Of a stretch of DNA of 64,000 nt, positions 1 to 64,000 are shown in pieces. Under the pieces are notes generated by a model. That model did no database searches, was not told the origin of the DNA, and was given only the letters and a program-made list of their open reading frames with translations. Source of the stretch: Nonlabens sp. Ci31 (GTDB lineage: Bacteria; Bacteroidota; Bacteroidia; Flavobacteriales; Flavobacteriaceae); assembly GCF_012974865.1 (NCBI RefSeq), contig NZ_CP043633.1, positions 2,539,501 to 2,603,500 on the forward strand, in the 5' to 3' direction. The position numbers and the translations under genes are program-made. Position 1 is the first letter of the stretch, and each line of letters starts with the position of its first letter.

Positions 1-1
1 T

Positions 2-496
2 ATTGCAACTCGTGTTTTATTAAGCATTAAATTATTTTCCAGTCTTTTAATGATGTTTTTCCCCATTTTGTATTTTAGAGAGATAAAAATAAAAAACATT
101 AATTTCATTAATAGGACCCGAATAATGTCTTTATCTTTAATGCTTCTTATAGTAATCTTATCTATAATTTTTAGAAATCAAATATATTGGTTAATGGGTG
201 CTTCAGATTATATGGAATATAGCTATATGTATAGCTTTTTAGTTATTTCGGAGTTCTTCTTTGTAATTGCCGGTTTATGGGGTATTTATCTTTCATACGC
301 TTTAAAAACTCATGTAACACTTTTAATTTATTTGCTCGGCGCAGTGTTTAATATAATAATTTTAGGTCTATTTTTACCCTTATATGGAATTATAGTAGCT
401 CCTTTATCAATATTAACAACGAATATATTCATGGCGACTTTAATGTTCATTGTATCCTTTAGAATGGAAAGAAAATTTTTAAAATCAATATTATGA
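2..496 (+). CDS. Polysaccharide flippase (Wzx-like), C-terminal part
   Basis: The reading frame is open from the window edge, so the 5' end lies outside; about 165 residues are visible. They are almost entirely hydrophobic, with about four membrane segments separated by short basic loops, as in the last helices of MATE/Wzx-type O-antigen or capsule flippases. The final residues are basic (RMERKFLKSIL). Its stop overlaps the start of the next gene (ATGA-type overlap), so the two are translationally coupled. Function is inferred from hydrophobicity and from the glycan genes that follow; a polysaccharide polymerase fragment is the main alternative. Confidence 0.6.
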   Translation: MATRVLLSIKLFSSLLMMFFPILYFREIKIKNINFINRTRIMSLSLMLLIVILSIIFRNQIYWLMGASDYMEYSYMYSFLVISEFFFVIAGLWGIYLSYALKTHVTLLIYLLGAVFNIIILGLFLPLYGIIVAPLSILTTNIFMATLMFIVSFRMERKFLKSIL

Positions 497-1872
497 ATTT
501 AATAATTGATGGAGATAGGCTGATTTTTAAAAATAATTTCTTTTTGTTAGAAGATTTGTATACACCTGAGTTCTTTAAATATTCTGATAGTAGAGCAGTT
601 GATTATTATAATAAGACATATTTTGTAAATGAATTATTTGTCAATTTCATACAAAATTTTCTCGCTTTAGAGAAATTTATTATGGATAATAAAATTAGTT
701 ATATAGACACGACAAAATCTTCAAACATATTATTGTATTATGTTGTAGACATTGCAAAAACGCATAATCTAAAAATAAGTCGAAGTCGTTCTTATTCAAA
801 ATATTTTAACATCACTAAATTTTATTTCCATTTAGTCAGCTCGTACATTCTCTTGGTTTTATTAATGATTAAAATACCCCAAAAAAAAATTGAGAGAAAG
901 AAAGGAGATATAGCGATTATAAGGACCCCATCATTGAAAAATAAAATTGAGCATTTAAATTTGTTTTCTGAGATCGAGGATCCTTACAGCAATGATTCGT
1001 TGTATAAATATTTCAAACTTTCCACAAGACTTGTTTTGTTAAGTAAATCATTTTTTGAGTCTTTCTCTCAATATGCTGTACTTAAGAATACAATGAAAAT
1101 TTATTTAGGCTGTAATTCGAAATTTTTATTAAACTCATTTTATGGTAAACGTTTAGTTCATTTAAATTTATACAAGAATATTCTTGATTCTTATATGAAA
1201 TCTAACGATTTTGATAAATTGTATACGAGTAACAACTTAGATCGATTTGCAGTGGTAGAGGAGGAATTAGCAAAAAAACATAATGTTAGCCTAGTTGGCA
1301 TTCCTCACGGATTGGAATATGGATTTAAGTTTCCAAAATGTTTTACGGGAGATGTATTTTATGTAACAAGTAAATTAGCTGTTAATTACTTTAATAATTT
1401 ATATAAGACTACTAAATTTATATTTGATGAGGATTTTATTACATCAATTTTCAGAAAAAAGATTATTATCAAATCAGAGACTAAAATTGTATATTTTTCT
1501 GAACCTAGAGAAGGTAATGTAAATCATCAAATTATCAGTGGCTTACTCCCTTTTCTAAAAGATTTTAATGTATCACTAAAATTGAAGTTACATCCTAAAG
1601 AAAAACAGGAAGAGTATCAAAAATATAATTTGGAAATCATAGAGGATTTTAATGAAGCAATTATCGGAAATATTTGTTTTTCAAGAAAGTCTACCATATT
1701 ATTAGAAGCTTTATATAATGACTCGATTTCTTCTGCCATACTAATTAATCAAAAGGATAAAACAATTTTTTCAAATTTCCCATCCCTTCAAATTAAAGAC
1801 ATTAATCAGGCTTATAATTTTAAGGAATTAGCGAATTGGATTATAGAATCCCATAAAATAAAAAAAACATGA
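493..1872 (+). CDS. Putative CMP-ulosonate-dependent glycosyltransferase (GT-B-like)
   Basis: A 459-residue soluble protein with no signal peptide; one hydrophobic stretch lies near residues 112-128. Visible motifs are IPHG (270-273), KLKLHP (363-368) and SRKSTILLE (397-405). An HP motif followed by an S/T-rich motif and a Glu is the pattern of the CMP-binding site in bacterial polysialyltransferases and KpsC/KpsS-type Kdo transferases. That reading agrees with the cytidylyltransferase two genes downstream. It overlaps the flippase gene upstream and the aldolase gene downstream by 4 bp each. The family is inferred from short motifs, not from clear full-length similarity. The gene is strikingly AT-rich. 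Another surface-glycan assembly enzyme is possible. Confidence 0.5.
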   Translation: MNLIIDGDRLIFKNNFFLLEDLYTPEFFKYSDSRAVDYYNKTYFVNELFVNFIQNFLALEKFIMDNKISYIDTTKSSNILLYYVVDIAKTHNLKISRSRSYSKYFNITKFYFHLVSSYILLVLLMIKIPQKKIERKKGDIAIIRTPSLKNKIEHLNLFSEIEDPYSNDSLYKYFKLSTRLVLLSKSFFESFSQYAVLKNTMKIYLGCNSKFLLNSFYGKRLVHLNLYKNILDSYMKSNDFDKLYTSNNLDRFAVVEEELAKKHNVSLVGIPHGLEYGFKFPKCFTGDVFYVTSKLAVNYFNNLYKTTKFIFDEDFITSIFRKKIIIKSETKIVYFSEPREGNVNHQIISGLLPFLKDFNVSLKLKLHPKEKQEEYQKYNLEIIEDFNEAIIGNICFSRKSTILLEALYNDSISSAILINQKDKTIFSNFPSLQIKDINQAYNFKELANWIIESHKIKKT

Positions 1873-3428
1873 AAAAAGATTTTAAAAACGGACTTAAAAT
1901 ACTTGATTGCACTTTAAGAGATGGCGGTTATTACACTAATTGGGACTTTGATGAGCAGTTAGTTAAGGACTACTGTTCTGCAATGGAATCTCTTCCTATA
2001 GACTATGTAGAAATAGGTTACAGAAGTGCGGAGTTAGAGGGTTATTTAGGAGAATATTTTTATTGTCCGGTCTATAAAATGAAAGAGTTAAAACTATTGA
2101 TGCCCAATAAGAAACTTGTTATAATTCTGGATGAAAAAAATGTTGAATTAGAGAATTTGGATGACTTGTTAGACCCTTGTCTTGATTATATCTCTATGAT
2201 AAGAATTGCTATTTCTCCTAATAATTTTGACAAAGCAATTCCAATAGCCATACGAATTAAAGAGAAAGGTTTTGAGGTTGGTTTTAACATAATGTACATG
2301 TCAACTTGGATGGAGAATAAAGAGTTTATCAATAAAATACATATGATTGATGGATTAGTTGACTACTTCTATATGGTAGATTCTTATGGTGGAATTTTGC
2401 CTAATGATGTTAAAGAAGTTGCAGAATTGGTAAAATCAAAGACAAATTCTAAAATCGGATTTCATGGGCACGACAATCTTGAAATGGGTCTTATAAATAG
2501 TATAACTGCTATTAATTGTGGCTGTGCTATCATTGATTCTACTATTACGGGAATGGGTAGAGGGGCAGGTAATCTCAAAACAGAGCTTTTAATGACTTAC
2601 TTAGCATCAAAAATGGATTGGAATATCTCATTTGATGTTTTGAGTGATGTTGTTTCAGATTTTGAAAAACTACAAGAAGAACATAAGTGGGGTACAAATT
2701 TGCCTTATATGATTTCTGGGGCCTATTCTTTACCTCAGAAAGATGTTATGAGTTGGATTTCTAAAAGGAGGTACTCCATAGGAGGTATAGTTAATGCGTT
2801 ACAAGAGCAAGTCTCAGAGGGAGATGTTGTTAAATTCGATATTCTACCAAAAGAGATTGCATTTAAAAAAGCAGTTATTGTAGGAGGTGGCGACAGTGCT
2901 ATATCTAATTTCAAAGCTATCAAATCGTATATTGAGCTGATTTCAAAAGATAAAGATGTTTGTATCATACACGCAAGTACGAGGCATGCTCAAGCATATA
3001 ATAAATTTATTTTACCACAGTTTTACTGTTTAGCAGGAAATGAAGGTCACAGATTGCAAAAAGTATTTAAAAACTTGTCTCTTATAGAACATAAATGCAT
3101 CTTACCAGCTAAAAGGAGTATGGGGTCCTTCGTGCCAAAAGAAATATTAAGCCATACTTTTGAGTTACCTACCACTGATTTTCTTGATAAGCATCATGAT
3201 TCACCGCTAGCGATCGCTATGGAGATCAGTGTTTATTTTGAGATATCAAATATTGATTTTATCGGGTTTGATGGTTATGATGTTACTAAGAATAAGTCGG
3301 AATTTGATATTGCAAAAGAAAATCAATATTTGTTTGATAAGCTAAAATCTAAAAATATAAAATACTCGTCCCTAACAAGTACAAAATATCAGATCAAGGA
3401 AAGCTCCATTTACAGTAAAATAAAATAA
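1869..3428 (+). CDS. DRE-TIM aldolase domain fused to a Rossmann/DUF115-like domain
   Basis: A 519-residue, two-domain protein. Residues about 8-290 are a DRE-TIM (HMG-CoA lyase / 4-hydroxy-2-oxovalerate aldolase) barrel. It has the catalytic signature LDCTLRDGGY (12-21, metal ligand D18), the metal histidines FHGHDN (H199, H201) and the glycine-rich GMGRGAGN (228-235). Residues about 332-519 begin AVIVGGGDSA and end with a block containing IGFDGYD, resembling DUF115/MptE-like or sialyltransferase-like Rossmann domains; this second assignment is weak. Known DRE-TIM aldolases add a pyruvate enolate to an aldehyde. In this cluster I infer formation of a 3-deoxy-2-ketoacid sugar, with CMP activation by the next gene. 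It overlaps the transferase gene by 4 bp and ends 2 bp before the kdsB-like gene. Confidence 0.7.
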   Translation: MKKDFKNGLKILDCTLRDGGYYTNWDFDEQLVKDYCSAMESLPIDYVEIGYRSAELEGYLGEYFYCPVYKMKELKLLMPNKKLVIILDEKNVELENLDDLLDPCLDYISMIRIAISPNNFDKAIPIAIRIKEKGFEVGFNIMYMSTWMENKEFINKIHMIDGLVDYFYMVDSYGGILPNDVKEVAELVKSKTNSKIGFHGHDNLEMGLINSITAINCGCAIIDSTITGMGRGAGNLKTELLMTYLASKMDWNISFDVLSDVVSDFEKLQEEHKWGTNLPYMISGAYSLPQKDVMSWISKRRYSIGGIVNALQEQVSEGDVVKFDILPKEIAFKKAVIVGGGDSAISNFKAIKSYIELISKDKDVCIIHASTRHAQAYNKFILPQFYCLAGNEGHRLQKVFKNLSLIEHKCILPAKRSMGSFVPKEILSHTFELPTTDFLDKHHDSPLAIAMEISVYFEISNIDFIGFDGYDVTKNKSEFDIAKENQYLFDKLKSKNIKYSSLTSTKYQIKESSIYSKIK

Positions 3429-3430
3429 CT

Positions 3431-4168
3431 ATGAAAATTGTAGGAGTTATACCAGCAAGATATAAATCATCTCGATTTGAAGGAAAGCCTTTGGCTTTAA
3501 TTAATTCTAAGCCAATGATAATTCATGTACTTGAGCAGGTTGAAAAGGCTATTGGTAAAGAAAATACTTTCGTTGCTACAGATGATAAAAGAATACATGA
3601 CCTTGTTAAATCAAAAGGTTATAACAGCGTTATTACTCCTGAATCTTGCGCAACAGGAACCGATAGAATTTGGGAATTTGCAAAACAAATAGACGCAGAT
3701 ATTTATTTAAATATTCAAGGAGATGAGCCCATGGTTTCCCCTATTGATATTCTCTCCGTAATTGAGGTAAAGAAAAAAAATATGAATTGCGTTATTAATG
3801 GGATGTTACCTATTTCTAAAAGTGAAGATCCTAATGATATAAATATACCTAAAGTACTTGTTAATAAGAACAATGATTTAATTTACATGTCAAGATTACC
3901 ATTGCCTGGTGTAAAAGATTTGGCCAATAAAACTAAACCACTTTTCTTAAAACAGGTTTGTATTTATGCGTTTAATTTTGAACAATTAAAGACTTTTGGA
4001 ATCAATAATAAAAAAAGTTCATTTGAGGCTTTTGAGGATATTGAAATTCTAAGGTTTATGGATTCTGATATAAAAGTTAAAATGGTGATGATGGAAACGG
4101 AAACAATAGCAGTGGATAACCCAGGTGATATTATAAAAGTTGAGAATGCCATAAAATTAAGAAAATGA
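3431..4168 (+). CDS. KdsB-like CMP-ulosonate cytidylyltransferase
   Basis: A 245-residue protein of normal KdsB length with the full set of signatures: IPARYKSSRFEGKPL (7-21, nucleotide-binding Arg/Lys), ATGTDR (74-79), NIQGDEP (94-100, metal Asp98) and VDNPGD near residue 228. KdsB enzymes use CTP to make CMP-Kdo; relatives make CMP-Kdo8N or other CMP-ulosonates. Because it sits in a tight cassette with an aldolase, a HAD phosphatase and an HP-motif transferase, I infer a cluster-specific acid sugar rather than housekeeping lipid A Kdo; a housekeeping kdsB would be expected elsewhere in the genome. It overlaps the phosphatase gene by 4 bp. Confidence 0.85.
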   Translation: MKIVGVIPARYKSSRFEGKPLALINSKPMIIHVLEQVEKAIGKENTFVATDDKRIHDLVKSKGYNSVITPESCATGTDRIWEFAKQIDADIYLNIQGDEPMVSPIDILSVIEVKKKNMNCVINGMLPISKSEDPNDINIPKVLVNKNNDLIYMSRLPLPGVKDLANKTKPLFLKQVCIYAFNFEQLKTFGINNKKSSFEAFEDIEILRFMDSDIKVKMVMMETETIAVDNPGDIIKVENAIKLRK

Positions 4169-4794
4169 AAATAAAAAATATACTTTGGGATTTTGACGGT
4201 GTTATTTTAGACTCAATGAGTGTAAGAGATTGGGGCTTTCGCGAAATTTTTAAAAACAACAAAAAAGAAGATGTAGATCAATTAATCAGATATCATCGTC
4301 AAAATGGTGGTTTATCTCGTTACGTTAAAATACGATATTTTCATGAAGATATTTTACAAATACCTATTAATGATAGTGAAGTGTTAGCCTACGCAAATTC
4401 CTTTTCTGATTTAATGAGAACTCGGCTAATAGATAAAAGTAATTTAATTCAGGAAACTGTTAATTTTATAAGATTGAATTCTGAAAATTATAATTTCCAT
4501 ATTGTTTCTGGTTCTGATCAAGAAGAATTGAGATTCATTTGTTCACGACTTAATTTATCAAATTATTTTCTTTCAATACACGGGTCACCTACACCTAAAA
4601 ATGAGTTAGTAAAGAATTTAATTTCTAATTATAATTATATTTTTACTGATACAATATTAATTGGTGATTCGGTAAATGACTATGAGGCGGCTAGAAAAAA
4701 CGATCTTAGTTTTTATGGATATAATAATTTGGAATTGAAAAGTATAAGTGATTTTTATATTGAAGGTTTTGAAACATTAGAAAAAAGACTTTAG
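4165..4794 (+). CDS. HAD-superfamily phosphatase of the ulosonate cassette
   Basis: A 209-residue HAD hydrolase with motif I WDFDGVILDS (nucleophile D9, acid D11), motif II Ser in HIVSGSD, and motif IV IGDSVNDYEAA. The insertion between motif I and II makes a helical cap, so it resembles the phosphoglycolate phosphatase/beta-phosphoglucomutase group more than the capless KdsC. By position it is the natural candidate to dephosphorylate the product of the upstream aldolase, as KdsC does for Kdo-8-phosphate. Substrate is inferred. It is the last gene of the AT-rich cluster; 474 bp without a clear gene follow. Confidence 0.7.
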   Translation: MKIKNILWDFDGVILDSMSVRDWGFREIFKNNKKEDVDQLIRYHRQNGGLSRYVKIRYFHEDILQIPINDSEVLAYANSFSDLMRTRLIDKSNLIQETVNFIRLNSENYNFHIVSGSDQEELRFICSRLNLSNYFLSIHGSPTPKNELVKNLISNYNYIFTDTILIGDSVNDYEAARKNDLSFYGYNNLELKSISDFYIEGFETLEKRL

Positions 4795-5268
4795 ATTTTT
4801 CAATGGATGAAAATGTTTTTTTTTGTTTTATTTGTTGCAAATGTATACTCATGGATATATTTCATTAAAAATCTGATCATCTTGATTTTGTATCAAGCCT
4901 TATTCAAAGTTTAATTAGCAAGCAGACAATTTTATTTTGCTGAAATTCTCAATATTTTGGCTAATTGTAGTCTAGTGGGTCTCATAAAAATCCTTCTCTA
5001 AATCAGTTAATTACAAATATATTTTAATTACTTATAAGTTCTTTTTTATAAAAGCAGTTATTGTGTAGATCAAATATTGTAGTTACTTATCTTTGTTGCT
5101 TTTAATGATTCAATTAATATTAAGTTAAGAATTGTATGTATTAATGTGAACATTGGTAACGGGTAGCTATTTGTATTGGTCCATTTTATTATCCTTTTTT
5201 AAATAATAAAGATCAAATAAATGGCGTGTTATTTAAAAAAAAAATAGGGTTATTCAAAAAAAGTAGAA
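4795..5268. other. AT-rich intergenic boundary region
   Basis: This 474 bp stretch separates the AT-rich cassette from the conserved capsule block. It contains homopolymer runs (T at 4816-4823, A near 5233-5242), a possible 35-codon hydrophobic ORF at 4807-4914 (starting MKMFFFVLFVAN) with no other support, and one fair -7 element. I see no terminator, repeat or structured RNA. Confidence 0.5.
5088..5095 (+). promoter_or_regulatory. Candidate -7 element for the capE operon
   Basis: TATCTTTG matches the Bacteroidota -7 consensus TAnnTTTG exactly. The nearest TTG that could serve as a -33 element is at 5061-5063, a 24 bp spacer, slightly longer than usual. If used, the leader to capE would be about 170 nt. 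Confidence 0.35.
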
Positions 5269-6282
5269 ATGAAGAATAAAGTATTATTAATTACTGGAGG
5301 TACAGGTTCTTTTGGAAACGCAGTACTCAACCGTTTTTTAAACACAGACCATTTTAAAGAGATACGCATCTTTTCCAGAGATGAGAAGAAGCAACATGAT
5401 ATGCGTAAAGAGCTTAATAGTCCTAAGCTTAAGTTTTACATAGGAGATGTGAGGGATAAGAGCAGTATCATGAAAGCTATGCAGGGAGTAGATTATGTAT
5501 TTCACGCTGCAGCTTTAAAGCAAGTTCCTTCCTGTGAGTTTTTCCCGATGGAAGCTACGAGAACTAATGTTTTTGGAACTCAAAATGTCATTGATGCTGC
5601 AGAAGATTGTGAAGTTAAAAAGGTTATTTGTTTGAGTACAGATAAAGCTGCTTATCCTATTAACGCCATGGGAATTTCAAAAGCACTAATGGAAAAGATC
5701 GCTGTAGCCGCATCACGTAATCTTGAAAAAACAGTAGTGTGCTTAACGAGATATGGAAATGTAATGGCAAGTAGAGGATCTGTTATTCCACTTTTTAAAG
5801 ATCAAATCTTGAATGGTGAACCCATTACAGTAACAGACCCTAATATGACACGTTTTTTAATGTCATTGGAAGAAGCAGTAGAGTTGGTGCTATTTGCATT
5901 TGAGCATGGTAATTCTGGAGATTTATTTGTTAATAAAGCTCCCGCAGGAACCATTGGAGATATGGTTACAGCCATGAAAGAGTTGTATAATGCTGATAAT
6001 GAAGTTAAAATTATTGGTACTCGTCATGGAGAAAAGCTCTATGAAACTCTTTGCACTCGAGAAGAAATGATCAAAGCAGAAGATATGGGTGATTTTTACC
6101 GTATCCCTGCAGATAATAGAGATCTTAATTATTCACAATACTTTTCAGAGGGTAAAGAGGATATTTCGAAAATTGATGATTATCATTCTCATAATACAGA
6201 GCAGTTAGATGTTCAAGGAATGAAAGCGCTTATCCGAGAACTGCCTATCATTAAAAACTCGCTTCCGCGAAAGCAAAATTAA
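5269..6282 (+). CDS. capE: UDP-GlcNAc 4,6-dehydratase/5-epimerase (CapE/FnlA/WbjB)
   Basis: A 337-residue short-chain dehydrogenase-type protein. It has the NAD(P) motif TGGTGSFG (9-16), STDKA with K126, and MGISK in place of the usual YxxxK, giving M134 and K138. Replacement of Tyr by Met at this site is characteristic of CapE. The enzyme starts UDP-L-FucNAc synthesis by inverting dehydration of UDP-GlcNAc in the cytoplasm. The cupin, capF and capG genes follow with 2-5 bp gaps, forming the full pathway. The last codons, encoding SLPRKQN, coincide with a variant of the dispersed palindrome, so the C-terminus may be repeat-derived. Confidence 0.93.
   Translation: MKNKVLLITGGTGSFGNAVLNRFLNTDHFKEIRIFSRDEKKQHDMRKELNSPKLKFYIGDVRDKSSIMKAMQGVDYVFHAAALKQVPSCEFFPMEATRTNVFGTQNVIDAAEDCEVKKVICLSTDKAAYPINAMGISKALMEKIAVAASRNLEKTVVCLTRYGNVMASRGSVIPLFKDQILNGEPITVTDPNMTRFLMSLEEAVELVLFAFEHGNSGDLFVNKAPAGTIGDMVTAMKELYNADNEVKIIGTRHGEKLYETLCTREEMIKAEDMGDFYRIPADNRDLNYSQYFSEGKEDISKIDDYHSHNTEQLDVQGMKALIRELPIIKNSLPRKQN
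6261..6274. repeat. Dispersed palindrome, variant, inside capE 3' end
   Basis: GCTTCCGCGAAAGC, one mismatch from the core GCTTTCGCGAAAGC. It encodes the LPRK of the CapE C-terminus and ends 8 bp before the stop. Confidence 0.7.
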
Positions 6283-6286
6283 AATA

Positions 6287-6709
6287 ATGAAGCAACCACA
6301 GATTATTACCGGTGGAACAGCAAATGATAATCGAGGCAGTATCCTTTTTAACAATGATTTAAACTTAGTTGATGTTAAAAGAATGTATACTGTTCAAAAT
6401 AAGACTAAATCATTTGTAAGAGGATGGCAAGGACATAAAATACAACAAAGATGGTTTACTGCTATTGATGGATGTTTTGAAATTAATCTTATCGATTATA
6501 ATAAATTTGAAATGGGAATTACTACTCATTATAAGTTTGAATTATCAAGTGAAGTAAGCAGCACCTTGCATATTCCAGCGGGATATATGACTACTATTCA
6601 AGCCACAACAAACACTAATAAATTGCTAGTTTTTTCAGATTTTTTATTAAATGAGATTGATGATGAGTACAGGTTTGAATTAGGACACTTCAGTATTTAT
6701 TTAAGTTGA
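6287..6709 (+). CDS. WxcM/FdtA-like cupin, sugar epimerase-type
   Basis: A 140-residue single-domain cupin resembling the RmlC/WxcM family (dTDP-sugar 3,5-epimerases and 3,4-ketoisomerases); motifs include GWQGHKIQQRWF and HIPAGYMTT. It starts 4 bp after capE and its stop overlaps a possible TTG start of capF. In FnlA/FnlB/FnlC operons such a small cupin is a common extra gene. It may help the C3 epimerization of the 4-keto intermediate made by CapE, but its exact reaction is not evident from sequence. Confidence 0.65.
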   Translation: MKQPQIITGGTANDNRGSILFNNDLNLVDVKRMYTVQNKTKSFVRGWQGHKIQQRWFTAIDGCFEINLIDYNKFEMGITTHYKFELSSEVSSTLHIPAGYMTTIQATTNTNKLLVFSDFLLNEIDDEYRFELGHFSIYLS

Positions 6710-6714
6710 AAACA

Positions 6715-7836
6715 ATGAAGAAAATAGGAATTACCGGTCAAGAAGGTTTTTTAGGATCACATATAGCTAATAATTTAAAGTTATTGCCAGAGGAGTATCA
6801 ATTAGTTTATTATGATATTTCCTTCTTTAAAAACAAAGATCTATTAGATCAATTTGTATCCAGCTGCGATGTTATTTATCATCTAGCAGCCATGAACAGA
6901 CATGATGATCAACAAGTCATTTTTGATACTAACATAGCGCTAGTAGAAAGTCTCATTGCTTCACTAGAAAGAACTAATTCAGCACCACACGTCCTCTTTT
7001 CTTCTTCTTCTCAAGAGCTACAGGATAATCTATACGGTAAGTCTAAGCTCATAGGCAGAGAACTTCTGGAAAAATGGGCAAAAGAAAACAAAGCTAGTTT
7101 TACAGGTTTTGTTATTCCTAACGTATATGGACCATTTGGTAAACCATTTTATAATTCTTTTGTAGCAACTTTTTGCCATTTATTGACTCATAATGATAGT
7201 CCCAAAGTATTAAATGACAGTGAAGTATCCTTAATTTATGTTCAAAATTTAGTAGTAGCAATGCTTGAGCCCATAAAAAATATAGAAATAGGTATAAATA
7301 GAATAGCTGTTCCAGAAGATGGAACTTATAAAGTAAGTGAAGTTTTAGTTCTGCTCAACAGATTCAAGAAAGATTATTTTGATCAAGGCATAATGTCTTC
7401 CCTTAAGGATGGATTTGAACTAAATATGTTTAATACTTTTAGAAGTTATATCGATCATAAAAATCATTTCCCAGTTTTATATGCTCAACATACAGATGAT
7501 AGAGGTGCTTTTGTTGAAATAATAAGATTGGAACAGCAAGGACAGGTTTCTTTTTCTACTACAGTTCCTGAAGTGACAAGGGGAAATCATTACCATACGA
7601 GAAAAATAGAAAGATTCTCTGTAATTAAAGGTAAAGCGCTTATTGAATTACGTAAAATTGGTACAGACGAGGTGCTGAGTTTCCATCTTGATGGAAAACA
7701 ACCTTCGTATGTAGATATGCCTATATGGTATACACATAATATTAAAAATATAGGAGGAGAAGAATTATATACTATGTTTTGGATCAATGAATTTTATGAT
7801 CCCAAAGATGCAGACACCCATTTTGAAACCGTTTAA
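6715..7836 (+). CDS. capF: CapF/FnlB/WbjC bifunctional epimerase-reductase
   Basis: About 373 residues, matching the 369-373 of CapF. An N-terminal NAD(P)-binding SDR domain starts ITGQEGFLGSH and has a reductase site around YGKSK. A C-terminal cupin follows (motifs GNHYHTRKIERF and MPIWYTHNI) with metal-ligand histidines. CapF epimerizes C3 and reduces C4 of the CapE product to give UDP-6-deoxy-L-talosamine-type sugar. A TTG at 6706 is in frame, but it overlaps the previous stop; the ATG at 6715 puts the glycine motif where it belongs and is preferred. A 3 bp gap precedes capG. Confidence 0.93.
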   Translation: MKKIGITGQEGFLGSHIANNLKLLPEEYQLVYYDISFFKNKDLLDQFVSSCDVIYHLAAMNRHDDQQVIFDTNIALVESLIASLERTNSAPHVLFSSSSQELQDNLYGKSKLIGRELLEKWAKENKASFTGFVIPNVYGPFGKPFYNSFVATFCHLLTHNDSPKVLNDSEVSLIYVQNLVVAMLEPIKNIEIGINRIAVPEDGTYKVSEVLVLLNRFKKDYFDQGIMSSLKDGFELNMFNTFRSYIDHKNHFPVLYAQHTDDRGAFVEIIRLEQQGQVSFSTTVPEVTRGNHYHTRKIERFSVIKGKALIELRKIGTDEVLSFHLDGKQPSYVDMPIWYTHNIKNIGGEELYTMFWINEFYDPKDADTHFETV

Positions 7837-7839
7837 ATA

Positions 7840-8973
7840 ATGAAAAAATTAAAAGTAGCTACAGTTGTAGGGACACGACCAGAAATTATTAGACTCTCGA
7901 GGGTTCTAGCAGCATTAGATGCATCTCCTGCAATAGAACACACTTTAATTCACACTGGTCAAAATTACGACTATGAATTAAATCAAATTTTCTTTGATGA
8001 TTTAGGTCTACGTAAACCAGATTATTTCCTTGAGGCAGCTGGTAAGAGTGCAGCTGAGACCGTAGGTAATATCATGATCAAAATAGATGTGCTTTTAGAG
8101 GAGTTAAAGCCTGAAGCCTTTCTAGTATTAGGAGATACAAATAGCTGTTTGTGTGCTATCCCAGCAAAAAAACGTCAAATTCCAATATTCCACATGGAGG
8201 CAGGAAATAGGTGTTTTGATCAACGAGTACCAGAAGAAACCAATCGTAAAATCGTCGACCATACGTCAGATGTTAATTTAACCTATTCCGATATCGCTCG
8301 AGAATATTTATTAAGAGAAGGTTTACCAGCAGATCGCATTATAAAGACGGGCTCCCCCATGTTTGAAGTTCTTAATCACTATTTGAGTGATATAAAAGCC
8401 TCCAATGTAGTTAAAGAACTGGGTTTAGAAAAAGGAAAATATTTCGTTGTTTCTGCACACAGACAAGAAAATATAAATAGCGATAGAAACTTTTTTAATC
8501 TTTTTGAAACATTAAATGAAATTGCAAAAAAGTATGATTACCCCATAATCTTCTCAACCCATCCTAGAACCAGAAATCGTATTGATACGGCTAAATTAGA
8601 GCTGAATAGAAACATAAGGTTCTTAAAACCGCTAGGTTTTAATGATTATAATAATCTACAAGCAAATGCATTTGTAGTACTTTCTGACAGTGGAACTATT
8701 TCTGAAGAGTCCAGTATTCTTAATTTTAGAGCGCTTAATATCAGAGAAGCTCATGAGCGTCCTGAAGCTATGGAAGAAGCATCCGTAATGATGGTCGGTT
8801 TAGAAAAAGAACGTATTTTACAAGCCCTAGAGCACGTGCAGTTGCAGCAAATAGATGAGCACAGAAGCATGCGATTAGTAGCAGATTATTCTATTCCTAA
8901 CGTAAGTGAGAAAGTAGTAAGGATCATTTTGAGTTATACAGATTATATAAGAAAGGTAGTTTGGCGTGAGTAA
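7840..8973 (+). CDS. capG: UDP-N-acetylglucosamine 2-epimerase-like CapG/FnlC
   Basis: A 377-residue non-hydrolysing UDP-GlcNAc 2-epimerase family member (WecB type). Motifs include VVGTRPEIIRL near the N-terminus, HTGQNYD, GDTNS, HMEAGNRCFDQRVPEE, SAHRQENI and SDSGTISEESS. In this operon it performs the C2 epimerization that completes UDP-L-FucNAc. Gene order capE-cupin-capF-capG and the WbuB-type transferase next door support CapG over a generic WecB. It lies 3 bp after capF, and its end may overlap the next frame. Confidence 0.92.
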   Translation: MKKLKVATVVGTRPEIIRLSRVLAALDASPAIEHTLIHTGQNYDYELNQIFFDDLGLRKPDYFLEAAGKSAAETVGNIMIKIDVLLEELKPEAFLVLGDTNSCLCAIPAKKRQIPIFHMEAGNRCFDQRVPEETNRKIVDHTSDVNLTYSDIAREYLLREGLPADRIIKTGSPMFEVLNHYLSDIKASNVVKELGLEKGKYFVVSAHRQENINSDRNFFNLFETLNEIAKKYDYPIIFSTHPRTRNRIDTAKLELNRNIRFLKPLGFNDYNNLQANAFVVLSDSGTISEESSILNFRALNIREAHERPEAMEEASVMMVGLEKERILQALEHVQLQQIDEHRSMRLVADYSIPNVSEKVVRIILSYTDYIRKVVWRE

Positions 8974-8989
8974 GTTAAAAAGAGAAAAA

Positions 8990-10198
8990 ATGCGCATTTT
9001 ACTGGTTACTCAATATTTTCATCCCGAAAATTTTAAGAGTACAGATATAGCATTTGAACTATCAAAAAAAGGTCATATAGTAACAGTATTAACTGGAATC
9101 CCTAATTATCCAGCAGGAAAATTCTTTCAAGGATACGGGATTTTTAAAAAGCGCAAGGAGACTATTAACAATGTAAGAATTATTAGATGTCTTTTATGGC
9201 CTAGAGGTAAATCATCTGGGTTTGAATTAGCACTTAATTACTTCAGTTGGGCTTTCTTTGCCTCTTTAAGAGGGGTTTTTCTCGCTTTTTCAAATAAATA
9301 TGATAAAATAATTGTTCATGAACCTTCTCCTATAACTCAAGGATTACCGGCCATAGTGATTAAAAGATTAATTAAAAAACCTATCATTTTTTGGGTTTTA
9401 GATTTGTGGCCTGACAGTTTAATATCAGCGGGGAATATTACTAATAAAAGAGTATTAAACTTCTTTGAAAAATTAACTATTTTTATATATAATAATTGCG
9501 ATAAAATTTTGATTAGTTCAAAGAGTTTTGAAAACTCTATCCTAGATAAAGGACAGCACAAATCAAAAGTATCTTATTTTCCAAATTGGTCTAAAGACCT
9601 TTCTTTGCAGGATAGCAGTATGTCTATACCCAAACTACCAGAAGGTTTTACGGTACTTTTTGCAGGAAATATAGGAGAGGCTCAAGATATGGACACTATC
9701 GTAAAGGCTTGCAAACTTTTAACTAAGGAAGATAATATTAGAATAGTTTTAATAGGCGATGGTAGAAAATCAACTTTTATAGAAGAAAGTATTTCTAATT
9801 TTGGTCTTCAAAATGTTTTATTTGCATTTGGTAGATTTCCTATAGAATACATGGCTACTTTCTATACTCAAGCTGACTCTTTGTTAGTGTCATTAAAAAA
9901 CGAGGAAGCTTTTACTAAGACAGTTCCAGCAAAAATGCAATCCTATCTAAGTATTAAAAAACCGATTATAGGTCTATTAAATGGTGAAGGAAGCGACTTA
10001 ATAAATGAAATATCCTGCGGTTACACTGCTCAGGCAGGAAATGAAGTCGATTTTGTTAGAGTGCTAAAACAATTAGCTAATACTGATAAAGCTACTCTTG
10101 ATTTAATGGGGCATCGTGGATATGATTATTTCAAATCTCATTTTAAAATTGAGTCATCAATGAATCAGTTAGAAAATGTTCTTTATGAAACAAAGTAA
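8990..10198 (+). CDS. wbuB: Glycosyltransferase family 4, WbuB-like (FucNAc transferase)
   Basis: A roughly 402-residue GT-B enzyme. Its N-terminus MRILLVTQYFHPENFKS is typical of WbuB, and it carries FAGNIGEAQDMDTIV, GDG and a late TVPAKMQSYLS donor-site region. WbuB-like proteins are encoded with the FnlABC genes and are thought to transfer L-FucNAc to the lipid-linked amino sugar. A GTG at 8966 is in frame inside capG, but the ATG at 8990 has an A-rich upstream stretch and begins exactly at the conserved beta strand. It overlaps the next gene by 14 bp. Confidence 0.85.
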   Translation: MRILLVTQYFHPENFKSTDIAFELSKKGHIVTVLTGIPNYPAGKFFQGYGIFKKRKETINNVRIIRCLLWPRGKSSGFELALNYFSWAFFASLRGVFLAFSNKYDKIIVHEPSPITQGLPAIVIKRLIKKPIIFWVLDLWPDSLISAGNITNKRVLNFFEKLTIFIYNNCDKILISSKSFENSILDKGQHKSKVSYFPNWSKDLSLQDSSMSIPKLPEGFTVLFAGNIGEAQDMDTIVKACKLLTKEDNIRIVLIGDGRKSTFIEESISNFGLQNVLFAFGRFPIEYMATFYTQADSLLVSLKNEEAFTKTVPAKMQSYLSIKKPIIGLLNGEGSDLINEISCGYTAQAGNEVDFVRVLKQLANTDKATLDLMGHRGYDYFKSHFKIESSMNQLENVLYETK

Positions 10199-11117
10199 TT
10201 TATTAATTTCAGGAGCCACAGGTTTTGTAGGTCAGAATTTAACTTTGTTTTTAAGTAACCAAAGTTTTGATATCATTCCTCTTTCGCGAAAGCAAAACAC
10301 TGAAAATACAATTACCTATGATCGGCTAGATAAAACAGATTTTGATCAATCAAATGCATTCATCCACTTAGCTGGTAAAGCACATGATTTAAAGAACACA
10401 TCACTTGATGAGGAGTATTATGAAGTAAATACGGAACTAACAAAGACACTTTTTGATTTATTTCTAGAGTCTAATTGCAAGACCTTTATATATTTTAGTT
10501 CTGTTAAAGCGGTTGCAGATCAAGTGGAAGGTATATTGACAGAGGAGCATCCATACCAGCCAGAAACAGTATATGGCAAGTCTAAAGCACTGGCAGAGCA
10601 ATATTTATTAAGTAAAGAATTACCAAAAGATAAACGTTTGTATATTTTAAGACCTTGTATGATTCATGGTCCAGGAAATAAAGGCAATCTAAATTTATTA
10701 TACAAAGTAGTTTTAAAAGGAATGCCTTATCCTCTGGCCGCATTTAAAAATAAACGATCATTTGTCTCCATCAACACCATTAATACGGTAATACACCAGC
10801 TGTTAACCCAGTTGCCTCATACAGACACATTTAATATGGCAGACGACGACGCTATATCCACTAATGAATTAATAGAAACTATTGCTAGCGCAATAGGTAA
10901 AAAACCTAAGCTTATGGCTGTAAACCCTAGTCTTATTAATGCCGTCGCAGGCTTAGGAAGCATTTTAAAACTGCCCTTAAATAAAGAAAGGTTACAAAAA
11001 CTGACAGAGTCTTATCAAGTAAGTAACAAAAAAATAAAAGCAGCCTTGCATATGACCACGCCATTAGACACTAAAATAGGGCTAGAGACAACTATTAAAT
11101 CATTTAAGAATACTTAA
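10185..11117 (+). CDS. NAD-dependent epimerase/reductase, WbpV-like
   Basis: About 310 residues; extended SDR with LLISGATGFVGQN at the N-terminus and the active site YGKSK. It resembles WbpV/WbfY-type UDP-4-keto-sugar C4 reductases, which are always paired with a WecA/WbpL-type transferase, here the next gene (TAATG overlap). Together with the downstream 4,6-dehydratase it would make UDP-QuiNAc, the likely initiating sugar. An ATG at 10176 is also in frame; ATG 10185 is preferred because it gives the usual short N-terminus. The dispersed palindrome encodes its LSRK near residues 33-36. Confidence 0.8.
   Translation: MKQSNLLISGATGFVGQNLTLFLSNQSFDIIPLSRKQNTENTITYDRLDKTDFDQSNAFIHLAGKAHDLKNTSLDEEYYEVNTELTKTLFDLFLESNCKTFIYFSSVKAVADQVEGILTEEHPYQPETVYGKSKALAEQYLLSKELPKDKRLYILRPCMIHGPGNKGNLNLLYKVVLKGMPYPLAAFKNKRSFVSINTINTVIHQLLTQLPHTDTFNMADDDAISTNELIETIASAIGKKPKLMAVNPSLINAVAGLGSILKLPLNKERLQKLTESYQVSNKKIKAALHMTTPLDTKIGLETTIKSFKNT
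10281..10293. repeat. Dispersed palindrome in the WbpV-like gene
   Basis: CTTTCGCGAAAGC lies in frame and encodes LSRK, followed by QN, exactly the peptide tail also found at the end of CapE. Confidence 0.8.
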
Positions 11118-12088
11118 TGCTATATATCACCGTCTTTATTTTATTAATCATTTGCTCTGTTGTTTATCTAAAAATAGCAGCCAAGTTTAATATCATAGAT
11201 AAACCTAATCATAGAAGTTCCCACACTCAGATTACTATTAGAGGTGGAGGCGTTTTATTTTATATAGGACTTCTTATATTCTTTATAAGTAGCGGTTTCC
11301 AGTATCCTTATCTATTTATAGGGGTCACTTTAATTGCTGGATTGAGTTTTGTGGATGATTTAAAACCTTTGCCACCTAGTTTGAGACTGCCATTTCAATT
11401 TACGGCTGCTATTTTAGTGCTTGTAGAGATAGGTCAAGTATTTCCTTTGTTAGGTATGGCGCTGCTGTTAATAGTAGCGGTAGGTTTTATCAACGCCTTT
11501 AACTTTATGGACGGTATTAACGGGATTACAGGGTTTTATACCCTAGCAGTCTTTGGTTTCTTAAGTTACTTCAATACTTTTATAGAAGAATTTATCCACC
11601 CAGATTTGCTGTTGTTTATATTGATGTCGGTTCTGGTTTTTGGGTTCTATAACTTTAGGAAAAAAGCACTGTTTTTTGCTGGAGATGTGGGTAGTATTTC
11701 GCTAGCGGTTATTTTTTTATTTGTCGTGCTTAGCTTTTACGATCATTTTACAGCACCTGTCGCAGTTCTTCTAGTCTCTGTTTACGGTGCAGATAGTGTC
11801 ATGACTATCATACGACGTATTTTGATGAAAGAAAAAATTACAGAAGCGCATAGGCATCACTTGTATCAATTATTTGTAGACTCTCAAAAACACAGCCATA
11901 TAGCCACGTCCTTTTATTATTTTATGATGCAACTAGTGATGTGTGCGGTTGTTTATTTTTCATTTAGATCAAGTATGGAACTGCAAATTGTAATTTCCAT
12001 ATGTTCTTTATTTATTCTTGCCGTTATCTATCTCATGCTGGTTCGTTATTTTCTTAACTTGAGCAGAACACCAATCACAAATGCTTAA
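11117..12088 (+). CDS. Undecaprenyl-phosphate sugar-1-phosphate transferase (WecA/WbpL-like)
   Basis: A 323-residue integral membrane protein with about ten hydrophobic segments and the WecA/MraY signatures DKPNHRSSHT, RGGG, the magnesium-binding FVDDLKPLP, and NFMDGINGI. It transfers HexNAc-1-phosphate or QuiNAc-1-phosphate from the UDP-sugar to undecaprenyl phosphate, initiating glycan assembly at the inner membrane. The WbpV-like partner upstream points to QuiNAc as substrate, as in WbpL. Its start overlaps the preceding stop and its end overlaps the aminotransferase start by 8 bp. Confidence 0.88.
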   Translation: MLYITVFILLIICSVVYLKIAAKFNIIDKPNHRSSHTQITIRGGGVLFYIGLLIFFISSGFQYPYLFIGVTLIAGLSFVDDLKPLPPSLRLPFQFTAAILVLVEIGQVFPLLGMALLLIVAVGFINAFNFMDGINGITGFYTLAVFGFLSYFNTFIEEFIHPDLLLFILMSVLVFGFYNFRKKALFFAGDVGSISLAVIFLFVVLSFYDHFTAPVAVLLVSVYGADSVMTIIRRILMKEKITEAHRHHLYQLFVDSQKHSHIATSFYYFMMQLVMCAVVYFSFRSSMELQIVISICSLFILAVIYLMLVRYFLNLSRTPITNA

Positions 12089-13214
12089 GAGAATTTATTT
12101 ATCACCTACAGCGTATTATTTTAAAGACAGCTTTAAATTACCAAGCGGTGAGCTATCTTATTCAGATATTTATAAGGATGTGAATGCTTTTGAAATGAGC
12201 ATAAAAACATATTTAGAAACAGATAAGCCCTGCTTAGCCTTAAACTCTGGAACGTCAGCTCTTCATATTGCTTTAAACTTGGCTGGTGTTACTTCGGGGG
12301 ATTACGTCTTGTGCCAGTCTCATACTTTTGTTGCTTCTGCTAACACTATTAGGTATCAAGGTGCAATTCCCGTATTTATAGATAGTGAAGAGACCACATG
12401 GAATATAGACCAGCAGTATCTTGAAAGTGCTGTAAAAGATTTAAATTCAAAAAATATTTATCCAAAGGCACTTATCGCTACGAGTCTATATGGAATGCCA
12501 TTTGAAGTTGATGCTATTGACGCTTTCGCGAAAGCGAATAATATAAAAGTTATTGAAGACAGTGCCGAAGCTTTGGGTAGTTCTTACAAGAATAGAAAAT
12601 GTGGCACTCTAGGTGACTACGGTATCTTGTCTTTTAATTATAATAAAATTATCACTAGTGGTGGTGGAGGTATTTTGGTTTGTAAAAATGAAGAAGAATA
12701 TTCAAGAGGATTAAAGCTAGCTACTCAAGCAAAAGAAAAGTCCATTCACTATCAGCATCAAGAGATAGGGTATAATTATAGAATAGGACATTTAAATGCA
12801 AAAATAGGTGTTGCCCAAATGAGTGTGTTGGAACAGAATATCAAGTCGAGAAGACAACTGAACGATTGGTATCGAAATTTGTTTGAAAATATAGAAGGAG
12901 TAGAGGTTCAGTTTGAAAAAAGTATGAGTTACCATTCCAACCACTGGCTTAGTGCTATACTAGTGGAGCCTTCACAAACAGCTGGAATCACTAGAGAAGA
13001 TATACGACTAGTTTTGGAAAAGGATCAGATAGAATCCAGACCGCTTTGGAAACCTATGCACCTGCAGCCTTTGTATAAAGATTATCCTTATTATGGTGCT
13101 AAAGTTTGTGAGACCTTATTTGAAAAAGGATTGTGCCTGCCTTCTGGTTCTAACATGACCGATGAGGATCGGGAACGAATAGAAAATGCCATCCAGCGAC
13201 TATTTAAAATCTAA
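12081..13214 (+). CDS. DegT/DnrJ/EryC1 sugar aminotransferase
   Basis: A 377-residue fold-type I PLP enzyme. It has SGTSALH (57-63), D160 of IEDSAEA, and the Schiff-base K189 in SFNYNKIITSGGGG. The sequence most resembles PglE/PseC-type aminotransferases that convert UDP-4-keto-6-deoxy-HexNAc to the 4-amino sugar. The PglF-like dehydratase downstream would supply that substrate, giving a bacillosamine-type precursor. No acetyltransferase (PglD) is seen nearby. The AFAKAN peptide (148-153) is encoded by the dispersed palindrome. Confidence 0.85.
   Translation: MLKRIYLSPTAYYFKDSFKLPSGELSYSDIYKDVNAFEMSIKTYLETDKPCLALNSGTSALHIALNLAGVTSGDYVLCQSHTFVASANTIRYQGAIPVFIDSEETTWNIDQQYLESAVKDLNSKNIYPKALIATSLYGMPFEVDAIDAFAKANNIKVIEDSAEALGSSYKNRKCGTLGDYGILSFNYNKIITSGGGGILVCKNEEEYSRGLKLATQAKEKSIHYQHQEIGYNYRIGHLNAKIGVAQMSVLEQNIKSRRQLNDWYRNLFENIEGVEVQFEKSMSYHSNHWLSAILVEPSQTAGITREDIRLVLEKDQIESRPLWKPMHLQPLYKDYPYYGAKVCETLFEKGLCLPSGSNMTDEDRERIENAIQRLFKI
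12521..12536. repeat. Dispersed palindrome in the aminotransferase gene
   Basis: A perfect 16-mer CGCTTTCGCGAAAGCG, read in the frame that gives AFAKA. Confidence 0.85.
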
Positions 13215-13690
13215 TACTTTGATCCTTATCTTATCAACAGTACGTGTCTAACTACATAGGCTGTTTGTTTTGTAGCCATACACCTATCAGCAAACCTTAA
13301 TTTAAAGATCAACAGGTAGAGAAGTCTATAGGTCATAGCTTTATGAAGTCTAGGTGATTTTTAATGCTCCTGTTCTAAAAAGTTCAAGTAAGGTTGGAGG
13401 AGCAATATTGGAGAAAGGTAAACGGTCTAGTAGACTTACTGTTCTCCAGTCTGTCAGCAGGCATTCTGCAAAAGCTATTTAGGAGTAACTTCCCCTATTT
13501 GGCGGAATAAGTCCTAGGGATTTATCTTGATAAATCGCAATTAACTTCGATCAATGTTTACAATTGTATTCGTTAATCGGTAAAAAATGCTGAAAAACGA
13601 AAATAAAATTTTTAAAGTTGAAAAAGGCAAAGAAGTAGCTAAGTTCGTGTTCACAAATGCTATAAATAGAATAAAAATTATAAATGAGTT
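13215..13690 (+). other. Hairpin-rich non-coding region, candidate structured RNA
   Basis: This 476 bp gap has several strong inverted repeats: 13333-13346 (TCATA/TATGA), 13365-13370 with 13399-13404 (TGCTCC/GGAGCA), 13410-13447 (GGAGAA, GTAA and GTC pairing with GAC, TTAC and TTCTCC around an apical loop) and 13519-13536 (GATTTATC/GATAAATC). No known riboswitch, RNase P, tmRNA or SRP signature is recognizable. A weak 40-codon ORF at 13587-13709 is in another frame. It could be the 5' leader of the small gene at 13691 or an independent RNA. Strand is assumed from the flanking genes. Confidence 0.4.
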
Positions 13691-13867
13691 ATGCGAAATA
13701 GAAAAATAATGTTTACCGTTTTTGCCTTTTTGGCAGTTGTCAGCTTTGCAAATGCACAAGTAAGTTTTGGTACTAATGTTGACGATCAAGCACCTATTCC
13801 CGGATTACTATTAGCTGCTCTAGCTGGTCTTGTGATAGGTGTACGAAAAATATACCATAAGAAATAA
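13691..13867 (+). CDS. Small signal-peptide/TM protein, 58 residues
   Basis: The ATG at 13691 opens a 58-codon ORF. Residues 1-23 look like a signal peptide ending FANAQ; then come a short acidic linker (VDDQAPIP), one hydrophobic segment (about 39-50) and a basic tail RKIYHKK. This layout resembles the short PID-CTERM-like proteins of Bacteroidota, with a sorting signal at the very C-terminus, though the match is only by architecture. A strong terminator follows 20 bp after the stop, so it is a discrete unit between polysaccharide genes. Function unknown. Confidence 0.6.
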   Translation: MRNRKIMFTVFAFLAVVSFANAQVSFGTNVDDQAPIPGLLLAALAGLVIGVRKIYHKK

Positions 13868-13886
13868 ATTTATTTTATTTAATTTT

Positions 13887-13918
13887 AAGGGCAATGTAGA
13901 TACATGGCCCTTTTTTTT
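13887..13918 (+). terminator. Intrinsic terminator after the small gene
   Basis: AAGGGC pairs with GCCCTT and the inner ATGTA with TACAT, followed by eight T. It ends only 24 bp before the dehydratase start, so that gene needs a promoter in the gap or read-through. Confidence 0.85.
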
Positions 13919-13941
13919 ACGCTATTTTTACGATCGGGGAA

Positions 13942-15891
13942 ATGAAAGCAGAATACTTCAGAAATAGAGTGGCTCAAATATTTTGGAATGGGGACAATTC
14001 TCTCCAATTCAAGAATTTAAGGTATCTACCACGTTGGGTGGTAGTGGCCATAGATCTCCTATTAGTGGTCATCTCTTTCTATTTTTCCTTTCTAATAGTG
14101 GATAATATAGCGTCTACTTTTTATAACGTGCTTTCGATTTATCAACAAGCAACATTTATAATTCTTGTTTACGTCGCTTCCTTTTTTACGTTCAGCACCT
14201 ATTCTGGCCTGATCCGTCATAGTACTTTTGTAGATATTTTTAAAATTGTGGTGGCTTGCTCATCAGCGATGTTAGTCCTGATAGCCGTCAACTACAGTTA
14301 TTATTTTGTTTATGGAGAAAAGGTATTTTTAATGCCATTTCTGATTGTTAACATGACCATCTCCTTTATAGCCCTTTTGTCCTTTCGATTGTTTGTAAAA
14401 AGAGTTTATTCTTTTGTTTCTCAAAACAAACGAAAAAGCTACAATGTTCTTATCGTAGGAGTCAATGACGATAGCATCGCACTAGCTGAAGCACTTTCCA
14501 CCTCAAAAAACCAAAACTTTAATCTTGTTGGTTTTATTTCTTTTAAAAAAGACCATCAGCGCATCAAAATTCTCGGAAAGCCTATTATCAAATACGGAAG
14601 TACCTTCTACGATAGGATTGCTCCTATGAAGGTGACTGGATTGATCATAGCAGGTTCTCAATTATCCATCAAGCAAAAAAACGAGTTGGTCGATAAGGCG
14701 CTGGCAAATGATTTAAAGATTTTCAATGTTCCTGATATCACTCAATGGACCGATAAAGAAGATGTTACTTCTAAAATTAAGGAAATTCAAATCGAGGATC
14801 TACTCGAAAGGGACGCTATACATTTAGAGGATTCGCAAATCTCTAACTATCTAAAAAACCGCAATGTTTTGATTACAGGGGGAGCAGGTTCCATAGGAAG
14901 CGAAATCGTACGACAAGTTTCCTGCTATCAACCAAAATGTATTCTTATTCTGGATCAGGCAGAATCCCCTTTGTATGATCTAGAATTAGAGTTAAAGGAA
15001 AAGTTTCCAAACATTTCCTATCAAGTAGTCTTAGCTGATGTTAGGCGAAAAGATCGATTGGAGCATCTATTTAGGGCCAATGATATTTCGGTTGTTTTTC
15101 ATGCCGCGGCCTATAAGCATGTTCCTATGATAGAAAAGAATCCTAGAGAAGCCGTTTGTGTCAACATTTTAGGTACGGTTAACTTAGCTGATCTTTCGGT
15201 AGCATATGGTATAGACCGCTTTGTTATGATAAGTACAGACAAAGCAGTGAATCCGACCAACGTTATGGGAGCCAGTAAAAGAGCCGCAGAAATTTATGTA
15301 CAATCTTTACAACAAAAAGCCGATGGCGAGACCAAGTTTATAACCACTCGCTTCGGAAATGTATTGGGATCTAATGGATCAGTCATTCCTTATTTTAAAA
15401 AACAAATTGAGAGTGGAGGCCCAGTAACGGTAACACATCAAGATATCATCCGTTATTTTATGACGATTCCAGAAGCCTGTCAATTGGTTCTTCAAGCAGG
15501 TACTATGGGTAAAGGTGGAGAGATTTTTGTGTTTGATATGGGGAAACCTGTAAAGATAATGGACCTGGCAGAGCGCATGATCAAACTTTCAGGCTTTAAA
15601 CCTTATGAAGATATTGATATTAAAATCATTGGTTTAAGGCCAGGAGAGAAGTTGTTTGAAGAGTTATTAAGCAACACCTCTACTGCTATGCCTACCCATC
15701 ATCAAAAAATAATGATTGCAAAAGACGACCCGCTTTGCTATGAAGACGTTTTAAATCACATTATCGAAATTGCCTCAGCAGCGCAGCAGGAGAATGAAGT
15801 TTATGTCGTCAGTAAAATTAAACAACTGGTACCAGAATTTATTAGTAAAAACAGTGTATTTGAACTGCTGGATAAAAACGTTAATCTATAG
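13942..15891 (+). CDS. UDP-GlcNAc 4,6-dehydratase, membrane-bound PglF/WbpM type
   Basis: A 649-residue protein with four N-terminal membrane segments (about 33-53, 70-90, 104-122, 130-152), a Rossmann CoA-binding-like domain (about 166-300) and a C-terminal SDR domain with TGGAGSIGSE (312-321), STDKAVNP and MGASK, the Met-xxx-Lys variant typical of retaining 4,6-dehydratases. It makes UDP-4-keto-6-deoxy-GlcNAc for the aminotransferase or the WbpV-like reductase upstream. Length and topology match WbpM/PglF/CapD. It starts 24 bp after a terminator. Confidence 0.92.
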   Translation: MKAEYFRNRVAQIFWNGDNSLQFKNLRYLPRWVVVAIDLLLVVISFYFSFLIVDNIASTFYNVLSIYQQATFIILVYVASFFTFSTYSGLIRHSTFVDIFKIVVACSSAMLVLIAVNYSYYFVYGEKVFLMPFLIVNMTISFIALLSFRLFVKRVYSFVSQNKRKSYNVLIVGVNDDSIALAEALSTSKNQNFNLVGFISFKKDHQRIKILGKPIIKYGSTFYDRIAPMKVTGLIIAGSQLSIKQKNELVDKALANDLKIFNVPDITQWTDKEDVTSKIKEIQIEDLLERDAIHLEDSQISNYLKNRNVLITGGAGSIGSEIVRQVSCYQPKCILILDQAESPLYDLELELKEKFPNISYQVVLADVRRKDRLEHLFRANDISVVFHAAAYKHVPMIEKNPREAVCVNILGTVNLADLSVAYGIDRFVMISTDKAVNPTNVMGASKRAAEIYVQSLQQKADGETKFITTRFGNVLGSNGSVIPYFKKQIESGGPVTVTHQDIIRYFMTIPEACQLVLQAGTMGKGGEIFVFDMGKPVKIMDLAERMIKLSGFKPYEDIDIKIIGLRPGEKLFEELLSNTSTAMPTHHQKIMIAKDDPLCYEDVLNHIIEIASAAQQENEVYVVSKIKQLVPEFISKNSVFELLDKNVNL

Positions 15892-15898
15892 AATTCCC

Positions 15899-15906
15899 TA
15901 CCTTTG
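15899..15906 (+). promoter_or_regulatory. -7 element of wza
   Basis: TACCTTTG lies 5 bp before the wza ATG, in the gap after the dehydratase stop. A start site about 4 nt downstream would make the mRNA essentially leaderless. No clear TTG -33 box is seen. Confidence 0.5.
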
Positions 15907-15911
15907 CCCAC

Positions 15912-16691
15912 ATGAAAAATTCCTTATTTAAAATAGGACTAATAGCCCTTTTTGTAACTATTCTTAGCTCTTGTGTTCCCAAAAGTAAAATCATCTATTT
16001 GCAAGATATTGATTCGCAGCTTCCGACAAAAGAACTTAATTATGAATCTATAATCAAGAAAGATGATGTTTTAAGAATTATCGTCAGTAGTGAGGATATG
16101 GAACTGGCTAGGCCCTTTAACCAGCTGTTGAATGCAACTGCAGGTAATGAGTTAGTTGTAAATGGACAAAATAAATTATTAGGACATTTAGTAGACAATG
16201 ATGGGGACATCAGTTATCCTTTGCTAGGTTCCATAAAAGTAGCCGGTAAAACAAGAAAAGAGCTTACTGATTTTTTACAGTCTCAAATTCGAGAACGGTT
16301 TGTAAAAGATGCTGTGGTTGATGTACGGATTGTTAATTTTAAAGTGACTGTCTTAGGAGAAGTAAATATACCAGGAACATTTGATTTGGAGTACAACCGC
16401 ATCACCTTACTACAAGCCATAGGCACCGCGGGAGATTTAACTATTTACGGTAATAGAAAAAATATTACGGTGCTACGTGATGTAAATGGTATTCAAAAAG
16501 TTCATAAAATAGACCTTACCAAATCCGACTTTATAGATTCTGACTTTTATTATCTTCAACAAAATGATGTTGTTGTTGTAGAGCCTAACTACGCTCAAGT
16601 ACAGGCAGCTGGCTTTAATAGAAACGCTTCTTTGTTTGTATCTATAGCTTCCGTCTTATTATCCCTAATCGTCATTATTTCAAGAAATTAA
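15912..16691 (+). CDS. Polysaccharide export outer-membrane lipoprotein (Wza/OPX)
   Basis: A 259-residue OPX family protein with a lipoprotein signal ending LSSC (Cys about 21), a polysaccharide export domain (about 45-130, with the DVLRI and GDISYPLLG blocks), one SLBB domain (about 135-215, VTVLGEVNIPG) and a C-terminal hydrophobic segment typical of Bacteroidota OPX proteins. It forms the export channel partner of the Wzc-like kinase whose gene abuts immediately. Confidence 0.88.
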   Translation: MKNSLFKIGLIALFVTILSSCVPKSKIIYLQDIDSQLPTKELNYESIIKKDDVLRIIVSSEDMELARPFNQLLNATAGNELVVNGQNKLLGHLVDNDGDISYPLLGSIKVAGKTRKELTDFLQSQIRERFVKDAVVDVRIVNFKVTVLGEVNIPGTFDLEYNRITLLQAIGTAGDLTIYGNRKNITVLRDVNGIQKVHKIDLTKSDFIDSDFYYLQQNDVVVVEPNYAQVQAAGFNRNASLFVSIASVLLSLIVIISRN

Positions 16692-19109
16692 ATGTCTGAT
16701 ATGAACACTACCAATTTGGAATACAATCAAAACGTTTCTTTAAAAGATCAGATCTATCAATACTTGAGGTACTGGCCTTGGTTTCTACTAAGCGTGATTG
16801 TTTTTCTTTCCGTGGGTAAAGTGTATTTAAGATACGCAACAAACGAATACAAAGCCACAGCTAAAATACTGATAAAAGATACTCAAGGTGGTGGCGGTCT
16901 TTCTGAACTTTCTGCTTTAGGTGACCTGGATGTATTGGGCAACTCGTTTAATACGGTTGAAAATGAGATAGAGATTTTACAGTCGAATAGATTGATCAAT
17001 CAAGTGGTAGAAAACTTGGATTTAAATATTGTTTATACGCGAACAGGAAATATTAAGACTACTAATATTTACAAGCAAAGCCCGGTCAAACTAACTTTGT
17101 TGGATGATGCAGCTGGTTATATGATGAAAGAATCTATTTCTTTGATCATACAACCAGTAGATGAGCAATCCTTTAAAATAAAGCTTCAAGATGCAAATAA
17201 GTACGAGAGTCATTCGTACGGAGCGGAGTTTAGCATAGAGGGTTTAAACCTTGTATTAGTTCCCAATAATCCGTTCCTTTTAGGTTTAGAAATAGAACAA
17301 CCAGAAGAAGTTAAGGATTGGGAGGAACTTTATATTACGATCAACCCGATATTTAAAACAACTAAGTCCATCAAATCAAAGCTTACAGTAACAAAAGCTG
17401 ATAAACGGGGGAGTGTATTGGAATTAGGTCTTATAGACCCTATAAAAGAAAAAGCAGAAGACCTGCTCAATAATTTGGTTGTGGTGTTTAATCAAGATGC
17501 TATTAAAGATAAAAATGAAGTAGCTCAGAATACCGCTCAATTTATAGACGAACGTTTAGCGGACATTCAAAAGTCTTTAGATAGTTTAGAAAGAGGTATT
17601 CAACGCTTTAAGACATCAGAAAACTTAACCGATCTAGTAGCGGAATCGGCGCTGAATTTACAATCTTCTGCTGGTATAGGTAGAGAGGTTATAGAGGTGG
17701 AGACCCAATTAAAAATAGCAGAGTTGCTTCAAGTTAAATTAGAAGCAGATCAATTTGACTTTATACCAGAAAATGTGGGTTTAGAAAGTTTAGACCTTCA
17801 GCAGGCCTCTGCTAAATACAACGTCTTGATACAAGAATATTTGAGGTTTAAAGAAAATGCCACTTCAGACAATCCAGTATTGAGAAGATTAAGTAATGAA
17901 ATAGTAAGTTCAAAAGAGGCCATTTTATTATCCTTGAACAACGTTATTAATTCTATCAGAATACAAAAGCAAAGCCTGAATAAAGAGCTCAATAGAGTTT
18001 CTGGTAAAATAGCTAATGTTCCAGAAAATGAAAGGGTTAATAGAGATATTGAAAGAGACCGAGTAGTGGTGGAAGCCGTTTACTTATTACTGAATCAAAA
18101 AAGGGAAACTACAGCCATTTCGCTCGCTGTTACCGCCCCTAAAGCAAAAATAGTAGACTACGCCTTAGCACCTCTAGAGCCGGTTTCTCCAAAACAGAAA
18201 ATAGTTTATTTAGCCATGTTGATGTGGGGTTTATTGTTTCCAGGAGCAATAGTCTACGCAAGATCTATTTTTTACAATAAAATAGAATCCAGATCTGATG
18301 TAGAACGCGGTTTACCTAACAGTACCATTCTCGGAGAAATACCAAAATTAGATAAAGACAGTATTGATTACATTCAATTAAACGATAGATCTATTTTAGC
18401 AGAGTCGTTTAGGATCATTAGGACCAACCTTCAGTACAAGCTCAATGCGATCAATCATGACCATACTAAAGTGGTGTTAGTTACGTCAACCATTAAAGGG
18501 GAAGGAAAAACCTTAGTGGCTTATAATCTCGCGAACACCTTTTCTTACAGTGGAAAAAAGGTACTGTTGATAGGGGCAGATATTAGAAATCCACAACTTC
18601 ACAGGTACTCTGATAAAGTGTCAAAAAGAACTCCTGGAGTGACAGAATTTCTTACCGATGACCATTTAAATCTAAAAGACCTGACCATTACTTCATCAAC
18701 AAACCCAAATTTAGATATTCTTTTATCAGGCGCTATTCCACCTAATCCAGCAGAGTTATGGATGCAAGACAGGACCAAAACCTTATTTGATGAGGCTAAA
18801 GAAAACTATGATCTCGTGATTGTTGATAGTGCACCTACTATATTAGTAACAGATACGCTACTGATTAATAAATATGCAGATGTAACTGCTTATGTCACGC
18901 GAGCTAATTATACAGATACTTCGTTATTAGAATTCGTTGCTGATACTATTGAAGATGGTAAGCTGAGTAATGTGGCAGTAGTAGTGAATAATGTGAAGTT
19001 AGTTAACTTTGGGTACGGTAATAAATATGGCTACGCTTACGGTATAGAAAAAAAGACTTTTTGGAATACTTTTATGAGTAGATTTAAAAAGAAGCGCAGC
19101 TTTGAGTAA
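16692..19109 (+). CDS. Wzc-like polysaccharide co-polymerase with BY-kinase domain
   Basis: An 805-residue inner-membrane protein: a Wzz-like N-terminal domain after a first membrane segment near residues 30-48, a long periplasmic coiled-coil region (about 270-460), a second membrane segment near 505-525 and a cytoplasmic BY-kinase. The kinase has Walker A STIKGEGKT (about 599-607), Walker A' LLIGADIRNP and a C-terminal tyrosine cluster GYGNKYGYAYG. Autophosphorylation of such a cluster controls polymer length; the convergent YwqE-type phosphatase is the likely antagonist. It starts the base after wza and ends at an intrinsic terminator. Confidence 0.92.
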   Translation: MSDMNTTNLEYNQNVSLKDQIYQYLRYWPWFLLSVIVFLSVGKVYLRYATNEYKATAKILIKDTQGGGGLSELSALGDLDVLGNSFNTVENEIEILQSNRLINQVVENLDLNIVYTRTGNIKTTNIYKQSPVKLTLLDDAAGYMMKESISLIIQPVDEQSFKIKLQDANKYESHSYGAEFSIEGLNLVLVPNNPFLLGLEIEQPEEVKDWEELYITINPIFKTTKSIKSKLTVTKADKRGSVLELGLIDPIKEKAEDLLNNLVVVFNQDAIKDKNEVAQNTAQFIDERLADIQKSLDSLERGIQRFKTSENLTDLVAESALNLQSSAGIGREVIEVETQLKIAELLQVKLEADQFDFIPENVGLESLDLQQASAKYNVLIQEYLRFKENATSDNPVLRRLSNEIVSSKEAILLSLNNVINSIRIQKQSLNKELNRVSGKIANVPENERVNRDIERDRVVVEAVYLLLNQKRETTAISLAVTAPKAKIVDYALAPLEPVSPKQKIVYLAMLMWGLLFPGAIVYARSIFYNKIESRSDVERGLPNSTILGEIPKLDKDSIDYIQLNDRSILAESFRIIRTNLQYKLNAINHDHTKVVLVTSTIKGEGKTLVAYNLANTFSYSGKKVLLIGADIRNPQLHRYSDKVSKRTPGVTEFLTDDHLNLKDLTITSSTNPNLDILLSGAIPPNPAELWMQDRTKTLFDEAKENYDLVIVDSAPTILVTDTLLINKYADVTAYVTRANYTDTSLLEFVADTIEDGKLSNVAVVVNNVKLVNFGYGNKYGYAYGIEKKTFWNTFMSRFKKKRSFE

Positions 19110-19121
19110 AAGGCTGTAATT

Positions 19122-19859
19122 TTAAAGATCAAATACAAGCTTGTGGTTTTCCACAAGCTTTTTTATGGAGGAAATTTGTTTTTTCTTAATCTTAATTTCC
19201 TTAATCTTTTCCAAGTGAGATAATTTATGAGCATCAGTTCCCACGTACTCATACATTCCTTTATCCAAAAGTGATGTTGCTTTTGTAAAAGATTCCTCAC
19301 CATAATGATCTGATAGGGAGAGCAAGTTGAGTTGTAGTTCAAACCCTCGCTCCTTTAGATCTTTAATCTCATCTATTGATTTGATGTATCTATAGCGTTC
19401 TGGATGCGCTAATATAGGAATCAAAGGCTTTTGACACATTTTAAACACCAATTCTTCCAAATGTTCAGGACGTTGAAAATAGGACAACTCTGTAAGTAGG
19501 TAGTTCTTATGAAGACACAGGTAGTTGCTTTTTTCTATAATTTCACCAAACTGCCCGTCCATCATATATTCTGATGCGGTATTTAAGATAAAGTCCCTTG
19601 CATCTGTAGGCTCTAAAGCTAACTTTGTTTCTTGGAAATTAGCCGTAATTTTAGCAACATCATTAAGGTAATAATCTTCCATGGTATGTGGTGTAGCGAT
19701 AGCATTCTTTACACCTATGGCCTTCATGCCTTTAATCATCTCTAAAGTAGTATCTAGATCAGGTGAGCCATCGTCCATCCCTGGTAACAGATGATTGTGA
19801 ATGTCGGTAATACCATCTAAAAGGTCTATCAGATGAATAGATTTATTAAAAAAGATCAT
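19122..19859 (-). CDS. YwqE/CpsB-type PHP-family tyrosine phosphatase
   Basis: A 245-residue PHP-domain protein with metal-binding motifs DIHNHLLPGMDDG (about 18-30), ATPH, the HPERY block and a final GTDAH. In Gram-positive bacteria this family (CapC/CpsB/YwqE) dephosphorylates the tyrosine cluster of BY-kinases. Its position tail to tail with the wzc-like gene, 12 bp apart, supports that role. The last codons carry the hairpin that terminates the opposing capsule operon. It is 3 bp from the TPR gene and probably co-transcribed with it. Confidence 0.88.
   Translation of the reverse strand: MIFFNKSIHLIDLLDGITDIHNHLLPGMDDGSPDLDTTLEMIKGMKAIGVKNAIATPHTMEDYYLNDVAKITANFQETKLALEPTDARDFILNTASEYMMDGQFGEIIEKSNYLCLHKNYLLTELSYFQRPEHLEELVFKMCQKPLIPILAHPERYRYIKSIDEIKDLKERGFELQLNLLSLSDHYGEESFTKATSLLDKGMYEYVGTDAHKLSHLEKIKEIKIKKKQISSIKKLVENHKLVFDL
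19137..19166 (+). terminator. Terminator of the wza-wzc operon, inside the ywqE-like gene
   Basis: A perfect 10 bp stem, AAGCTTGTGG/CCACAAGCTT with a TTTT loop, followed by a T run. It lies inside the last codons of the convergent phosphatase gene. Confidence 0.85.
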
Positions 19860-19862
19860 GAA

Positions 19863-21245
19863 TTAAAGTTTTAGAAGCTGTTGTACTTCTTGCATTTCAT
19901 ATTCAACAGGGAATAATTCTTCCATGATCATGATGTATTCCGAATTTCTTTTTAAAGCATTTTGTAAATGAAACTTTCCTTTTAGCAGATCTGCTTTTTT
20001 TAGATAAAGTCCAGCGAGTCTGTATTCCAGTTCCACTTCTTCTGGATAGAATTCTAATCCGCTTTCTATATTAGAAATAGCAGTATCTATTTCACCTAGA
20101 TGGAGGAGGAGGTCACACCTGTTAATCCAGGTAGAAAGTTCATAATTACCTAGCTCTATAGCTCTGCGATAACCGTATTCTGCTTCTTCTACAAAATTAA
20201 GCCTTCTATTGATAGAGGCATACTTGGTCCAGTACAGCGCATTATCTGCATCTATCTCCGTGGCTTTCTCTATATAATTGAGGGCTTTTTGATAATCCAG
20301 CCTTTTGGTATAAAAGCTTACTATAGATAACCATCCTTTATCAAGTAAAGGATCTTCTTTAACGCATTGTTTGAAGTATTTAATAGCGTTTTCGTCAACA
20401 CCTAATTTTTCAAAACATTTCCCCAATCGCAAATAGGCAAATGAGGTAGGGTCGTCTAGTGTAAGTGTAATTTGATAATTTTCAATAGCTTCATTATACC
20501 TGCCTAATTTCTCTAGAACTTTACCTTTTTCTAAATATGCTCCTACAAAATGATCGTCAGAAATAATAGCAAATTCAAATGCTGAAAGAGACTTTTCATA
20601 CATTTTTAGGTCAAAATATTGTTTACCTACTTGATGCCATGCCACTTCACTATAAGGGTTCTTATCGAGAAATAGATTTAAGAAGTCTATAGCTTGCTGG
20701 TGTTCTTGTAGGAAATCAAAACAATAAATAATATTGTAAAGTGCCGAGTAGTCAGTGTCGTCCAGCTCTAAGCACTTCATGAAATTCACCTTTGCATTGG
20801 AATAATCTTCAATAAAAAGAAATTCCATTCCTATTAAATTATAGACATCTGCTTGATCTAGGGTAAGGTCCAAAGCCGTTTTAAGCAGCTCTATAGCCTT
20901 ATCATGGCGTTCTGTCTTTGAAAAGATATTAGCCTTTTGAATATAGATTTCAGAATTTTGTGGTTCGATTTCAAAAAGCTCATTGAGAACCTGCTCTGCT
21001 TGAGAAAACTGATTGTCAAATATATACACCTCTGCTTTAAAGAGCCTTAAGTTAACCGCAGTTGGGTGCTGAGAAATCCCTAGACTTATGGCTTTACGAG
21101 CCAATACCATTTTACCTTCTTCTAGGTAATGTTCAATGATTTGATCAAACTCGTCACTGTCAAAGAATCCAACTTCGTTAGATTTTAACATGAGTTCAAA
21201 TTTTTGGATGCTTAAATCTCCATCACTGTTTAAGTCAAATTGCAT
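19863..21245 (-). CDS. Tetratricopeptide-repeat protein
   Basis: A 460-residue soluble protein made almost entirely of TPR units (about twelve, with recurring A-Y-x-x-G-x-x-x and L-G-R-Y-x-E-A-I elements) and no signal peptide. It is acidic and conserved in general form in Flavobacteriaceae. It precedes the YwqE-type phosphatase gene by 3 bp in the same direction, so the two are probably one operon. It is likely a cytoplasmic scaffold; the partner is unknown. Confidence 0.8.
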   Translation of the reverse strand: MQFDLNSDGDLSIQKFELMLKSNEVGFFDSDEFDQIIEHYLEEGKMVLARKAISLGISQHPTAVNLRLFKAEVYIFDNQFSQAEQVLNELFEIEPQNSEIYIQKANIFSKTERHDKAIELLKTALDLTLDQADVYNLIGMEFLFIEDYSNAKVNFMKCLELDDTDYSALYNIIYCFDFLQEHQQAIDFLNLFLDKNPYSEVAWHQVGKQYFDLKMYEKSLSAFEFAIISDDHFVGAYLEKGKVLEKLGRYNEAIENYQITLTLDDPTSFAYLRLGKCFEKLGVDENAIKYFKQCVKEDPLLDKGWLSIVSFYTKRLDYQKALNYIEKATEIDADNALYWTKYASINRRLNFVEEAEYGYRRAIELGNYELSTWINRCDLLLHLGEIDTAISNIESGLEFYPEEVELEYRLAGLYLKKADLLKGKFHLQNALKRNSEYIMIMEELFPVEYEMQEVQQLLKL

Positions 21246-21304
21246 ACGCAGAATATTAAGAATTCTAGTTCTACTAAGTTCAATTTTTTTGCCAAAGTCT
21301 CCGC

Positions 21305-21324
21305 AAAAACAAGATATCTCTTGT
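21305..21324 (-). terminator. Weak terminator after the class III aminotransferase
   Basis: Read on the minus strand, ACAAGA, a GATA loop and TCTTGT are followed by TTTTG. The stem is only six pairs, so it is a modest terminator candidate between the aminotransferase and TPR genes. Confidence 0.4.
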
Positions 21325-21347
21325 CAACAACTTATAAACAGATTGTT

Positions 21348-22538
21348 TTAAGAATGATGGGCATAAAACTCTTCGGTTACCTCTAGTAGTATTCTACAGG
21401 CAAAATCAATTTCAGAATTGGTAATGGTATAAGGTGGAGTCATTCTGATAGCTCGCTTTTCATAGAGTAATAAAAAGAAGATGACACCTCTGTTTCGGCA
21501 TTCATCCACTATTTGAGTAGTGAATTTATCGTCTGGGAGTAAGGCAATAAGCATAAGACCTTTACCTCTTACCTCTAAGATGTTTTTGTGTTGCAAGCTT
21601 TCGCGAAAGCGAGATTCCTTATCACGCATCTCTTCCATATAAGTGCCACCTTCTATTTCTGTAAGCGTGGCAAGTGCTGCTGCTGCAATGACTGGATGCC
21701 CTCCAAAAGTGGTTATATGGCCCAACATAGGCGATTGCTTGAAATAAGACATGTGTGCCCTGCTGGTAGTCAAAGCCCCTATAGGAAGACCGCCAGCGAG
21801 CCCTTTACCTGTGATGACCATGTCTGGAACGATATGGTGTTGCATGAAGTAAAACATACTTCCCGTGCGACCTATACCAGGTTGGATCTCATCTATAAGG
21901 AGTAAAGCGCCCGTTTCTTTACAACGTTTACTCAACTCCTGCATCCAAATGTTGCTTGGAATCTTAAATCCAGCGCCACCTTGAATACTTTCTATGATGA
22001 CTGCCGCGGTATTTGTAGTAATCAACTTCAGGTCTTGTAGACAGTTGAAGTTGATATGAGTAATGTCTGGTAGTAGGGGTCTATAAGGAGCTTTACGTTC
22101 TTCATAATCCATAAGACTTAGGGAACCCATCGTGTTCCCGTGATAGGCTTTTTTCATCGCGATAATCTGAGAACGTCCCGTCACACTGCGAGCCAGTTTT
22201 ATGGAAGCTTCAACAGCTTCAGTGCCGCTGTTGACAAGATAAGTGGTTTCTAATGGGGCGGGAAGTAGAGATGCGATTTTCTTGCACAATTGCACCGCCG
22301 GTTCTTGAGAAAATTCTCCATATACCATGACGTGCATATAAGTGTCGACCTGTTTTTTTATCGCTTCTGTGATGACTGGATGGCAGTGACCTAGTGGCAG
22401 GGCACTAACACCTGCTACCATATCTAAGTATTTGTGACCTTGTTTGTCATAAATATAATTTCCTTTTGCATGATCTATTTCTATTCCAGGAGCAAAAGGA
22501 GTTGTCTGTGCCTGATAATGGTAAAAATCATCCTTCAT
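21348..22538 (-). CDS. Class III PLP aminotransferase
   Basis: A 396-residue aminotransferase of the acetylornithine/ornithine/GABA group. It has SGTEAVEAS, the YHGNTMG block, IDEIQPGIGRTG, the Schiff-base Lys in ITGKGLAGGLPIGA and TTFGGHP. The exact substrate cannot be fixed from sequence. Its start overlaps the end of the OstA-like gene by 11 bp, so the two are coupled. The RFRES peptide near residue 306 is encoded by the dispersed palindrome. Confidence 0.85.
   Translation of the reverse strand: MKDDFYHYQAQTTPFAPGIEIDHAKGNYIYDKQGHKYLDMVAGVSALPLGHCHPVITEAIKKQVDTYMHVMVYGEFSQEPAVQLCKKIASLLPAPLETTYLVNSGTEAVEASIKLARSVTGRSQIIAMKKAYHGNTMGSLSLMDYEERKAPYRPLLPDITHINFNCLQDLKLITTNTAAVIIESIQGGAGFKIPSNIWMQELSKRCKETGALLLIDEIQPGIGRTGSMFYFMQHHIVPDMVITGKGLAGGLPIGALTTSRAHMSYFKQSPMLGHITTFGGHPVIAAAALATLTEIEGGTYMEEMRDKESRFRESLQHKNILEVRGKGLMLIALLPDDKFTTQIVDECRNRGVIFFLLLYEKRAIRMTPPYTITNSEIDFACRILLEVTEEFYAHHS
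21597..21611. repeat. Dispersed palindrome in the class III aminotransferase gene
   Basis: GCTTTCGCGAAAGCG, read in the third frame as RFRES, in a variable segment just before the small C-terminal domain. Confidence 0.85.
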
Positions 22539-24231
22539 TTTCTGCTTTCTTTTTTCTAATGCGATCAGGTGTGTCTGTAGCTCTTGTTTTTAGATCCTTT
22601 TCTTTTAACCTGGAATTCTCGTTGATTTCTAACTTTTTGTCTTGTTTGAAAAAGTCTTCTTCTAGTTTGGGTAAAGGGATCCCTTGAATAGGAACGAGTA
22701 CTGGGGCTGGTTGTCCTTTAAAAAGGTCTTCCTTTGTTGCGATCATTTCTTCTCCGCGCCAAATAAAGCCTCTTAAGCTACGCGCATTTTCGGGCAGCTC
22801 ATCTGGAGGATAGGTGATATCGTCAGGATTGTCAAAATTAGTAATAACGCTCATCTCCTTATCTTCAAAGAGGATCACCATTCTACCACTAGTTCCTTTA
22901 TTAATTCCTATGAGTTGCTGTTTTTCATTACGAGAATAAATAAGATTCTCTACATTTTTATTGATGTGAACGACCTCAAGTTCACTAGAGTCATTAAACT
23001 TTCCAATGAGTTCTTTTCCTTTAATTTGGTTAAAACCACCGCTACTATCTTGATCGATAATAAAAGCGTTGAAGAATACGTGCAAGCTATCGAGTTTCTC
23101 CGTTTGAGTATTGCTTTGAATATGTATGCTGTCTCCTGTCATCTGACTTTTACCGCTCCATAAAACAGGTTGAGTAATCATCTTAGTAAGTCCGGTACTT
23201 TGTCTGGTGATAATCGAGTCACACCTACCGCTCAAATCACTTTTAAACAGTCGCACATCATAAAACCCTCTTACAATTCTATCGTCTTCAGGGCCAGTGA
23301 CCATCAATTTATCGGCATGTATATAAAGACTGTCTTGATCTTGAATAGAAATAGCAACAGCTCTCTTGGTGATAAAAACAGAATCCTTTGCCCGATAAAC
23401 CTCGGCATAATGTCCTTTTATAACGGACTTATTTATGGTGTCGGTCACCACTATATGGTTAGTAGCACTGGCAAATGATCTTCCCCTATTAAAGTACAAA
23501 CTGTCTCCAGTTAGCGTACGATTGTTGTAATCTATTCTAGAGTTTTTAATAAAATAACCTTCATCTGCTCTGGTATCGTAAAAACCTCGTTCGCAATAAA
23601 CGGTACTGGTTTCTCCTTTTATGGTAGATGGTCCATACATATACGTGTGACCAGTTTCTGTATAAAAATTAAGGTGATCACTATCAATAGTATATTCTGG
23701 ATTGGTCACCTTTACATTTTCGAGAAATTGATATCTTTTCTCTGCAATAAAATAACGGCCTATCCTGCTTTTTAAAGTACTTGCAGTGTCTTTTACTGTT
23801 CCACCGCTTCGGTAATACGCCTGTTGTTTGGCACGATCAAAAAATAAGCTGTCTGTTTTTAAAGTAGTGCCAGGGTTTTTCATATCTACATTGCCACTGG
23901 CAAAAGCAAACTGCGTCTTACCGTTATACTCTGCATATTTAGAACTCATTCTTATAGAATCGCCTTGATTCATACGCACATTATCAAAGATCCTTATAAA
24001 ATTATCTTTCCGATAAAAAACAGCTCTATCGCACCACATTTCAATGCCTTTATGTTGTACATATACTTGATTGTTGCCATTTCCAGCATAAACAACTGCT
24101 CCAGGGAAAAGCGCTTCATTTATTTGACTAAAGCCTCCTCCAGTTACCTTTATCAAGGAATCGTTTGCTTGTGTCTGACCTATACAAAGGTGGACATTAC
24201 ATAAAATAAGAAGCCAAATTAAATTTTTCAA
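22528..24231 (-). CDS. OstA-like LPS export protein
   Basis: A 567-residue protein with an N-terminal signal peptide (LILCNVHLCIGQTQA) and repeated OstA/LptA-type beta-jellyroll units. Recurrent blocks include YAGNGNNQVYV, WCDRAVFY, YAEYNGKTQFA and LTGDSLYFNRG. Flavobacterial genomes carry such proteins in place of a small LptA, probably to bridge LPS across the periplasm. The C-terminus is charged and lacks a beta-barrel. The start codon is TTG: it gives the signal peptide directly, and a -7 element lies just upstream. Confidence 0.82.
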   Translation of the reverse strand: MKNLIWLLILCNVHLCIGQTQANDSLIKVTGGGFSQINEALFPGAVVYAGNGNNQVYVQHKGIEMWCDRAVFYRKDNFIRIFDNVRMNQGDSIRMSSKYAEYNGKTQFAFASGNVDMKNPGTTLKTDSLFFDRAKQQAYYRSGGTVKDTASTLKSRIGRYFIAEKRYQFLENVKVTNPEYTIDSDHLNFYTETGHTYMYGPSTIKGETSTVYCERGFYDTRADEGYFIKNSRIDYNNRTLTGDSLYFNRGRSFASATNHIVVTDTINKSVIKGHYAEVYRAKDSVFITKRAVAISIQDQDSLYIHADKLMVTGPEDDRIVRGFYDVRLFKSDLSGRCDSIITRQSTGLTKMITQPVLWSGKSQMTGDSIHIQSNTQTEKLDSLHVFFNAFIIDQDSSGGFNQIKGKELIGKFNDSSELEVVHINKNVENLIYSRNEKQQLIGINKGTSGRMVILFEDKEMSVITNFDNPDDITYPPDELPENARSLRGFIWRGEEMIATKEDLFKGQPAPVLVPIQGIPLPKLEEDFFKQDKKLEINENSRLKEKDLKTRATDTPDRIRKKKAENEG

Positions 24232-24251
24232 ATAGGTTTTTTTTCTGAGTT

Positions 24252-24259
24252 CAAAATTA
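24252..24259 (-). promoter_or_regulatory. -7 element of the OstA-like gene
   Basis: TAATTTTG on the minus strand, matching TAnnTTTG, 20 bp upstream of the TTG start. It implies a leader of about 15 nt. Confidence 0.5.
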
Positions 24260-24388
24260 CAACACCTGATCAGAAATGAGGCGGCTTTTATAGGAGCATT
24301 ATAGAGTTCGGTTTTTTACCTAAGTAAATCCAAGTCGCTATAAAAATATAATTCTTTTAGTTCAAGACTTGCAAAAGTTCGATAACTT

Positions 24389-25159
24389 TTAGTAATTACC
24401 CATAAACCAAGTGTCTGGCATGGTGTTTATGTTTTCATTGAAAACGGAAGATTTTGAAATGCTTCGCGTTCCTAAAGAACTTTCACTTAATTTGTTGATC
24501 TCGTAACGGATCAAATTCCAGCCTTCTTTAATTTTAAGGTTGTAGGAATCTGTCTTTAAATAGATTTCATCAGTACCATCTTCAAAAAGATGTTTAGTTT
24601 CTGATTCACCTTTAATAGAAAAAGGATCTTTTGCATAGATGTAATAATAATGATGACCAGTTTCTGCTACCGCATCTTTTGTTCCTATTACATAATTCAC
24701 AAAATTTTGACTAGAAGCAGGATAGATATAGTCATTTTCATTAGTGCCAATAACTTCAAATCTGTAATATTTACCAGCAAAAGCCAGTTTTGCTTCTTTT
24801 CCCGTAAATGATAAAATGTCAGCGTTAGGAAAACTTTCTAATGCATTGGTGTAGTTGAGTTCATAAGCTGCAATAGGAGAAGTGTTATAAGCTTCAAAAG
24901 CTTTTTTTGTTATTTGATCAAAATCCGTAGGCAGTTCGATTTTAAAACGTCCATCTTCTTTTAGTACCCCTGCAAATAAGGGCTCGACAAAATATCCCAT
25001 GATATTAATAGCGCCAGTGATGTCACTAGGGTTTTTAACGGTATCTTCTATGGTAAAAGCAGTACTTGAACTGGTTGGTTCAGGCACCTCTTTTTTGTCA
25101 GTTGACGTTCTACATCCTGCGATTGCTAGGAAGAGAAGTAGTAATAGAGGCTTGTACAT
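24389..25159 (-). CDS. Hypothetical lipoprotein
   Basis: A 256-residue protein with a lipoprotein signal ending IAGC (Cys16), followed by a Ser/Thr-rich linker and a beta-rich domain. No family is recognized. It contains GYFVEPLFAG near the start and a C-terminal WFMGNY. It overlaps the DUF6095 gene by one base and probably belongs to the murQ operon. Cell location (periplasmic face of a membrane) follows from the lipobox; function unknown. Confidence 0.75.
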   Translation of the reverse strand: MYKPLLLLLFLAIAGCRTSTDKKEVPEPTSSSTAFTIEDTVKNPSDITGAINIMGYFVEPLFAGVLKEDGRFKIELPTDFDQITKKAFEAYNTSPIAAYELNYTNALESFPNADILSFTGKEAKLAFAGKYYRFEVIGTNENDYIYPASSQNFVNYVIGTKDAVAETGHHYYYIYAKDPFSIKGESETKHLFEDGTDEIYLKTDSYNLKIKEGWNLIRYEINKLSESSLGTRSISKSSVFNENINTMPDTWFMGNY

Positions 25160-25392
25160 TATCTGGTTTTATTAGATTTGAACATGGAATCTAAAATCAA
25201 ATTGATTCCTTGAAAAATAAAAACTACCGCTAGGATGGCAAATGCTATTCCAGGTATTAAAAATATAATGGGATGCTCTGATCCAGCTCCTATATAAATA
25301 AGAATAGGGCCAGCAAAAATAAATAAAACACTTATCCCAAGTCGTTTAACTCCTCTTACGAGAACTTCTCTGTCAGTTGATGTTTGTTCCAT
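25159..25392 (-). CDS. DUF6095 family small membrane protein
   Basis: About 77 residues with two hydrophobic segments (about 18-38 and 42-64) joined by GAGSEHPIIF, matching the Bacteroidota DUF6095 pattern. The ATG at 25392 (MEQTSTD) is preferred over an in-frame TTG nine bases upstream. It sits between murQ (2 bp gap) and the lipoprotein gene. Function unknown. Confidence 0.75.
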   Translation of the reverse strand: MEQTSTDREVLVRGVKRLGISVLFIFAGPILIYIGAGSEHPIIFLIPGIAFAILAVVFIFQGINLILDSMFKSNKTR

Positions 25393-25394
25393 AG

Positions 25395-26210
25395 TTAACA
25401 AAGTCCTTGTTGAGCAATAGCATTTCTTACACTACCGTGATCGAGTAATAATTGACGTGCTAACTCATATTCAACTCCAGTCGCTTCCATTATCATACGT
25501 GTTCCGCGATCTACGAGCTTGTTATTACTTAACTGCATATCGACCATTTTATTACCTTTCACATGACCTAATTGTATCATGACGCTGGTACTGATCATGT
25601 TGAGAACCATTTTTTGAGCTGTTCCAGCTTTCATTCTACTACTGCCAGTTACAAATTCTGGACCTACAGTAACAGCAATAGGAAAGGAGGCTGCCTTATC
25701 TAACGGGCTTCCTTCATTGCACGTAATACATGCCGTAGTGATACCAATCGTATTGCAATGCTCTAATCCACCTATAACGTAAGGGGTGGTGCCGCTAGCC
25801 GCGATACCTATGACCACATCATTTCGATCGATGTGAAAGTTTTGTAGATCTTTAAAAGCTTGTTCAGAATCGTCTTCAGCATTTTCCACAGCCTTTCTTA
25901 TCGCTAGATCACCGCCAGCTATAAGACCTATAATTTTATCATCACTTACGCCAAAAGTAGGAGGACATTCACTAGCATCTAATATTCCTAGACGACCACT
26001 GGTCCCTGCGCCTATATAAAAAAGTCTGCCGCCAGTAGCCATTTTCTGGACAATAATAGGTATTAAAGCTTCTATTTTAGGAATCACTTTTTCCACTGCG
26101 GTCGCCACAGTTTGATCTTCCCTGTTCATGCTTTGTAACAGTTCTCTGGTACTCATCTTTTCCAGATCATTGTAATGAGAATCTTGTTCTGTAATTTTTT
26201 TAAATGTCAT
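25395..26210 (-). CDS. murQ: N-acetylmuramic acid 6-phosphate etherase
   Basis: A 271-residue SIS-domain enzyme with the MurQ signatures GAGTSGRLGILDASECPPTF, GIAASGTTPYVIGGL and SSRMKAGTAQKMVLN. It cleaves the lactyl ether of MurNAc-6-phosphate to GlcNAc-6-phosphate during cell-wall recycling in the cytoplasm. It is slightly shorter than the E. coli protein (about 298) but complete at both ends. It heads the murQ-DUF6095-lipoprotein cluster. Confidence 0.94.
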   Translation of the reverse strand: MTFKKITEQDSHYNDLEKMSTRELLQSMNREDQTVATAVEKVIPKIEALIPIIVQKMATGGRLFYIGAGTSGRLGILDASECPPTFGVSDDKIIGLIAGGDLAIRKAVENAEDDSEQAFKDLQNFHIDRNDVVIGIAASGTTPYVIGGLEHCNTIGITTACITCNEGSPLDKAASFPIAVTVGPEFVTGSSRMKAGTAQKMVLNMISTSVMIQLGHVKGNKMVDMQLSNNKLVDRGTRMIMEATGVEYELARQLLLDHGSVRNAIAQQGLC

Positions 26211-26292
26211 AAGAATAGTTTCACTTAGCTACAACAACTTGTGTAGTCTCAACTTTTTTTTTACAAAACCAAAAAGCGGAATGAATAATAGT

Positions 26293-27441
26293 CTAATAAG
26301 AAACAGTATCTACAATCTCGAGTCCATAACCTATAATCCCTATGCGCTTGCTCTGCTCAGAATTAGTCATCAACTTGAGTTTGCTGATCTCCAGATCATG
26401 AAGGATTTGAGCTCCTATGCCGTAGTCTTTGTTGTCTAAATTACGCCTTGGTGCTTTGACAACTCCATTTTCTTGAAGGCCTTTAAGCTCTTCTAACCTG
26501 CCTAACATATTCTCTGGTTCAAATTGCTGATTGATAAAAACTATAGCCCCTTTTCCCTCTTTGTTTAAAAGATCAAACATCGCATCTATTTTACGGTCTG
26601 CATCGCTGGTTAGGGTAGAAAAGAGATCGTTATTTACTTGCGTAGAATTCATTCGGGTAAGTACGGATTCTTCTTCTTTCCAATCGCCCAAAGTCAAAGC
26701 AATATGAATCTGATTATTAGTGGTTTGTTGATAGGCGCGCAGTCGGTATTTTCCAAAACGCGTCTTTAACATAAAATCTTCTTTCTTAACGATAAGACTA
26801 TCGTGCTTCATACGGTAAGCTACTAGATCTTCAATAGATACCAGTTTTAGATTGTGTTGTCTTGCTACTTCTACAAGTTGAGGAAGTCGGGCCATAGTCC
26901 CATTTTCATTCATGATCTCCACAATGACTCCTGCAGGTTCATGACCAGCAAGTCTTGCAAAGTCAATAGCAGCTTCTGTGTGACCAGTTCTTCTCAACAC
27001 ACCACCATCTTTTGCTCTTAATGGAAATATATGACCAGGTTTACTTAAGTCATGAGGTTGTGTGTCTTTATTAATGATGGCTTGTATGGTTTTTGCTCTA
27101 TCACTAGCACTTATTCCAGTAGTTACTCCATGACCTCTTAAATCTACAGAAACAGTAAAGGCTGTTTCCATAGGGTCAGAATTATTAGTGACCATCATGG
27201 CAAGTTCTAATTCTTTACATCTCGATTGTGTAAGAGGAGCACAAATCAAACCACGACCATAAGTAGCCATAAAGTTGATCATTTCTGGGGTGACAGATCT
27301 CGCACTGGCTAGAAAATCACCTTCGTTCTCCCTATTTTCATCATCTACCACGATGATGATTTTTCCATTTCTAATGTCTTCTATAGCATCTTCAATACGA
27401 TCCAATTGTATGGCTTTTGAAGTTTTTTCTTCGGTAATCAT
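26293..27441 (-). CDS. ribB: 3,4-dihydroxy-2-butanone-4-phosphate synthase with degenerate GTP cyclohydrolase II domain
   Basis: About 382 residues. The N-terminal RibB domain (about 10-210) is intact: DDENRENEGDF, TGISASDRAKTI and the GHIFPL and GHTEAA blocks. The C-terminal half aligns in order with RibA, ending with the DYGIGAQILHDL block. However, the zinc site normally reading CLTGDxFGSLRCDC is replaced by a Cys-free stretch (STQVNNDLFSTL), and RQEGRGIGL is also lost. So only DHBP synthase activity in riboflavin synthesis is expected. The ATG at 27441 is chosen because a -7 box lies at 27461-27468; the longer frame would start inside the permease gene. Confidence 0.9.
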   Translation of the reverse strand: MITEEKTSKAIQLDRIEDAIEDIRNGKIIIVVDDENRENEGDFLASARSVTPEMINFMATYGRGLICAPLTQSRCKELELAMMVTNNSDPMETAFTVSVDLRGHGVTTGISASDRAKTIQAIINKDTQPHDLSKPGHIFPLRAKDGGVLRRTGHTEAAIDFARLAGHEPAGVIVEIMNENGTMARLPQLVEVARQHNLKLVSIEDLVAYRMKHDSLIVKKEDFMLKTRFGKYRLRAYQQTTNNQIHIALTLGDWKEEESVLTRMNSTQVNNDLFSTLTSDADRKIDAMFDLLNKEGKGAIVFINQQFEPENMLGRLEELKGLQENGVVKAPRRNLDNKDYGIGAQILHDLEISKLKLMTNSEQSKRIGIIGYGLEIVDTVSY

Positions 27442-27460
27442 AAACCTTAATTCTTTGTTA

Positions 27461-27468
27461 CAAAGATA
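27461..27468 (-). promoter_or_regulatory. -7 element of the ribB-like gene
   Basis: TATCTTTG on the minus strand, a perfect TAnnTTTG, 19 bp before the ATG. It decides the translation start at 27441. Confidence 0.6.
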
Positions 27469-27472
27469 AGGA

Positions 27473-28915
27473 TTAAGCCGTTGCGCTAGGAGATTTTGGG
27501 TGTTTTTTAAACTTTGCAAACAGCTGGGCAAAGCTGAACTCATTATTAAAGATTCCTTGATCTGTAGTGGCTCTGTAGGTGAGGTAAATCCCAATAGGGA
27601 AAATAATAAACGTGCTCATCCATGCTCCAAGCCAGGCGGGAAAAGCACCTTCAGCAGCTGCTTTTTCAGCAAAAATACCTATAAAGTGATAGGTTAGAAA
27701 AAACAAAGTAGCTACCACAAGAGGTAATCCCATTCCACCTTTTCTTATGATGGCTCCTAATGGTGCACCAATAAAAAACAGGATGACACAAGCAACTCCT
27801 AAAACATATTTTTTATGAATCTCTATTTCGTGTTTTGCCAGCCTAGATTCCTCTCCTTTTATTTGGGCTACTCGATTTTGAACAGCGGCTCGCTGACTGC
27901 GCATTTTTGACATAGCCACATCTAAAGTTCTACGCTGGTCAAATATTTTCAGGGAAGTCAATAGGTCTTTAGGGGGCTCTTTTATGCTGTCTAGCTCCAC
28001 TCTCTTATCTAAGGCACTGGGTGACCATGTATTATGTTGGTTGTTTCTATAGATTTTGTAATTGTTCGTGAGTGCTAATGAAAAAGTATCGATGCGATTG
28101 TAGAGTTCATTAATCTTAAGCATTCGATGATTATCAGTGACTGATTCTTCACTGAGATCTACTTTATTCAATTGTGATACATCAATATTTAGAGTGTAAC
28201 TGTCAAAATAACTCTTCACAAATGGGGAACTATTTGCTTTTCTTGGCTGCGTCAGGTATAAGTCTTCATAGTAATTGCCTTCTTCTAGAACCAGCTGGAT
28301 CACGTTAGACTTTAGCGAACTTTTTAACTCACCTCGTTTGCTTTTTATAACCGTATAATTACCGTTTTTACTAGAATTCTTTTTATGTATGATGACATCG
28401 TTAAGGAATTCACCGTTTTCACCAGACTTTTCGGCTACCTTAATGTTGATATCGCCTAGTTGATTAAAGGTTCCCTCACTTATCGCCATAGCAGGCTTCA
28501 TCTTAGCAATATTACCACGCAAGTTTCTTTGTTTTAAATACCCCCAAGGAATAACGGTATTGGCAAATAGAAAGGAAGTAATTCCTATACCCAAAATAAC
28601 AATAGTAAGCGATCTCATGGCTCTTTGCAGAGAAATACCATTTGATTTCATAGCAGCAAACTCATAGTTCTCTGCCATACTTCCAAAAACTAAAATTGCC
28701 GTTAATAGAACACTTAAAGGTAATGCGATAGGCACGGCAACTGGAGTAGAGTAGTAAAGAAATTTTACAATTGTTACCACGTCTAGGTCTTTTCCTGCTA
28801 GCTCTTTAATGTATAACCATATCGCTTGTAGAATAAGAATAAACATTAATACAATAAAGACGCTTAAAAACGTCTTTATGTATTGAGTTAATATGTAACG
28901 ATCTAAGATCTTCAA
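27473..28915 (-). CDS. LptF/LptG family LPS export permease
   Basis: A 480-residue YjgP/YjgQ-family permease. It begins KILDRYILTQYIKTFL, has three N-terminal membrane segments, a large periplasmic jellyroll region (about 130-360) and three C-terminal membrane segments. With LptB it extracts LPS from the inner membrane. The start codon is TTG; the conserved N-terminus starts exactly there and no closer ATG fits. Neighbouring OstA-like and LolA genes give an envelope-transport context. It could be LptF or LptG; the family often has two separate genes. Confidence 0.88.
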   Translation of the reverse strand: MKILDRYILTQYIKTFLSVFIVLMFILILQAIWLYIKELAGKDLDVVTIVKFLYYSTPVAVPIALPLSVLLTAILVFGSMAENYEFAAMKSNGISLQRAMRSLTIVILGIGITSFLFANTVIPWGYLKQRNLRGNIAKMKPAMAISEGTFNQLGDINIKVAEKSGENGEFLNDVIIHKKNSSKNGNYTVIKSKRGELKSSLKSNVIQLVLEEGNYYEDLYLTQPRKANSSPFVKSYFDSYTLNIDVSQLNKVDLSEESVTDNHRMLKINELYNRIDTFSLALTNNYKIYRNNQHNTWSPSALDKRVELDSIKEPPKDLLTSLKIFDQRRTLDVAMSKMRSQRAAVQNRVAQIKGEESRLAKHEIEIHKKYVLGVACVILFFIGAPLGAIIRKGGMGLPLVVATLFFLTYHFIGIFAEKAAAEGAFPAWLGAWMSTFIIFPIGIYLTYRATTDQGIFNNEFSFAQLFAKFKKHPKSPSATA

Positions 28916-28958
28916 ATTATACCGAGTGCGTGTTAAAGTAATTCATGATCAATGGATA

Positions 28959-29603
28959 TCAGTTCATTTCTTGAATAACCCAATTCTTATATTGACTGGC
29001 ATCAAATGTAAAGGAGCTCTTAGGTAAAGGCTCGTTAGTTTTTAAGGATTTCAAAGTAAATGTAGCTACAGTTCCAGAATTTTCTGTGATAATCGCCTTA
29101 TTGATATGTTTTGTATTTACATCTATACCTAATAAAACACTCTTGTATTCAGAGTTAGATTTAATAGGAGTTAATTTTACAAATTGTATTTTTCTTCCGC
29201 CTTCGTTTTGAATGATATCCCATTTTTTGGTATATCCTTTCTCATAAAAAGTAAGAATGTTAGAAGGAGTGATCATTTGATTCCCATCTGTACGCACTTT
29301 AGAAATCGTAACCTGCTGATCTTCAGAGTTAACAGCATATTGCTTTTTACCGTCAAAGATGTAAGTGGTTCCTAAAAAGTTGACATTGTATTTTTGACCA
29401 GCCATTGTTGCATCACCTTGCACATCCATGTCGGTACCCGTTTTAGGGTTCCTGAAATTACCTTTATAGGTAAAGGATACGTTGTCGTAGGACTTGAATT
29501 TCTGTGCTACTTCGTTAAGTAATTTATCTGCTGGAGTGTCTTGTGCTGTTGCCGCTTTCGCGAAAGCGAAAACCATAAAAACAGATAGGATATAATTTTT
29601 CAT
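28959..29603 (-). CDS. lolA: LolA-family outer-membrane lipoprotein carrier
   Basis: A 214-residue secreted protein with a signal peptide ending ATAQ and the LolA-type half-barrel sequence. Recognizable blocks are VSFTYKGNFRNP, YKVNFLGTTYIFDGKKQY and ILTFYEKGY, and the end is WVIQEMN. It ferries lipoproteins across the periplasm. The hydrophobic core of the signal peptide (FAFAKAA) is encoded by a perfect copy of the dispersed palindrome. It is 9 bp downstream of ftsK, probably co-transcribed. Confidence 0.85.
   Translation of the reverse strand: MKNYILSVFMVFAFAKAATAQDTPADKLLNEVAQKFKSYDNVSFTYKGNFRNPKTGTDMDVQGDATMAGQKYNVNFLGTTYIFDGKKQYAVNSEDQQVTISKVRTDGNQMITPSNILTFYEKGYTKKWDIIQNEGGRKIQFVKLTPIKSNSEYKSVLLGIDVNTKHINKAIITENSGTVATFTLKSLKTNEPLPKSSFTFDASQYKNWVIQEMN
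29553..29568. repeat. Dispersed palindrome in the LolA signal peptide
   Basis: A perfect CGCTTTCGCGAAAGCG, read as AFAKA at the end of the hydrophobic core of the signal peptide. Confidence 0.85.
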
Positions 29604-29612
29604 TGTGTGACT

Positions 29613-32048
29613 TTAATTGTTGCTTTCTTCATTTAAAAATACTTCGAGGGACGCGAGATCTGGAATTAAAACTTGTCTCGCTTTACTTCCTTCAAAACCA
29701 CCCACAATACCAGCAGCTTCGAGTTGATCGATTATTCGACCAGCACGATTGTAGCCTAGTTTCAATTTACGCTGCAATAACGAGGCGCTACCTTGTTGTG
29801 CAACGACTATAATCTCTGCAGCTTCTTTGAATTTTGCGTCTCTCTCCTCTATATTATTATCAATACTTGTGCCACCTTCTTCGCCTACATACTCAGGAAG
29901 TAAATACGCATCAGGATAAGCTTTTTGCCCACCTATAAAGTCTGTTATTTTTTCTACTTCTGGAGTGTCCACAAAAGCACATTGAATCCTGATAAGTTCA
30001 TTTCCAGCGGTATACAACATGTCTCCACGACCTATCAATTGGTCTGCACCACCGCTGTCTAAAATCGTGCGAGAATCTACTTTTTGCATTACTCTAAAAG
30101 AAATTCTAGCAGGGAAGTTGGCCTTTATCATACCTGTAATTACATTAACAGATGGTCGCTGCGTGGCGATGATCAAGTGAATACCTATTGCACGTGCGAG
30201 TTGCGCAAGTCTGGCAATAGGTGTTTCTACTTCTTTACCAGCGGTCATGATCAGGTCTGCAAACTCATCTACGACCAGCACGATATACGGCAAGAACTTA
30301 TGCCCGTTTGCAGGATTCAATTTGCGCGCTTTAAATTTAGTGTTGTACTCTTTGATATTACGGCACATCGCATCTTTAAGAATATCATAACGCTGATCCA
30401 TTTCAATACATAGACTATTCAAGGTATTGATAACCTTAGAATTGTCAGTGATAATGGCCTCTTCACTATCCGGTAATTTGGCCAGATAATGTCTTTCTAT
30501 TTTGTTGAATAAAGTCAATTCTACTTTTTTAGGATCCACGAGTACAAACTTAACTTCGGCAGGATGTTTAGAATAGAGTAGGGAAGTAAGAATCGCATTC
30601 AGACCTACAGACTTTCCTTGTCCTGTTGCTCCAGCCATAAGCAGGTGAGGCATTTTAGCGAGATCAACAACAAAAGTTTCATTTGATATAGTCTTTCCAA
30701 AAGCTATAGGTAATTCCATTTCTGCATTTTGGAACTTTGGTGATGCAATAACAGATCGCATGGATACTATAGATGGATCGCTATTAGGTACCTCAATACC
30801 AATAGTTCCTTTTCCTGGAATAGGAGCGATGATACGTATCCCTAGTGCGGCGAGAGATAAAGCAATGTCATCTTCTAAATTTTTAATTTTTGAAATCCGT
30901 ATTCCTGCTTCTGGAACGATTTCATAAAGGGTTACTGTAGGTCCAACGGTCGCACTAATTTTTGCAATTCCAATTTTATAATTCTTAAGTGTTTCTACAA
31001 TACGGTCTTTATTTGCTTGTAGTTCTTCTTCATTAATCGTAATGGTCTTTCCTTTGGTATAATCTTTTAAAAGATCAACAGGCGGAAATTGAAAGTTGCT
31101 CAACTCTAAGGTAGGGTCAAACTCGCCAAAGTCCTCTACTAGTTTTGAGGCCTTACTATCAATCATTTCTTCTTCATCGATTATTTGCTCGATTTCCATT
31201 CCAATATCGTTCTCATCCTTTGGAGCAACGGTTTTTTTAAGAACTGGTTCTAAAGCAACCTCTTCTTCTGGAATAGAGATTTCCATACCGCTTCCTGAAA
31301 AAGTTATGGAAGATTTAGGGTCTTGCTCTGTGACAGCATTTTCTTCAGAGATCCCTTCTACAGTTGCTTTTTTCCAGTCACTTTCTTCGTCTGTAGTTTC
31401 TATATGTTCAAAGCCTTCTTTTACTTCAGATGCTTTTTTAGAAAAATAAGCACTGATGCGTTCTGGAGTTAATTTTAATCGCAATACCAAGTAAACGATC
31501 GCAATGAACGTCATAACAAGCACGGCACCTAGTAATCCTAAATAATCTTGTAGAAAGTCATTCAGTTCATATCCTACTTTTCCACCCAATAAGGTGTTGG
31601 TATTATGGAAAAAGCCTAGGAAAACAGACGTCCACACGAGCAATAAAAGTCCCCAAAACCATAGATTTGAAATTCGCTTTCGCGAAAGCGAGAACGCACT
31701 ATCACCACTAGCAAATAAAAATATTCCTGAAATAATAGTAAGTACAGCAATAGAAAAGGCTGGGATTCCAAAACCTTTATAAATAAAAACATGTCCCAAC
31801 CACGCGCCCAGCTGACTGATCCAGTTCTTAGTTTCTGTGGTTCGCTCTCCTAGGGCCTGCAACACACTTTGATCTTGCGTTCCGGTAAATAAATAAGAGA
31901 TAAAAGAAAATAGTAATAGCAAACCGATTACTATTAGCGCGCTTCCTATAATTACTTCTTGTAATCTATTAAGCTTTAAACTAGGTACCTGGAATGGTTC
32001 TTTGGTTTTTGCAGTAGTTTTCTTAGATGTAGTTTTTTTACGCGCCAT
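29613..32048 (-). CDS. ftsK: DNA translocase FtsK/SpoIIIE
   Basis: An 811-residue protein: four N-terminal membrane segments (within about 28-190), an acidic linker (about 200-310), and a RecA-like motor with Walker A GATGQGKS and Walker B VLVVDEFADL. The C-terminal winged-helix gamma domain (SLLQRKLKLGYNRAGRIIDQLEA) reads KOPS-type sites. It pumps chromosomal DNA through the division septum and activates XerCD. The linker is short compared with E. coli, as usual in Bacteroidota. The palindrome encodes LSRKR near residues 118-124, between membrane segments. Confidence 0.95.
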   Translation of the reverse strand: MARKKTTSKKTTAKTKEPFQVPSLKLNRLQEVIIGSALIVIGLLLLFSFISYLFTGTQDQSVLQALGERTTETKNWISQLGAWLGHVFIYKGFGIPAFSIAVLTIISGIFLFASGDSAFSLSRKRISNLWFWGLLLLVWTSVFLGFFHNTNTLLGGKVGYELNDFLQDYLGLLGAVLVMTFIAIVYLVLRLKLTPERISAYFSKKASEVKEGFEHIETTDEESDWKKATVEGISEENAVTEQDPKSSITFSGSGMEISIPEEEVALEPVLKKTVAPKDENDIGMEIEQIIDEEEMIDSKASKLVEDFGEFDPTLELSNFQFPPVDLLKDYTKGKTITINEEELQANKDRIVETLKNYKIGIAKISATVGPTVTLYEIVPEAGIRISKIKNLEDDIALSLAALGIRIIAPIPGKGTIGIEVPNSDPSIVSMRSVIASPKFQNAEMELPIAFGKTISNETFVVDLAKMPHLLMAGATGQGKSVGLNAILTSLLYSKHPAEVKFVLVDPKKVELTLFNKIERHYLAKLPDSEEAIITDNSKVINTLNSLCIEMDQRYDILKDAMCRNIKEYNTKFKARKLNPANGHKFLPYIVLVVDEFADLIMTAGKEVETPIARLAQLARAIGIHLIIATQRPSVNVITGMIKANFPARISFRVMQKVDSRTILDSGGADQLIGRGDMLYTAGNELIRIQCAFVDTPEVEKITDFIGGQKAYPDAYLLPEYVGEEGGTSIDNNIEERDAKFKEAAEIIVVAQQGSASLLQRKLKLGYNRAGRIIDQLEAAGIVGGFEGSKARQVLIPDLASLEVFLNEESNN
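31675..31690. repeat. Dispersed palindrome in ftsK
   Basis: A perfect 16-mer, read as LSRKR in a loop between FtsK membrane segments. Confidence 0.85.
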
Positions 32049-32065
32049 GTGTTATAGTGAACGAG

Positions 32066-32073
32066 CAAAAATA
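32066..32073 (-). promoter_or_regulatory. -7 element of ftsK
   Basis: TATTTTTG on the minus strand, 17 bp before the ftsK ATG. No clear TTG -33 box. Confidence 0.5.
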
Positions 32074-32435
32074 AGAATATTGCACGTTAATGAAGTTAGT
32101 AGTTGTTAGTTATTAGTTAACAGAGTTGTGATTGGAAGAAGATACAAGATCATTGCGCTAAAAGAATTAAGAATAAAGACTTTTTTTGTCAGTAGGGTCC
32201 TGCTATAAAATTAGGCTGTACCGTATATAAATATAGGTAATAGTTGGTTTCAAGTTTATTGGAGAGCCATTTAGATTTCATGGTGAGTCTAGGCAGACAT
32301 TACCTATTTCAGAAAACAGCAGGTATATGAAATCATTTCTTAGTCGATTTAAATAAATGAAGAGATTTCTCTTTTAACCGCGGGTTTATAAGATGCCTCA
32401 AGCTTTTGGTCAGCAGAAAAGATTTTATTGTTTTA
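32074..32435. other. Intergenic stretch, no gene seen
   Basis: Between ftsK and dgkA. It contains a short degenerate GTTAGTTATTAGTTAA repeat near 32097-32120. I see no convincing ORF, terminator or conserved RNA. Confidence 0.5.
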
Positions 32436-32810
32436 TTAAAACAATGCCTTTATATAAGGAACATAAATAATCAACCCCACAATGGTAGAAGCGATAGCGG
32501 TCATCACAACAGCGCCTGCAGCAATGTCTTTAATGTGACCTATTTTTTTGTGAAAATCAGGATGTATAAAATCGGCAATAGCCTCTGCGGTAGTATTCAT
32601 GCCTTCAAGTCCCATAATAAGACCTATACAGAGGGTTTGTGCTATCCATTCTGTCGCGGTAATCTCAAAGTAAAAACCCGCAATAGTCATAATAATAGCT
32701 ATTGCGGTTTGTACTTGAATGCTGGCTTCGGTGCGTAAAAGGATCAAGGCTCCTTTGAAAGCATATCCCATAGCTTTCCATCTGCCAGCTAAAAATTTAG
32801 TAAAACTCAA
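32436..32810 (-). CDS. dgkA: Diacylglycerol/undecaprenol kinase family protein
   Basis: A 124-residue membrane protein with three hydrophobic segments and the DgkA signatures EGMNTTAEAIAD and HIKDIAAGAV. Members phosphorylate diacylglycerol or undecaprenol at the inner membrane. Length fits the family. Its ATG abuts the tpx stop directly (32810/32811), so the two are one operon, an unusual pairing of lipid and peroxide genes. Confidence 0.9.
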   Translation of the reverse strand: MSFTKFLAGRWKAMGYAFKGALILLRTEASIQVQTAIAIIMTIAGFYFEITATEWIAQTLCIGLIMGLEGMNTTAEAIADFIHPDFHKKIGHIKDIAAGAVVMTAIASTIVGLIIYVPYIKALF

Positions 32811-33311
32811 TTACAAAAGTGTTTTAAGAGCCTCTAGATAGTTAGGTTCATCTGCAATTTCTGCAACTTGCTCTTTGTAGATCACTTTTCCTTCTTCATC
32901 AAGAACAACTACTGCTCTAGAGTGAAAGCCTGCAAGTGGACCAGAAGTCATGGTCAATCCGTAATCTTCTCCAAAAGAACCATCAATAACATCACTTAGG
33001 TTTTCTACATTTTCCAGTTCTTCATCGCTCGCAAAACGTTTTTGTGCAAAAGGAGTATCTCTTGAAATACACAAAACAGCTGTATTATCAAGTTGAGTAG
33101 CTCTTGTATTAAAGTTCTTTACTGATGTCGCACAAACGTCAGTGTCAATACTAGGAAAGATATTCAGGATGACACGTTTTCCTTTGTAGTCCTTTAAAGA
33201 AGCTTCAGAAAGATCTGTCTTTTTTAATTTGAAGTCAGGTGCTGGAGTTCCTACTTCTGGAAGAGTGCCGCTGGTGGAGATTTCATTTCCTCCTATAGTT
33301 ATAGTTGCCAT
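32811..33311 (-). CDS. tpx: Thiol peroxidase, Tpx type, without resolving cysteine
   Basis: About 166 residues counted from MATITIGGN. The peroxidatic Cys60 sits in NIFPSIDTDVC, matching C61 of E. coli Tpx. The expected resolving cysteine, C95 of the RFC motif, is Ala94 here (KRFASDEELE); another Cys is at 81 as in E. coli. It would reduce lipid or hydrogen peroxides, but recycling must use another thiol. The start at 33311 is chosen because a -7 box (33336-33343) covers the upstream in-frame ATG. The oxyR gene is nearby on the other strand. Confidence 0.92.
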   Translation of the reverse strand: MATITIGGNEISTSGTLPEVGTPAPDFKLKKTDLSEASLKDYKGKRVILNIFPSIDTDVCATSVKNFNTRATQLDNTAVLCISRDTPFAQKRFASDEELENVENLSDVIDGSFGEDYGLTMTSGPLAGFHSRAVVVLDEEGKVIYKEQVAEIADEPNYLEALKTLL

Positions 33312-33335
33312 GATGTTGGTTTTAAATGTATCATC

Positions 33336-33343
33336 CAAAGTTA
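33336..33343 (-). promoter_or_regulatory. -7 element of tpx-dgkA
   Basis: TAACTTTG on the minus strand; it overlaps the in-frame ATG at 33338 and so rules that start out. Confidence 0.55.
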
Positions 33344-33380
33344 CAATTAACCTTAGGATGCTTTTTTAATGTCTTGTTAA

Positions 33381-33827
33381 TTATTTAGGCAGCTCCACCC
33401 ATGATAAGATAGCATCTACATCTTCGGTTGAAAGTTGAGGGAACGCATTCATATTAGATTGCTTGTACTCCTTATAAATGGCTACTGCTTGTGCATCTCC
33501 AGATTGGATCATCGCTGTACTGTCATAAATCCAGGTGTAGATCCATTGCATTTCTCTTCGCTCGGTTACTTTGTGTAATGCTGGTCCTACTGCTTTTTTA
33601 TATCTTTTATGACAAGAAGCGCAATTAGTGTTAAAAATGGATTTCCCTAATTCTTGCTGTTCCGTCAGTACTGCTTTTGTAGTGATGACCATTGTTTTAA
33701 CAGGAGCTTGTAAAGCATATTGTTGCTGCTCGTGTGCGACTAAAAATGCAGCACAAAAAATCACTGCAATCATGGCGAGAATAAGTCCAGAAATAACACC
33801 TAGGGAACGAGAAAGTTCGTTAAACAT
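33381..33827 (-). CDS. Membrane-anchored cytochrome c
   Basis: A 148-residue protein with one N-terminal membrane anchor (about 10-32) and a c-type heme site CASCH (about 69-73), followed by KKAVGPAL and a later Met-containing SNMNAFP that can supply the axial ligand. It is a single-heme class I cytochrome c facing the periplasm. The electron partner is not evident. It sits between tpx and oxyR. Confidence 0.85.
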   Translation of the reverse strand: MFNELSRSLGVISGLILAMIAVIFCAAFLVAHEQQQYALQAPVKTMVITTKAVLTEQQELGKSIFNTNCASCHKRYKKAVGPALHKVTERREMQWIYTWIYDSTAMIQSGDAQAVAIYKEYKQSNMNAFPQLSTEDVDAILSWVELPK

Positions 33828-33864
33828 AAGTATTTGATTTTATAAGGTTTATCTGTGGTAAGAG

Positions 33865-33879
33865 CGCTTTCGCGAAAGC
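33865..33879. repeat. Dispersed palindrome, intergenic
   Basis: CGCTTTCGCGAAAGC between the divergent cytochrome c and oxyR genes, about 40 bp upstream of the cytochrome start. Confidence 0.85.
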
Positions 33880-33967
33880 AAACCAACTCTAATCAAGATA
33901 ATACTCAAACCTCATTTTAGAAAAGAAATACTCGCTTATCGCAATAGATAAATCCAATGACATGTCT

Positions 33968-33975
33968 TATTTTTG
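33968..33975 (+). promoter_or_regulatory. -7 element of oxyR
   Basis: TATTTTTG, 15 bp before the oxyR ATG. No good TTG -33 box. Confidence 0.5.
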
Positions 33976-33990
33976 TAGAAAATATCTATC

Positions 33991-34929
33991 ATGACAATTA
34001 CACAGTTAAAATACGTTCTTGCAGTTGCTCAATATCAAAATTTCACCAAAGCAGCAGATAAGGTTTTTGTGACGCAGCCTACTCTTAGTATGCAGATTCA
34101 AAAACTGGAAGATGAGCTTGATGTGCAAATTTTTGATAGAAGTAAAAAGCCTATTGAGCTAACAGAAACAGGAAGAAAAATTGTAAATCAGGCTCGTAAT
34201 ATTGTGAATGAAAGCGATCGCATTCAAGATATTGTGGATCAGGAAAAAGGTTTTATAGGTGGAGAATTTAAGATAGGAGTTATTCCTACCGTCATGCCTA
34301 CCTTATTGCCGATGTTTTTGGCCAATTTTGTAAATAAATACCCTAAAGTAAAATTACGTATTGAAGAACTGACAACAGAAAATATTATGGAAAGTCTTCA
34401 AGATGGAAGTATAGATGCTGCGATTGCCGCTACACCTTTGAAAAACGATATGATCAAAGAGCGGGTGTTGTACTACGAGCCTTTTGTAGCATATGATCCA
34501 AGGTTATCAGGTAAGCCTAAATCAAAAATTAAGGTAGAAGATATCAATGTGGATGATTTGCTTCTTTTGGAAGACGGACATTGCTTTAAAGACAGTATAT
34601 TAAATTTGTGTCGAAGTTCGAGAGATACAGGTAGAGAACGTTTTATGTTAGAAAGCGGTAGTTTTGAAACCCTTATAAAACTAGCTGATGAAGGACTTGG
34701 AATGACTTTGTTGCCTTATTTAAACACTATGGACTTGCCAGAGCATAAGAAAGATAACCTAAGGTATTTTGAAGACCCATCGCCAGCACGTGAAGTGAGT
34801 TTAATCTATCATAAAAGCGAACTTAAAATGCAAATTATAGAGGCATTAAGAAATGTTATTGCTGGAGTTGTAAAAGGAGCGATCGCTTTTCAAAATGTAC
34901 AAATAATAAGTCCGCTTGCGGGAAAGTAA
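33991..34929 (+). CDS. oxyR: OxyR, LysR-type peroxide sensor
   Basis: A 312-residue LysR regulator with an N-terminal winged helix (about 1-60; ITQLKYVLAVAQYQNFTKAA) and the effector domain. The redox pair C198 and C207 in LEDGHCFKDSILNLC matches C199/C208 of E. coli OxyR, so peroxide sensing by disulfide formation is very likely. Likely targets include the adjacent tpx and the cytochrome gene, though no operator was identified. Transcription ends at a strong bidirectional hairpin at 35061-35107. Confidence 0.93.
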   Translation: MTITQLKYVLAVAQYQNFTKAADKVFVTQPTLSMQIQKLEDELDVQIFDRSKKPIELTETGRKIVNQARNIVNESDRIQDIVDQEKGFIGGEFKIGVIPTVMPTLLPMFLANFVNKYPKVKLRIEELTTENIMESLQDGSIDAAIAATPLKNDMIKERVLYYEPFVAYDPRLSGKPKSKIKVEDINVDDLLLLEDGHCFKDSILNLCRSSRDTGRERFMLESGSFETLIKLADEGLGMTLLPYLNTMDLPEHKKDNLRYFEDPSPAREVSLIYHKSELKMQIIEALRNVIAGVVKGAIAFQNVQIISPLAGK

Positions 34930-35060
34930 TCTACAAGTGATGTCTGAAAAGACTGTTACTGGGCTATAAAGCAAACACCTGATACCTGGAGCTGTTAGAA
35001 GAGGGGTAAGTACGCTGATATGATATACAGTTCATAAGCTGCGTTATTCTATAACCATTA

Positions 35061-35107
35061 AAAAAAGGATATGAAAAGGGTTTATATTCCACTTCATATC
35101 CTTTTTT
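35061..35107. terminator. Bidirectional terminator between oxyR and the 35125 gene
   Basis: A perfect 15 bp stem (AAAAAAGGATATGAA pairing with 35093-35107) with a 17 nt loop. The A and T flanks let it work for both convergent genes. Confidence 0.85.
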
Positions 35108-35124
35108 AATTAATTTTTAAGTTG

Positions 35125-35322
35125 CTAAGCCTTTAACAAGGGCACGCAACTTCCTAACTCTGGGTTTTGTAAAACCAGTTGTTTGACCCAGATTTCTAAT
35201 TCTTTTATTTCAAAGGGTAATAAACGACCTACTGCTTTTTGTAATTCCTTGCAAAATAGAGTATGGTCGAAACTCACTTTTTCGAGTATCATTTTAGTAT
35301 ACTCAAACATAGCTCTAGCCAT
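35125..35322 (-). CDS. Small conserved-type protein, 65 residues
   Basis: Begins MARAMFEYTKMILEKVSFD and continues with an amphipathic, helix-rich sequence (LFCKELQKAV, LLPFEIKELEIWVKQLV). I have the impression of a conserved flavobacterial small protein, but no function is known to me. The ATG at 35322 is preferred; an in-frame TTG lies three codons upstream. It is a single-gene unit with a shared terminator. Confidence 0.65.
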   Translation of the reverse strand: MARAMFEYTKMILEKVSFDHTLFCKELQKAVGRLLPFEIKELEIWVKQLVLQNPELGSCVPLLKA

Positions 35323-35585
35323 AATTTTCAAGATTTTTAGTTAAGTAGTTTTTTATCAAGTACGTAGGTTATTTCTATTTAAGTACTAAATATATGGCTT
35401 AATCATGATAACTACAACGTTTGAAATTCAAAATGCTTCAGTTTTAACTATAAAAAATGATTATCTATTCCATAAATACTGATCTCTAGCTGTTTACTAT
35501 GCTGCACATAATGTCTAAAATTATTACAAATTATCGATAAAAGATTAAACAGAATATTACGTATTCCTAGTTTACTCTTAGAATG

Positions 35586-36704
35586 CTATTGGGTCAAAAT
35601 ACAGACGCTAACCACACAAAGAATCGCAAAGAAGAATGTAGATAAAGCCACCTTTTTTAATTCAGGATCTAGGAGTGCTGGAGATGTGGTCTTTTTAACT
35701 TTGAACAGGTGTATAAATAATGGGATGAAGGCTAGGAGAGGTAGGAAATTTATATATAAGAATGGAGAGTTAGGACTATTACCAGCCGCAACGTCAAATC
35801 TATTGATCAGTACATCCATAACTAAATTATTTCCTGAGATTACAAATGCATTTAAAGCGCTATAAACCGCACACAAAAAAGCAATTACAACAAACCCATA
35901 ATGAAGCAACTTTGCTTTAGCAAGCCCCATCTTTACCACAATTGTATTCTTTCCAGCTTTTTTATCACTCTCTACATCTCTCATGTTATTAAGGTTCAAG
36001 ACAGCAACACTTAATAAACCTATCGTCATAGAAGGAAAGATCATTTCCCAATTGATCGTTTTGGTAATCAAATAATAAATACCTATAACACTTACAGGAC
36101 CAAAAAAGATAAAAACAAATACGTCTCCCAATCCACGATAACCATAGGCATTGTCACCAACCGTATATTTAATCGCTGCCCAAATGGCTGCAATGCCTAA
36201 CACCAAAAAGAATAAAGAAATGAATAAACGATCTATTCCTAGACTTACATATATAAGGAGAATGGCACTTATCAAGGTTAGAATAGCGGTAATGACCATT
36301 CCACGTTTCATTTCTTGTGGCGAAATAATACCGCTTTGAATGGCTCTCATTGGGCCGATTCTATCTTCATTATCGGTTCCTTTTACACCATCACCATAAT
36401 CGTTGGCAAAGTTGGATAGGATTTGGAAACCTAATGTTGTGATTAGAGCTAAAATGGGTATTAATAAATTGAAATCATTTAGATAACGACTAAGAGCTTC
36501 TGAAACTTCGTTTTGTAAATTATTCGACAGCTGATTGTAAACATTTTCTTTTTGTAAGTTTTCTAAGAACGACTTGCCTAATTTTCCTTGATATAAACCC
36601 AAATAGGCATAAGCACTTCCCACAAGAATTCCACTAATACTCAATGGCAGTGTTCTCAATCTCGCAGCACTGATCCAGGCTTTTAATTTGCTTGTTTCAG
36701 CCAT
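35586..36704 (-). CDS. menA: 1,4-dihydroxy-2-naphthoate polyprenyltransferase
   Basis: A 372-residue UbiA-family membrane enzyme. The prenyl-diphosphate site is NFANDYGDGVKGTDNEDR, and a second Asp-rich site NMRDVESDKKAGK follows. It attaches the polyprenyl tail to DHNA in menaquinone synthesis. Membrane segments surround both. Relative to usual MenA (about 300 residues) it has an extra charged segment (about 38-84) between the first two helices and another loop near residues 285-320. The other men genes of this window lie 12 kb away. Two bp separate it from holA. Confidence 0.9.
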   Translation of the reverse strand: MAETSKLKAWISAARLRTLPLSISGILVGSAYAYLGLYQGKLGKSFLENLQKENVYNQLSNNLQNEVSEALSRYLNDFNLLIPILALITTLGFQILSNFANDYGDGVKGTDNEDRIGPMRAIQSGIISPQEMKRGMVITAILTLISAILLIYVSLGIDRLFISLFFLVLGIAAIWAAIKYTVGDNAYGYRGLGDVFVFIFFGPVSVIGIYYLITKTINWEMIFPSMTIGLLSVAVLNLNNMRDVESDKKAGKNTIVVKMGLAKAKLLHYGFVVIAFLCAVYSALNAFVISGNNLVMDVLINRFDVAAGNSPNSPFLYINFLPLLAFIPLFIHLFKVKKTTSPALLDPELKKVALSTFFFAILCVVSVCILTQ

Positions 36705-36705
36705 T

Positions 36706-37713
36706 TTATTTAGACATGATATTTACCATTGCTTCCTTTAATAAATCAGTAGGGTCGGCTTGATGTGTTCCTACACCTTTTGATTTTACATCCATATCTC
36801 TAATCACTTTTATAGCGCGACTGCAATATTTCATGGGGTAGTTTTTTGCAGCGGTAATGATTTCTTGAACAAAAAACGGATTTACACCCGCAGCTTTTGC
36901 CACCGCTTGAGGATTCATGTCCTTTAAGGTATGTACTTTTAATAGTTGTACAAAAAAGCTGTACAATTGAGCAGTAGTAAGCACAAAAGGGTTCTCTTTA
37001 GGGTTCTCTGCAAAGTAGTTGATGATTCTGTGGACTTTAACCACATCTCTCACTCCGAGGGCTTTGCGCAATTCAAAATTATTATAGTCCTTAGAAATAC
37101 CTATGTTATCCTCGATCACTTGGGGAGTAATAGGCTGCTCTTTAGAATGAACTAAAGCGAGTTTAGAAAGCTCGTTATTGATCTTCCCAAGATCGTTTCC
37201 TAAAAATTCCACTAACATTCTCGTAGCATTAGGATCGATCTGATAGCCCATTTCTTTGAGTCGGCCAGTTACAAAAGCAGGAACCTTATTTTCATAAAGA
37301 GGCTTGCTTTCCATGTAAACAGCATGTTTCTTCAACAGTTTGGTAATCTTGCTACGGCCGTCAGGAGTTTTGTATTTGTAAGCAAAAACAAGAATCGTGG
37401 TGGGTTGAGGTTGCTCGATATAGCTTTCTAGTTTTGCCAATTGCTTCACTAGGTGCTGCGCTTCTTTCACGATAATGACTTGATAATCTGACATCATAGG
37501 GAAGCGTTTTGCATTTTCCAGCACTTCTTCCATGGTGGCTTCTTTTCCATAAATCACCATTTGATTGAAGCCTTTCTCGCCTTCATCCAGTACGTTATCT
37601 TCTATATAATCACTAACTTGATCTATAAAATAAGGCTCACTACCACATAAAAAGTACACAGGCGCGTATTTTTTTTGCTTTAAGGAAGCTAAAATGTTTG
37701 TGACATCACTCAT
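36706..37713 (-). CDS. holA: DNA polymerase III delta subunit
   Basis: A 335-residue clamp-loader subunit of AAA+ fold. It begins with a P-loop-degenerate N-terminal domain (PVYFLCGSEPYFIDQV), has a helical lid, and the C-terminal collar region includes KVHRIINYFAENPKENPF. It opens the beta sliding clamp. Length fits the family. It is divergent from the HSDR_N gene, 33 bp away, and upstream of menA. Confidence 0.88.
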   Translation of the reverse strand: MSDVTNILASLKQKKYAPVYFLCGSEPYFIDQVSDYIEDNVLDEGEKGFNQMVIYGKEATMEEVLENAKRFPMMSDYQVIIVKEAQHLVKQLAKLESYIEQPQPTTILVFAYKYKTPDGRSKITKLLKKHAVYMESKPLYENKVPAFVTGRLKEMGYQIDPNATRMLVEFLGNDLGKINNELSKLALVHSKEQPITPQVIEDNIGISKDYNNFELRKALGVRDVVKVHRIINYFAENPKENPFVLTTAQLYSFFVQLLKVHTLKDMNPQAVAKAAGVNPFFVQEIITAAKNYPMKYCSRAIKVIRDMDVKSKGVGTHQADPTDLLKEAMVNIMSK

Positions 37714-37746
37714 CGAGAGCTGTTGTTGTTTTTGTAATATTGTGCT

Positions 37747-38193
37747 ATGAAGCCATTGCGACTACCAGCTGGAAATTTCAGAGTCAAAAGTACTGAAAAA
37801 GGACGTGCTATCTTTGACCAAATCAGGAAAAAGTTTGTCATTTTGACACCAGAAGAATGGGTGCGGCAGCATGTTGTTTCGTTCTTGCTTTCGCGAAAGC
37901 GAATCCCGCAACATCTTATCAACATAGAAAAGCAATTGATCATCGCAGGAACTACTAAACGATATGACATCATCAGTTTTAACGCAGATGGCTCTATACA
38001 CTTAGTGGTAGAGTGTAAAGCGCCAAATATCAAGATCGATCAGTCGGTTTTTGATCAAATAGCGAGATATAATTTAGCTTTAAAAGCTGATTATTTAATG
38101 CTTACTAACGGTTTGGAGCATTATTTTTGTACCATGGATTATGATAACCAAACCTATCATTTTATCCCAGACCTACCAGAATACGTTTTATGA
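37747..38193 (+). CDS. Type I restriction enzyme R N-terminal-like (HSDR_N) nuclease-fold protein
   Basis: A 148-residue single-domain protein. The PD-(D/E)xK-type core reads KRYDIISFNADGSIHLVVECKAP, with D, E and K in the expected order. Stand-alone HSDR_N proteins are common in Bacteroidota beside holA and are not by themselves a restriction system; no HsdM or HsdS is present here. The palindrome encodes LSRKRI (about 50-55) just before the core. It overlaps the GT2 gene by 4 bp. Confidence 0.8.
   Translation: MKPLRLPAGNFRVKSTEKGRAIFDQIRKKFVILTPEEWVRQHVVSFLLSRKRIPQHLINIEKQLIIAGTTKRYDIISFNADGSIHLVVECKAPNIKIDQSVFDQIARYNLALKADYLMLTNGLEHYFCTMDYDNQTYHFIPDLPEYVL
37887..37901. repeat. Dispersed palindrome in the HSDR_N gene
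   Basis: GCTTTCGCGAAAGCG, read as LSRKR. Confidence 0.85.
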
Positions 38194-39191
38194 AAATAGG
38201 AATTGTCATATTAAATTGGAATGGAATAGACTTGCTTAAAACCTATTTACCTAGCGTGGTAGAACACCGTAAAGAGCATGTTATTTATTTGGCAGACAAT
38301 GCTTCCACAGACGGTTCCATAGCATGGACGGCGACTCATTATCCAGAAGTAAAGATCATTGCGATGGGGGAAAACCGCGGTTATGCTGGTGGCTATAATG
38401 CAGCCCTTGATAGCGTACCTGAAGAAGTGGTGTGTTTATTAAATAGCGATGTTGCTGTTACAGCAGGCTGGTGCGATTTTATAGTTCGGCGATTTGAAAT
38501 AGATCCAAAACTCGCTGCTTGTCAGCCTAAAATCCTTGATGATAAAAAGAAAGAGTTCTTTGAATATGCCGGCGCTGCTGGTGGATTTATTGACCGTTAT
38601 GCCTATCCTTATTGTAGAGGACGTTTATTTGACAGTATAGAAAAAGATCTAGGTCAGTATGATGATGTGGTCGATTTAGACTGGGCTAGTGGTGCCTGTC
38701 TATTTCTAAGGAAGAGTGCCTATATTAAGGTAGGTAAGCTGGATGAAGATTATTTTGCTCATCAAGAAGAAGTCGATTTGTGTTGGAGGTTGCGTCATGC
38801 AGGTTTTGTAATTAGTTACGAACCGCAATCGGTCGTGTATCATTTAGGAGGAGGTACTTTAAACAATTTAAACCCACGTAAGACGTTTTATAATTTTAGA
38901 AACTGTCTTTATAATATCGTTAAAAATGATCATTCCAGTTTATGGTTAGGAGTATTATTTATTAGAATGTTGCTGGATGGAATAGCGGCATTAAAGTTTC
39001 TTAGCGAACTGAAGTTTGCTCATTTTTTGGCCGTATTGCATGCGCACTTTCATTTTTACAGGCATTTGGAATCACTTTTAAAGAAAAGAAAAGAAATAAA
39101 AGCATTTGAGAAAGTTCTGCAAGTAAAAAACACCGATTTAAGTATTGTATATCAATACTTTATAAATGGTATAAAGATTTATCAAAAGTAA
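38190..39191 (+). CDS. Family 2 glycosyltransferase, rhamnosyltransferase-like
   Basis: A 333-residue GT-A enzyme. It starts VILNWNGIDLLKTYL, has the UDP/dTDP-sugar site ADNASTDGS, the metal site LLNSDV, WASGACLFLRKSAY and the catalytic-type EEVDLCWRLRHAGF. Such GT2 proteins add sugars to surface glycans on the cytoplasmic face. The N-terminal half is typical; the C-terminal hydrophobic part may attach to the membrane. It overlaps the preceding gene by 4 bp. Acceptor unknown. Confidence 0.85.
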   Translation: MKIGIVILNWNGIDLLKTYLPSVVEHRKEHVIYLADNASTDGSIAWTATHYPEVKIIAMGENRGYAGGYNAALDSVPEEVVCLLNSDVAVTAGWCDFIVRRFEIDPKLAACQPKILDDKKKEFFEYAGAAGGFIDRYAYPYCRGRLFDSIEKDLGQYDDVVDLDWASGACLFLRKSAYIKVGKLDEDYFAHQEEVDLCWRLRHAGFVISYEPQSVVYHLGGGTLNNLNPRKTFYNFRNCLYNIVKNDHSSLWLGVLFIRMLLDGIAALKFLSELKFAHFLAVLHAHFHFYRHLESLLKKRKEIKAFEKVLQVKNTDLSIVYQYFINGIKIYQK

Positions 39192-39244
39192 CGTATAATA
39201 ACTTAAATCCTTGTTAATGATCACGTCTTACTGCTTAATATTAT

Positions 39245-39252
39245 TAATTTTG
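39245..39252 (+). promoter_or_regulatory. -7 element of the OmpA-family gene
   Basis: TAATTTTG, 35 bp before the start codon. Confidence 0.45.
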
Positions 39253-39287
39253 GTAAGGAATTTAACAAATTAAACAACAATAATAAG

Positions 39288-40175
39288 ATGAAGAAAATAT
39301 TTTTAATGTTGCTCGCAGGTGGACTTTTAGTTTCATGTGCATCTAAAAAAGATCTTGAAGCAGCGCTTGCAAAACAAAAAGAAACTAAAGAACTATTAGA
39401 TACAGCAACAGTAAAATTAAACGCTTGTCTAGCAGATGAAAGAGCATCAAATGCCCGAATAGAGGGGTTTAAAGAACAAATCACTACTCTTAAAAATTCG
39501 AATAATGCACTTCTAAGCAATCAAGGAGACCTCGTAACGCTTTCCACACAAGGAAGCCGTAACCTGGAACGTTCTCTAGAAAGTATGAGAGAAAAAGACT
39601 TGCAAATCAGATCTTTAAACGATGCGATTACTAAAAAAGACAGTGTAACACTAGCATTAGTGACTAGTTTAAAAAGCTCTTTAGGTAATTTACAAGATGA
39701 AGATATCAGTGTTAATGTTGAAAAAGGAGTAGTGTACATTTCTATTTCAGATAAATTATTATTCTCTAGCGGTAGCGATAAGATTAATGAGAATGCAAAA
39801 ATGGTATTAGGTAAAGTCGCCAAAGTAGTAAACGACAAACCTGAAATAGAGCTCATGGTAGAAGGCCACACAGATAACCAGCCTATCTCTTCGACTAAGT
39901 TCACAGATAACTGGGCATTGAGCACCGCTCGTGCTACAGCGGTCACTAGAGTTTTACAGGAAGATTTTAATGTAGCTCCAAAACGTATGACGGCTGCTGG
40001 TAGATCTTTTTATATTCCTGTAGCAACAAACGACACACCTGAAGGTCGTGCTAAAAACAGACGTACTAGAATCATCGTACTTCCTAAATTAGACCAATTC
40101 TTTGATATGGTAGAAAAAGGAATGGAAGAGGCAAAAGCAAATGCTAAGAAAGAAACTGAAATGAAAAAGAACTAA
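39288..40175 (+). CDS. OmpA-family peptidoglycan-binding lipoprotein
   Basis: A 295-residue lipoprotein with a signal ending LVSC (Cys17), a coiled-coil stalk (about 25-125) and an OmpA/MotB domain (about 150-270). The peptidoglycan-binding residues are in VEGHTDNQP, TDNWALSTARATAV and NRRTRIIVLP. It anchors the outer membrane to the cell wall. It is a single-gene unit with its own promoter and a strong terminator. Confidence 0.9.
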   Translation: MKKIFLMLLAGGLLVSCASKKDLEAALAKQKETKELLDTATVKLNACLADERASNARIEGFKEQITTLKNSNNALLSNQGDLVTLSTQGSRNLERSLESMREKDLQIRSLNDAITKKDSVTLALVTSLKSSLGNLQDEDISVNVEKGVVYISISDKLLFSSGSDKINENAKMVLGKVAKVVNDKPEIELMVEGHTDNQPISSTKFTDNWALSTARATAVTRVLQEDFNVAPKRMTAAGRSFYIPVATNDTPEGRAKNRRTRIIVLPKLDQFFDMVEKGMEEAKANAKKETEMKKN

Positions 40176-40198
40176 ACAGTTCTTAATTGAAATATAGG

Positions 40199-40228
40199 AA
40201 AGCACCTGCGAGAGCAGGTGCTTTTTTT
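40199..40228 (+). terminator. Terminator of the OmpA-family gene
   Basis: An 11 bp stem AAAGCACCTGC/GCAGGTGCTTT with a GAGA loop and a T run. Confidence 0.92.
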
Positions 40229-40271
40229 GTTAGCTGATTTATTTGCGTGAGAAATTCATGTTTGTATAATC

Positions 40272-40318
40272 TACCTTATATAGGGTATTGTAGGTGGATC
40301 CCATTCTTCTTACTTTTA
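40272..40318 (+). promoter_or_regulatory. Operator and promoter of the 40348 gene
   Basis: The palindrome TACCTTATATAGGGTA (40272-40287) is followed by TTG (40288-40290), a 20 bp spacer and TACTTTTA (40311-40318), close to the -7 consensus. The palindrome centre is 31.5 bp from the -7 box, exactly as at the 43518 gene. Confidence 0.55.
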
Positions 40319-40347
40319 AATGGATTGTAATTCACAAAAATTAACTC

Positions 40348-40860
40348 ATGAAAAATTTAAAATTATCATTCTTAATTCTAGTTTTTGCAAATTTACCTAC
40401 ACTACATGCACAATCTGATTTTGAAGTTAGAATTACTCAAACTGCTTATGTAGAAGATTATAATAATTTAGCAGAATATATAGGAAATGAAAACGTTACT
40501 ATTCATCAGAATAAAATAGGCTTTAGCAAAAGATTAGGAAATAAAATGGTTCTCCTATTCAATTTTACTGCAGATAGAGTACGTAATAGTGATGGGCGCA
40601 CTTATTATAATGTGAAAAGAAAAGGGCACGTGGTTTTTGCAGATGTAAATAGGGTGTATGAAAATGGAGAACGTATTATTCTGGAAATGAACTCTAACGG
40701 ATATTCTAATCAGGTTCAAGTACCAGGTGAAAACTGGACTGAAATAATCACAAATCGATCCGACTTTTCTATAACAGTAAAGGATGATATTAAGCGCAAA
40801 GAAGTTTTAAGAATTATGAATTATCTAAGAAGATATCCAGTGTATCGAGTGAAAAATTAA
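40348..40860 (+). CDS. Secreted hypothetical protein
   Basis: A 170-residue protein with a signal peptide ending LHAQ, then a beta-rich domain (FEVRITQTAYVEDY, VTIHQNKIGFSKRLGNKMVL) with no recognized family. Probably periplasmic or outer-membrane-associated. Its promoter carries the palindromic operator shared with the 43518 beta-barrel gene, suggesting a common regulator. Function unknown. Confidence 0.7.
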   Translation: MKNLKLSFLILVFANLPTLHAQSDFEVRITQTAYVEDYNNLAEYIGNENVTIHQNKIGFSKRLGNKMVLLFNFTADRVRNSDGRTYYNVKRKGHVVFADVNRVYENGERIILEMNSNGYSNQVQVPGENWTEIITNRSDFSITVKDDIKRKEVLRIMNYLRRYPVYRVKN

Positions 40861-40968
40861 GAGCTGAGTTGAACCATCAAACATTGAAGATACATCACAT
40901 TTTCTGTGGTTGAAAGTCTTTTATTTATGAATGATTTTTAATTTAACTCTTAAAGGGAACAGGGTTCT

Positions 40969-41006
40969 CGCTTTCCTACCTTGCCGGCAGGCATGGCGCG
41001 AAAGCG
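40969..41006. repeat. Dispersed palindrome split by a 22 bp insertion
   Basis: CGCTTTC (40969-40975) and GCGAAAGCG (40998-41006) would form the intact palindrome, but 22 bp lie between them, at its centre. The insert contains its own palindromic core TTGCCGGCAGGCA. Confidence 0.75.
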
Positions 41007-41022
41007 AATCAAGAATTAAAGA

Positions 41023-41646
41023 TTAAACCAACGAGAAAATGGCCGCTCCGTAAATAGCAAAACGCACAAAACGCAGTAGACCAATTAGGGCCCAATCCTT
41101 AACTGGGTAGCGCAACATTCCAGCGACTAGGCTGGCCATAGAAAAAGGCAACGGAAGTAAAGCGCCTACCGCTATAAGAACGCCTCCCCATTTCCTTGCC
41201 ATGACGAGTTGTTTGGCCATTTTTACTTCAAGGTAATTGTGTAAACTAGGTATTCTTAAAGCTCTTCTACCTATCCAATAAGAGGTAAAACCACCTAAGT
41301 AAGAAAGTAAAGCGATAAGAAATAAGTTAAAAATGGGAGTACTGGTTTCTCCTGCCCAAGCGATAAACAACTCTGGAGGGATCAATCCTAACGCAGTTTC
41401 AGACACGTAGAAAAATGTCAAAACACCATAATCAGGCAATTCCTCAACGGCAAGCTCAAGAAGCCCCATTAAACCATCGTCTAGAGCAAAGTGAATAACA
41501 GCTAGAATGGCAACAACAACTAAAACTGGAGGCATGGATTTCTTGATACTATCTGCCACAAAACTGTAAAAGCCTGTAAGCTTATAGTATTTGTGAGCAC
41601 GATCAGGTCGAAACCAAGGTTTTTTATTTGTTGTTGAGTGTTCCAA
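41023..41646 (-). CDS. VTT/DedA-like (YqaA family) membrane protein
   Basis: A 207-residue membrane protein with four to five hydrophobic segments and the VTT-domain landmarks ELFIAWAG, GGFTSYWIGRRAL and the late PLPFSMASLVAGMLRY. VTT proteins include DedA lipid-flippase-like transporters, so a role in undecaprenyl-phosphate or phospholipid translocation is possible but unproven. The start codon appears to be TTG, with a -7 box (41666-41673) just upstream. Confidence 0.78.
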   Translation of the reverse strand: MEHSTTNKKPWFRPDRAHKYYKLTGFYSFVADSIKKSMPPVLVVVAILAVIHFALDDGLMGLLELAVEELPDYGVLTFFYVSETALGLIPPELFIAWAGETSTPIFNLFLIALLSYLGGFTSYWIGRRALRIPSLHNYLEVKMAKQLVMARKWGGVLIAVGALLPLPFSMASLVAGMLRYPVKDWALIGLLRFVRFAIYGAAIFSLV

Positions 41647-41665
41647 ATTAATTGAAGTTGAGTTG

Positions 41666-41698
41666 CAAAATTACCACTTAAACGCACTTTAGTGCGTT
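41666..41698 (-). promoter_or_regulatory. Promoter and hairpin upstream of the VTT gene
   Basis: TAATTTTG on the minus strand (41666-41673), with an inverted repeat AACGCACT/AGTGCGTT (41681-41698) over the place of the -33 region. It may be an operator. Confidence 0.45.
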
Positions 41699-41768
41699 AA
41701 ATTCTTATCAATAAAAATTATATCAGATTCTTAACACTAAACAAAGGTTAATACCTTTTAAAAAGCGG

Positions 41769-41776
41769 TATTTTTG
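41769..41776 (+). promoter_or_regulatory. -7 element of the helicase gene
   Basis: TATTTTTG, 28 bp before the helicase start. Confidence 0.5.
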
Positions 41777-41804
41777 CAAATCTCAAAAATGAAAATCCAG
41801 AGCA

Positions 41805-43325
41805 ATGCCGATGAAAAATGAAACTGAAATTAAATCCTTGTACGATTACCAAGAACGCGATCTGGAAGCGGTTTTTGAACGTATAAACAATCAACCAGAC
41901 GATTACAATTTGTTGTACCAACTACCTACTGGTGGTGGGAAAACAGTTATTTTTTCTGAAATGGTACGCAGGTACATCAGAGAAACTGGAAAAAAAGTGG
42001 TGATATTAACCCACCGTATTGAACTCTGTAAGCAAACCTCCAAAATGCTTAATGGTTTTAATGTGAAAAATAAGGTCATCAATTCTAAAGTGAAAGAACT
42101 GGATGATCAAAAAGACTACGATTGTTTTGTTGCGATGGTAGAAACTTTGAATAACCGTATTCAAGATGACAAGCTCGAACTAGACGATATAGGTCTTGTC
42201 ATTATCGATGAAGCACACTACAACAGTTTTAGAAAGTTGTTCAAATACTTTGATCACTGTTTTATGTTAGGTGTGACTGCTACACCATTGAGCTCCAACT
42301 TTAAGTTGCCTATGAAGGACAACTATAAAGAGCTTATAGTAGGAAACAGCATCACTTCTCTAGTAGAACAAGGATTTCTTGCTCAAGCAGTCACTCATAC
42401 TTACGATGTAGGCTTAAGCGGTCTCACTATAGGTATGAATGGAGATTATACTGTAAAGAGTAGTGAGAAGCTTTATACAGCGGTAACTATGCAGGATAAA
42501 CTGGTGCAGTCTTATACAGACGTAGCAAAAGGTAAAAAAACCTTGATTTTTAATAACGGTATCAGAACCAGTATAGAGGTAGAAGACACCTTTAGACGTG
42601 CAGGAATAGAAGTGAGACACTTAGATAATACCAATTCTAAAGAAGAGCGTAAAGATATTTTGAGGTGGTTTAGAGATAAGCCTGATGCAGTTCTTACTTC
42701 TGTGAGTATTCTGACCACCGGCTTTGATGAGCCTAGTGTAGAATGTATTATTTTAAATAGAGCGACTAAATCATTAACTCTTTATTATCAAATGATAGGT
42801 CGTGGTTCTCGTATTCTTCAAGATAAAAAGGAATTCCAAATTATCGATTTAGGTAATAACGTGGCTCGTTTTGGTTTGTGGAATGAACCTATAGACTGGC
42901 AACAAGTATTTAGATCTCCAGATTTCTACGTGGAAAATATCGTTTCTGATGAAGAGATAGAACGCAATTTTGTGTATAAGATGCCTGATGCTACCAAAGC
43001 AGAGTTTCCCAATACCAAAGATTTTACTTTTGATATCAAAGGAGCTTATAAAAGAATCACTAAAGAAAACCGCAAGTCCAAAGATGTGCTTGATGAATCT
43101 ATTGCACAACATGTACAGTGGTGTGTAGAGAATAGTGAAGATGTTTTTGACGCTCGTATCCTTGCTAAACTGCTTAAAGAAGATATCAAAGACCGTATTA
43201 GAAGATACGCCTACTGTATTATTAATAATACAAATAACTATAAAGACTGGTTAGAAGAAGATTATTACCGTCGTTTAAGAATGGCTTTACAGCAAGAGTT
43301 TGCAGGTATTGAGTCAGATTTATAA
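41805..43325 (+). CDS. DEAD/DEAH-box (SF2) helicase
   Basis: A 506-residue stand-alone helicase with motif I QLPTGGGKT, Ia THRIELCKQ, II IIDEAHYN, III GVTATPL, motif V TTGFDEPSV and VI QMIGRGSR. This set is typical of the RecQ/type I-restriction-like DEAD family. There is no extra DNA-binding domain; the last about 100 residues are charged and helical. Substrate is unknown. ATG 41811 is an equally good start. No restriction or defence partner is adjacent. It ends at an intrinsic terminator (43413-43441). Confidence 0.88.
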   Translation: MPMKNETEIKSLYDYQERDLEAVFERINNQPDDYNLLYQLPTGGGKTVIFSEMVRRYIRETGKKVVILTHRIELCKQTSKMLNGFNVKNKVINSKVKELDDQKDYDCFVAMVETLNNRIQDDKLELDDIGLVIIDEAHYNSFRKLFKYFDHCFMLGVTATPLSSNFKLPMKDNYKELIVGNSITSLVEQGFLAQAVTHTYDVGLSGLTIGMNGDYTVKSSEKLYTAVTMQDKLVQSYTDVAKGKKTLIFNNGIRTSIEVEDTFRRAGIEVRHLDNTNSKEERKDILRWFRDKPDAVLTSVSILTTGFDEPSVECIILNRATKSLTLYYQMIGRGSRILQDKKEFQIIDLGNNVARFGLWNEPIDWQQVFRSPDFYVENIVSDEEIERNFVYKMPDATKAEFPNTKDFTFDIKGAYKRITKENRKSKDVLDESIAQHVQWCVENSEDVFDARILAKLLKEDIKDRIRRYAYCIINNTNNYKDWLEEDYYRRLRMALQQEFAGIESDL

Positions 43326-43412
43326 TAATAGGATACTTTTACTTTCTAATTTTATTTAAAAATTAAAACATAATCTTGATTTTGCTCAGGGCGAAAGCGA
43401 GATAGAGTTCAG

Positions 43413-43441
43413 AAAACTGCGATAACCATCGCAGTTTTTTT
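43413..43441 (+). terminator. Terminator of the helicase gene
   Basis: An 11 bp stem AAAACTGCGAT/ATCGCAGTTTT with an AACC loop and a T run. A half copy of the dispersed palindrome (GGCGAAAGCGAGA) lies just before it at 43390-43402. Confidence 0.9.
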
Positions 43442-43463
43442 GTTTCTAAAATCGAAGCTAAAT

Positions 43464-43494
43464 TAAAAAAGCGCTAATCTAGAGGTTAGCGCTT
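43464..43494 (-). terminator. Terminator of the beta-barrel gene
   Basis: AAGCGCTAA/TTAGCGCTT with an 8 nt loop; read on the minus strand it is followed by TTTTTT. The core is shared with the terminator at 44282. Confidence 0.88.
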
Positions 43495-43517
43495 CCTTCA
43501 AACTAAACAAAAAATTC

Positions 43518-44171
43518 TTAAAAGAGGTTTTCAAAAGTGCTTCTAACACCTATAGAAATCATCCCTGTTTTAAAAGATTGCGTGTCATTATCAGCACCTT
43601 CTATATCTGCCAGACCCAAACGGTAGGAAATATAAAGATCATCTGCAAAATCGGTCCAACTCATGATGTGATTAAGTTTAAATGCTGCACCATAGTTCAA
43701 CCTACTCAAAGGAGCGTCACCGCCGTCTATCTCGTCAAAAACATTGACTTTATCGCTACCTTCAAACTGTTGAGTCCCTGCAATTCCAAAATCAGCAAAT
43801 ATTCCAGCACCTACGCTCAAAGACTGGGGCAGGATGTGATAGTTTAAAATGGCATGACTTCCCGCCCAATAGATATCATAGTTTATTTTCGCCCCTATTT
43901 CTGGCTGATCTACGAGGCTTCTGTGATTGGTTAAAGTAATTCCTGTTTCTACATCAAACTGTTCATCTTCATATACAGAAAAGTCAACTCCTATTCTAAA
44001 TCCAGCACTGAAAGAGTATTCGATTTCCACATCTTGTGTGTCAGAATTAAAAGAATAGGTACCTAATGTCAGTCCTACGTTTAGCTTTGCGGGACTTAAT
44101 CCAGAATCATTTTGAGCAAAACTAAGAGCTGTAAACGCTAGCAATGCAATCGATAAAATTGTTGTTTTCAT
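43518..44171 (-). CDS. Outer-membrane beta-barrel protein
   Basis: A 217-residue protein with a signal peptide ending LSFAQ, alternating hydrophobic and polar strands through the rest and a C-terminal Phe (STFENLF), features of small outer-membrane barrels. No specific family can be named. It is a single-gene unit between two terminators with near-identical cores, and its promoter carries the palindrome shared with the 40348 gene. Function unknown; pore or surface structural roles are possible. Confidence 0.75.
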   Translation of the reverse strand: MKTTILSIALLAFTALSFAQNDSGLSPAKLNVGLTLGTYSFNSDTQDVEIEYSFSAGFRIGVDFSVYEDEQFDVETGITLTNHRSLVDQPEIGAKINYDIYWAGSHAILNYHILPQSLSVGAGIFADFGIAGTQQFEGSDKVNVFDEIDGGDAPLSRLNYGAAFKLNHIMSWTDFADDLYISYRLGLADIEGADNDTQSFKTGMISIGVRSTFENLF

Positions 44172-44202
44172 GATGTTTAATTTATTTGGTTAAAAAACAT
44201 AT

Positions 44203-44252
44203 CAAACCTAAAGCAAATTTTAAAGCCAAGAAATACCCTATATGGGGTATTT
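44203..44252 (-). promoter_or_regulatory. Operator and promoter of the beta-barrel gene
   Basis: On the minus strand: TACCCCATATAGGGTA (44234-44249), within a 22 bp palindrome with one mismatch at 44231-44252, a TTG (44227-44229), then TAGGTTTG (44203-44210), a perfect -7 box. The palindrome centre is 31.5 bp from the -7 box. Confidence 0.65.
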
Positions 44253-44281
44253 TATTGTTGATTTGCCTTAAATACAATCAT

Positions 44282-44313
44282 AAAAAAAGCGCTAACCGAG
44301 TGGTTAGCGCTTT
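44282..44313 (-). terminator. Terminator of the M28 peptidase gene
   Basis: A 12 bp stem AAAGCGCTAACC/GGTTAGCGCTTT with a GAGT loop; on the minus strand a T run follows. It resembles the terminator at 43464. Confidence 0.9.
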
Positions 44314-44336
44314 GAGTTTTATAAAAGAATGGCTAC

Positions 44337-45395
44337 TTATTTAAGAGCTGGACGCTTGTCTGCATTTGCTAAATCCCATGCGGTAGCAAATATCAATTTT
44401 ATTCTTCTCTGGTACAATTCGTATTCAATTTTGTCTGGCGTGTCAGTAGCCTTGTGGTAGTCTTCATGAACTCCGTTGAAATAGAAAATTACAGGAACAT
44501 TGTTTTTGGCAAAATTGTAATGATCACTGCGGTAGTAAAAACGGTTGGGATCATCTTTACCATTATAAGTATAGTCCAACCTCATATTGACAGATTTTTT
44601 ATTTGCTGCTTCAGAGATGTCATGTAAATCCTGAGAAAGCATATCGCTACCTATCAGATAAACATAGTCTGGGTTATCTTTTTGAGCAGGGTCTATACGA
44701 CCTATCATGTCTATATTAAGGTCCGCTATGGTATTTTCCATAGGGTAGACGGGGTTATTAGCATAATAATTACTTCCCTTAAGGCCTATCTCCTCTCCAG
44801 TAACATGTAGAAAGAGTATGGATCTTCTTGGTCCATAACCGTCATTTACCGCTTGTTTAAAAGCTTCTGCTATTTCTAGAAGTGCAATAGTACCACTGCC
44901 GTCGTCATCAGCTCCATTGAAAACTTCTCCATCTTCCATACCAACGTGATCTAAGTGGGCAGAAATGACTAAAACTTCATCAGGAAATTCTCTACCTTCT
45001 ATATAAGCCAACACATTCTCAGAGGAAAGTTCTGGTTTTCCAAAAGCTTTTCCAGGAACTACTTGAAAATACTTTCCGTAAGGAGCGCCACCAGGAACCC
45101 CCATTTTTTTGTATTGATCTCTTAAATAATTAACGGCTCTTTTTTGTCCTGGACTTCCTGTATAACGGCCTTCCATCTCATCACTGGCATAATAATAGAG
45201 TTGTTCCTTTAATTCTTCTACAGTAATGGTATTTGCATAGTCCATTACCTTTACTTCAGAATAATCTAGTACTGACTTACTAGAGGTAGCTTCAGTAGCA
45301 TCTTTACTTGGTTTACCATCTTTACCTTTCATGCCTTTACATCCTATAAGTAGGGATAGGGACACAGTTGTAATTATTATGTATTTAAAGTTCAC
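44337..45395 (-). CDS. M28 family zinc peptidase, lipoprotein
   Basis: A 352-residue lipoprotein with a signal ending LIGC. The M28 aminopeptidase core has metal ligands in VISAHLDHVG, NGADDDGSGT, HVTGEEIGLKGS, LNIDMIGR and the last His in DYHKATDTPDK. It is probably a periplasmic aminopeptidase or related amide hydrolase. The start codon is GTG. The gene lies downstream of the CarboxypepD_reg gene and has a strong terminator. Confidence 0.9.
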   Translation of the reverse strand: MNFKYIIITTVSLSLLIGCKGMKGKDGKPSKDATEATSSKSVLDYSEVKVMDYANTITVEELKEQLYYYASDEMEGRYTGSPGQKRAVNYLRDQYKKMGVPGGAPYGKYFQVVPGKAFGKPELSSENVLAYIEGREFPDEVLVISAHLDHVGMEDGEVFNGADDDGSGTIALLEIAEAFKQAVNDGYGPRRSILFLHVTGEEIGLKGSNYYANNPVYPMENTIADLNIDMIGRIDPAQKDNPDYVYLIGSDMLSQDLHDISEAANKKSVNMRLDYTYNGKDDPNRFYYRSDHYNFAKNNVPVIFYFNGVHEDYHKATDTPDKIEYELYQRRIKLIFATAWDLANADKRPALK

Positions 45396-45412
45396 TGATT
45401 AATTATTTTAAG

Positions 45413-46225
45413 TTATTTTTTTTCTTTAGAGGCTTTCAAAACTTTGTATTCCTCGTAGCACTCACTTATGGCATCTAGAATTTGCAAATCGTTTGCGGTG
45501 TCAATAAATTGTTTAGAATATTGACAGTTTCTTAAAATCGCATCAATATCCACTTTGTCTAGTTGCAGCAAATTCATGAGTGTTTCTCGATCGTATTTGC
45601 TTTGTAATATGTTTCTAATTTCATCTTGCTCTTTTACTTGACGTAATTTACGCATGGATTTCCCCTTTTTACCAAAGGTATTGTAAAGAAAATCTGCTGG
45701 ATTAAAAACACTTTCCAGTACTTGCGTGATCGCACCTGGTTCACTGTCACCAGCTTCATAGCCTTTAGGTAAACCACTTATTTTATACCTTCTTGTAGCA
45801 TAAATAGGTGCACGTTTTGCGTCAATCTCTAGAAAACCTGTTAAGGAAGTTTCTGTTACGGTAACTTCATCTAATGCAATTCCTTTTTCTGTCATGGAGA
45901 TCGTGACATCGCCAAATTTAAGCCAGTCCTCAGTAACTCTTACATTGATAGTTTCAAAACCTAAGTAAGATAAATAAAGTGTATCGTTTACTTTGGCAGC
46001 AATTTTAAAGAGACCTTCTCTAGTTGATGCAGTTCCTTTTATCTGGTTAAGATTCAAAATATTGACATTTTCTAAAATAGAATTGTCTTTGGCGTTGAGG
46101 ACTTTACCTTTTACAATGCTGGCAACAGTCTCGGCTTTTTTTGTTGTTTCCTTTTCGTCCTGAGCATTACCTAATGTAATACAAAAGAAAAAAAACAGTA
46201 GGGTGGTGTAGTAATGTAATTTCAT
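45413..46225 (-). CDS. Carboxypeptidase-like regulatory-domain secreted protein
   Basis: A 270-residue protein with a signal peptide ending LGNAQ and an N-terminal CarboxypepD_reg-like/beta-sandwich domain (about 36-120; VKGKVLNAKDN, LSYLGFETINV) as found at the start of TonB-dependent receptors. It has no plug or barrel; the remaining 140 residues are helical and charged. Such proteins are abundant in Flavobacteriaceae and of unknown role. It is upstream of and co-oriented with the M28 gene. Confidence 0.8.
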   Translation of the reverse strand: MKLHYYTTLLFFFFCITLGNAQDEKETTKKAETVASIVKGKVLNAKDNSILENVNILNLNQIKGTASTREGLFKIAAKVNDTLYLSYLGFETINVRVTEDWLKFGDVTISMTEKGIALDEVTVTETSLTGFLEIDAKRAPIYATRRYKISGLPKGYEAGDSEPGAITQVLESVFNPADFLYNTFGKKGKSMRKLRQVKEQDEIRNILQSKYDRETLMNLLQLDKVDIDAILRNCQYSKQFIDTANDLQILDAISECYEEYKVLKASKEKK

Positions 46226-46275
46226 ATGAGCATATAAAAATAAGCTAAAGCACTTATTTATTAGGGTTTTATTAT

Positions 46276-46854
46276 TTAATTAACTTCTTTCAAATAGTCA
46301 ATTAGCTTGAGCAATGCCTTTGCTCTATGGCTTATAGCGCCTTTTTCTGTCAGAGACATTTCGGCAAAGGATTTATCAAAACCGTATGGCTGGAATATGG
46401 GATCATACCCAAATCCCTTACCACCTTTTTTTTCTTTTAAAATACTTCCTTCACAAACTCCTTCAAATAAGGTCTGACTATGGTTCAAATCTAACGCAAT
46501 AGCCGTAACAAAACGTGCAACCCTATGGTTATTGTTTGTTAACTTTTCTAATAGCAAATTCATATTGTCCTCACTATTCTTTTGTTCACCCGCATATCTC
46601 GCACTATAAACTCCTGGTTCACCGTTTAAAGCATCTACCAGAAGGCCCGTGTCGTCAGCAAAGATGGGCAAATCAAACTGATTTTTTAAAAACTCTACTT
46701 TTTGAATAGCATTTCCAGAAATGCTGCCAGAAGTTTCTGGTATGTCTTCATCAAAATCCAAATCTTTTAGACTTATCAAATTGATATGAGAAGGCATCAA
46801 AGCTTGCACCTCTATTAGCTTATTCTGGTTATGTGTGGCAAAAATAATTTCCAT
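46276..46854 (-). CDS. rdgB: XTP/dITP diphosphatase (RdgB/HAM1)
   Basis: A 192-residue house-cleaning pyrophosphatase. It has FATHNQNK at the N-terminus, FADDTGLLVDALNGEPGVYSAR and GYDPIFQP, the standard nucleotide and metal-binding motifs. It hydrolyses non-canonical purine nucleoside triphosphates. Length is as expected. The gene starts 2 bp after the esterase gene. Confidence 0.93.
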   Translation of the reverse strand: MEIIFATHNQNKLIEVQALMPSHINLISLKDLDFDEDIPETSGSISGNAIQKVEFLKNQFDLPIFADDTGLLVDALNGEPGVYSARYAGEQKNSEDNMNLLLEKLTNNNHRVARFVTAIALDLNHSQTLFEGVCEGSILKEKKGGKGFGYDPIFQPYGFDKSFAEMSLTEKGAISHRAKALLKLIDYLKEVN

Positions 46855-46856
46855 AG

Positions 46857-47501
46857 TTATAAGGTTTTAGAGATTTCTTTAATAAACGGTACGTGAACCA
46901 CATGTTTTATTTCAGGTCTATACAACTCACAATCTGTACCAAAAAGAAGTTCTATTTTTTCTTTTTCACTTTTTATAATAGCATCATTTGAATATTCATC
47001 TTTTGTTCCAGCGATGTGTATAAACCTAGAACAGTACTTTTTAAAATGTAAACCGTCCTTTGATGTCAGCTCCTTAGGAATACTGCCACTGTGCATCAGG
47101 AGTGCTTTGATAGGGTGGTAGTAGTTTTTTAAAAATCGCGTAGCAATGGATACTCCTTGTGAGTAACCGAACAAAACCATACGTGAATCTCCTATTATAT
47201 CTTCAGCAACTAGGGCTTTTTGTATATAGTTCAAATTATTGTTCATTTCTTGAGCGGTATCCACCTTTGTGAGCCAACAAGCACCTACATGTTTAAAGTC
47301 AGATCCTATATATGATTTTGATGGTGCTTGAAGAACGATTACATAGTTGTCCTGAGCATTAAGACCTTCAAAATAGCGCTTGAAATAAGCAGATAAATAC
47401 CCTAATCCATGAAAGCAAATCCATATATTCTTCGTCTTTTCTGTGAGTTTAAAAAGTGTCTCGTAGGAATTAGTATGTGTATAGGAAACTGTTTTCACCA
47501 T
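46857..47501 (-). CDS. Alpha/beta-hydrolase (serine esterase-like)
   Basis: A 214-residue hydrolase fold with oxyanion strand FHGLGYLSAYF, nucleophile elbow GYSQGVSIATR (Ser in GxSxG), a late acidic residue in AGTKDEYS and the final His in KHVVHVPF. It belongs to the phospholipase/carboxylesterase group. Substrate unknown. It precedes rdgB by 2 bp; the two may be co-transcribed. Confidence 0.82.
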   Translation of the reverse strand: MVKTVSYTHTNSYETLFKLTEKTKNIWICFHGLGYLSAYFKRYFEGLNAQDNYVIVLQAPSKSYIGSDFKHVGACWLTKVDTAQEMNNNLNYIQKALVAEDIIGDSRMVLFGYSQGVSIATRFLKNYYHPIKALLMHSGSIPKELTSKDGLHFKKYCSRFIHIAGTKDEYSNDAIIKSEKEKIELLFGTDCELYRPEIKHVVHVPFIKEISKTL

Positions 47502-47684
47502 TATGGTACTTTTTATCTTTTGAATTTATGGAAATAAAATGTTTTTCCTTTCTATGTCTTGATCATAAGCAACTCTTACTAAAACTTATGTTTTATGTTC
47601 TTATTTATATAAATAATCTACCGCTGTAGACCTCTTCTTTTTCAGGAAATTCAAACAATAAACTAGTATTCTTTAGCTATGACT

Positions 47685-47692
47685 TATTTTTG
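47685..47692 (+). promoter_or_regulatory. -7 element of the men thioesterase gene
   Basis: TATTTTTG, 8 bp before the ATG. It implies a very short leader of about 4-5 nt. Confidence 0.5.
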
Positions 47693-47700
47693 GTAAAGAT

Positions 47701-48114
47701 ATGGACAAAGAAAAGATACTACAGCGTTGTAATGCTATTTGCCGCAATACGCTAATGGACACCCTAGATATTGAGTTTGTAAACGTAGGAGAAGATTTCT
47801 TAACTGCTCGAATGCCGGTTACATCAAAAGTGCATCAACCAGATGGAGTGCTTCATGGAGGAGCTAGTGTCGCTCTTGCCGAGTCGGTAGGTAGTGCAGC
47901 GAGTTATTTGTTTTTAGACACAGATAATTTTGCCATTCGCGGTTTAGAAATTAGCGCCAATCACACCCGGTCTAAAAAGGACGGACACGTTTTTGCAACG
48001 GCTCGTTTCTTGCACAAAGGGAGGACGACTCAACTTTGGGAAATCAGAATTACAGATGAAGAAAACAAGCTCATTTCTATCTGTAAATTGACGACTATCG
48101 CTTTGAAAAAATAA
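47701..48114 (+). CDS. menI: Hotdog thioesterase, probable DHNA-CoA thioesterase
   Basis: A 137-residue 4HBT-type hotdog protein with the catalytic HGGASVALAESVGSAAS. Placement directly upstream of menF (30 bp) and near menD makes DHNA-CoA hydrolysis in the menaquinone pathway the likely role; the family also includes PaaI-type thioesterases, so the assignment is contextual. Confidence 0.75.
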   Translation: MDKEKILQRCNAICRNTLMDTLDIEFVNVGEDFLTARMPVTSKVHQPDGVLHGGASVALAESVGSAASYLFLDTDNFAIRGLEISANHTRSKKDGHVFATARFLHKGRTTQLWEIRITDEENKLISICKLTTIALKK

Positions 48115-48144
48115 CTCATTATTTAACCTTTATTTCTATACCGT

Positions 48145-49188
48145 TTGCGCAAAAACTTACTCCCATACCTGGCTGATTTATTGAAAAAAAAACTACCATT
48201 CTTATTACTGAGAACTGCAAACGATAGCCATGTGCGCGTTCTCTCACAGCGAGATCAAAAATGGCATAAAACAGTACCTGACAACATGACTTATGGTGTT
48301 TTTTGCAAATTTCAAAATTCAGAAGATCAGGTGTTCATATATGCTGAGGAAGATGAAAGCTTCACTATTGAAAAACGTCAACTTAAGGTCGTAGAGCAAA
48401 TGAACACCACTTATCTAGTTGATGAAGTGGAGCAAAATCGTTATGTGAAACTCATTGAAAAAGCCGTAAGTATGCTGAAAGAAACTAGTATGAAAAAGGT
48501 GGTTCTTTCGCGCAAACAAAGCTTTCCTAAAAAAGCCTCTGATTTAGAAATTCTTTCCAATTTATTAGATCAATATACAGAAGCTAATTGCTACTTTTTT
48601 TATCATCCTAAAGTAGGAAAATGGATGGGTGCTACACCAGAAATATTGGTTCGTGTAAAAGAGGGAAAACTACAAACGATGTCACTTGCTGGAACAGCTC
48701 TTTATAAAGAATATGAAGTACATGAATGGGGTAAAAAAGAAATTGAAGAACAAGAATTGGTTACTGAATTTATCATCCATAACCTCCATAAAAATGGAGC
48801 GCTTGACATTCAAAAATCAGAAGTAAAAACGGTTCAAGCAGGAAGTCTAATTCATTTAAGTACTGATATTACTGCTTCTATAGCTATGGATGATAAAAGT
48901 AATTTTATTCATGCTTTACATCCTACACCTGCAGTTTGTGGGATTCCTAGGAATCAAGCATTGGAATTTATTCTGCAGAATGAAAACTATGACCGTTCCT
49001 TCTATACGGGATATTTAGGTATGGTAGACCAAAACACGGCAAACTACTTTGTGAATTTAAGATGCATGCAACTTTATGATCAGGAGGTAGACATTTATGT
49101 AGGCGGGGGAATTACCGCTTTAAGCGATCCCAAAGCAGAATATGAGGAGACCATGAATAAACTGCTTACTATGAAAAAGGTATTGTAA
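48145..49188 (+). CDS. menF: Isochorismate synthase
   Basis: A 347-residue chorismate-utilizing enzyme with MKKVVLSRK, YFFYHPKVGKWMGATPEILVRV, the SLAGTA block, HPTPAVCGIPR and the C-terminal YVGGGITALSDPKAEYEE containing metal-binding Glu. It converts chorismate to isochorismate, the first step to menaquinone. The start is TTG at 48145: an in-frame TAA lies seven codons upstream and no ATG fits the N-terminus. The native VLSRK motif coincidentally resembles the palindrome peptide. Confidence 0.88.
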   Translation: MRKNLLPYLADLLKKKLPFLLLRTANDSHVRVLSQRDQKWHKTVPDNMTYGVFCKFQNSEDQVFIYAEEDESFTIEKRQLKVVEQMNTTYLVDEVEQNRYVKLIEKAVSMLKETSMKKVVLSRKQSFPKKASDLEILSNLLDQYTEANCYFFYHPKVGKWMGATPEILVRVKEGKLQTMSLAGTALYKEYEVHEWGKKEIEEQELVTEFIIHNLHKNGALDIQKSEVKTVQAGSLIHLSTDITASIAMDDKSNFIHALHPTPAVCGIPRNQALEFILQNENYDRSFYTGYLGMVDQNTANYFVNLRCMQLYDQEVDIYVGGGITALSDPKAEYEETMNKLLTMKKVL

Positions 49189-49194
49189 AATCGA

Positions 49195-49407
49195 TTAAAG
49201 AATGCTTCTAAAAGCAGTACGTAATAAGGTAGTTTTAAATCCTACGGATTGTCCTCGCTCATTGTTGTTCTCATTCCATGATTTCATATAATTAGAACAT
49301 CTTCTTATCCCAGATTTTATAAATAAAGCAGATTGGTACAATCCTACAAACGAATAAAAAATAAGATATTTAAATAGGATCATAGATGGAGCTGCTTTTA
49401 TTTTCAT
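49195..49407 (-). CDS. Unrecognized 70-residue ORF
   Basis: A basic ORF starting MKIKAAPSMILFKYL with one hydrophobic segment (about 8-30) and a hydrophilic end (YMKSWNENNNERGQS). I recognize no family. It is 6 bp from menF, tail to tail. A possible remnant frame lies just upstream on the same strand (49418-49597). It could be real, a fragment, or a spurious ORF. Confidence 0.3.
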   Translation of the reverse strand: MKIKAAPSMILFKYLIFYSFVGLYQSALFIKSGIRRCSNYMKSWNENNNERGQSVGFKTTLLRTAFRSIL

Positions 49408-49417
49408 TTAAATATCG

Positions 49418-49597
49418 TTATAATATTTCAAATAAACTATTCTGATTTTCTAAATTTAGGGTTAAGTTTTTTAAAAGTGGGATAAACAGGATGAAATGCG
49501 CATTTGAATAGTCAAGTAGTTCGTTAAGGCCTTCTTTGTCTCTAACATCACTTGGTTTTTTCGTTCGACAGTGGACGTTAGAAACTTTAGAAATCGG
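49418..49597 (-). pseudogene. Open frame without start codon, possible gene remnant
   Basis: A 59-codon frame on the minus strand bounded by stops, without ATG, that reads like protein (KKPSDVRDKEGLNELLDY near its middle). It lies just upstream of the 49195 ORF in the same direction. I take it as a possible decayed gene; identity unknown. Confidence 0.25.
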
Positions 49598-49915
49598 TTA
49601 TTCTTATTGCACGACTATTTAAAATAGAATGTTTTTAAAATTTATCATGTTTTATTAAGAACTCGATAATAAATTATGAAGTGCTTTTATGATTTATAAT
49701 ACTTATTTTGACAGCTTTTAAAGGTTCGTTCTTCCGTTTTATAGTGCTAACTCTAAGTTAATGAGCGGTATATTCCATTGGAGATATAAAATGGCAAATT
49801 AGAATATCTCATTGGTTAGCTTGCATTTTTTTTATAGAAGTAATGAAGTCTAAAGAATCGTGTTTCCACCGGTTTCTTGATATTTATTCTGTATCGTAAG
49901 AAGCTGTTAAGGAAG
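49598..49915. other. Intergenic stretch upstream of menD, nothing seen
   Basis: AT-rich DNA without ORFs of note, repeats or hairpins, apart from the menD promoter that follows. Confidence 0.5.
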
Positions 49916-49946
49916 TTGGTTACACCGCTTTTCGCGTTTACCTTTG
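49916..49946 (+). promoter_or_regulatory. Promoter of menD
   Basis: TTG (49916-49918), a 20 bp spacer and TACCTTTG (49939-49946): a textbook Bacteroidota promoter. The start ATG at 49953 is only 6 bp further on. The in-frame TTG at 49944 lies within the -7 box and cannot be the start. Confidence 0.7.
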
Positions 49947-49952
49947 TCCTAT

Positions 49953-51623
49953 ATGTATCCAGAAATTCTACATGCGCAACAGGTCATTCTTTTATTCCAA
50001 GAAAGAGGTATTAAGAATATTGTTATTTCTCCGGGTTCTAGAAACGCCCCATTAATTATAGGTTTCTCAGAAAACGATTTTTTTAATTGTTATAGTATTG
50101 TGGATGAGCGTTGTGCAGCTCATGTAGCTCTAGGAATAGCTCAGCAATTACAAGAGCCGGTAGCGGTTCTTTGTACTAGTGGTAGTGCTTTGTTGAATTA
50201 TTATCCAGCAGTTGCCGAAGCTTTTTATTCAGAAATACCTCTTATAGTCCTCAGTGCAGACCGTCCAACACATAAAATAGATATTGGCGATGGTCAGACT
50301 ATAAGGCAACAACATGTGTATGCCAACCATATCTTATACGATACGCAGTTAGAAATTATAAAGTCGCTAGATGATCAAGAAGGTATTGCAACAAATGAGC
50401 GATTGATTAACAAAGCGATCAATACTTCTATTTCACAACATGGACCGGTTCATATCAATATACCTTTTGAAGAACCTTTATACAACAGAGTGGAAGCGGC
50501 TTCACTTCAAGTCAAAGTAATAGACTTGTTAAAAGAGGAGTCCAGTGCTATTCCAGATAGCTTTATAGCGCAATGGAAAACAGCCAAAAGAAAGCTCGTC
50601 ATTCTAGCAACACTTAATCCGCCGGTGTTTAATAAGGAAGATCTAGATGTATTGACCAGTGATCCCAGCGTTCTTGTGATGAGTGAGGTCAGTAGTAATG
50701 TGGTACATGAAAAAGTAATTTGGGGAATTGACACCCTTATTGCTCCTATAGAGAAAGAAGACGATCAGATACGAGATCTTCAACCAGATCTTGTGATCAC
50801 CATAGGGGGTATGATTGTTTCAAAAAAAATCAAACAATACCTGAGACGTTTTGAGACTAAAGTACATTACCATGTAGGGAAACGGCGCGCATATGACACG
50901 TTTTTTAAACTTGCTGGTCATATGAAGGTAAAACCACAAAAATGGGTGCACCAGCTGCCTAAGGATCATATAGAAAGTGATTATCAAAAAAGATGGCTGC
51001 AGCATTTCCATACGTATTTAGTTAAAAGAGAAGATTATTTTGCGCAAATGCCTTGGTCTGACTTTAAAGTATTTGAGTTGGTATTCCCAAGTTTACCAGA
51101 TGCTATTGTCTTGCAGTTAGGAAATAGCAGTACGATCAGGTATGCACAGCTCTTCCAGATGAATGCTACGCATACTGTTTTTTCTAATCGCGGTACCAGT
51201 GGAATTGATGGAAGTACGAGTACGGCTATAGGAGCAGCTATGGCCATCGATCAACCAGTTGTTTTTATTACAGGTGACCTTAGTTTTTTCTACGATTCTA
51301 ATGCATTATGGAACAATTATATTCCTAAAAATTTTAAAATAATCCTTATAAACAATTCGGGTGGTGGAATTTTTAGAATTTTGCCGGGACATAAAGATAC
51401 TAAGGAGTTTGATACTTATTTTGAAACGCAACACCAGCTTACAGCCCAACATCTTTGCAAGATGCACGGTGTGAATTATGAAAGTATTAGTGAGGAGTCC
51501 GCTTTCGCGGAAGCGTGTAAAAAACTATTCTCTCACAATGATCAACCACAAGTATTGGAAATATTTACACCTCGACAGATAAATGATACTGTTCTTCTAG
51601 ATTACTTTAGATTTTTAAAATAG
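49953..51623 (+). CDS. menD: SEPHCHC synthase MenD
   Basis: About 556 residues; thiamine-diphosphate enzyme. The N-terminal binding domain has VISPGSRNAPLI and CTSGSALLNYYPAVAEA; the C-terminal ThDP motif is TGDLSFFYDSNALWNN followed by ILINNSGGGIF. It joins isochorismate and 2-oxoglutarate in menaquinone synthesis. The ATG start at 49953 is set by the promoter position. The palindrome variant encodes AFAEAC near the C-terminus. No strong terminator separates it from the DUF2853 gene 63 bp downstream. Confidence 0.94.
   Translation: MYPEILHAQQVILLFQERGIKNIVISPGSRNAPLIIGFSENDFFNCYSIVDERCAAHVALGIAQQLQEPVAVLCTSGSALLNYYPAVAEAFYSEIPLIVLSADRPTHKIDIGDGQTIRQQHVYANHILYDTQLEIIKSLDDQEGIATNERLINKAINTSISQHGPVHINIPFEEPLYNRVEAASLQVKVIDLLKEESSAIPDSFIAQWKTAKRKLVILATLNPPVFNKEDLDVLTSDPSVLVMSEVSSNVVHEKVIWGIDTLIAPIEKEDDQIRDLQPDLVITIGGMIVSKKIKQYLRRFETKVHYHVGKRRAYDTFFKLAGHMKVKPQKWVHQLPKDHIESDYQKRWLQHFHTYLVKREDYFAQMPWSDFKVFELVFPSLPDAIVLQLGNSSTIRYAQLFQMNATHTVFSNRGTSGIDGSTSTAIGAAMAIDQPVVFITGDLSFFYDSNALWNNYIPKNFKIILINNSGGGIFRILPGHKDTKEFDTYFETQHQLTAQHLCKMHGVNYESISEESAFAEACKKLFSHNDQPQVLEIFTPRQINDTVLLDYFRFLK
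51500..51515. repeat. Dispersed palindrome, variant, in menD
   Basis: CGCTTTCGCGGAAGCG, one base from the consensus, read as AFAEA. Confidence 0.75.
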
Positions 51624-51686
51624 AATTTATTCCCATATCTTTAATGCATACATTTAAATAATAACTTAAAATTTAAGGTAAAGATT

Positions 51687-52022
51687 ATGAGTAAATTTGA
51701 CGAAAGAGTAGAAAAATACATCGCAGCTTATAAGGAAAAAATAGGTGGTCAACTAGATGAAGAATTGCTTAGAAAAGTAGCTAAAGGCTTAGGTCCATCG
51801 ATCTATAATAAAGATGCTGAGACGGTAAGTGCCGAATCTAATGAGATGCAACGCGTAGTGGATAATTATTTAGTAAAGAAATTAGGTCTTTCTGGTGATC
51901 AATTGATGGCGTCTGTAGAAGCTGTTATGGAAAAGTATGGTAAGAGTGAGCGCGCAAAATATCGTGCGATTATTTATTATATGCTTTGCGTACACCACGG
52001 TAAAGAGTCGGTATATAGCTAG
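51687..52022 (+). CDS. DUF2853 family protein
   Basis: A 111-residue helical protein matching the DUF2853 pattern (KFDERVEKYIAAYKEK at the start, LLRKVAKGLGPSIYNKDAE, RYAIIYYML-type end). Cytoplasmic, function unknown. It ends at a strong bidirectional terminator and is probably read from the menD promoter. Confidence 0.8.
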   Translation: MSKFDERVEKYIAAYKEKIGGQLDEELLRKVAKGLGPSIYNKDAETVSAESNEMQRVVDNYLVKKLGLSGDQLMASVEAVMEKYGKSERAKYRAIIYYMLCVHHGKESVYS

Positions 52023-52040
52023 AATTTTTTATGTCATATT

Positions 52041-52078
52041 AAAAACCCCATTTCTGTTTTATAGAGATGGGGTTTTTT
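52041..52078. terminator. Bidirectional terminator after the DUF2853 gene
   Basis: AAAAACCCCAT pairs with ATGGGGTTTTT, extended by inner pairs, with T runs on both strands. Confidence 0.9.
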
Positions 52079-52081
52079 AGT

Positions 52082-52321
52082 TTAGAGAATCAGCAGAATA
52101 GATGGGTTTTCCTTTTTTAAACTACGGAATTCCTTTTTTAAGAAGTCAGAAAGCTTGTTTTGTTCCATACAAATAATTTGAAAATGAGGTGCTGTCCACA
52201 TGTATTTTAAGATTTCTAACCCGCCAAAATCAATTATATCGCAATCTACTAATCCTATTTCTTGTATGGAAGGAGGTAAGTTCTTTATTATAAGTGTGAT
52301 ACCGTCATTACCTATCAGCAT
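52082..52321 (-). CDS. Hypothetical protein, possibly 5'-truncated
   Basis: A 79-residue ORF (MLIGNDGITLIIKNLPPS). The frame is open upstream without a stop to about 52447, adding some 41 protein-like codons (such as ENLRLTKEGTVQ) but no ATG. A frameshift or a non-standard start is likely, so the start given is only the first ATG. No family recognized. It shares the terminator at 52041 with the DUF2853 gene. Confidence 0.45.
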   Translation of the reverse strand: MLIGNDGITLIIKNLPPSIQEIGLVDCDIIDFGGLEILKYMWTAPHFQIICMEQNKLSDFLKKEFRSLKKENPSILLIL

Positions 52322-52553
52322 ATTTTGGCTGAGGCTGAACGATTTAATGAGGTTGGAATTGCTGTTTTTTTCTTCTTCCAGAGTAAGCGCAATTTGTACT
52401 GTACCTTCTTTTGTTAATCTTAAATTTTCAGGTGCACACTTCCATCAAAAGAATTTTGTTCCTTGCTTAGAGCTTTGCTAGACAATTTGCATTTCTCTAT
52501 TCTTTTAAAGATTCAATGAGTTTATAATATATAGGTGTGATTCCGTAAAACAA

Positions 52554-52988
52554 TTACTGTTTTACGGCTTTGACTTCCTCTTCGGTAACTATCTCACCGC
52601 TGTTCCACGTCTGTATAGTGTAATTCATGACATCGGCCACTTCTTTATCGTCCAAGCCAAGTGGTAGCATGACATTGTTGTATTCGGCTCCATTGACTAT
52701 GATTTTACCTTTTAAACCATATTTCACAGCATGAATGCTTTCTATACGCTTGTTTGTTAACCAGTCTGACGGATTTAAGGGAGGAAAAGCTCCTGCAACT
52801 CCTTTTCCATTGGGTAAATGACAAGTCACACAAAGCTCGCCATATATTTCTTTACCACGAGAGACACTTTGCTCTAGCGGCGTTTTCTGTACCGCATTTG
52901 CTGCATAGTTCCCTGTGGTCTCTTTCTTCTTGTCATCTCCACAACTGCTAAAAACAATTGCTACGGCTAGTATAAATAGATATTTCAT
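52554..52988 (-). CDS. Cytochrome c lipoprotein
   Basis: A 144-residue protein with a lipoprotein signal ending FSSC and one heme site CVTCH (about 53-57) followed by NGKGVAGAFPPL and a Met in NVMLPLG that can be the axial ligand. A class I cytochrome c on the periplasmic face. It lies downstream of, and co-oriented with, the PQQ-type sugar dehydrogenase gene and is a plausible electron acceptor for it. Confidence 0.88.
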   Translation of the reverse strand: MKYLFILAVAIVFSSCGDDKKKETTGNYAANAVQKTPLEQSVSRGKEIYGELCVTCHLPNGKGVAGAFPPLNPSDWLTNKRIESIHAVKYGLKGKIIVNGAEYNNVMLPLGLDDKEVADVMNYTIQTWNSGEIVTEEEVKAVKQ

Positions 52989-53223
52989 AAGTTCTTTGAT
53001 GTGGTTTAAAAATACAAATCAATCTGTAAAGGAAATGATTTAATAGAGAATAATTTATGGGTTAGGTGGTATACTAGAATTTCAACACCTACCAATAGAT
53101 TGAAATCGCCTTTAAAAGGCAGATTGAATTCCACCCCTGAGAATTGTTTTGTCGCCTGCGGCGTTCTTTTATTGAGCCGATTGAAAGCGGCTTTTTCTAT
53201 CACAAAATATCTTCATTAATCCA

Positions 53224-53282
53224 CATTCCAAAGCTCACAACTCACAGGTCACAGCTCAAAGTTCAAAGTTCACAACTCACAG
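53224..53282. repeat. Degenerate short tandem repeat
   Basis: Irregular repeats of a unit like CTCACAACTCACAG/CTCAAAGTTCA fill the 3' flank of the sugar dehydrogenase gene. The rest of the 52989-53282 gap has a few short inverted repeats (for example GCCTTT/AAAGGC at 53108-53120) and no ORF. Confidence 0.6.
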
Positions 53283-54476
53283 TTAACGAGTTAAACGAAA
53301 TATCCCTTTGCCTTCTACAGCGATATAAATCAAACCTTCAGGTCCTATTTTTACATTGCGCATGCGGCCTAAACCGTCGACTAGCTTTTCTCTTTTGGTA
53401 ACGCCTTTGTTGTTCACGTAGAGCATTTCTAGGTATTGAAACTTTAGGGAGCCTACTAAATAGTTGCCGTTCCAGTCTCTATAGGCAGCATTATCAATAA
53501 TAGCAAAACCGCTAGGAGCAATACTCGGTACCCAATAGTAGAAAGGTTGTTCCATTCCTTCTTTAGCAGTACTTTCGGCAAACTCACCACCTCCATAATT
53601 CTCTCCGTAGCTGATGACTGGCCATCCGTAATTGCGTCCTGGTTTTATAAAGTTAATTTCGTCACCACCTTGGGGGCCGTGTTCATGGGCGATGATTTGT
53701 CCCGTCTTAGGATGTACGGTCATCCCTTGCGGATTCCTATTTCCATACGTAAAAGCGGCAGTTTTAGCTCCAGGAATATCTACAAAAGGATTATCTTCAG
53801 GAATACGCCCATCGTCATGTATTCTATAGATTTTACCACCATCTCGTTTCAAATCTTGTGGGTTGATATCTCGTTCTCCACGCTCACCAACAGAGAAATA
53901 CAAGTAGCCTTCTCGATCCCATGCAAAGCGACTGCCAAAATGTTGACCTTTTTTTGTATTGGGAGTTGCTTTGTAGAGGACTTTTAGGTCGATTAATTCA
54001 TCGTTTTTTAAGATTGCGCTTGCAATTGCTGTATTCCCACCCGAGCCTGCACCTTCAGCGCTGGCATAGGAAATATAGATCTTGTTGTTTTTTTTAAAAT
54101 CAGGATGTAGAGTCACATCGAGCAAACCCCCTTGACCGCGTAAATACACCTCAGGAACTCCAGATATTTCCTGTGATTTGTTCCCGTCGAATCGGTATAG
54201 TTTCCCTTCCTTTTCTGTATAGATCAAATCGCCATTAGGCAGCCAGGTCATGCCCCAAGGATTAGTAAGGTCTTTTACAATAGGTGTTACTGTATAGTCT
54301 TTTTGATCTTCTATAAGTGGAATATTTTGAACAGAAGGAATTTGTTGATTGCTTTCAAAGACAGAAAAAGAATCATTTAATGGCTTATTTACCGCGAGAT
54401 CTTCTGTAGAATCGGACTTATTCTTACAACCGATGGCGAGAATAATGAATAGTAGTAGTAGAGAAAATCGTTTCAT
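53283..54476 (-). CDS. PQQ-type glucose/sorbosone dehydrogenase, lipoprotein
   Basis: A 397-residue lipoprotein (signal ending AIGC) of the GSDH beta-propeller family. It shows LTNPWGMTWLPNG, the GQGGLLDVTLHPDF block, GNRNPQGM, HEHGPQGGDEIN and the GRNYGWP block. Soluble PQQ-glucose dehydrogenases oxidize aldoses in the periplasm; the next gene, a cytochrome c, fits as electron acceptor. PQQ synthesis genes are not in this window, so the cofactor would come from elsewhere. Confidence 0.9.
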   Translation of the reverse strand: MKRFSLLLLFIILAIGCKNKSDSTEDLAVNKPLNDSFSVFESNQQIPSVQNIPLIEDQKDYTVTPIVKDLTNPWGMTWLPNGDLIYTEKEGKLYRFDGNKSQEISGVPEVYLRGQGGLLDVTLHPDFKKNNKIYISYASAEGAGSGGNTAIASAILKNDELIDLKVLYKATPNTKKGQHFGSRFAWDREGYLYFSVGERGERDINPQDLKRDGGKIYRIHDDGRIPEDNPFVDIPGAKTAAFTYGNRNPQGMTVHPKTGQIIAHEHGPQGGDEINFIKPGRNYGWPVISYGENYGGGEFAESTAKEGMEQPFYYWVPSIAPSGFAIIDNAAYRDWNGNYLVGSLKFQYLEMLYVNNKGVTKREKLVDGLGRMRNVKIGPEGLIYIAVEGKGIFRLTR

Positions 54477-54533
54477 GATCTGTTATTTAAATTAAAAGTA
54501 AATCTTCGACAGTCACAAAACAATAATAAAATG

Positions 54534-54565
54534 ATAAATCCCTTAGCGTTCACTAAGGGATTTAT
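54534..54565 (-). terminator. Hairpin, probable minus-strand terminator
   Basis: A perfect 13 bp stem ATAAATCCCTTAG/CTAAGGGATTTAT with a 6 nt loop; on the minus strand an AT-rich, T-containing tail follows. It would end a transcript covering the two small ORFs. Confidence 0.6.
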
Positions 54566-54662
54566 CTGTTGTTGGTGGTTATTAAATTTGAGTGTCTTTT
54601 AAAAGGAGTAGGGTAGAAGGCTAATTCAAAATAACTACTGGGTTGAAAAAACACTGTTTCTT

Positions 54663-54791
54663 TTAGCATAAAAAGAAAGTTCTACTGGCTTCCATATCCT
54701 CATTGAAAGGAAGATTTTCATCTGTAGAGCGATTTCTGGAAAGCATGGGAAAATCGGAGTTTAGTGCTAAAATTTTTATGGAGTTTTTCAT
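54663..54791 (-). CDS. Candidate small ORF, 42 residues
   Basis: Begins MKNSIKILALNSDFPM and ends SRTFFLC. No family is known to me and there is no signal peptide. It follows the 54820 ORF and precedes a hairpin terminator. Supported only by the shared transcript layout; it may be chance. Confidence 0.3.
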   Translation of the reverse strand: MKNSIKILALNSDFPMLSRNRSTDENLPFNEDMEASRTFFLC

Positions 54792-54819
54792 GATCTAGGT
54801 TTGAAGATTGGTGTTTCAT

Positions 54820-54927
54820 TTATCTGTAACGACGTCTGGAGTTCCATGAATCTGAAAACGTAGTCGCGTTACTTGTTCTGTTGTTTGTCAGTTGGTTTCC
54901 GTTTAAAAATCCTGTAGAAGTTTTCAT
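54820..54927 (-). CDS. Candidate small ORF, 35 residues
   Basis: Begins MKTSTGFLNGNQLTNN and ends SWNSRRRYR: polar, Asn/Ser/Thr-rich, with a strongly basic tail. It is preceded by an A-rich stretch. It lies in a region bounded by terminators at 55065 and 54534. Real translation is unproven. Confidence 0.33.
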   Translation of the reverse strand: MKTSTGFLNGNQLTNNRTSNATTFSDSWNSRRRYR

Positions 54928-55064
54928 AATGTTTTTATTTTTTGGTTATACTTAATAGACGACCACGCTTTTCAATTGTTACAGTTAATTAAAGAATTAT
55001 TTTCACTTATTTTATTAAATAATTGACAATCAATTACTTAAATTGCTAATAATTTTAGCAATAA

Positions 55065-55101
55065 AAATAAAAAAGCGATTCTTATTAGTAAAGAATCGCT
55101 T
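55065..55101 (-). terminator. Terminator of the blaI-M56 operon
   Basis: An 11 bp stem AAGCGATTCTT/AAGAATCGCTT with a 7 nt loop; on the minus strand a T-rich tail follows. Confidence 0.88.
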
Positions 55102-55116
55102 TGATAAGGGTTGTTC

Positions 55117-55131
55117 CGCTTTCGCGAAAGC
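55117..55131. repeat. Dispersed palindrome, intergenic
   Basis: CGCTTTCGCGAAAGC, 12 bp past the end of the M56 gene, before its terminator. Confidence 0.85.
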
Positions 55132-55142
55132 TAAAAAAATAT

Positions 55143-56933
55143 TTATTTCTGAACCTCAAATATGATAGGTAGCGCATAAATAGTGCCAACTGGCTCACCT
55201 CTTTGCTTACCTGGAGTCATTTTGGGTAATTGCTTGATTACACGAGTCGCCTCCTTTTGTAGCTCGACACTTTCAGCTTTTGACTTTATTTCTACCGCAT
55301 TACCATTGATATCAATCTTAAATTGGACTGATATTTTATGACGTCCAGACATATCTTTAGCGATACCAGTATTAAAGTTTTTGTTCACAAATTGCGTGAT
55401 CTTGTCTGAAGTGCATTTCTTCAATTCTGCATTAGTACCTGTGCAGTCTTCAAAATGTGGTACTTCTTCTATGATGGCAAAGGGTATATCTTCGGTAATG
55501 ACTTCGGCATCAGGATCGATTGTGTTTGAATTTGGATAAACCTCTTTTATTTCTACGATTTCTTCGATGGTGTTTTCTTTCATCTGGATAACTTGACCCA
55601 TCATTTTACTGTAGACGTCGTCGTCCAACTCAGATACTTTATCCTTTCCAGTGCCGACCAAAAAACCTTCAACATACGATTTTATCGAATTGGTATTCCA
55701 TTCATTAGGTGCTGTCATGTAGCTAGGATTACTTTTAGGTGACTCGGTTATATAAATAATATTAAAATTTTCATTGACGTCATCAACGATTAGGGTTTTT
55801 CCATTATTATTGATTTTTGTGAAGATTCTAGACCAGCGTTTTCCATCTTCCGATTTAATCATTTCTAAAAATACGTCAAAGGCTTTATCATTAAGGCTAT
55901 CAACCTTTAAGCTATTTCTAAAAGAATTATAAAATTTAATATCATTTTCACTCAGTCCTTGATATAAATCTTTTTGTCCGTATTCAAATTTTGAAAGGCG
56001 AGGAATGAAATTTGATTTTTCTTCTTCATTTATTTCTGTGGATTCAGTAGTTAACTCTGGATCTTGCGTACAAGCCGTAAAAATGATACTGCCTAGAACG
56101 ATTGGAAGAATGAAAGCGAGTTTAAATAAGGCTTTTGCGGTACTTTTCTTTTTCTGTAACATAAGGATTCGGTTTTTTAATAAGGATTTATTGAAATAAG
56201 AACTGGCAAGGGTAAATTGATCGGTTCCAAAAACGGTTTTTAATAATGATTCTTGATAGGTATTGCTTTCTTGGTTTTTCAATAGGAATTGATCTACGAT
56301 ATATTCATGAACTAACTTCAACTCGCGTTGTGCTAAATAAGGAATAGGATGAAACCAAAAAATAATTTTACACAGCTCATATGCGACTAAATCATAGGAG
56401 TGAAGCTGTTTGATATGTACACGTTCATGCGCGATAATTTCTTCGGTTTTTTCTGGACCTATATTTTCATCAATAACAATGTTATTAAAAAAGGAGAAAG
56501 CAGTAAGTTTTTGTGTTGTTTTAGTAATTTGAAGTCCATTCTTAAATTGAGAGGTTCCTTTACTAATGATTTCCTTTATGGTAGAAATTTTATATAAGAA
56601 GGATAATAGACTTATAAGAACACCTATTCCGTAGATAAGCAAAGCAATTATCATATAGTCAATAGGTTTTTCTATAGGAACAGCCGTCACGTGATTATCA
56701 ATAATTAAAGTTTCTGACATTTCTAACGACGCTGGAATAACAACAGGCTCATTGAATGTTGCTAATTCAATTTCAAAAGGAGCATTTAAAAAAGGTATAG
56801 CAATACTCAATAGTGGAATAGCCAGTAAAAAAGCTCTATTCCATTGAAAAAATGTTTCTTTTCTTAGAAAGAAGTGATAAACGCCATAAAACAATGCAGC
56901 GAGTATAGAACTGTGGATCAAATGCTGTATCAT
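55143..56933 (-). CDS. M56-family (BlaR1-like) membrane metallopeptidase with TonB-like C-terminus
   Basis: A 596-residue protein: four membrane segments in the first 290 residues, the zinc site HERVH (about 170-174), a second-ligand region FWFHPIPYL, a periplasmic linker, and a C-terminal TonB-type domain (about 500-595; KISVQFKIDINGNAVEI). M56 proteins cleave the partner repressor BlaI/MecI. There is no penicillin-binding sensor domain, so the signal is not obviously a beta-lactam; the TonB-like domain is common in Bacteroidota versions. It overlaps the blaI-like gene by 4 bp. Confidence 0.88.
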   Translation of the reverse strand: MIQHLIHSSILAALFYGVYHFFLRKETFFQWNRAFLLAIPLLSIAIPFLNAPFEIELATFNEPVVIPASLEMSETLIIDNHVTAVPIEKPIDYMIIALLIYGIGVLISLLSFLYKISTIKEIISKGTSQFKNGLQITKTTQKLTAFSFFNNIVIDENIGPEKTEEIIAHERVHIKQLHSYDLVAYELCKIIFWFHPIPYLAQRELKLVHEYIVDQFLLKNQESNTYQESLLKTVFGTDQFTLASSYFNKSLLKNRILMLQKKKSTAKALFKLAFILPIVLGSIIFTACTQDPELTTESTEINEEEKSNFIPRLSKFEYGQKDLYQGLSENDIKFYNSFRNSLKVDSLNDKAFDVFLEMIKSEDGKRWSRIFTKINNNGKTLIVDDVNENFNIIYITESPKSNPSYMTAPNEWNTNSIKSYVEGFLVGTGKDKVSELDDDVYSKMMGQVIQMKENTIEEIVEIKEVYPNSNTIDPDAEVITEDIPFAIIEEVPHFEDCTGTNAELKKCTSDKITQFVNKNFNTGIAKDMSGRHKISVQFKIDINGNAVEIKSKAESVELQKEATRVIKQLPKMTPGKQRGEPVGTIYALPIIFEVQK

Positions 56934-57292
56934 GAATTCTTTTTATTTATTTCGTTCAAGATTTCTTCTAGTTCCTTTACGCTTAGGTCTTCCTGCTGCA
57001 TAAAAAAGGAAACCATACTCTTAAAGGAACCTTTAAAATAATTGCTGGCTAGTTTACTTGCGGTAGCTTGAGAATAATCGTTTTTAGAAACGCTAGGGAA
57101 GTAAATATGACCACGACCTTCCTTACGATAGTTGACAAAGTCTTTATTTTCTAAAATCCTGATAATGGTAGAAACCGTATTGTAAGCAGGTTTAGGCTCT
57201 GGCATTTTATCGATAATTTGCGCAACGTTTGCTTCTTTGAGATCCCAGAGGTGTTGCATGATATCTTCTTCGGCAGTGGTGAGTGTTTTCAT
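56930..57292 (-). CDS. BlaI/MecI/CopY-family repressor
   Basis: A 120-residue winged-helix protein (LTTAEEDIMQHLWDL, helix-turn-helix around NTVSTIIRILENKDFV, YFPSVSKNDYS). BlaI-type repressors bind ACTA-like palindromes as dimers and are inactivated by M56 proteolysis. The 4 bp overlap with the M56 gene and the three upstream operators show an autoregulated pair. Confidence 0.92.
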   Translation of the reverse strand: MKTLTTAEEDIMQHLWDLKEANVAQIIDKMPEPKPAYNTVSTIIRILENKDFVNYRKEGRGHIYFPSVSKNDYSQATASKLASNYFKGSFKSMVSFFMQQEDLSVKELEEILNEINKKNS

Positions 57293-57306
57293 AAAACTAT
57301 AAGATT

Positions 57307-57364
57307 AACTAAAAACTTAGTTCAAATATAAACTAAGAAGTTAGTTTAAACTAATTATTTAGTT
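57307..57364 (-). promoter_or_regulatory. Triple operator and promoter of the BlaI/M56 pair
   Basis: Three 16 bp palindromes AACTAA-N4-TTAGTT at 57307-57322, 57331-57346 and 57349-57364. The minus-strand -7 box TATATTTG (57323-57330) fits exactly between the first and second. The repressor would cover the promoter. Confidence 0.85.
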
Positions 57365-57462
57365 ATAAAATAACAAAAAATAGGTGAACCTATTTAAAAC
57401 GAGTATTTAAGCAGTTCTAAGCGAAGTGTCTAGGAGTGGTGATGCGCAGTAAGGTAGTGGGA

Positions 57463-57873
57463 TTAGTTACTTATTTCTTCCCACAATTTTTCAGAAGTAA
57501 GTCTATAGGTGCCTACAGAATCCCAAGAACATTCTTCAGGAGAGATAACCGATAAGAAAGGTAATCCATCTTTACGTCCTTTGTATAAATGATAAGTTTC
57601 CCCTACGATAGGCTCAAAAGAGAATTTAGCTCCATAAACGAGTTGGTTGTCCTCATATTTTTTAACCATTCCATCGTATTGTGCTTTGAGTTGGTCAAAT
57701 TGGGATTTGATCTCATGGTTGACCTTATTAATATTGGTCTGTTTCCATGAGGTAATATCTGGAGTGGTGATTTTAGGAGCCGATACGCCACTGGAATAAG
57801 GAAGAAGTGCGGCATTATAAGTACCTGTTTCTTCATCATAAACTACGTAATCTGGCTTCTTTTCTTCACTCAT
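57463..57873 (-). CDS. DUF2452 family protein
   Basis: A 136-residue soluble protein with the DUF2452-like core: ITSWKQTNINKVNHEIKSQF, a central helical segment, the GETYHLYKGRKDGLPFLSVI block and a final TYRLTSEKLWEE. Cytoplasmic, function unknown. It probably has its own promoter (57878-57885) with almost no leader. Confidence 0.7.
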   Translation of the reverse strand: MSEEKKPDYVVYDEETGTYNAALLPYSSGVSAPKITTPDITSWKQTNINKVNHEIKSQFDQLKAQYDGMVKKYEDNQLVYGAKFSFEPIVGETYHLYKGRKDGLPFLSVISPEECSWDSVGTYRLTSEKLWEEISN

Positions 57874-57877
57874 GTTG

Positions 57878-57885
57878 CAAATTTA
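57878..57885 (-). promoter_or_regulatory. -7 element of the DUF2452 gene
   Basis: TAAATTTG on the minus strand, 4 bp from the ATG, implying an essentially leaderless mRNA. Confidence 0.5.
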
Positions 57886-58074
57886 AATGATAGGTCGTTT
57901 TATAATACGAACTTAACAAGAATTTGTTATTCATAAAATAATCGAAGTAGCAAATGCGTCCATTTTTAAATAGTCAAATCGCCCTGTTTCCCGAAACCTA
58001 AATAGGTATTATAAATGCCTAGTAAATTTTGCTATAGCTTAAAAACTTGCCTTTTATTGATCGTTAGTTAGTTG

Positions 58075-58096
58075 TTCCGCTTTCGCGAAAGCGGAA
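58075..58096. repeat. Dispersed palindrome, extended to 22 bp
   Basis: A perfect palindrome with TTCCGC/GCGGAA arms around TTTCGCGAAA, 9 bp after the end of the giant T9SS gene. Confidence 0.9.
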
Positions 58097-58105
58097 TCGT
58101 AAACA

Positions 58106-61100
58106 CTATCTCTTTAGGCTAAAATGAGATTTTAAAACTGCCATTTCTCCTGTATTGGGATCTACATATTCTAGCGTGAACCAATAATCTGAAGACGGCA
58201 TAGGGTTGCCATTATAAGTTCCGTCCCAACCAGGACCGTCTAAAGAAAGTTGTTTAAGTAACTTGCCATAACGGTCAAAAATATAAAGTTTGTTTCCATC
58301 CAGATCTGTTAAGTTCTCTACTTGCCAATAATCATTAAAGCTATCACTGTTAGGTGTGAAGAACCTCGGATAACGCAATACTAAAATGCTATCTCTGGCA
58401 ATACCACAGCTGTTAGGTCCTTTGACAGTAATGGTATGAATTCCATTTCCAGGGTTTTCAAATCGATTGCTGGTTTGCCAAGGGCCATTATCTAAACGGT
58501 ATAAATACGTATCTCCACGATCATTGAGAACAGTTACTTCGATAACTGGATCACGATCAAACTGAGTAGTTACCAAGCTGGCTTGTGCCACAAGATAAGG
58601 CTCTTGTACTACCCTAGTCTCATCGGTGTTGATACAACCTGTAGTTGTATTGGTAATTACTACGCTGTAATTACCAACAGTATCCGCACGATAAGTACTG
58701 TCTGTTGCTCCATTTATAGGATTGCCTTCAAAAAGCCATGCGAACGTATAGATAGCATTCGAAAGCTCGGTATCCAGTATAGGTAATCTAGAAGGGTTGA
58801 TGGGAACTCCGTCTTCATTCAAACAGGCTTCATATTCGTCAAGTAGTTGCGGTTCTGGCAACATTAAACCAATGATGTTAAAAGAAGTAGTAGCAAAACA
58901 GTTGGTCGCAATATTTTCTACTCTGACAAAAATAGTTTGTGTACTACTGGTATTTGTATAGTTTGTATTTAAAGCATTGCTACCATTTACCGCATCATTA
59001 CTCGTAGCATAATAAGTAAGGTTATGATTTGCTGGGTTGAGACCGTTTAAGATAGTGTTCTCTTCTTGTGTGAGATCGAAGGAAGTGAGCCCATCATTAC
59101 CACCTACTTGATCACATTCTTCTAAATTATTAGCGGTGGCTATAATGACATCTGGATTAAAGTTAACTTGAACCGTTGCACTTTCATCCATACAAGCATT
59201 GCGACTCACTGTATAGGTATAAGTTCCAGAAGTATCTGTAGCAGGATCAAATAATCCTGTACCTGAAGCCAACGCTGGTGTCCAAATCCCTCCAGTGTCT
59301 GGTGTACCGTTTAACGCATTGATAAGATCTAATGGGAGACTGGAATTACACAATGTAATGGTACCGTTAGCACCAGGATCGGGAGCCGGAGTAATATTTA
59401 CGCTTACCTGTGAAGTTGATGGAGGACAAGAGCCTACTGCAGCTAAAGTGTAGGTGTAATTTCCTGATAGATCAATAGCAGGATCAAAAACTCCAGAACC
59501 GCTGTTCAAAGCTGGTGTCCATGTTCCACCAGTTTGTGGTGTGCCATTTAAACTATTGAATACATCTATAGGACTTGCGTTAGCACAAATGTCTACCGTA
59601 CCGTCTGTTCCTGGATCTGGTGAGGTAGTGATGCTCATCGTAAGTTGGGCGCTGTCATCTGGGCAGGGGAGGTTTCCACTAACGGTGTAGGTGTAAACTC
59701 CTGCGCTATCCATACTTGGTTCAAAAATTCCTGTACCACTAATTAGAGAGGGAGTCCAAGTACCTCCCGAGTCTGGATTTCCCAACAATAGTGTGTTCAA
59801 ATCTACCGGAGTTCCCGTTGAACACAGATCTACAGTAGCATCTATTCCAGCATTTGCAGCTGCATTAACGGTCACATTAACTTGAGCACTAACAGCAGGA
59901 CAAAAGTTTGCTGCAGGTATGGTGTACACATAGGTGCCAGCAGGATCAATTGCAGGATCAAATATTCCTGTACCACTGGTTAAAATTGGTGACCAAGAAC
60001 CACCATTATCAGGGGTGCCATTTAATGAACTGAATAAATTCACTACTGTATCGGTCTCGCAAACGGTTATGGAAGCATCAAGTCCAGGATCAGGTTGCGG
60101 ACTTATGCTTATGGTCAACTCTGAAGAGTCTGTGGCACAAGAAGGTGTTGCTGTTACGGTATAGGTAAACACACCAGCAGGGTCTACTGCTGGATCAAAA
60201 ACAGCTCCGTTACTCGCTAATGCAGGTGTAAAGGTTCCACCGGCATCTGGACTACCTGAAATAAGGTCAAATATATTAATAGGAGTTCCGGTAGAGCAAA
60301 CTCCTATAGAAACATCAAATCCAGCTTCTACTGTTTTTTGAATATCCACAATTGCTGGCGAGGTGATGCTAGAGGTGGCAATAATACTGCCTGGCACAGC
60401 ACAATTGACAATATATGCGCTATTAATTACCATATCGCTAGACGTTAAATTATTGCTAGGTAAGGTGGCTTCAATAAGGACCTCAAAAACATCGGTATTT
60501 GTTAAGGTGCGGCTATTTTCAAAACGTACTGTTCTGCTAGAGGCACTGAAAGCTGATCCTGCTGGAGTAGCACCACAATTAAAATTATCAGGAGTAAAAT
60601 TAGAAGCGGGATTATAGTTGAGATAACTTGTATTAAAATCACTACTGCTACTTATGATGTTCGTAAAAGAAAAAGTACTGTTGCGGTTCAAGTTGGTCGG
60701 GTAGAATAGGTCACCAGGAAAAGGAAGTTCATCAAAGAGAATGAATTGGCTGGCATCTCTATTCCCTATGTTTTCCACTCTTATGCGGTAATAAATAGTA
60801 TCGTCACAATTAGGATCTACGACTAAAGGAGTGGTTTGAAAATTTATATTATCTAGAGACACTTCCTTTCTTATTACAAAAACAGCGGAGTCTATCACAT
60901 TGACTTTAGCAAAATCTGATGTAGCTAATAGTATTCCCGAATTTTCTATAATACGAGCGTCGTTATCTATGTTTCCGGCTGCTGTAAAGGGTCTAACTCT
61001 TGCTCTTACAGTAGCACAAAAGAAGGTTCCTTGAATGGCACAGCCGTTATCAAAGCTAAAAATTTCGCAAGTTTGATCAATGCTTAAGCCATCCCAAACA

Positions 61101-62827
61101 AGGTTTTGACCCGTTTGAGTAAAAGTGACTCCCAAAGGCATACTCGAATTATCTACGGAGATAAATTCATACCTAGGATTTAATACATCTTCCATACGGC
61201 CGTTAAAATCAATGCTTCCGTTATTTTGAACACAAATTTGAAACTCTACTTCATCATTGGGAGCAATATTGGTAATACTGGTTGTAAATGGATCTGGTGT
61301 GTCGGCAATTCTCACATTTTTAGTAACACAAATGTCCATAGAAGGAGCTTCAATAAGTAAGTCTATACAGGATTGATTTCCAGTTGGGACATTAGGATCT
61401 CCGTCTAGAATAATATCTGCAGTAAAATCCACACAGTTAGTTACTAAGTCACCAGGTGATAAACTAGCGTCTATAGTAAAGTATATACCTATTATGAGAA
61501 AATCACCTGGATATAGCTCTGTTCCATTTTGGGCAACTATTCTAATGACATCGCCACTGGCACCATTCCAAGGGAACCTGATAAAGTTATCATCAGGTAA
61601 AGTGAAACTGCGGTCTAAAGTTCCATTTATAAAAACATCGAAAGTTCTGTTTGCACTTAACGTGCTTATATCTCCTATGACTTCATAACTATCTGGAATC
61701 AATCCAGCAGGAATGGTGTCGATGGCTTCATAAGGAGCGATTGCACGGTTATCGGAGTTAAAAAATTGAAATTCATACCTGCCCTGACATCCTACTACCG
61801 GGTTTCTAGCATTAACTAACTTCGTAACAGCACTAGTTTGATTGGGAGCAGGTAAAGTAGCGGTAGCGGTAACAACTGTAGTTGCATTTGCAATGTTATT
61901 TTGTGGTGTCCCTCCTGCAGGAGTTCCATTTAATTCTACTCTATTGCTTAAGCTTTGTCCTTCGGTAAGTGTGCCACAAGGAGAATAATCTACCTCTACG
62001 ATAAATTCAATCGTAAAAAAAGGGTCCGACCCTATAAGGCTGCTGTTTAACTCTATTTGATTTGTAACACTGTTGTATGTTCCAGGACCGCTTACTAAAG
62101 ACACAACAGCACAAGCTGGTGATGCTATTTCAGATATAGTTACGTTATCCAGATTAAGCATACCAAAAGTAAGCCCTTGAAAAGCTGGATCTTTTTGAAC
62201 GATAATACGGTAGTTTGCTATCCCATTAGTATTACGAACAAATGTATTTCCAGCAGCATCGCTCACCGCTGGTAAAATAGCTTCCTTAGAAATTTGGCCC
62301 CAAGGGCTTACTGCTTGCGCAGTGCTGGTTAAACCTTGTGGACTGCAAAAACTTTCTGTATTTCCATTGCTAGTGTAGTCTGCGCAAATAGTATTAGTGG
62401 CGGTAAAACCATTAGGCGTTTCACCTGCACAAAAACTGACGCTAATAGTAAAAGAACCACTTTGTACATTATTAGGTATATTAAATACTACCGCAGGTAG
62501 TGCTGAGGTATCGATTAAATTAGGAATGCTATTAGGTGCAGGAATAGAGGAACCATTAAAGTCTACAAAGGCATTATTAGCTCTTACATCACTAGCGGCA
62601 AAGCACAAGCCAGCAGGCAATGCATCTGTAATGACTAATGTGTTGCTATTGTTTAGGTTCTGAAAATCAATGGTGTAACTAAAACGTTCACCTGTCTGTA
62701 TGCTGGGTACTTGAGGTGTTGATTTTTGTATACTGGCTTCACCGGTAGTATTGCTAATGCTTATGGTTTGAGCGTACAGGCTGCAATTCATTAGAAAAAC
62801 CCCAATGACTATTAAAACATATTTCAT
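58106..62827 (-). CDS. Giant type IX-secreted surface protein, type B sorting domain
   Basis: About 1573 residues from MKYVLIVIGVFLMN, which gives a signal peptide ending LYAQ; the ATG eight codons upstream is less likely. It has N-terminal DUF11-like beta-sandwich repeats (about 40-820), five homologous modules of about 76 residues (see the repeat entry), a region of about 150 residues, and a C-terminal CHU_C/type B sorting domain (ending YWFTLEYVD and SHFSLKR). It is exported by the type IX system and bound to the cell surface; adhesion is a guess. A palindrome sits just past its 3' end. Confidence 0.88.
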   Translation of the reverse strand: MKYVLIVIGVFLMNCSLYAQTISISNTTGEASIQKSTPQVPSIQTGERFSYTIDFQNLNNSNTLVITDALPAGLCFAASDVRANNAFVDFNGSSIPAPNSIPNLIDTSALPAVVFNIPNNVQSGSFTISVSFCAGETPNGFTATNTICADYTSNGNTESFCSPQGLTSTAQAVSPWGQISKEAILPAVSDAAGNTFVRNTNGIANYRIIVQKDPAFQGLTFGMLNLDNVTISEIASPACAVVSLVSGPGTYNSVTNQIELNSSLIGSDPFFTIEFIVEVDYSPCGTLTEGQSLSNRVELNGTPAGGTPQNNIANATTVVTATATLPAPNQTSAVTKLVNARNPVVGCQGRYEFQFFNSDNRAIAPYEAIDTIPAGLIPDSYEVIGDISTLSANRTFDVFINGTLDRSFTLPDDNFIRFPWNGASGDVIRIVAQNGTELYPGDFLIIGIYFTIDASLSPGDLVTNCVDFTADIILDGDPNVPTGNQSCIDLLIEAPSMDICVTKNVRIADTPDPFTTSITNIAPNDEVEFQICVQNNGSIDFNGRMEDVLNPRYEFISVDNSSMPLGVTFTQTGQNLVWDGLSIDQTCEIFSFDNGCAIQGTFFCATVRARVRPFTAAGNIDNDARIIENSGILLATSDFAKVNVIDSAVFVIRKEVSLDNINFQTTPLVVDPNCDDTIYYRIRVENIGNRDASQFILFDELPFPGDLFYPTNLNRNSTFSFTNIISSSSDFNTSYLNYNPASNFTPDNFNCGATPAGSAFSASSRTVRFENSRTLTNTDVFEVLIEATLPSNNLTSSDMVINSAYIVNCAVPGSIIATSSITSPAIVDIQKTVEAGFDVSIGVCSTGTPINIFDLISGSPDAGGTFTPALASNGAVFDPAVDPAGVFTYTVTATPSCATDSSELTISISPQPDPGLDASITVCETDTVVNLFSSLNGTPDNGGSWSPILTSGTGIFDPAIDPAGTYVYTIPAANFCPAVSAQVNVTVNAAANAGIDATVDLCSTGTPVDLNTLLLGNPDSGGTWTPSLISGTGIFEPSMDSAGVYTYTVSGNLPCPDDSAQLTMSITTSPDPGTDGTVDICANASPIDVFNSLNGTPQTGGTWTPALNSGSGVFDPAIDLSGNYTYTLAAVGSCPPSTSQVSVNITPAPDPGANGTITLCNSSLPLDLINALNGTPDTGGIWTPALASGTGLFDPATDTSGTYTYTVSRNACMDESATVQVNFNPDVIIATANNLEECDQVGGNDGLTSFDLTQEENTILNGLNPANHNLTYYATSNDAVNGSNALNTNYTNTSSTQTIFVRVENIATNCFATTSFNIIGLMLPEPQLLDEYEACLNEDGVPINPSRLPILDTELSNAIYTFAWLFEGNPINGATDSTYRADTVGNYSVVITNTTTGCINTDETRVVQEPYLVAQASLVTTQFDRDPVIEVTVLNDRGDTYLYRLDNGPWQTSNRFENPGNGIHTITVKGPNSCGIARDSILVLRYPRFFTPNSDSFNDYWQVENLTDLDGNKLYIFDRYGKLLKQLSLDGPGWDGTYNGNPMPSSDYWFTLEYVDPNTGEMAVLKSHFSLKR
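59150..60330 (-). repeat. Five tandem coding modules of about 76 residues
   Basis: Each module runs from a C-containing start (such as VDLCSTGTPVDL) through GTPDxGGxWTPxLxSGTGxFDPAxDxxGxYxYT to a second Cys and a beta strand. They are diverged rather than identical, so the array is old. The two conserved Cys per module suggest disulfides. Confidence 0.8.
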
Positions 62828-63058
62828 GGTACTATTCTTTATACAATTCAAATTTTAAAAAGAAAATGTGCTAACAGAAGAATTGTTTATTGTTGGTAAA
62901 TATATAAGTACTCTATACGATTTAAAAACTAAAATGTTGATTAAAACTATAATTGTCAACAGTATATACCCATTCATTTTTTGTTCAGAATTAGCTATGG
63001 TTGTTGTTTTTAATGGAGTACAGTAGCCGGCGGTATCTGCTATTTTATTTGTTTATGT

Positions 63059-63088
63059 AAGGTTCCGCTTTCGCGAAAGCGGAACCTT
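63059..63088. repeat. Dispersed palindrome, extended to a 30 bp perfect inverted repeat
   Basis: The core is flanked by AAGGTTCC and GGAACCTT, giving 15 paired bases, 6 bp past the end of the FG-GAP gene. No T run follows, so it is not a classic terminator. Confidence 0.92.
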
Positions 63089-63094
63089 TAAAGT

Positions 63095-64000
63095 TTATTT
63101 CTTAATAAATTTTAGAGCTTTCCACTGATGATCAATTTTTATAGCTATGATATAAATACCGTTTTTAAGATCTTGAGTATTAATACCTGTTGCAGTATTG
63201 TAATTGTTATGAGACATTTTTCTTCCTTTGAGGTCATAAATGATATATGCAAGACCGTCAATTTGTTCTCCAGAGATATATAACTTATCGATAGTAGGAT
63301 TAGGATATAGTTTTAATAAGTCTTCTTGTACCGCCACCTCATTACTAGAGAGCGTTGTACAACCGCCGCAATTAGCTTGTTCATAGTAGAAAAATTTACG
63401 CTCACAAGGATTGTAACTTATAGCAATAGGGCACCCGTTACTGTAATAGTCTACGATTCTGGTGATCACCCAGTCGCATCTTAAATCGTTTATATTAGGA
63501 GGTGTATCATTAAAACCAAACTGGTTTGATATGCCGGTAATGTTCATGTTAGGAAAGATACCAGTGGTTAGACCTCCGTTATTTTCATGAAAATACATTC
63601 TGCCGCCAGAAAAATTAATGTTCAGCGGGTCACTTATTAGTAAGTCTATATCACCGTCACAGTCCACATCGTAAAACTCAGGTGTGGGAAAACTACCTCC
63701 GTCTTCTGGGATAAACGGACTCGTTATACCTACTCCAGAGGATATATAATCTTGTGGAGCTACTAAATCGAGGTAAGGATAAGAAGCAGCCCCATTATTT
63801 TCATAGTAAGCAGTACCGGGAAACAGCATGCTTTGAGATGAAATTACAATATCCGGTAGTCCATCACTATTCACATCTCCTACGGCCATAAGAGCTGGGC
63901 CAAAGGTATAATCTAGCGTTCCCACTAACAAACCAAGACCAAAACTAAAGTTCCCTGCACAGTCGTTAAAATAAACTCTAGTCTCTGCATTAACACCATA
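63095..64000 (-). CDS. FG-GAP/VCBS-type T9SS protein, 5' end outside window
   Basis: About 301 residues are visible; the frame is open to the window edge, so an apparent TTG start at 63931 is not real. It has Asp-rich calcium-type repeats (DVNSDGLPDIVI, VDCDGDIDLLI), a Cys pair CGGC and a C-terminal type A sorting domain (YPNPTIDKLYISG, YDLKGRKM, NGIYIIAI). Exported by the type IX system; probably a surface or secreted propeller protein. The upstream part is needed to name the enzyme or adhesin. Confidence 0.82.
   Translation of the reverse strand, partial: YGVNAETRVYFNDCAGNFSFGLGLLVGTLDYTFGPALMAVGDVNSDGLPDIVISSQSMLFPGTAYYENNGAASYPYLDLVAPQDYISSGVGITSPFIPEDGGSFPTPEFYDVDCDGDIDLLISDPLNINFSGGRMYFHENNGGLTTGIFPNMNITGISNQFGFNDTPPNINDLRCDWVITRIVDYYSNGCPIAISYNPCERKFFYYEQANCGGCTTLSSNEVAVQEDLLKLYPNPTIDKLYISGEQIDGLAYIIYDLKGRKMSHNNYNTATGINTQDLKNGIYIIAIKIDHQWKALKFIKK

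Follow-up and report, generated by a model that had tools for sequence, protein, structure and literature searches.

A two-domain DRE-TIM aldolase cassette and a proposed PEP-independent route to a CMP-activated ulosonic acid in Nonlabens

Four adjacent genes within a surface-sugar cluster of Nonlabens sp. Ci31, located at the start of the window (the whole 64,000 nt stretch of DNA analysed), probably direct the synthesis of a CMP-activated 3-deoxy-2-ulosonic acid other than Kdo, for incorporation into surface-polysaccharide repeat units, through an aldolase route that is independent of PEP. To our knowledge, the biosynthesis of Kdo and sialic-type surface acids has been described only through PEP-dependent synthases, and a literature search by titles and abstract openings, with most subscription journals beyond its reach, found no description of such a pathway. 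In the proposed scheme, a TIM barrel would join a metal-bound pyruvate enolate to an aldehyde acceptor (probably a sugar aldehyde carrying a phosphate), yielding a 4-hydroxy-2-oxo (ulosonic) acid; a HAD enzyme would remove the phosphate, a KdsB-type enzyme would link the ulosonic acid to CMP, and a transferase would place it on the glycan. We infer each of these catalytic steps, what the substrate is, and that the aldol reaction runs towards synthesis.

The cassette consists of open reading frames at 493-1872, 1869-3428, 3431-4168 and 4165-4794, joined through overlaps or gaps of 2-4 bases, in agreement with the four abutting or overlapping genes of a first-pass annotation made from the sequence alone; a membrane protein gene ending at 496 overlaps the first of them. 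The features are as follows:

493-1872, forward strand: orphan protein of 459 aa, a putative glycosyltransferase, the role being assigned from position only
1869-2810, forward strand: aldolase domain (aa 1-314), predicted DRE-TIM TIM barrel, nearest to 3dxi and the HOA pyruvate aldolases
1917-1931, forward strand: codons of Arg17-Asp18-Gly-Gly-Tyr21, the aldolase signature, invariant in 70 of 70 sequences
2463-2471, forward strand: codons of His199 and His201, the remaining metal-ligand positions, aligned to the His-x-His of 1nvm and invariant in 70 of 70
2844-3425, forward strand: C-terminal domain (aa 326-519), predicted Maf/SteA/MptE-like Rossmann fold
3431-4168, forward strand: KdsB-type cytidylyltransferase (NF009905), the second copy of the genome and a member of the aldolase-associated clade
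3953-3961, forward strand: codons of Gln175 and Cys177, the altered sugar-domain positions of the KdsB-type protein
4165-4794, forward strand: HAD hydrolase (PF13419), a probable ulosonate-phosphate phosphatase

As the first-pass annotation had it, family searches found neither KdsA nor NeuB among the cassette genes. Both are present elsewhere in the genome. Upstream of the window, out of sight of that annotation, the same surface cluster contains what appears to be a NeuB pathway of legionaminic type that has a cytidylyltransferase to itself.

The N-terminal domain of the aldolase matches PF00682 at 72 bits (cut-off 29), and the TIM barrel predicted for it matches solved members of the DRE-TIM metallolyase superfamily. 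Arg17, Asp18, His199 and His201 are identical in all 70 aligned aldolases, that of the window included (set A2, comprising the window's protein and 69 of 72 eligible open reading frames, with L036, L038 and L081 left out; set A3 is 52 of these 70). Alignment to 1nvm places Asp18, His199 and His201 at the metal-ligand positions, in line with the original identification of a DRE-TIM aldolase with all its metal ligands. The closest solved structure, 3dxi, is the N-terminal domain of a putative aldolase of Bacteroides vulgatus, BVU_2661, known only as a titled structure; a literature search on its names found no functional study, and the proposed pathway, if true, would supply this structural-genomics orphan with a function. 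The next nearest solved enzymes are pyruvate aldolases, and DRE-TIM Claisen enzymes are also relatives. The nearest characterised fold is that of HOA (1nvm, 4jn6, TIGR03217), which has the same TIM barrel, Arg17 and metal-ligand positions. The cassette aldolase differs from HOA in its extra C-terminal domain and in having Tyr21, found in 70 of 70 sequences, where 1nvm has His21, the general base of HOA. Its score against TIGR03217 is 94.1 bits, far below the cut-off of 286; as far as this score shows, it does not fall with the acetaldehyde-forming enzymes, a grouping that had been named as fatal to the idea.

The most distinctive part of this protein, its C-terminal domain, went unrecognised when the aldolase was first identified. 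The predicted structure has an MptE-like/Maf fold: Foldseek returned no match at E ≤ 0.001, and a second look with VIA-align gave a Maf flagellin glycosyltransferase (5mu5) as the best match, with SteA (9hmz) nearly tied, an MptE-type HPPK (8sd5) following, and sialyltransferases matching weakly. Comparison of the domain profile with PDB sequences produced weak matches only, the best being HPPK at E 0.029, and 36 of the 70 aldolases match PF01973 (MptE-like/Maf) at E ≤ 0.5 (best 5.4e-9), the window's copy being without a match. Unlike Maf, SteA and MptE/HPPK, the similar domain of the cassette is fused to an aldolase. CMP-ulosonate may be bound by this domain, acting as a transferase or a feedback sensor, or else be transferred by the orphan protein. 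It is possible, although on balance unlikely, that the aldolase is bifunctional, the TIM barrel forming the acid out of pyruvate while the Maf-like domain transfers the CMP-form delivered by the adjoining cytidylyltransferase; such an enzyme would set apart a class of CMP-ulosonate pathways that is complete in itself, needs no PEP and accepts different cytidylyltransferases interchangeably, and would imply that Bacteroidota, Pseudomonadota, Prochlorococcus, Omnitrophota and others make a surface sugar not yet described.

The flanking genes fared differently. Assignment of the last gene as a HAD hydrolase was borne out (PF13419, 48.4 bits against a cut-off of 23.8). The first had been termed an 'HP-motif transferase', and its product does contain the string KLHPKE, but it falls in no family of Pfam or NCBIfam, a PDB search up to E ≤ 10 gave no relative, and a search of 390 genomes gave no match in any of the other 389.

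The gene set recurs in many unrelated bacteria. In the co-occurrence search that the first-pass annotation had proposed, 77 of the 88 distinct loci have a KdsB- or PseF-type cytidylyltransferase on the downstream side of the aldolase, and three others solely upstream. These counts derive from a six-frame scan, since longer spurious open reading frames mask genes in GC-rich loci when open reading frames are counted. One search for relatives retained the best 80 of 560. The tally excludes L056 and L058, which share contigs with L032 and L030, and the single-domain homologue L033; it retains L048, in which the KdsB-type match is partial and lies at the end of the contig, and L113, a single-domain homologue among the loci without a cytidylyltransferase. 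A single-protein contig scan found no relative in 18 stretches. Where at least 1.5 kb was available, the downstream cytidylyltransferase was present in 76 of 83 loci; HAD homologues lie downstream in 51 of the 88 loci, and together with a downstream cytidylyltransferase in 50. In the 46 loci from the window's phylum, the cytidylyltransferase is the very next gene for 37 of 44 scored aldolases, as against 11 of 574 other genes, and falls within the next three genes for 44 of 44, as against 90 of 574. Likewise, both cytidylyltransferase and HAD genes occur at all ten two-domain aldolase loci in a sample of 395 genomes of this phylum. In 37 loci a PseF-type enzyme is the first cytidylyltransferase downstream, and 18 changes of type were reconstructed on the aldolase tree, at least 12 being forced by well-supported branches (13-14 when rows without a cytidylyltransferase form a third state, 12 when they are excluded). 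As the two types have been exchanged at least 12 times, the link between aldolase and cytidylyltransferase looks functional.

The cassette follows the logic of the Kdo pathway (KdsA, KdsC, KdsB) in combining a synthase, a phosphatase and a cytidylyltransferase, but with an aldolase for the PEP synthase, a KdsB from a separate clade and changed sugar-domain residues. An improbable alternative is that it provides surplus Kdo for a capsule, with the KdsB-type gene encoding a further CMP-Kdo synthetase of the KpsU kind and the aldolase serving some unrelated function. The best solved relative of the KdsB-type protein is 1gq9, an E. coli capsule enzyme, KdsA is present in the genome, and the protein scores above the cut-off of the broader subfamily NF009905 (266.2 bits against 255), as expected of the KdsB-type enzyme originally proposed; membership of the equivalog TIGR00466 does not follow (137.8 bits, under the cut-off of 155.2). 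Nor is it the genome's only KdsB, a circumstance that, together with acceptance of Kdo alone, had been named as refuting the idea: a housekeeping copy lies at G000:C1:2648768. In the KdsB tree, the cassette protein belongs to a cross-phylum clade apart from 33 housekeeping KdsB, on a 33-row branch (support 100/98) of 31 of the 39 associated KdsB-type rows, two others and no housekeeping rows. Gln175 and Cys177 are present in all 31 associated-clade proteins, replacing a His and a Gly that are invariant in the Kdo-type proteins compared, namely the 33 housekeeping KdsB and the five alignments printed of 13 for PDB Kdo enzymes. The residue comparison was meant to exclude ten rows, these being eight associated rows and L114, all nine apart in the KdsB tree, and the long row L083; L083 is in neither set, L114, labelled housekeeping in the tree, turned out to adjoin HpaI, and L048 is absent from the tree. 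The separate clade of this second copy and its Gln/Cys in place of His/Gly make Kdo an unlikely substrate, judged from sequence. Next to this aldolase, the position of the KdsB-type enzyme can also be taken by a PseF-type one, and G123 holds the KdsB-type gene without KdsA. If the proposed route is true, it would explain second KdsB genes currently annotated as Kdo enzymes.

A DRE-TIM pyruvate aldolase feeding a CMP-ulosonic acid without a PEP synthase, the core of the original idea, is supported both by the cross-phylum co-occurrence and by the module-bearing genomes G054, G112 and G123 (98-99% complete), in which neither KdsA nor NeuB was found; NeuB was likewise not found in G198, nor was HpcH/HpaI aldolase found in the window's genome or in G198, G202 and G123, the last thus being without all three. 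The module shares a CMP-activated ulosonic acid, and in 37 loci a PseF-type enzyme, with the NeuB/PseI/LegI pathways that use NeuA or PseF, but includes no NeuB. It is unlikely that HpaI, NeuB or some other enzyme produces the ulosonic acid and that the aldolase instead cleaves it or regulates its pool. HpaI genes adjoin the aldolase in five loci and precede KdsB in five more, and in G397 HpaI, a well-known type of pyruvate aldolase, sits beside a KdsB-type gene where the cassette has the two-domain aldolase, which is absent from the 19.5 kb covered; a HAD homologue follows after another 2.5 kb. This arrangement, which also speaks for the proposed pathway, resembles the cassette in pairing a pyruvate aldolase with a KdsB-type gene, but through a different aldolase family, and we know of no published account of it. 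The four genomes without HpaI argue against this explanation, and against the notion, rejected here, that HpaI is always required, as do those without NeuB for that enzyme; the upstream NeuB is already paired with a neighbouring PseF-type gene. That NeuB pathway does include genes for a formyltransferase-like protein and for a LegC-type aminotransferase, which, with the Claisen enzymes among the aldolase's relatives, could suit an acyl or hydroxy-acid decoration of the cluster's legionaminic-type sugar instead of a sugar skeleton, a decidedly doubtful reading. Activation of a phosphonate is disfavoured as very improbable: phosphonate gene clusters often use cytidylyl activation (PMC6697681), but the phosphonate enzymes named there include PF12804 and PF01467, as against PF02348 for the cassette cytidylyltransferases, and PEP mutase (TIGR02320, E ≤ 1e-10) was unmatched in nine of nine module genomes, in a search with no full positive control (0 of 14 controls passed the family cut-off). 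Should the PEP-independent route to an ulosonic acid prove widespread, surveys using NeuB or KdsA as the marker would leave an entire class of acidic sugars on bacterial surfaces undetected.

RkpM of rhizobia was considered as another aldolase of this kind and rejected, PMC7591256 grouping it with PseC as an aminotransferase. Also in favour of the proposed pathway, six loci have a GT29 gene after the HAD gene (Pfam was run on three of these six), and six carry a gene of a POLYST-type family, of whose six members two were tested. The annotation of a Leisingera plasmid gives the order aldolase, 'Kdo cytidylyltransferase', HAD.

The window opens in the interior of a surface-polysaccharide cluster, with five consecutive genes (positions 2-4794), each running up to the next or overlapping it by a few bases; downstream of the cassette lies a further group of sugar genes:

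2-496, membrane protein, no Pfam or NCBIfam family matched
493-1872, orphan protein, no Pfam or NCBIfam family matched
1869-3428, two-domain aldolase-type protein of 519 residues
3431-4168, KdsB-type cytidylyltransferase
4165-4794, HAD hydrolase
5269-8973, FnlA-type dehydratase, cupin-like protein (no family match), WbcJ-type reductase and WecB-type epimerase

The families proposed for the aldolase, cytidylyltransferase and hydrolase in the first-pass annotation were upheld by Pfam and NCBIfam. For the orphan, called an 'HP-motif transferase' there, no family was matched, and searches of the PDB and of 389 further genomes from the phylum turned up no relative; the label therefore reflects a short motif.

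In a sample of 395 genomes from the phylum, ten had an aldolase match. Nine of these encode the complete two-domain protein, at ten loci in all, and the tenth encodes the N-terminal part alone. A cytidylyltransferase and a HAD homologue were found close by in all ten two-domain loci, including the window, although in L032 only part of the HAD gene (153 aa) is present. Eight of these cytidylyltransferases were tested and all matched PF02348, while the other two (L029 and L031) scored above the NF009905 cut-off. A profile search of GTDB genomes, from which the best 80 of 560 relatives were used, extended the tally to 88 loci, some from close relatives, once two duplicate contigs and one single-domain locus had been removed. 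Within 5.5 kb downstream on the same strand, 77 of the 88 encoded a cytidylyltransferase, the nearest being KdsB-like in 40 and PseF-like in 37; three had one only upstream and eight had none, and in three of these eight the sequence stops no more than 10 bases from the aldolase match. Where at least 1.5 kb of downstream sequence was available, the proportion was 76 of 83. HAD genes accompanied the downstream cytidylyltransferase in 50 of the 88 loci, and in 22 it occurred with neither a HAD nor an HpaI match. As a strong control for adjacency, the next gene was a cytidylyltransferase for 37 of 44 aldolases, versus 11 of 574 other genes at the same loci.

The association seems to track the two-domain form of the aldolase, because the available sequence or annotation shows no cytidylyltransferase for three homologues with a single domain (L033, L113 and L151). 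The one on a Priestia megaterium plasmid (L151:5986-6945) is near meta-cleavage (ring-cleavage) genes, and may be a catabolic pyruvate aldolase. In two Pelagibacteraceae loci (L088 and L091, from 9995) the two-domain aldolase lacks a nearby cytidylyltransferase on its own strand; by eye, the following gene resembles a radical SAM protein.

When the aldolase domains of the 80 loci having a cytidylyltransferase were placed in a tree, KdsB- and PseF-type labels were scattered over it, requiring 18 changes, at least 12 of them forced by well-supported branches, yet remained more clustered than shuffled labels. The partner gene has been swapped many times for another doing the same kind of job, as expected if the aldolase product must be coupled to CMP.

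A PEP-independent route to a CMP-ulosonate, as first proposed for the cassette, is the best-supported reading and a reasonably probable one, its chemistry being deduced throughout. Neither KdsA nor NeuB was found genome-wide in three module-bearing genomes (G054, G112 and G123; 98-99% complete); G203 has NeuB and no KdsA, and G198 the reverse. HpaI genes occur within the modules of G054 and G112. In G123 no HpcH/HpaI aldolase was found, nor any KdsB besides the module's KdsB-type enzyme, leaving the two-domain aldolase as sole candidate for substrate supply among the families tested (KdsA, NeuB and HpcH/HpaI). A phosphonate role for the module is disfavoured by the lack of any PEP mutase match in the nine genomes searched.

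Might the sugar simply be Kdo? The window's genome encodes KdsA elsewhere and, about 106 kb from the cassette, a housekeeping KdsB; all 31 sampled genomes of the family have KdsB, two copies being present only here and in G397. Among 78 KdsB-type proteins placed in one tree, 31 of the 39 aldolase-associated sequences, including the window's, fell with two others in a 33-member branch (100/98) devoid of housekeeping proteins and spanning Bacteroidota, Pseudomonadota, Cyanobacteriota and Omnitrophota; the remaining eight grouped apart, among them five from HpaI loci and another from Omnitrophota. The associated clade shares Arg10, Lys19, Asp98, Arg155, Asp229 and other residues with housekeeping KdsB. 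Positions 175 and 177 are Gln/Cys in 31 of 31 clade members and His/Gly in 33 of 33 housekeeping proteins, the latter pair recurring in the five PDB Kdo enzymes, of 13 matched, with printed alignments. One published account (PMC3149649) assigns Kdo binding to the corresponding C-terminal domain and CTP binding to the N-terminal domain. The simplest reading of these sequences is that the associated clade would act on a sugar other than Kdo.

A second aldolase family, HpaI, may also serve CMP-ulosonates. HpaI-type aldolases occur in ten of the 88 loci, and in G397 (L114 and L153; G397:C2:153500-173000), with no two-domain aldolase in 19.5 kb, one directly precedes a KdsB-type gene, followed by a likely 2-hydroxyacid dehydrogenase and SDR (read by eye), with a HAD homologue around 2.5 kb further on. 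This arrangement fits the general logic of a pyruvate aldolase feeding CMP activation. It also means that the two aldolases could share the work in more than one way where both occur, and that in the five loci with HpaI ahead of KdsB the KdsB-type enzyme is only a possible partner of the two-domain one. LdpA-like 4Fe-4S proteins (PF12617 confirmed in one) lie near the aldolase in L084, L087, L090, L093, L095, L100 and L101; an HpaI-KdsB pair is nearby in L084, L090, L093, L095 and L101.

Candidate transferases are inconstant partners of the module. A gene of the GT29 type, the animal-type sialyltransferase family, directly follows the HAD gene in six Bacteroidota loci (L039, L043, L049, L052, L066 and L071, at about 12.8-13.6 kb), and all three tested matched PF00777; another family, present in six loci, matched PF07388 (polysialyltransferase) in the two members tested. 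Both are CMP-sialate-type families.

The genes at 5269-8973 of the window probably serve an N-acetyl amino-deoxy sugar. Upstream of the window, the same genome carries an apparent legionaminic-type pathway (L004:8810-16054), with a LegC-type aminotransferase, NeuB and NeuC-type epimerase above curated cut-offs, and a dehydratase, formyltransferase, sugar nucleotidyltransferase and PseF-type cytidylyltransferase as best matches under theirs; next come a polymerase and a protein that weakly matches a glycosyltransferase. The sugar of this NeuB pathway may be N-formylated, given the formyltransferase-like gene and the absence of an acetyltransferase among the nine L004 genes scanned.

In the one annotated record of the whole module covered by this analysis, the aldolase is named 'aldolase catalytic domain-containing protein' and the KdsB-type enzyme '3-deoxy-manno-octulosonate cytidylyltransferase'.
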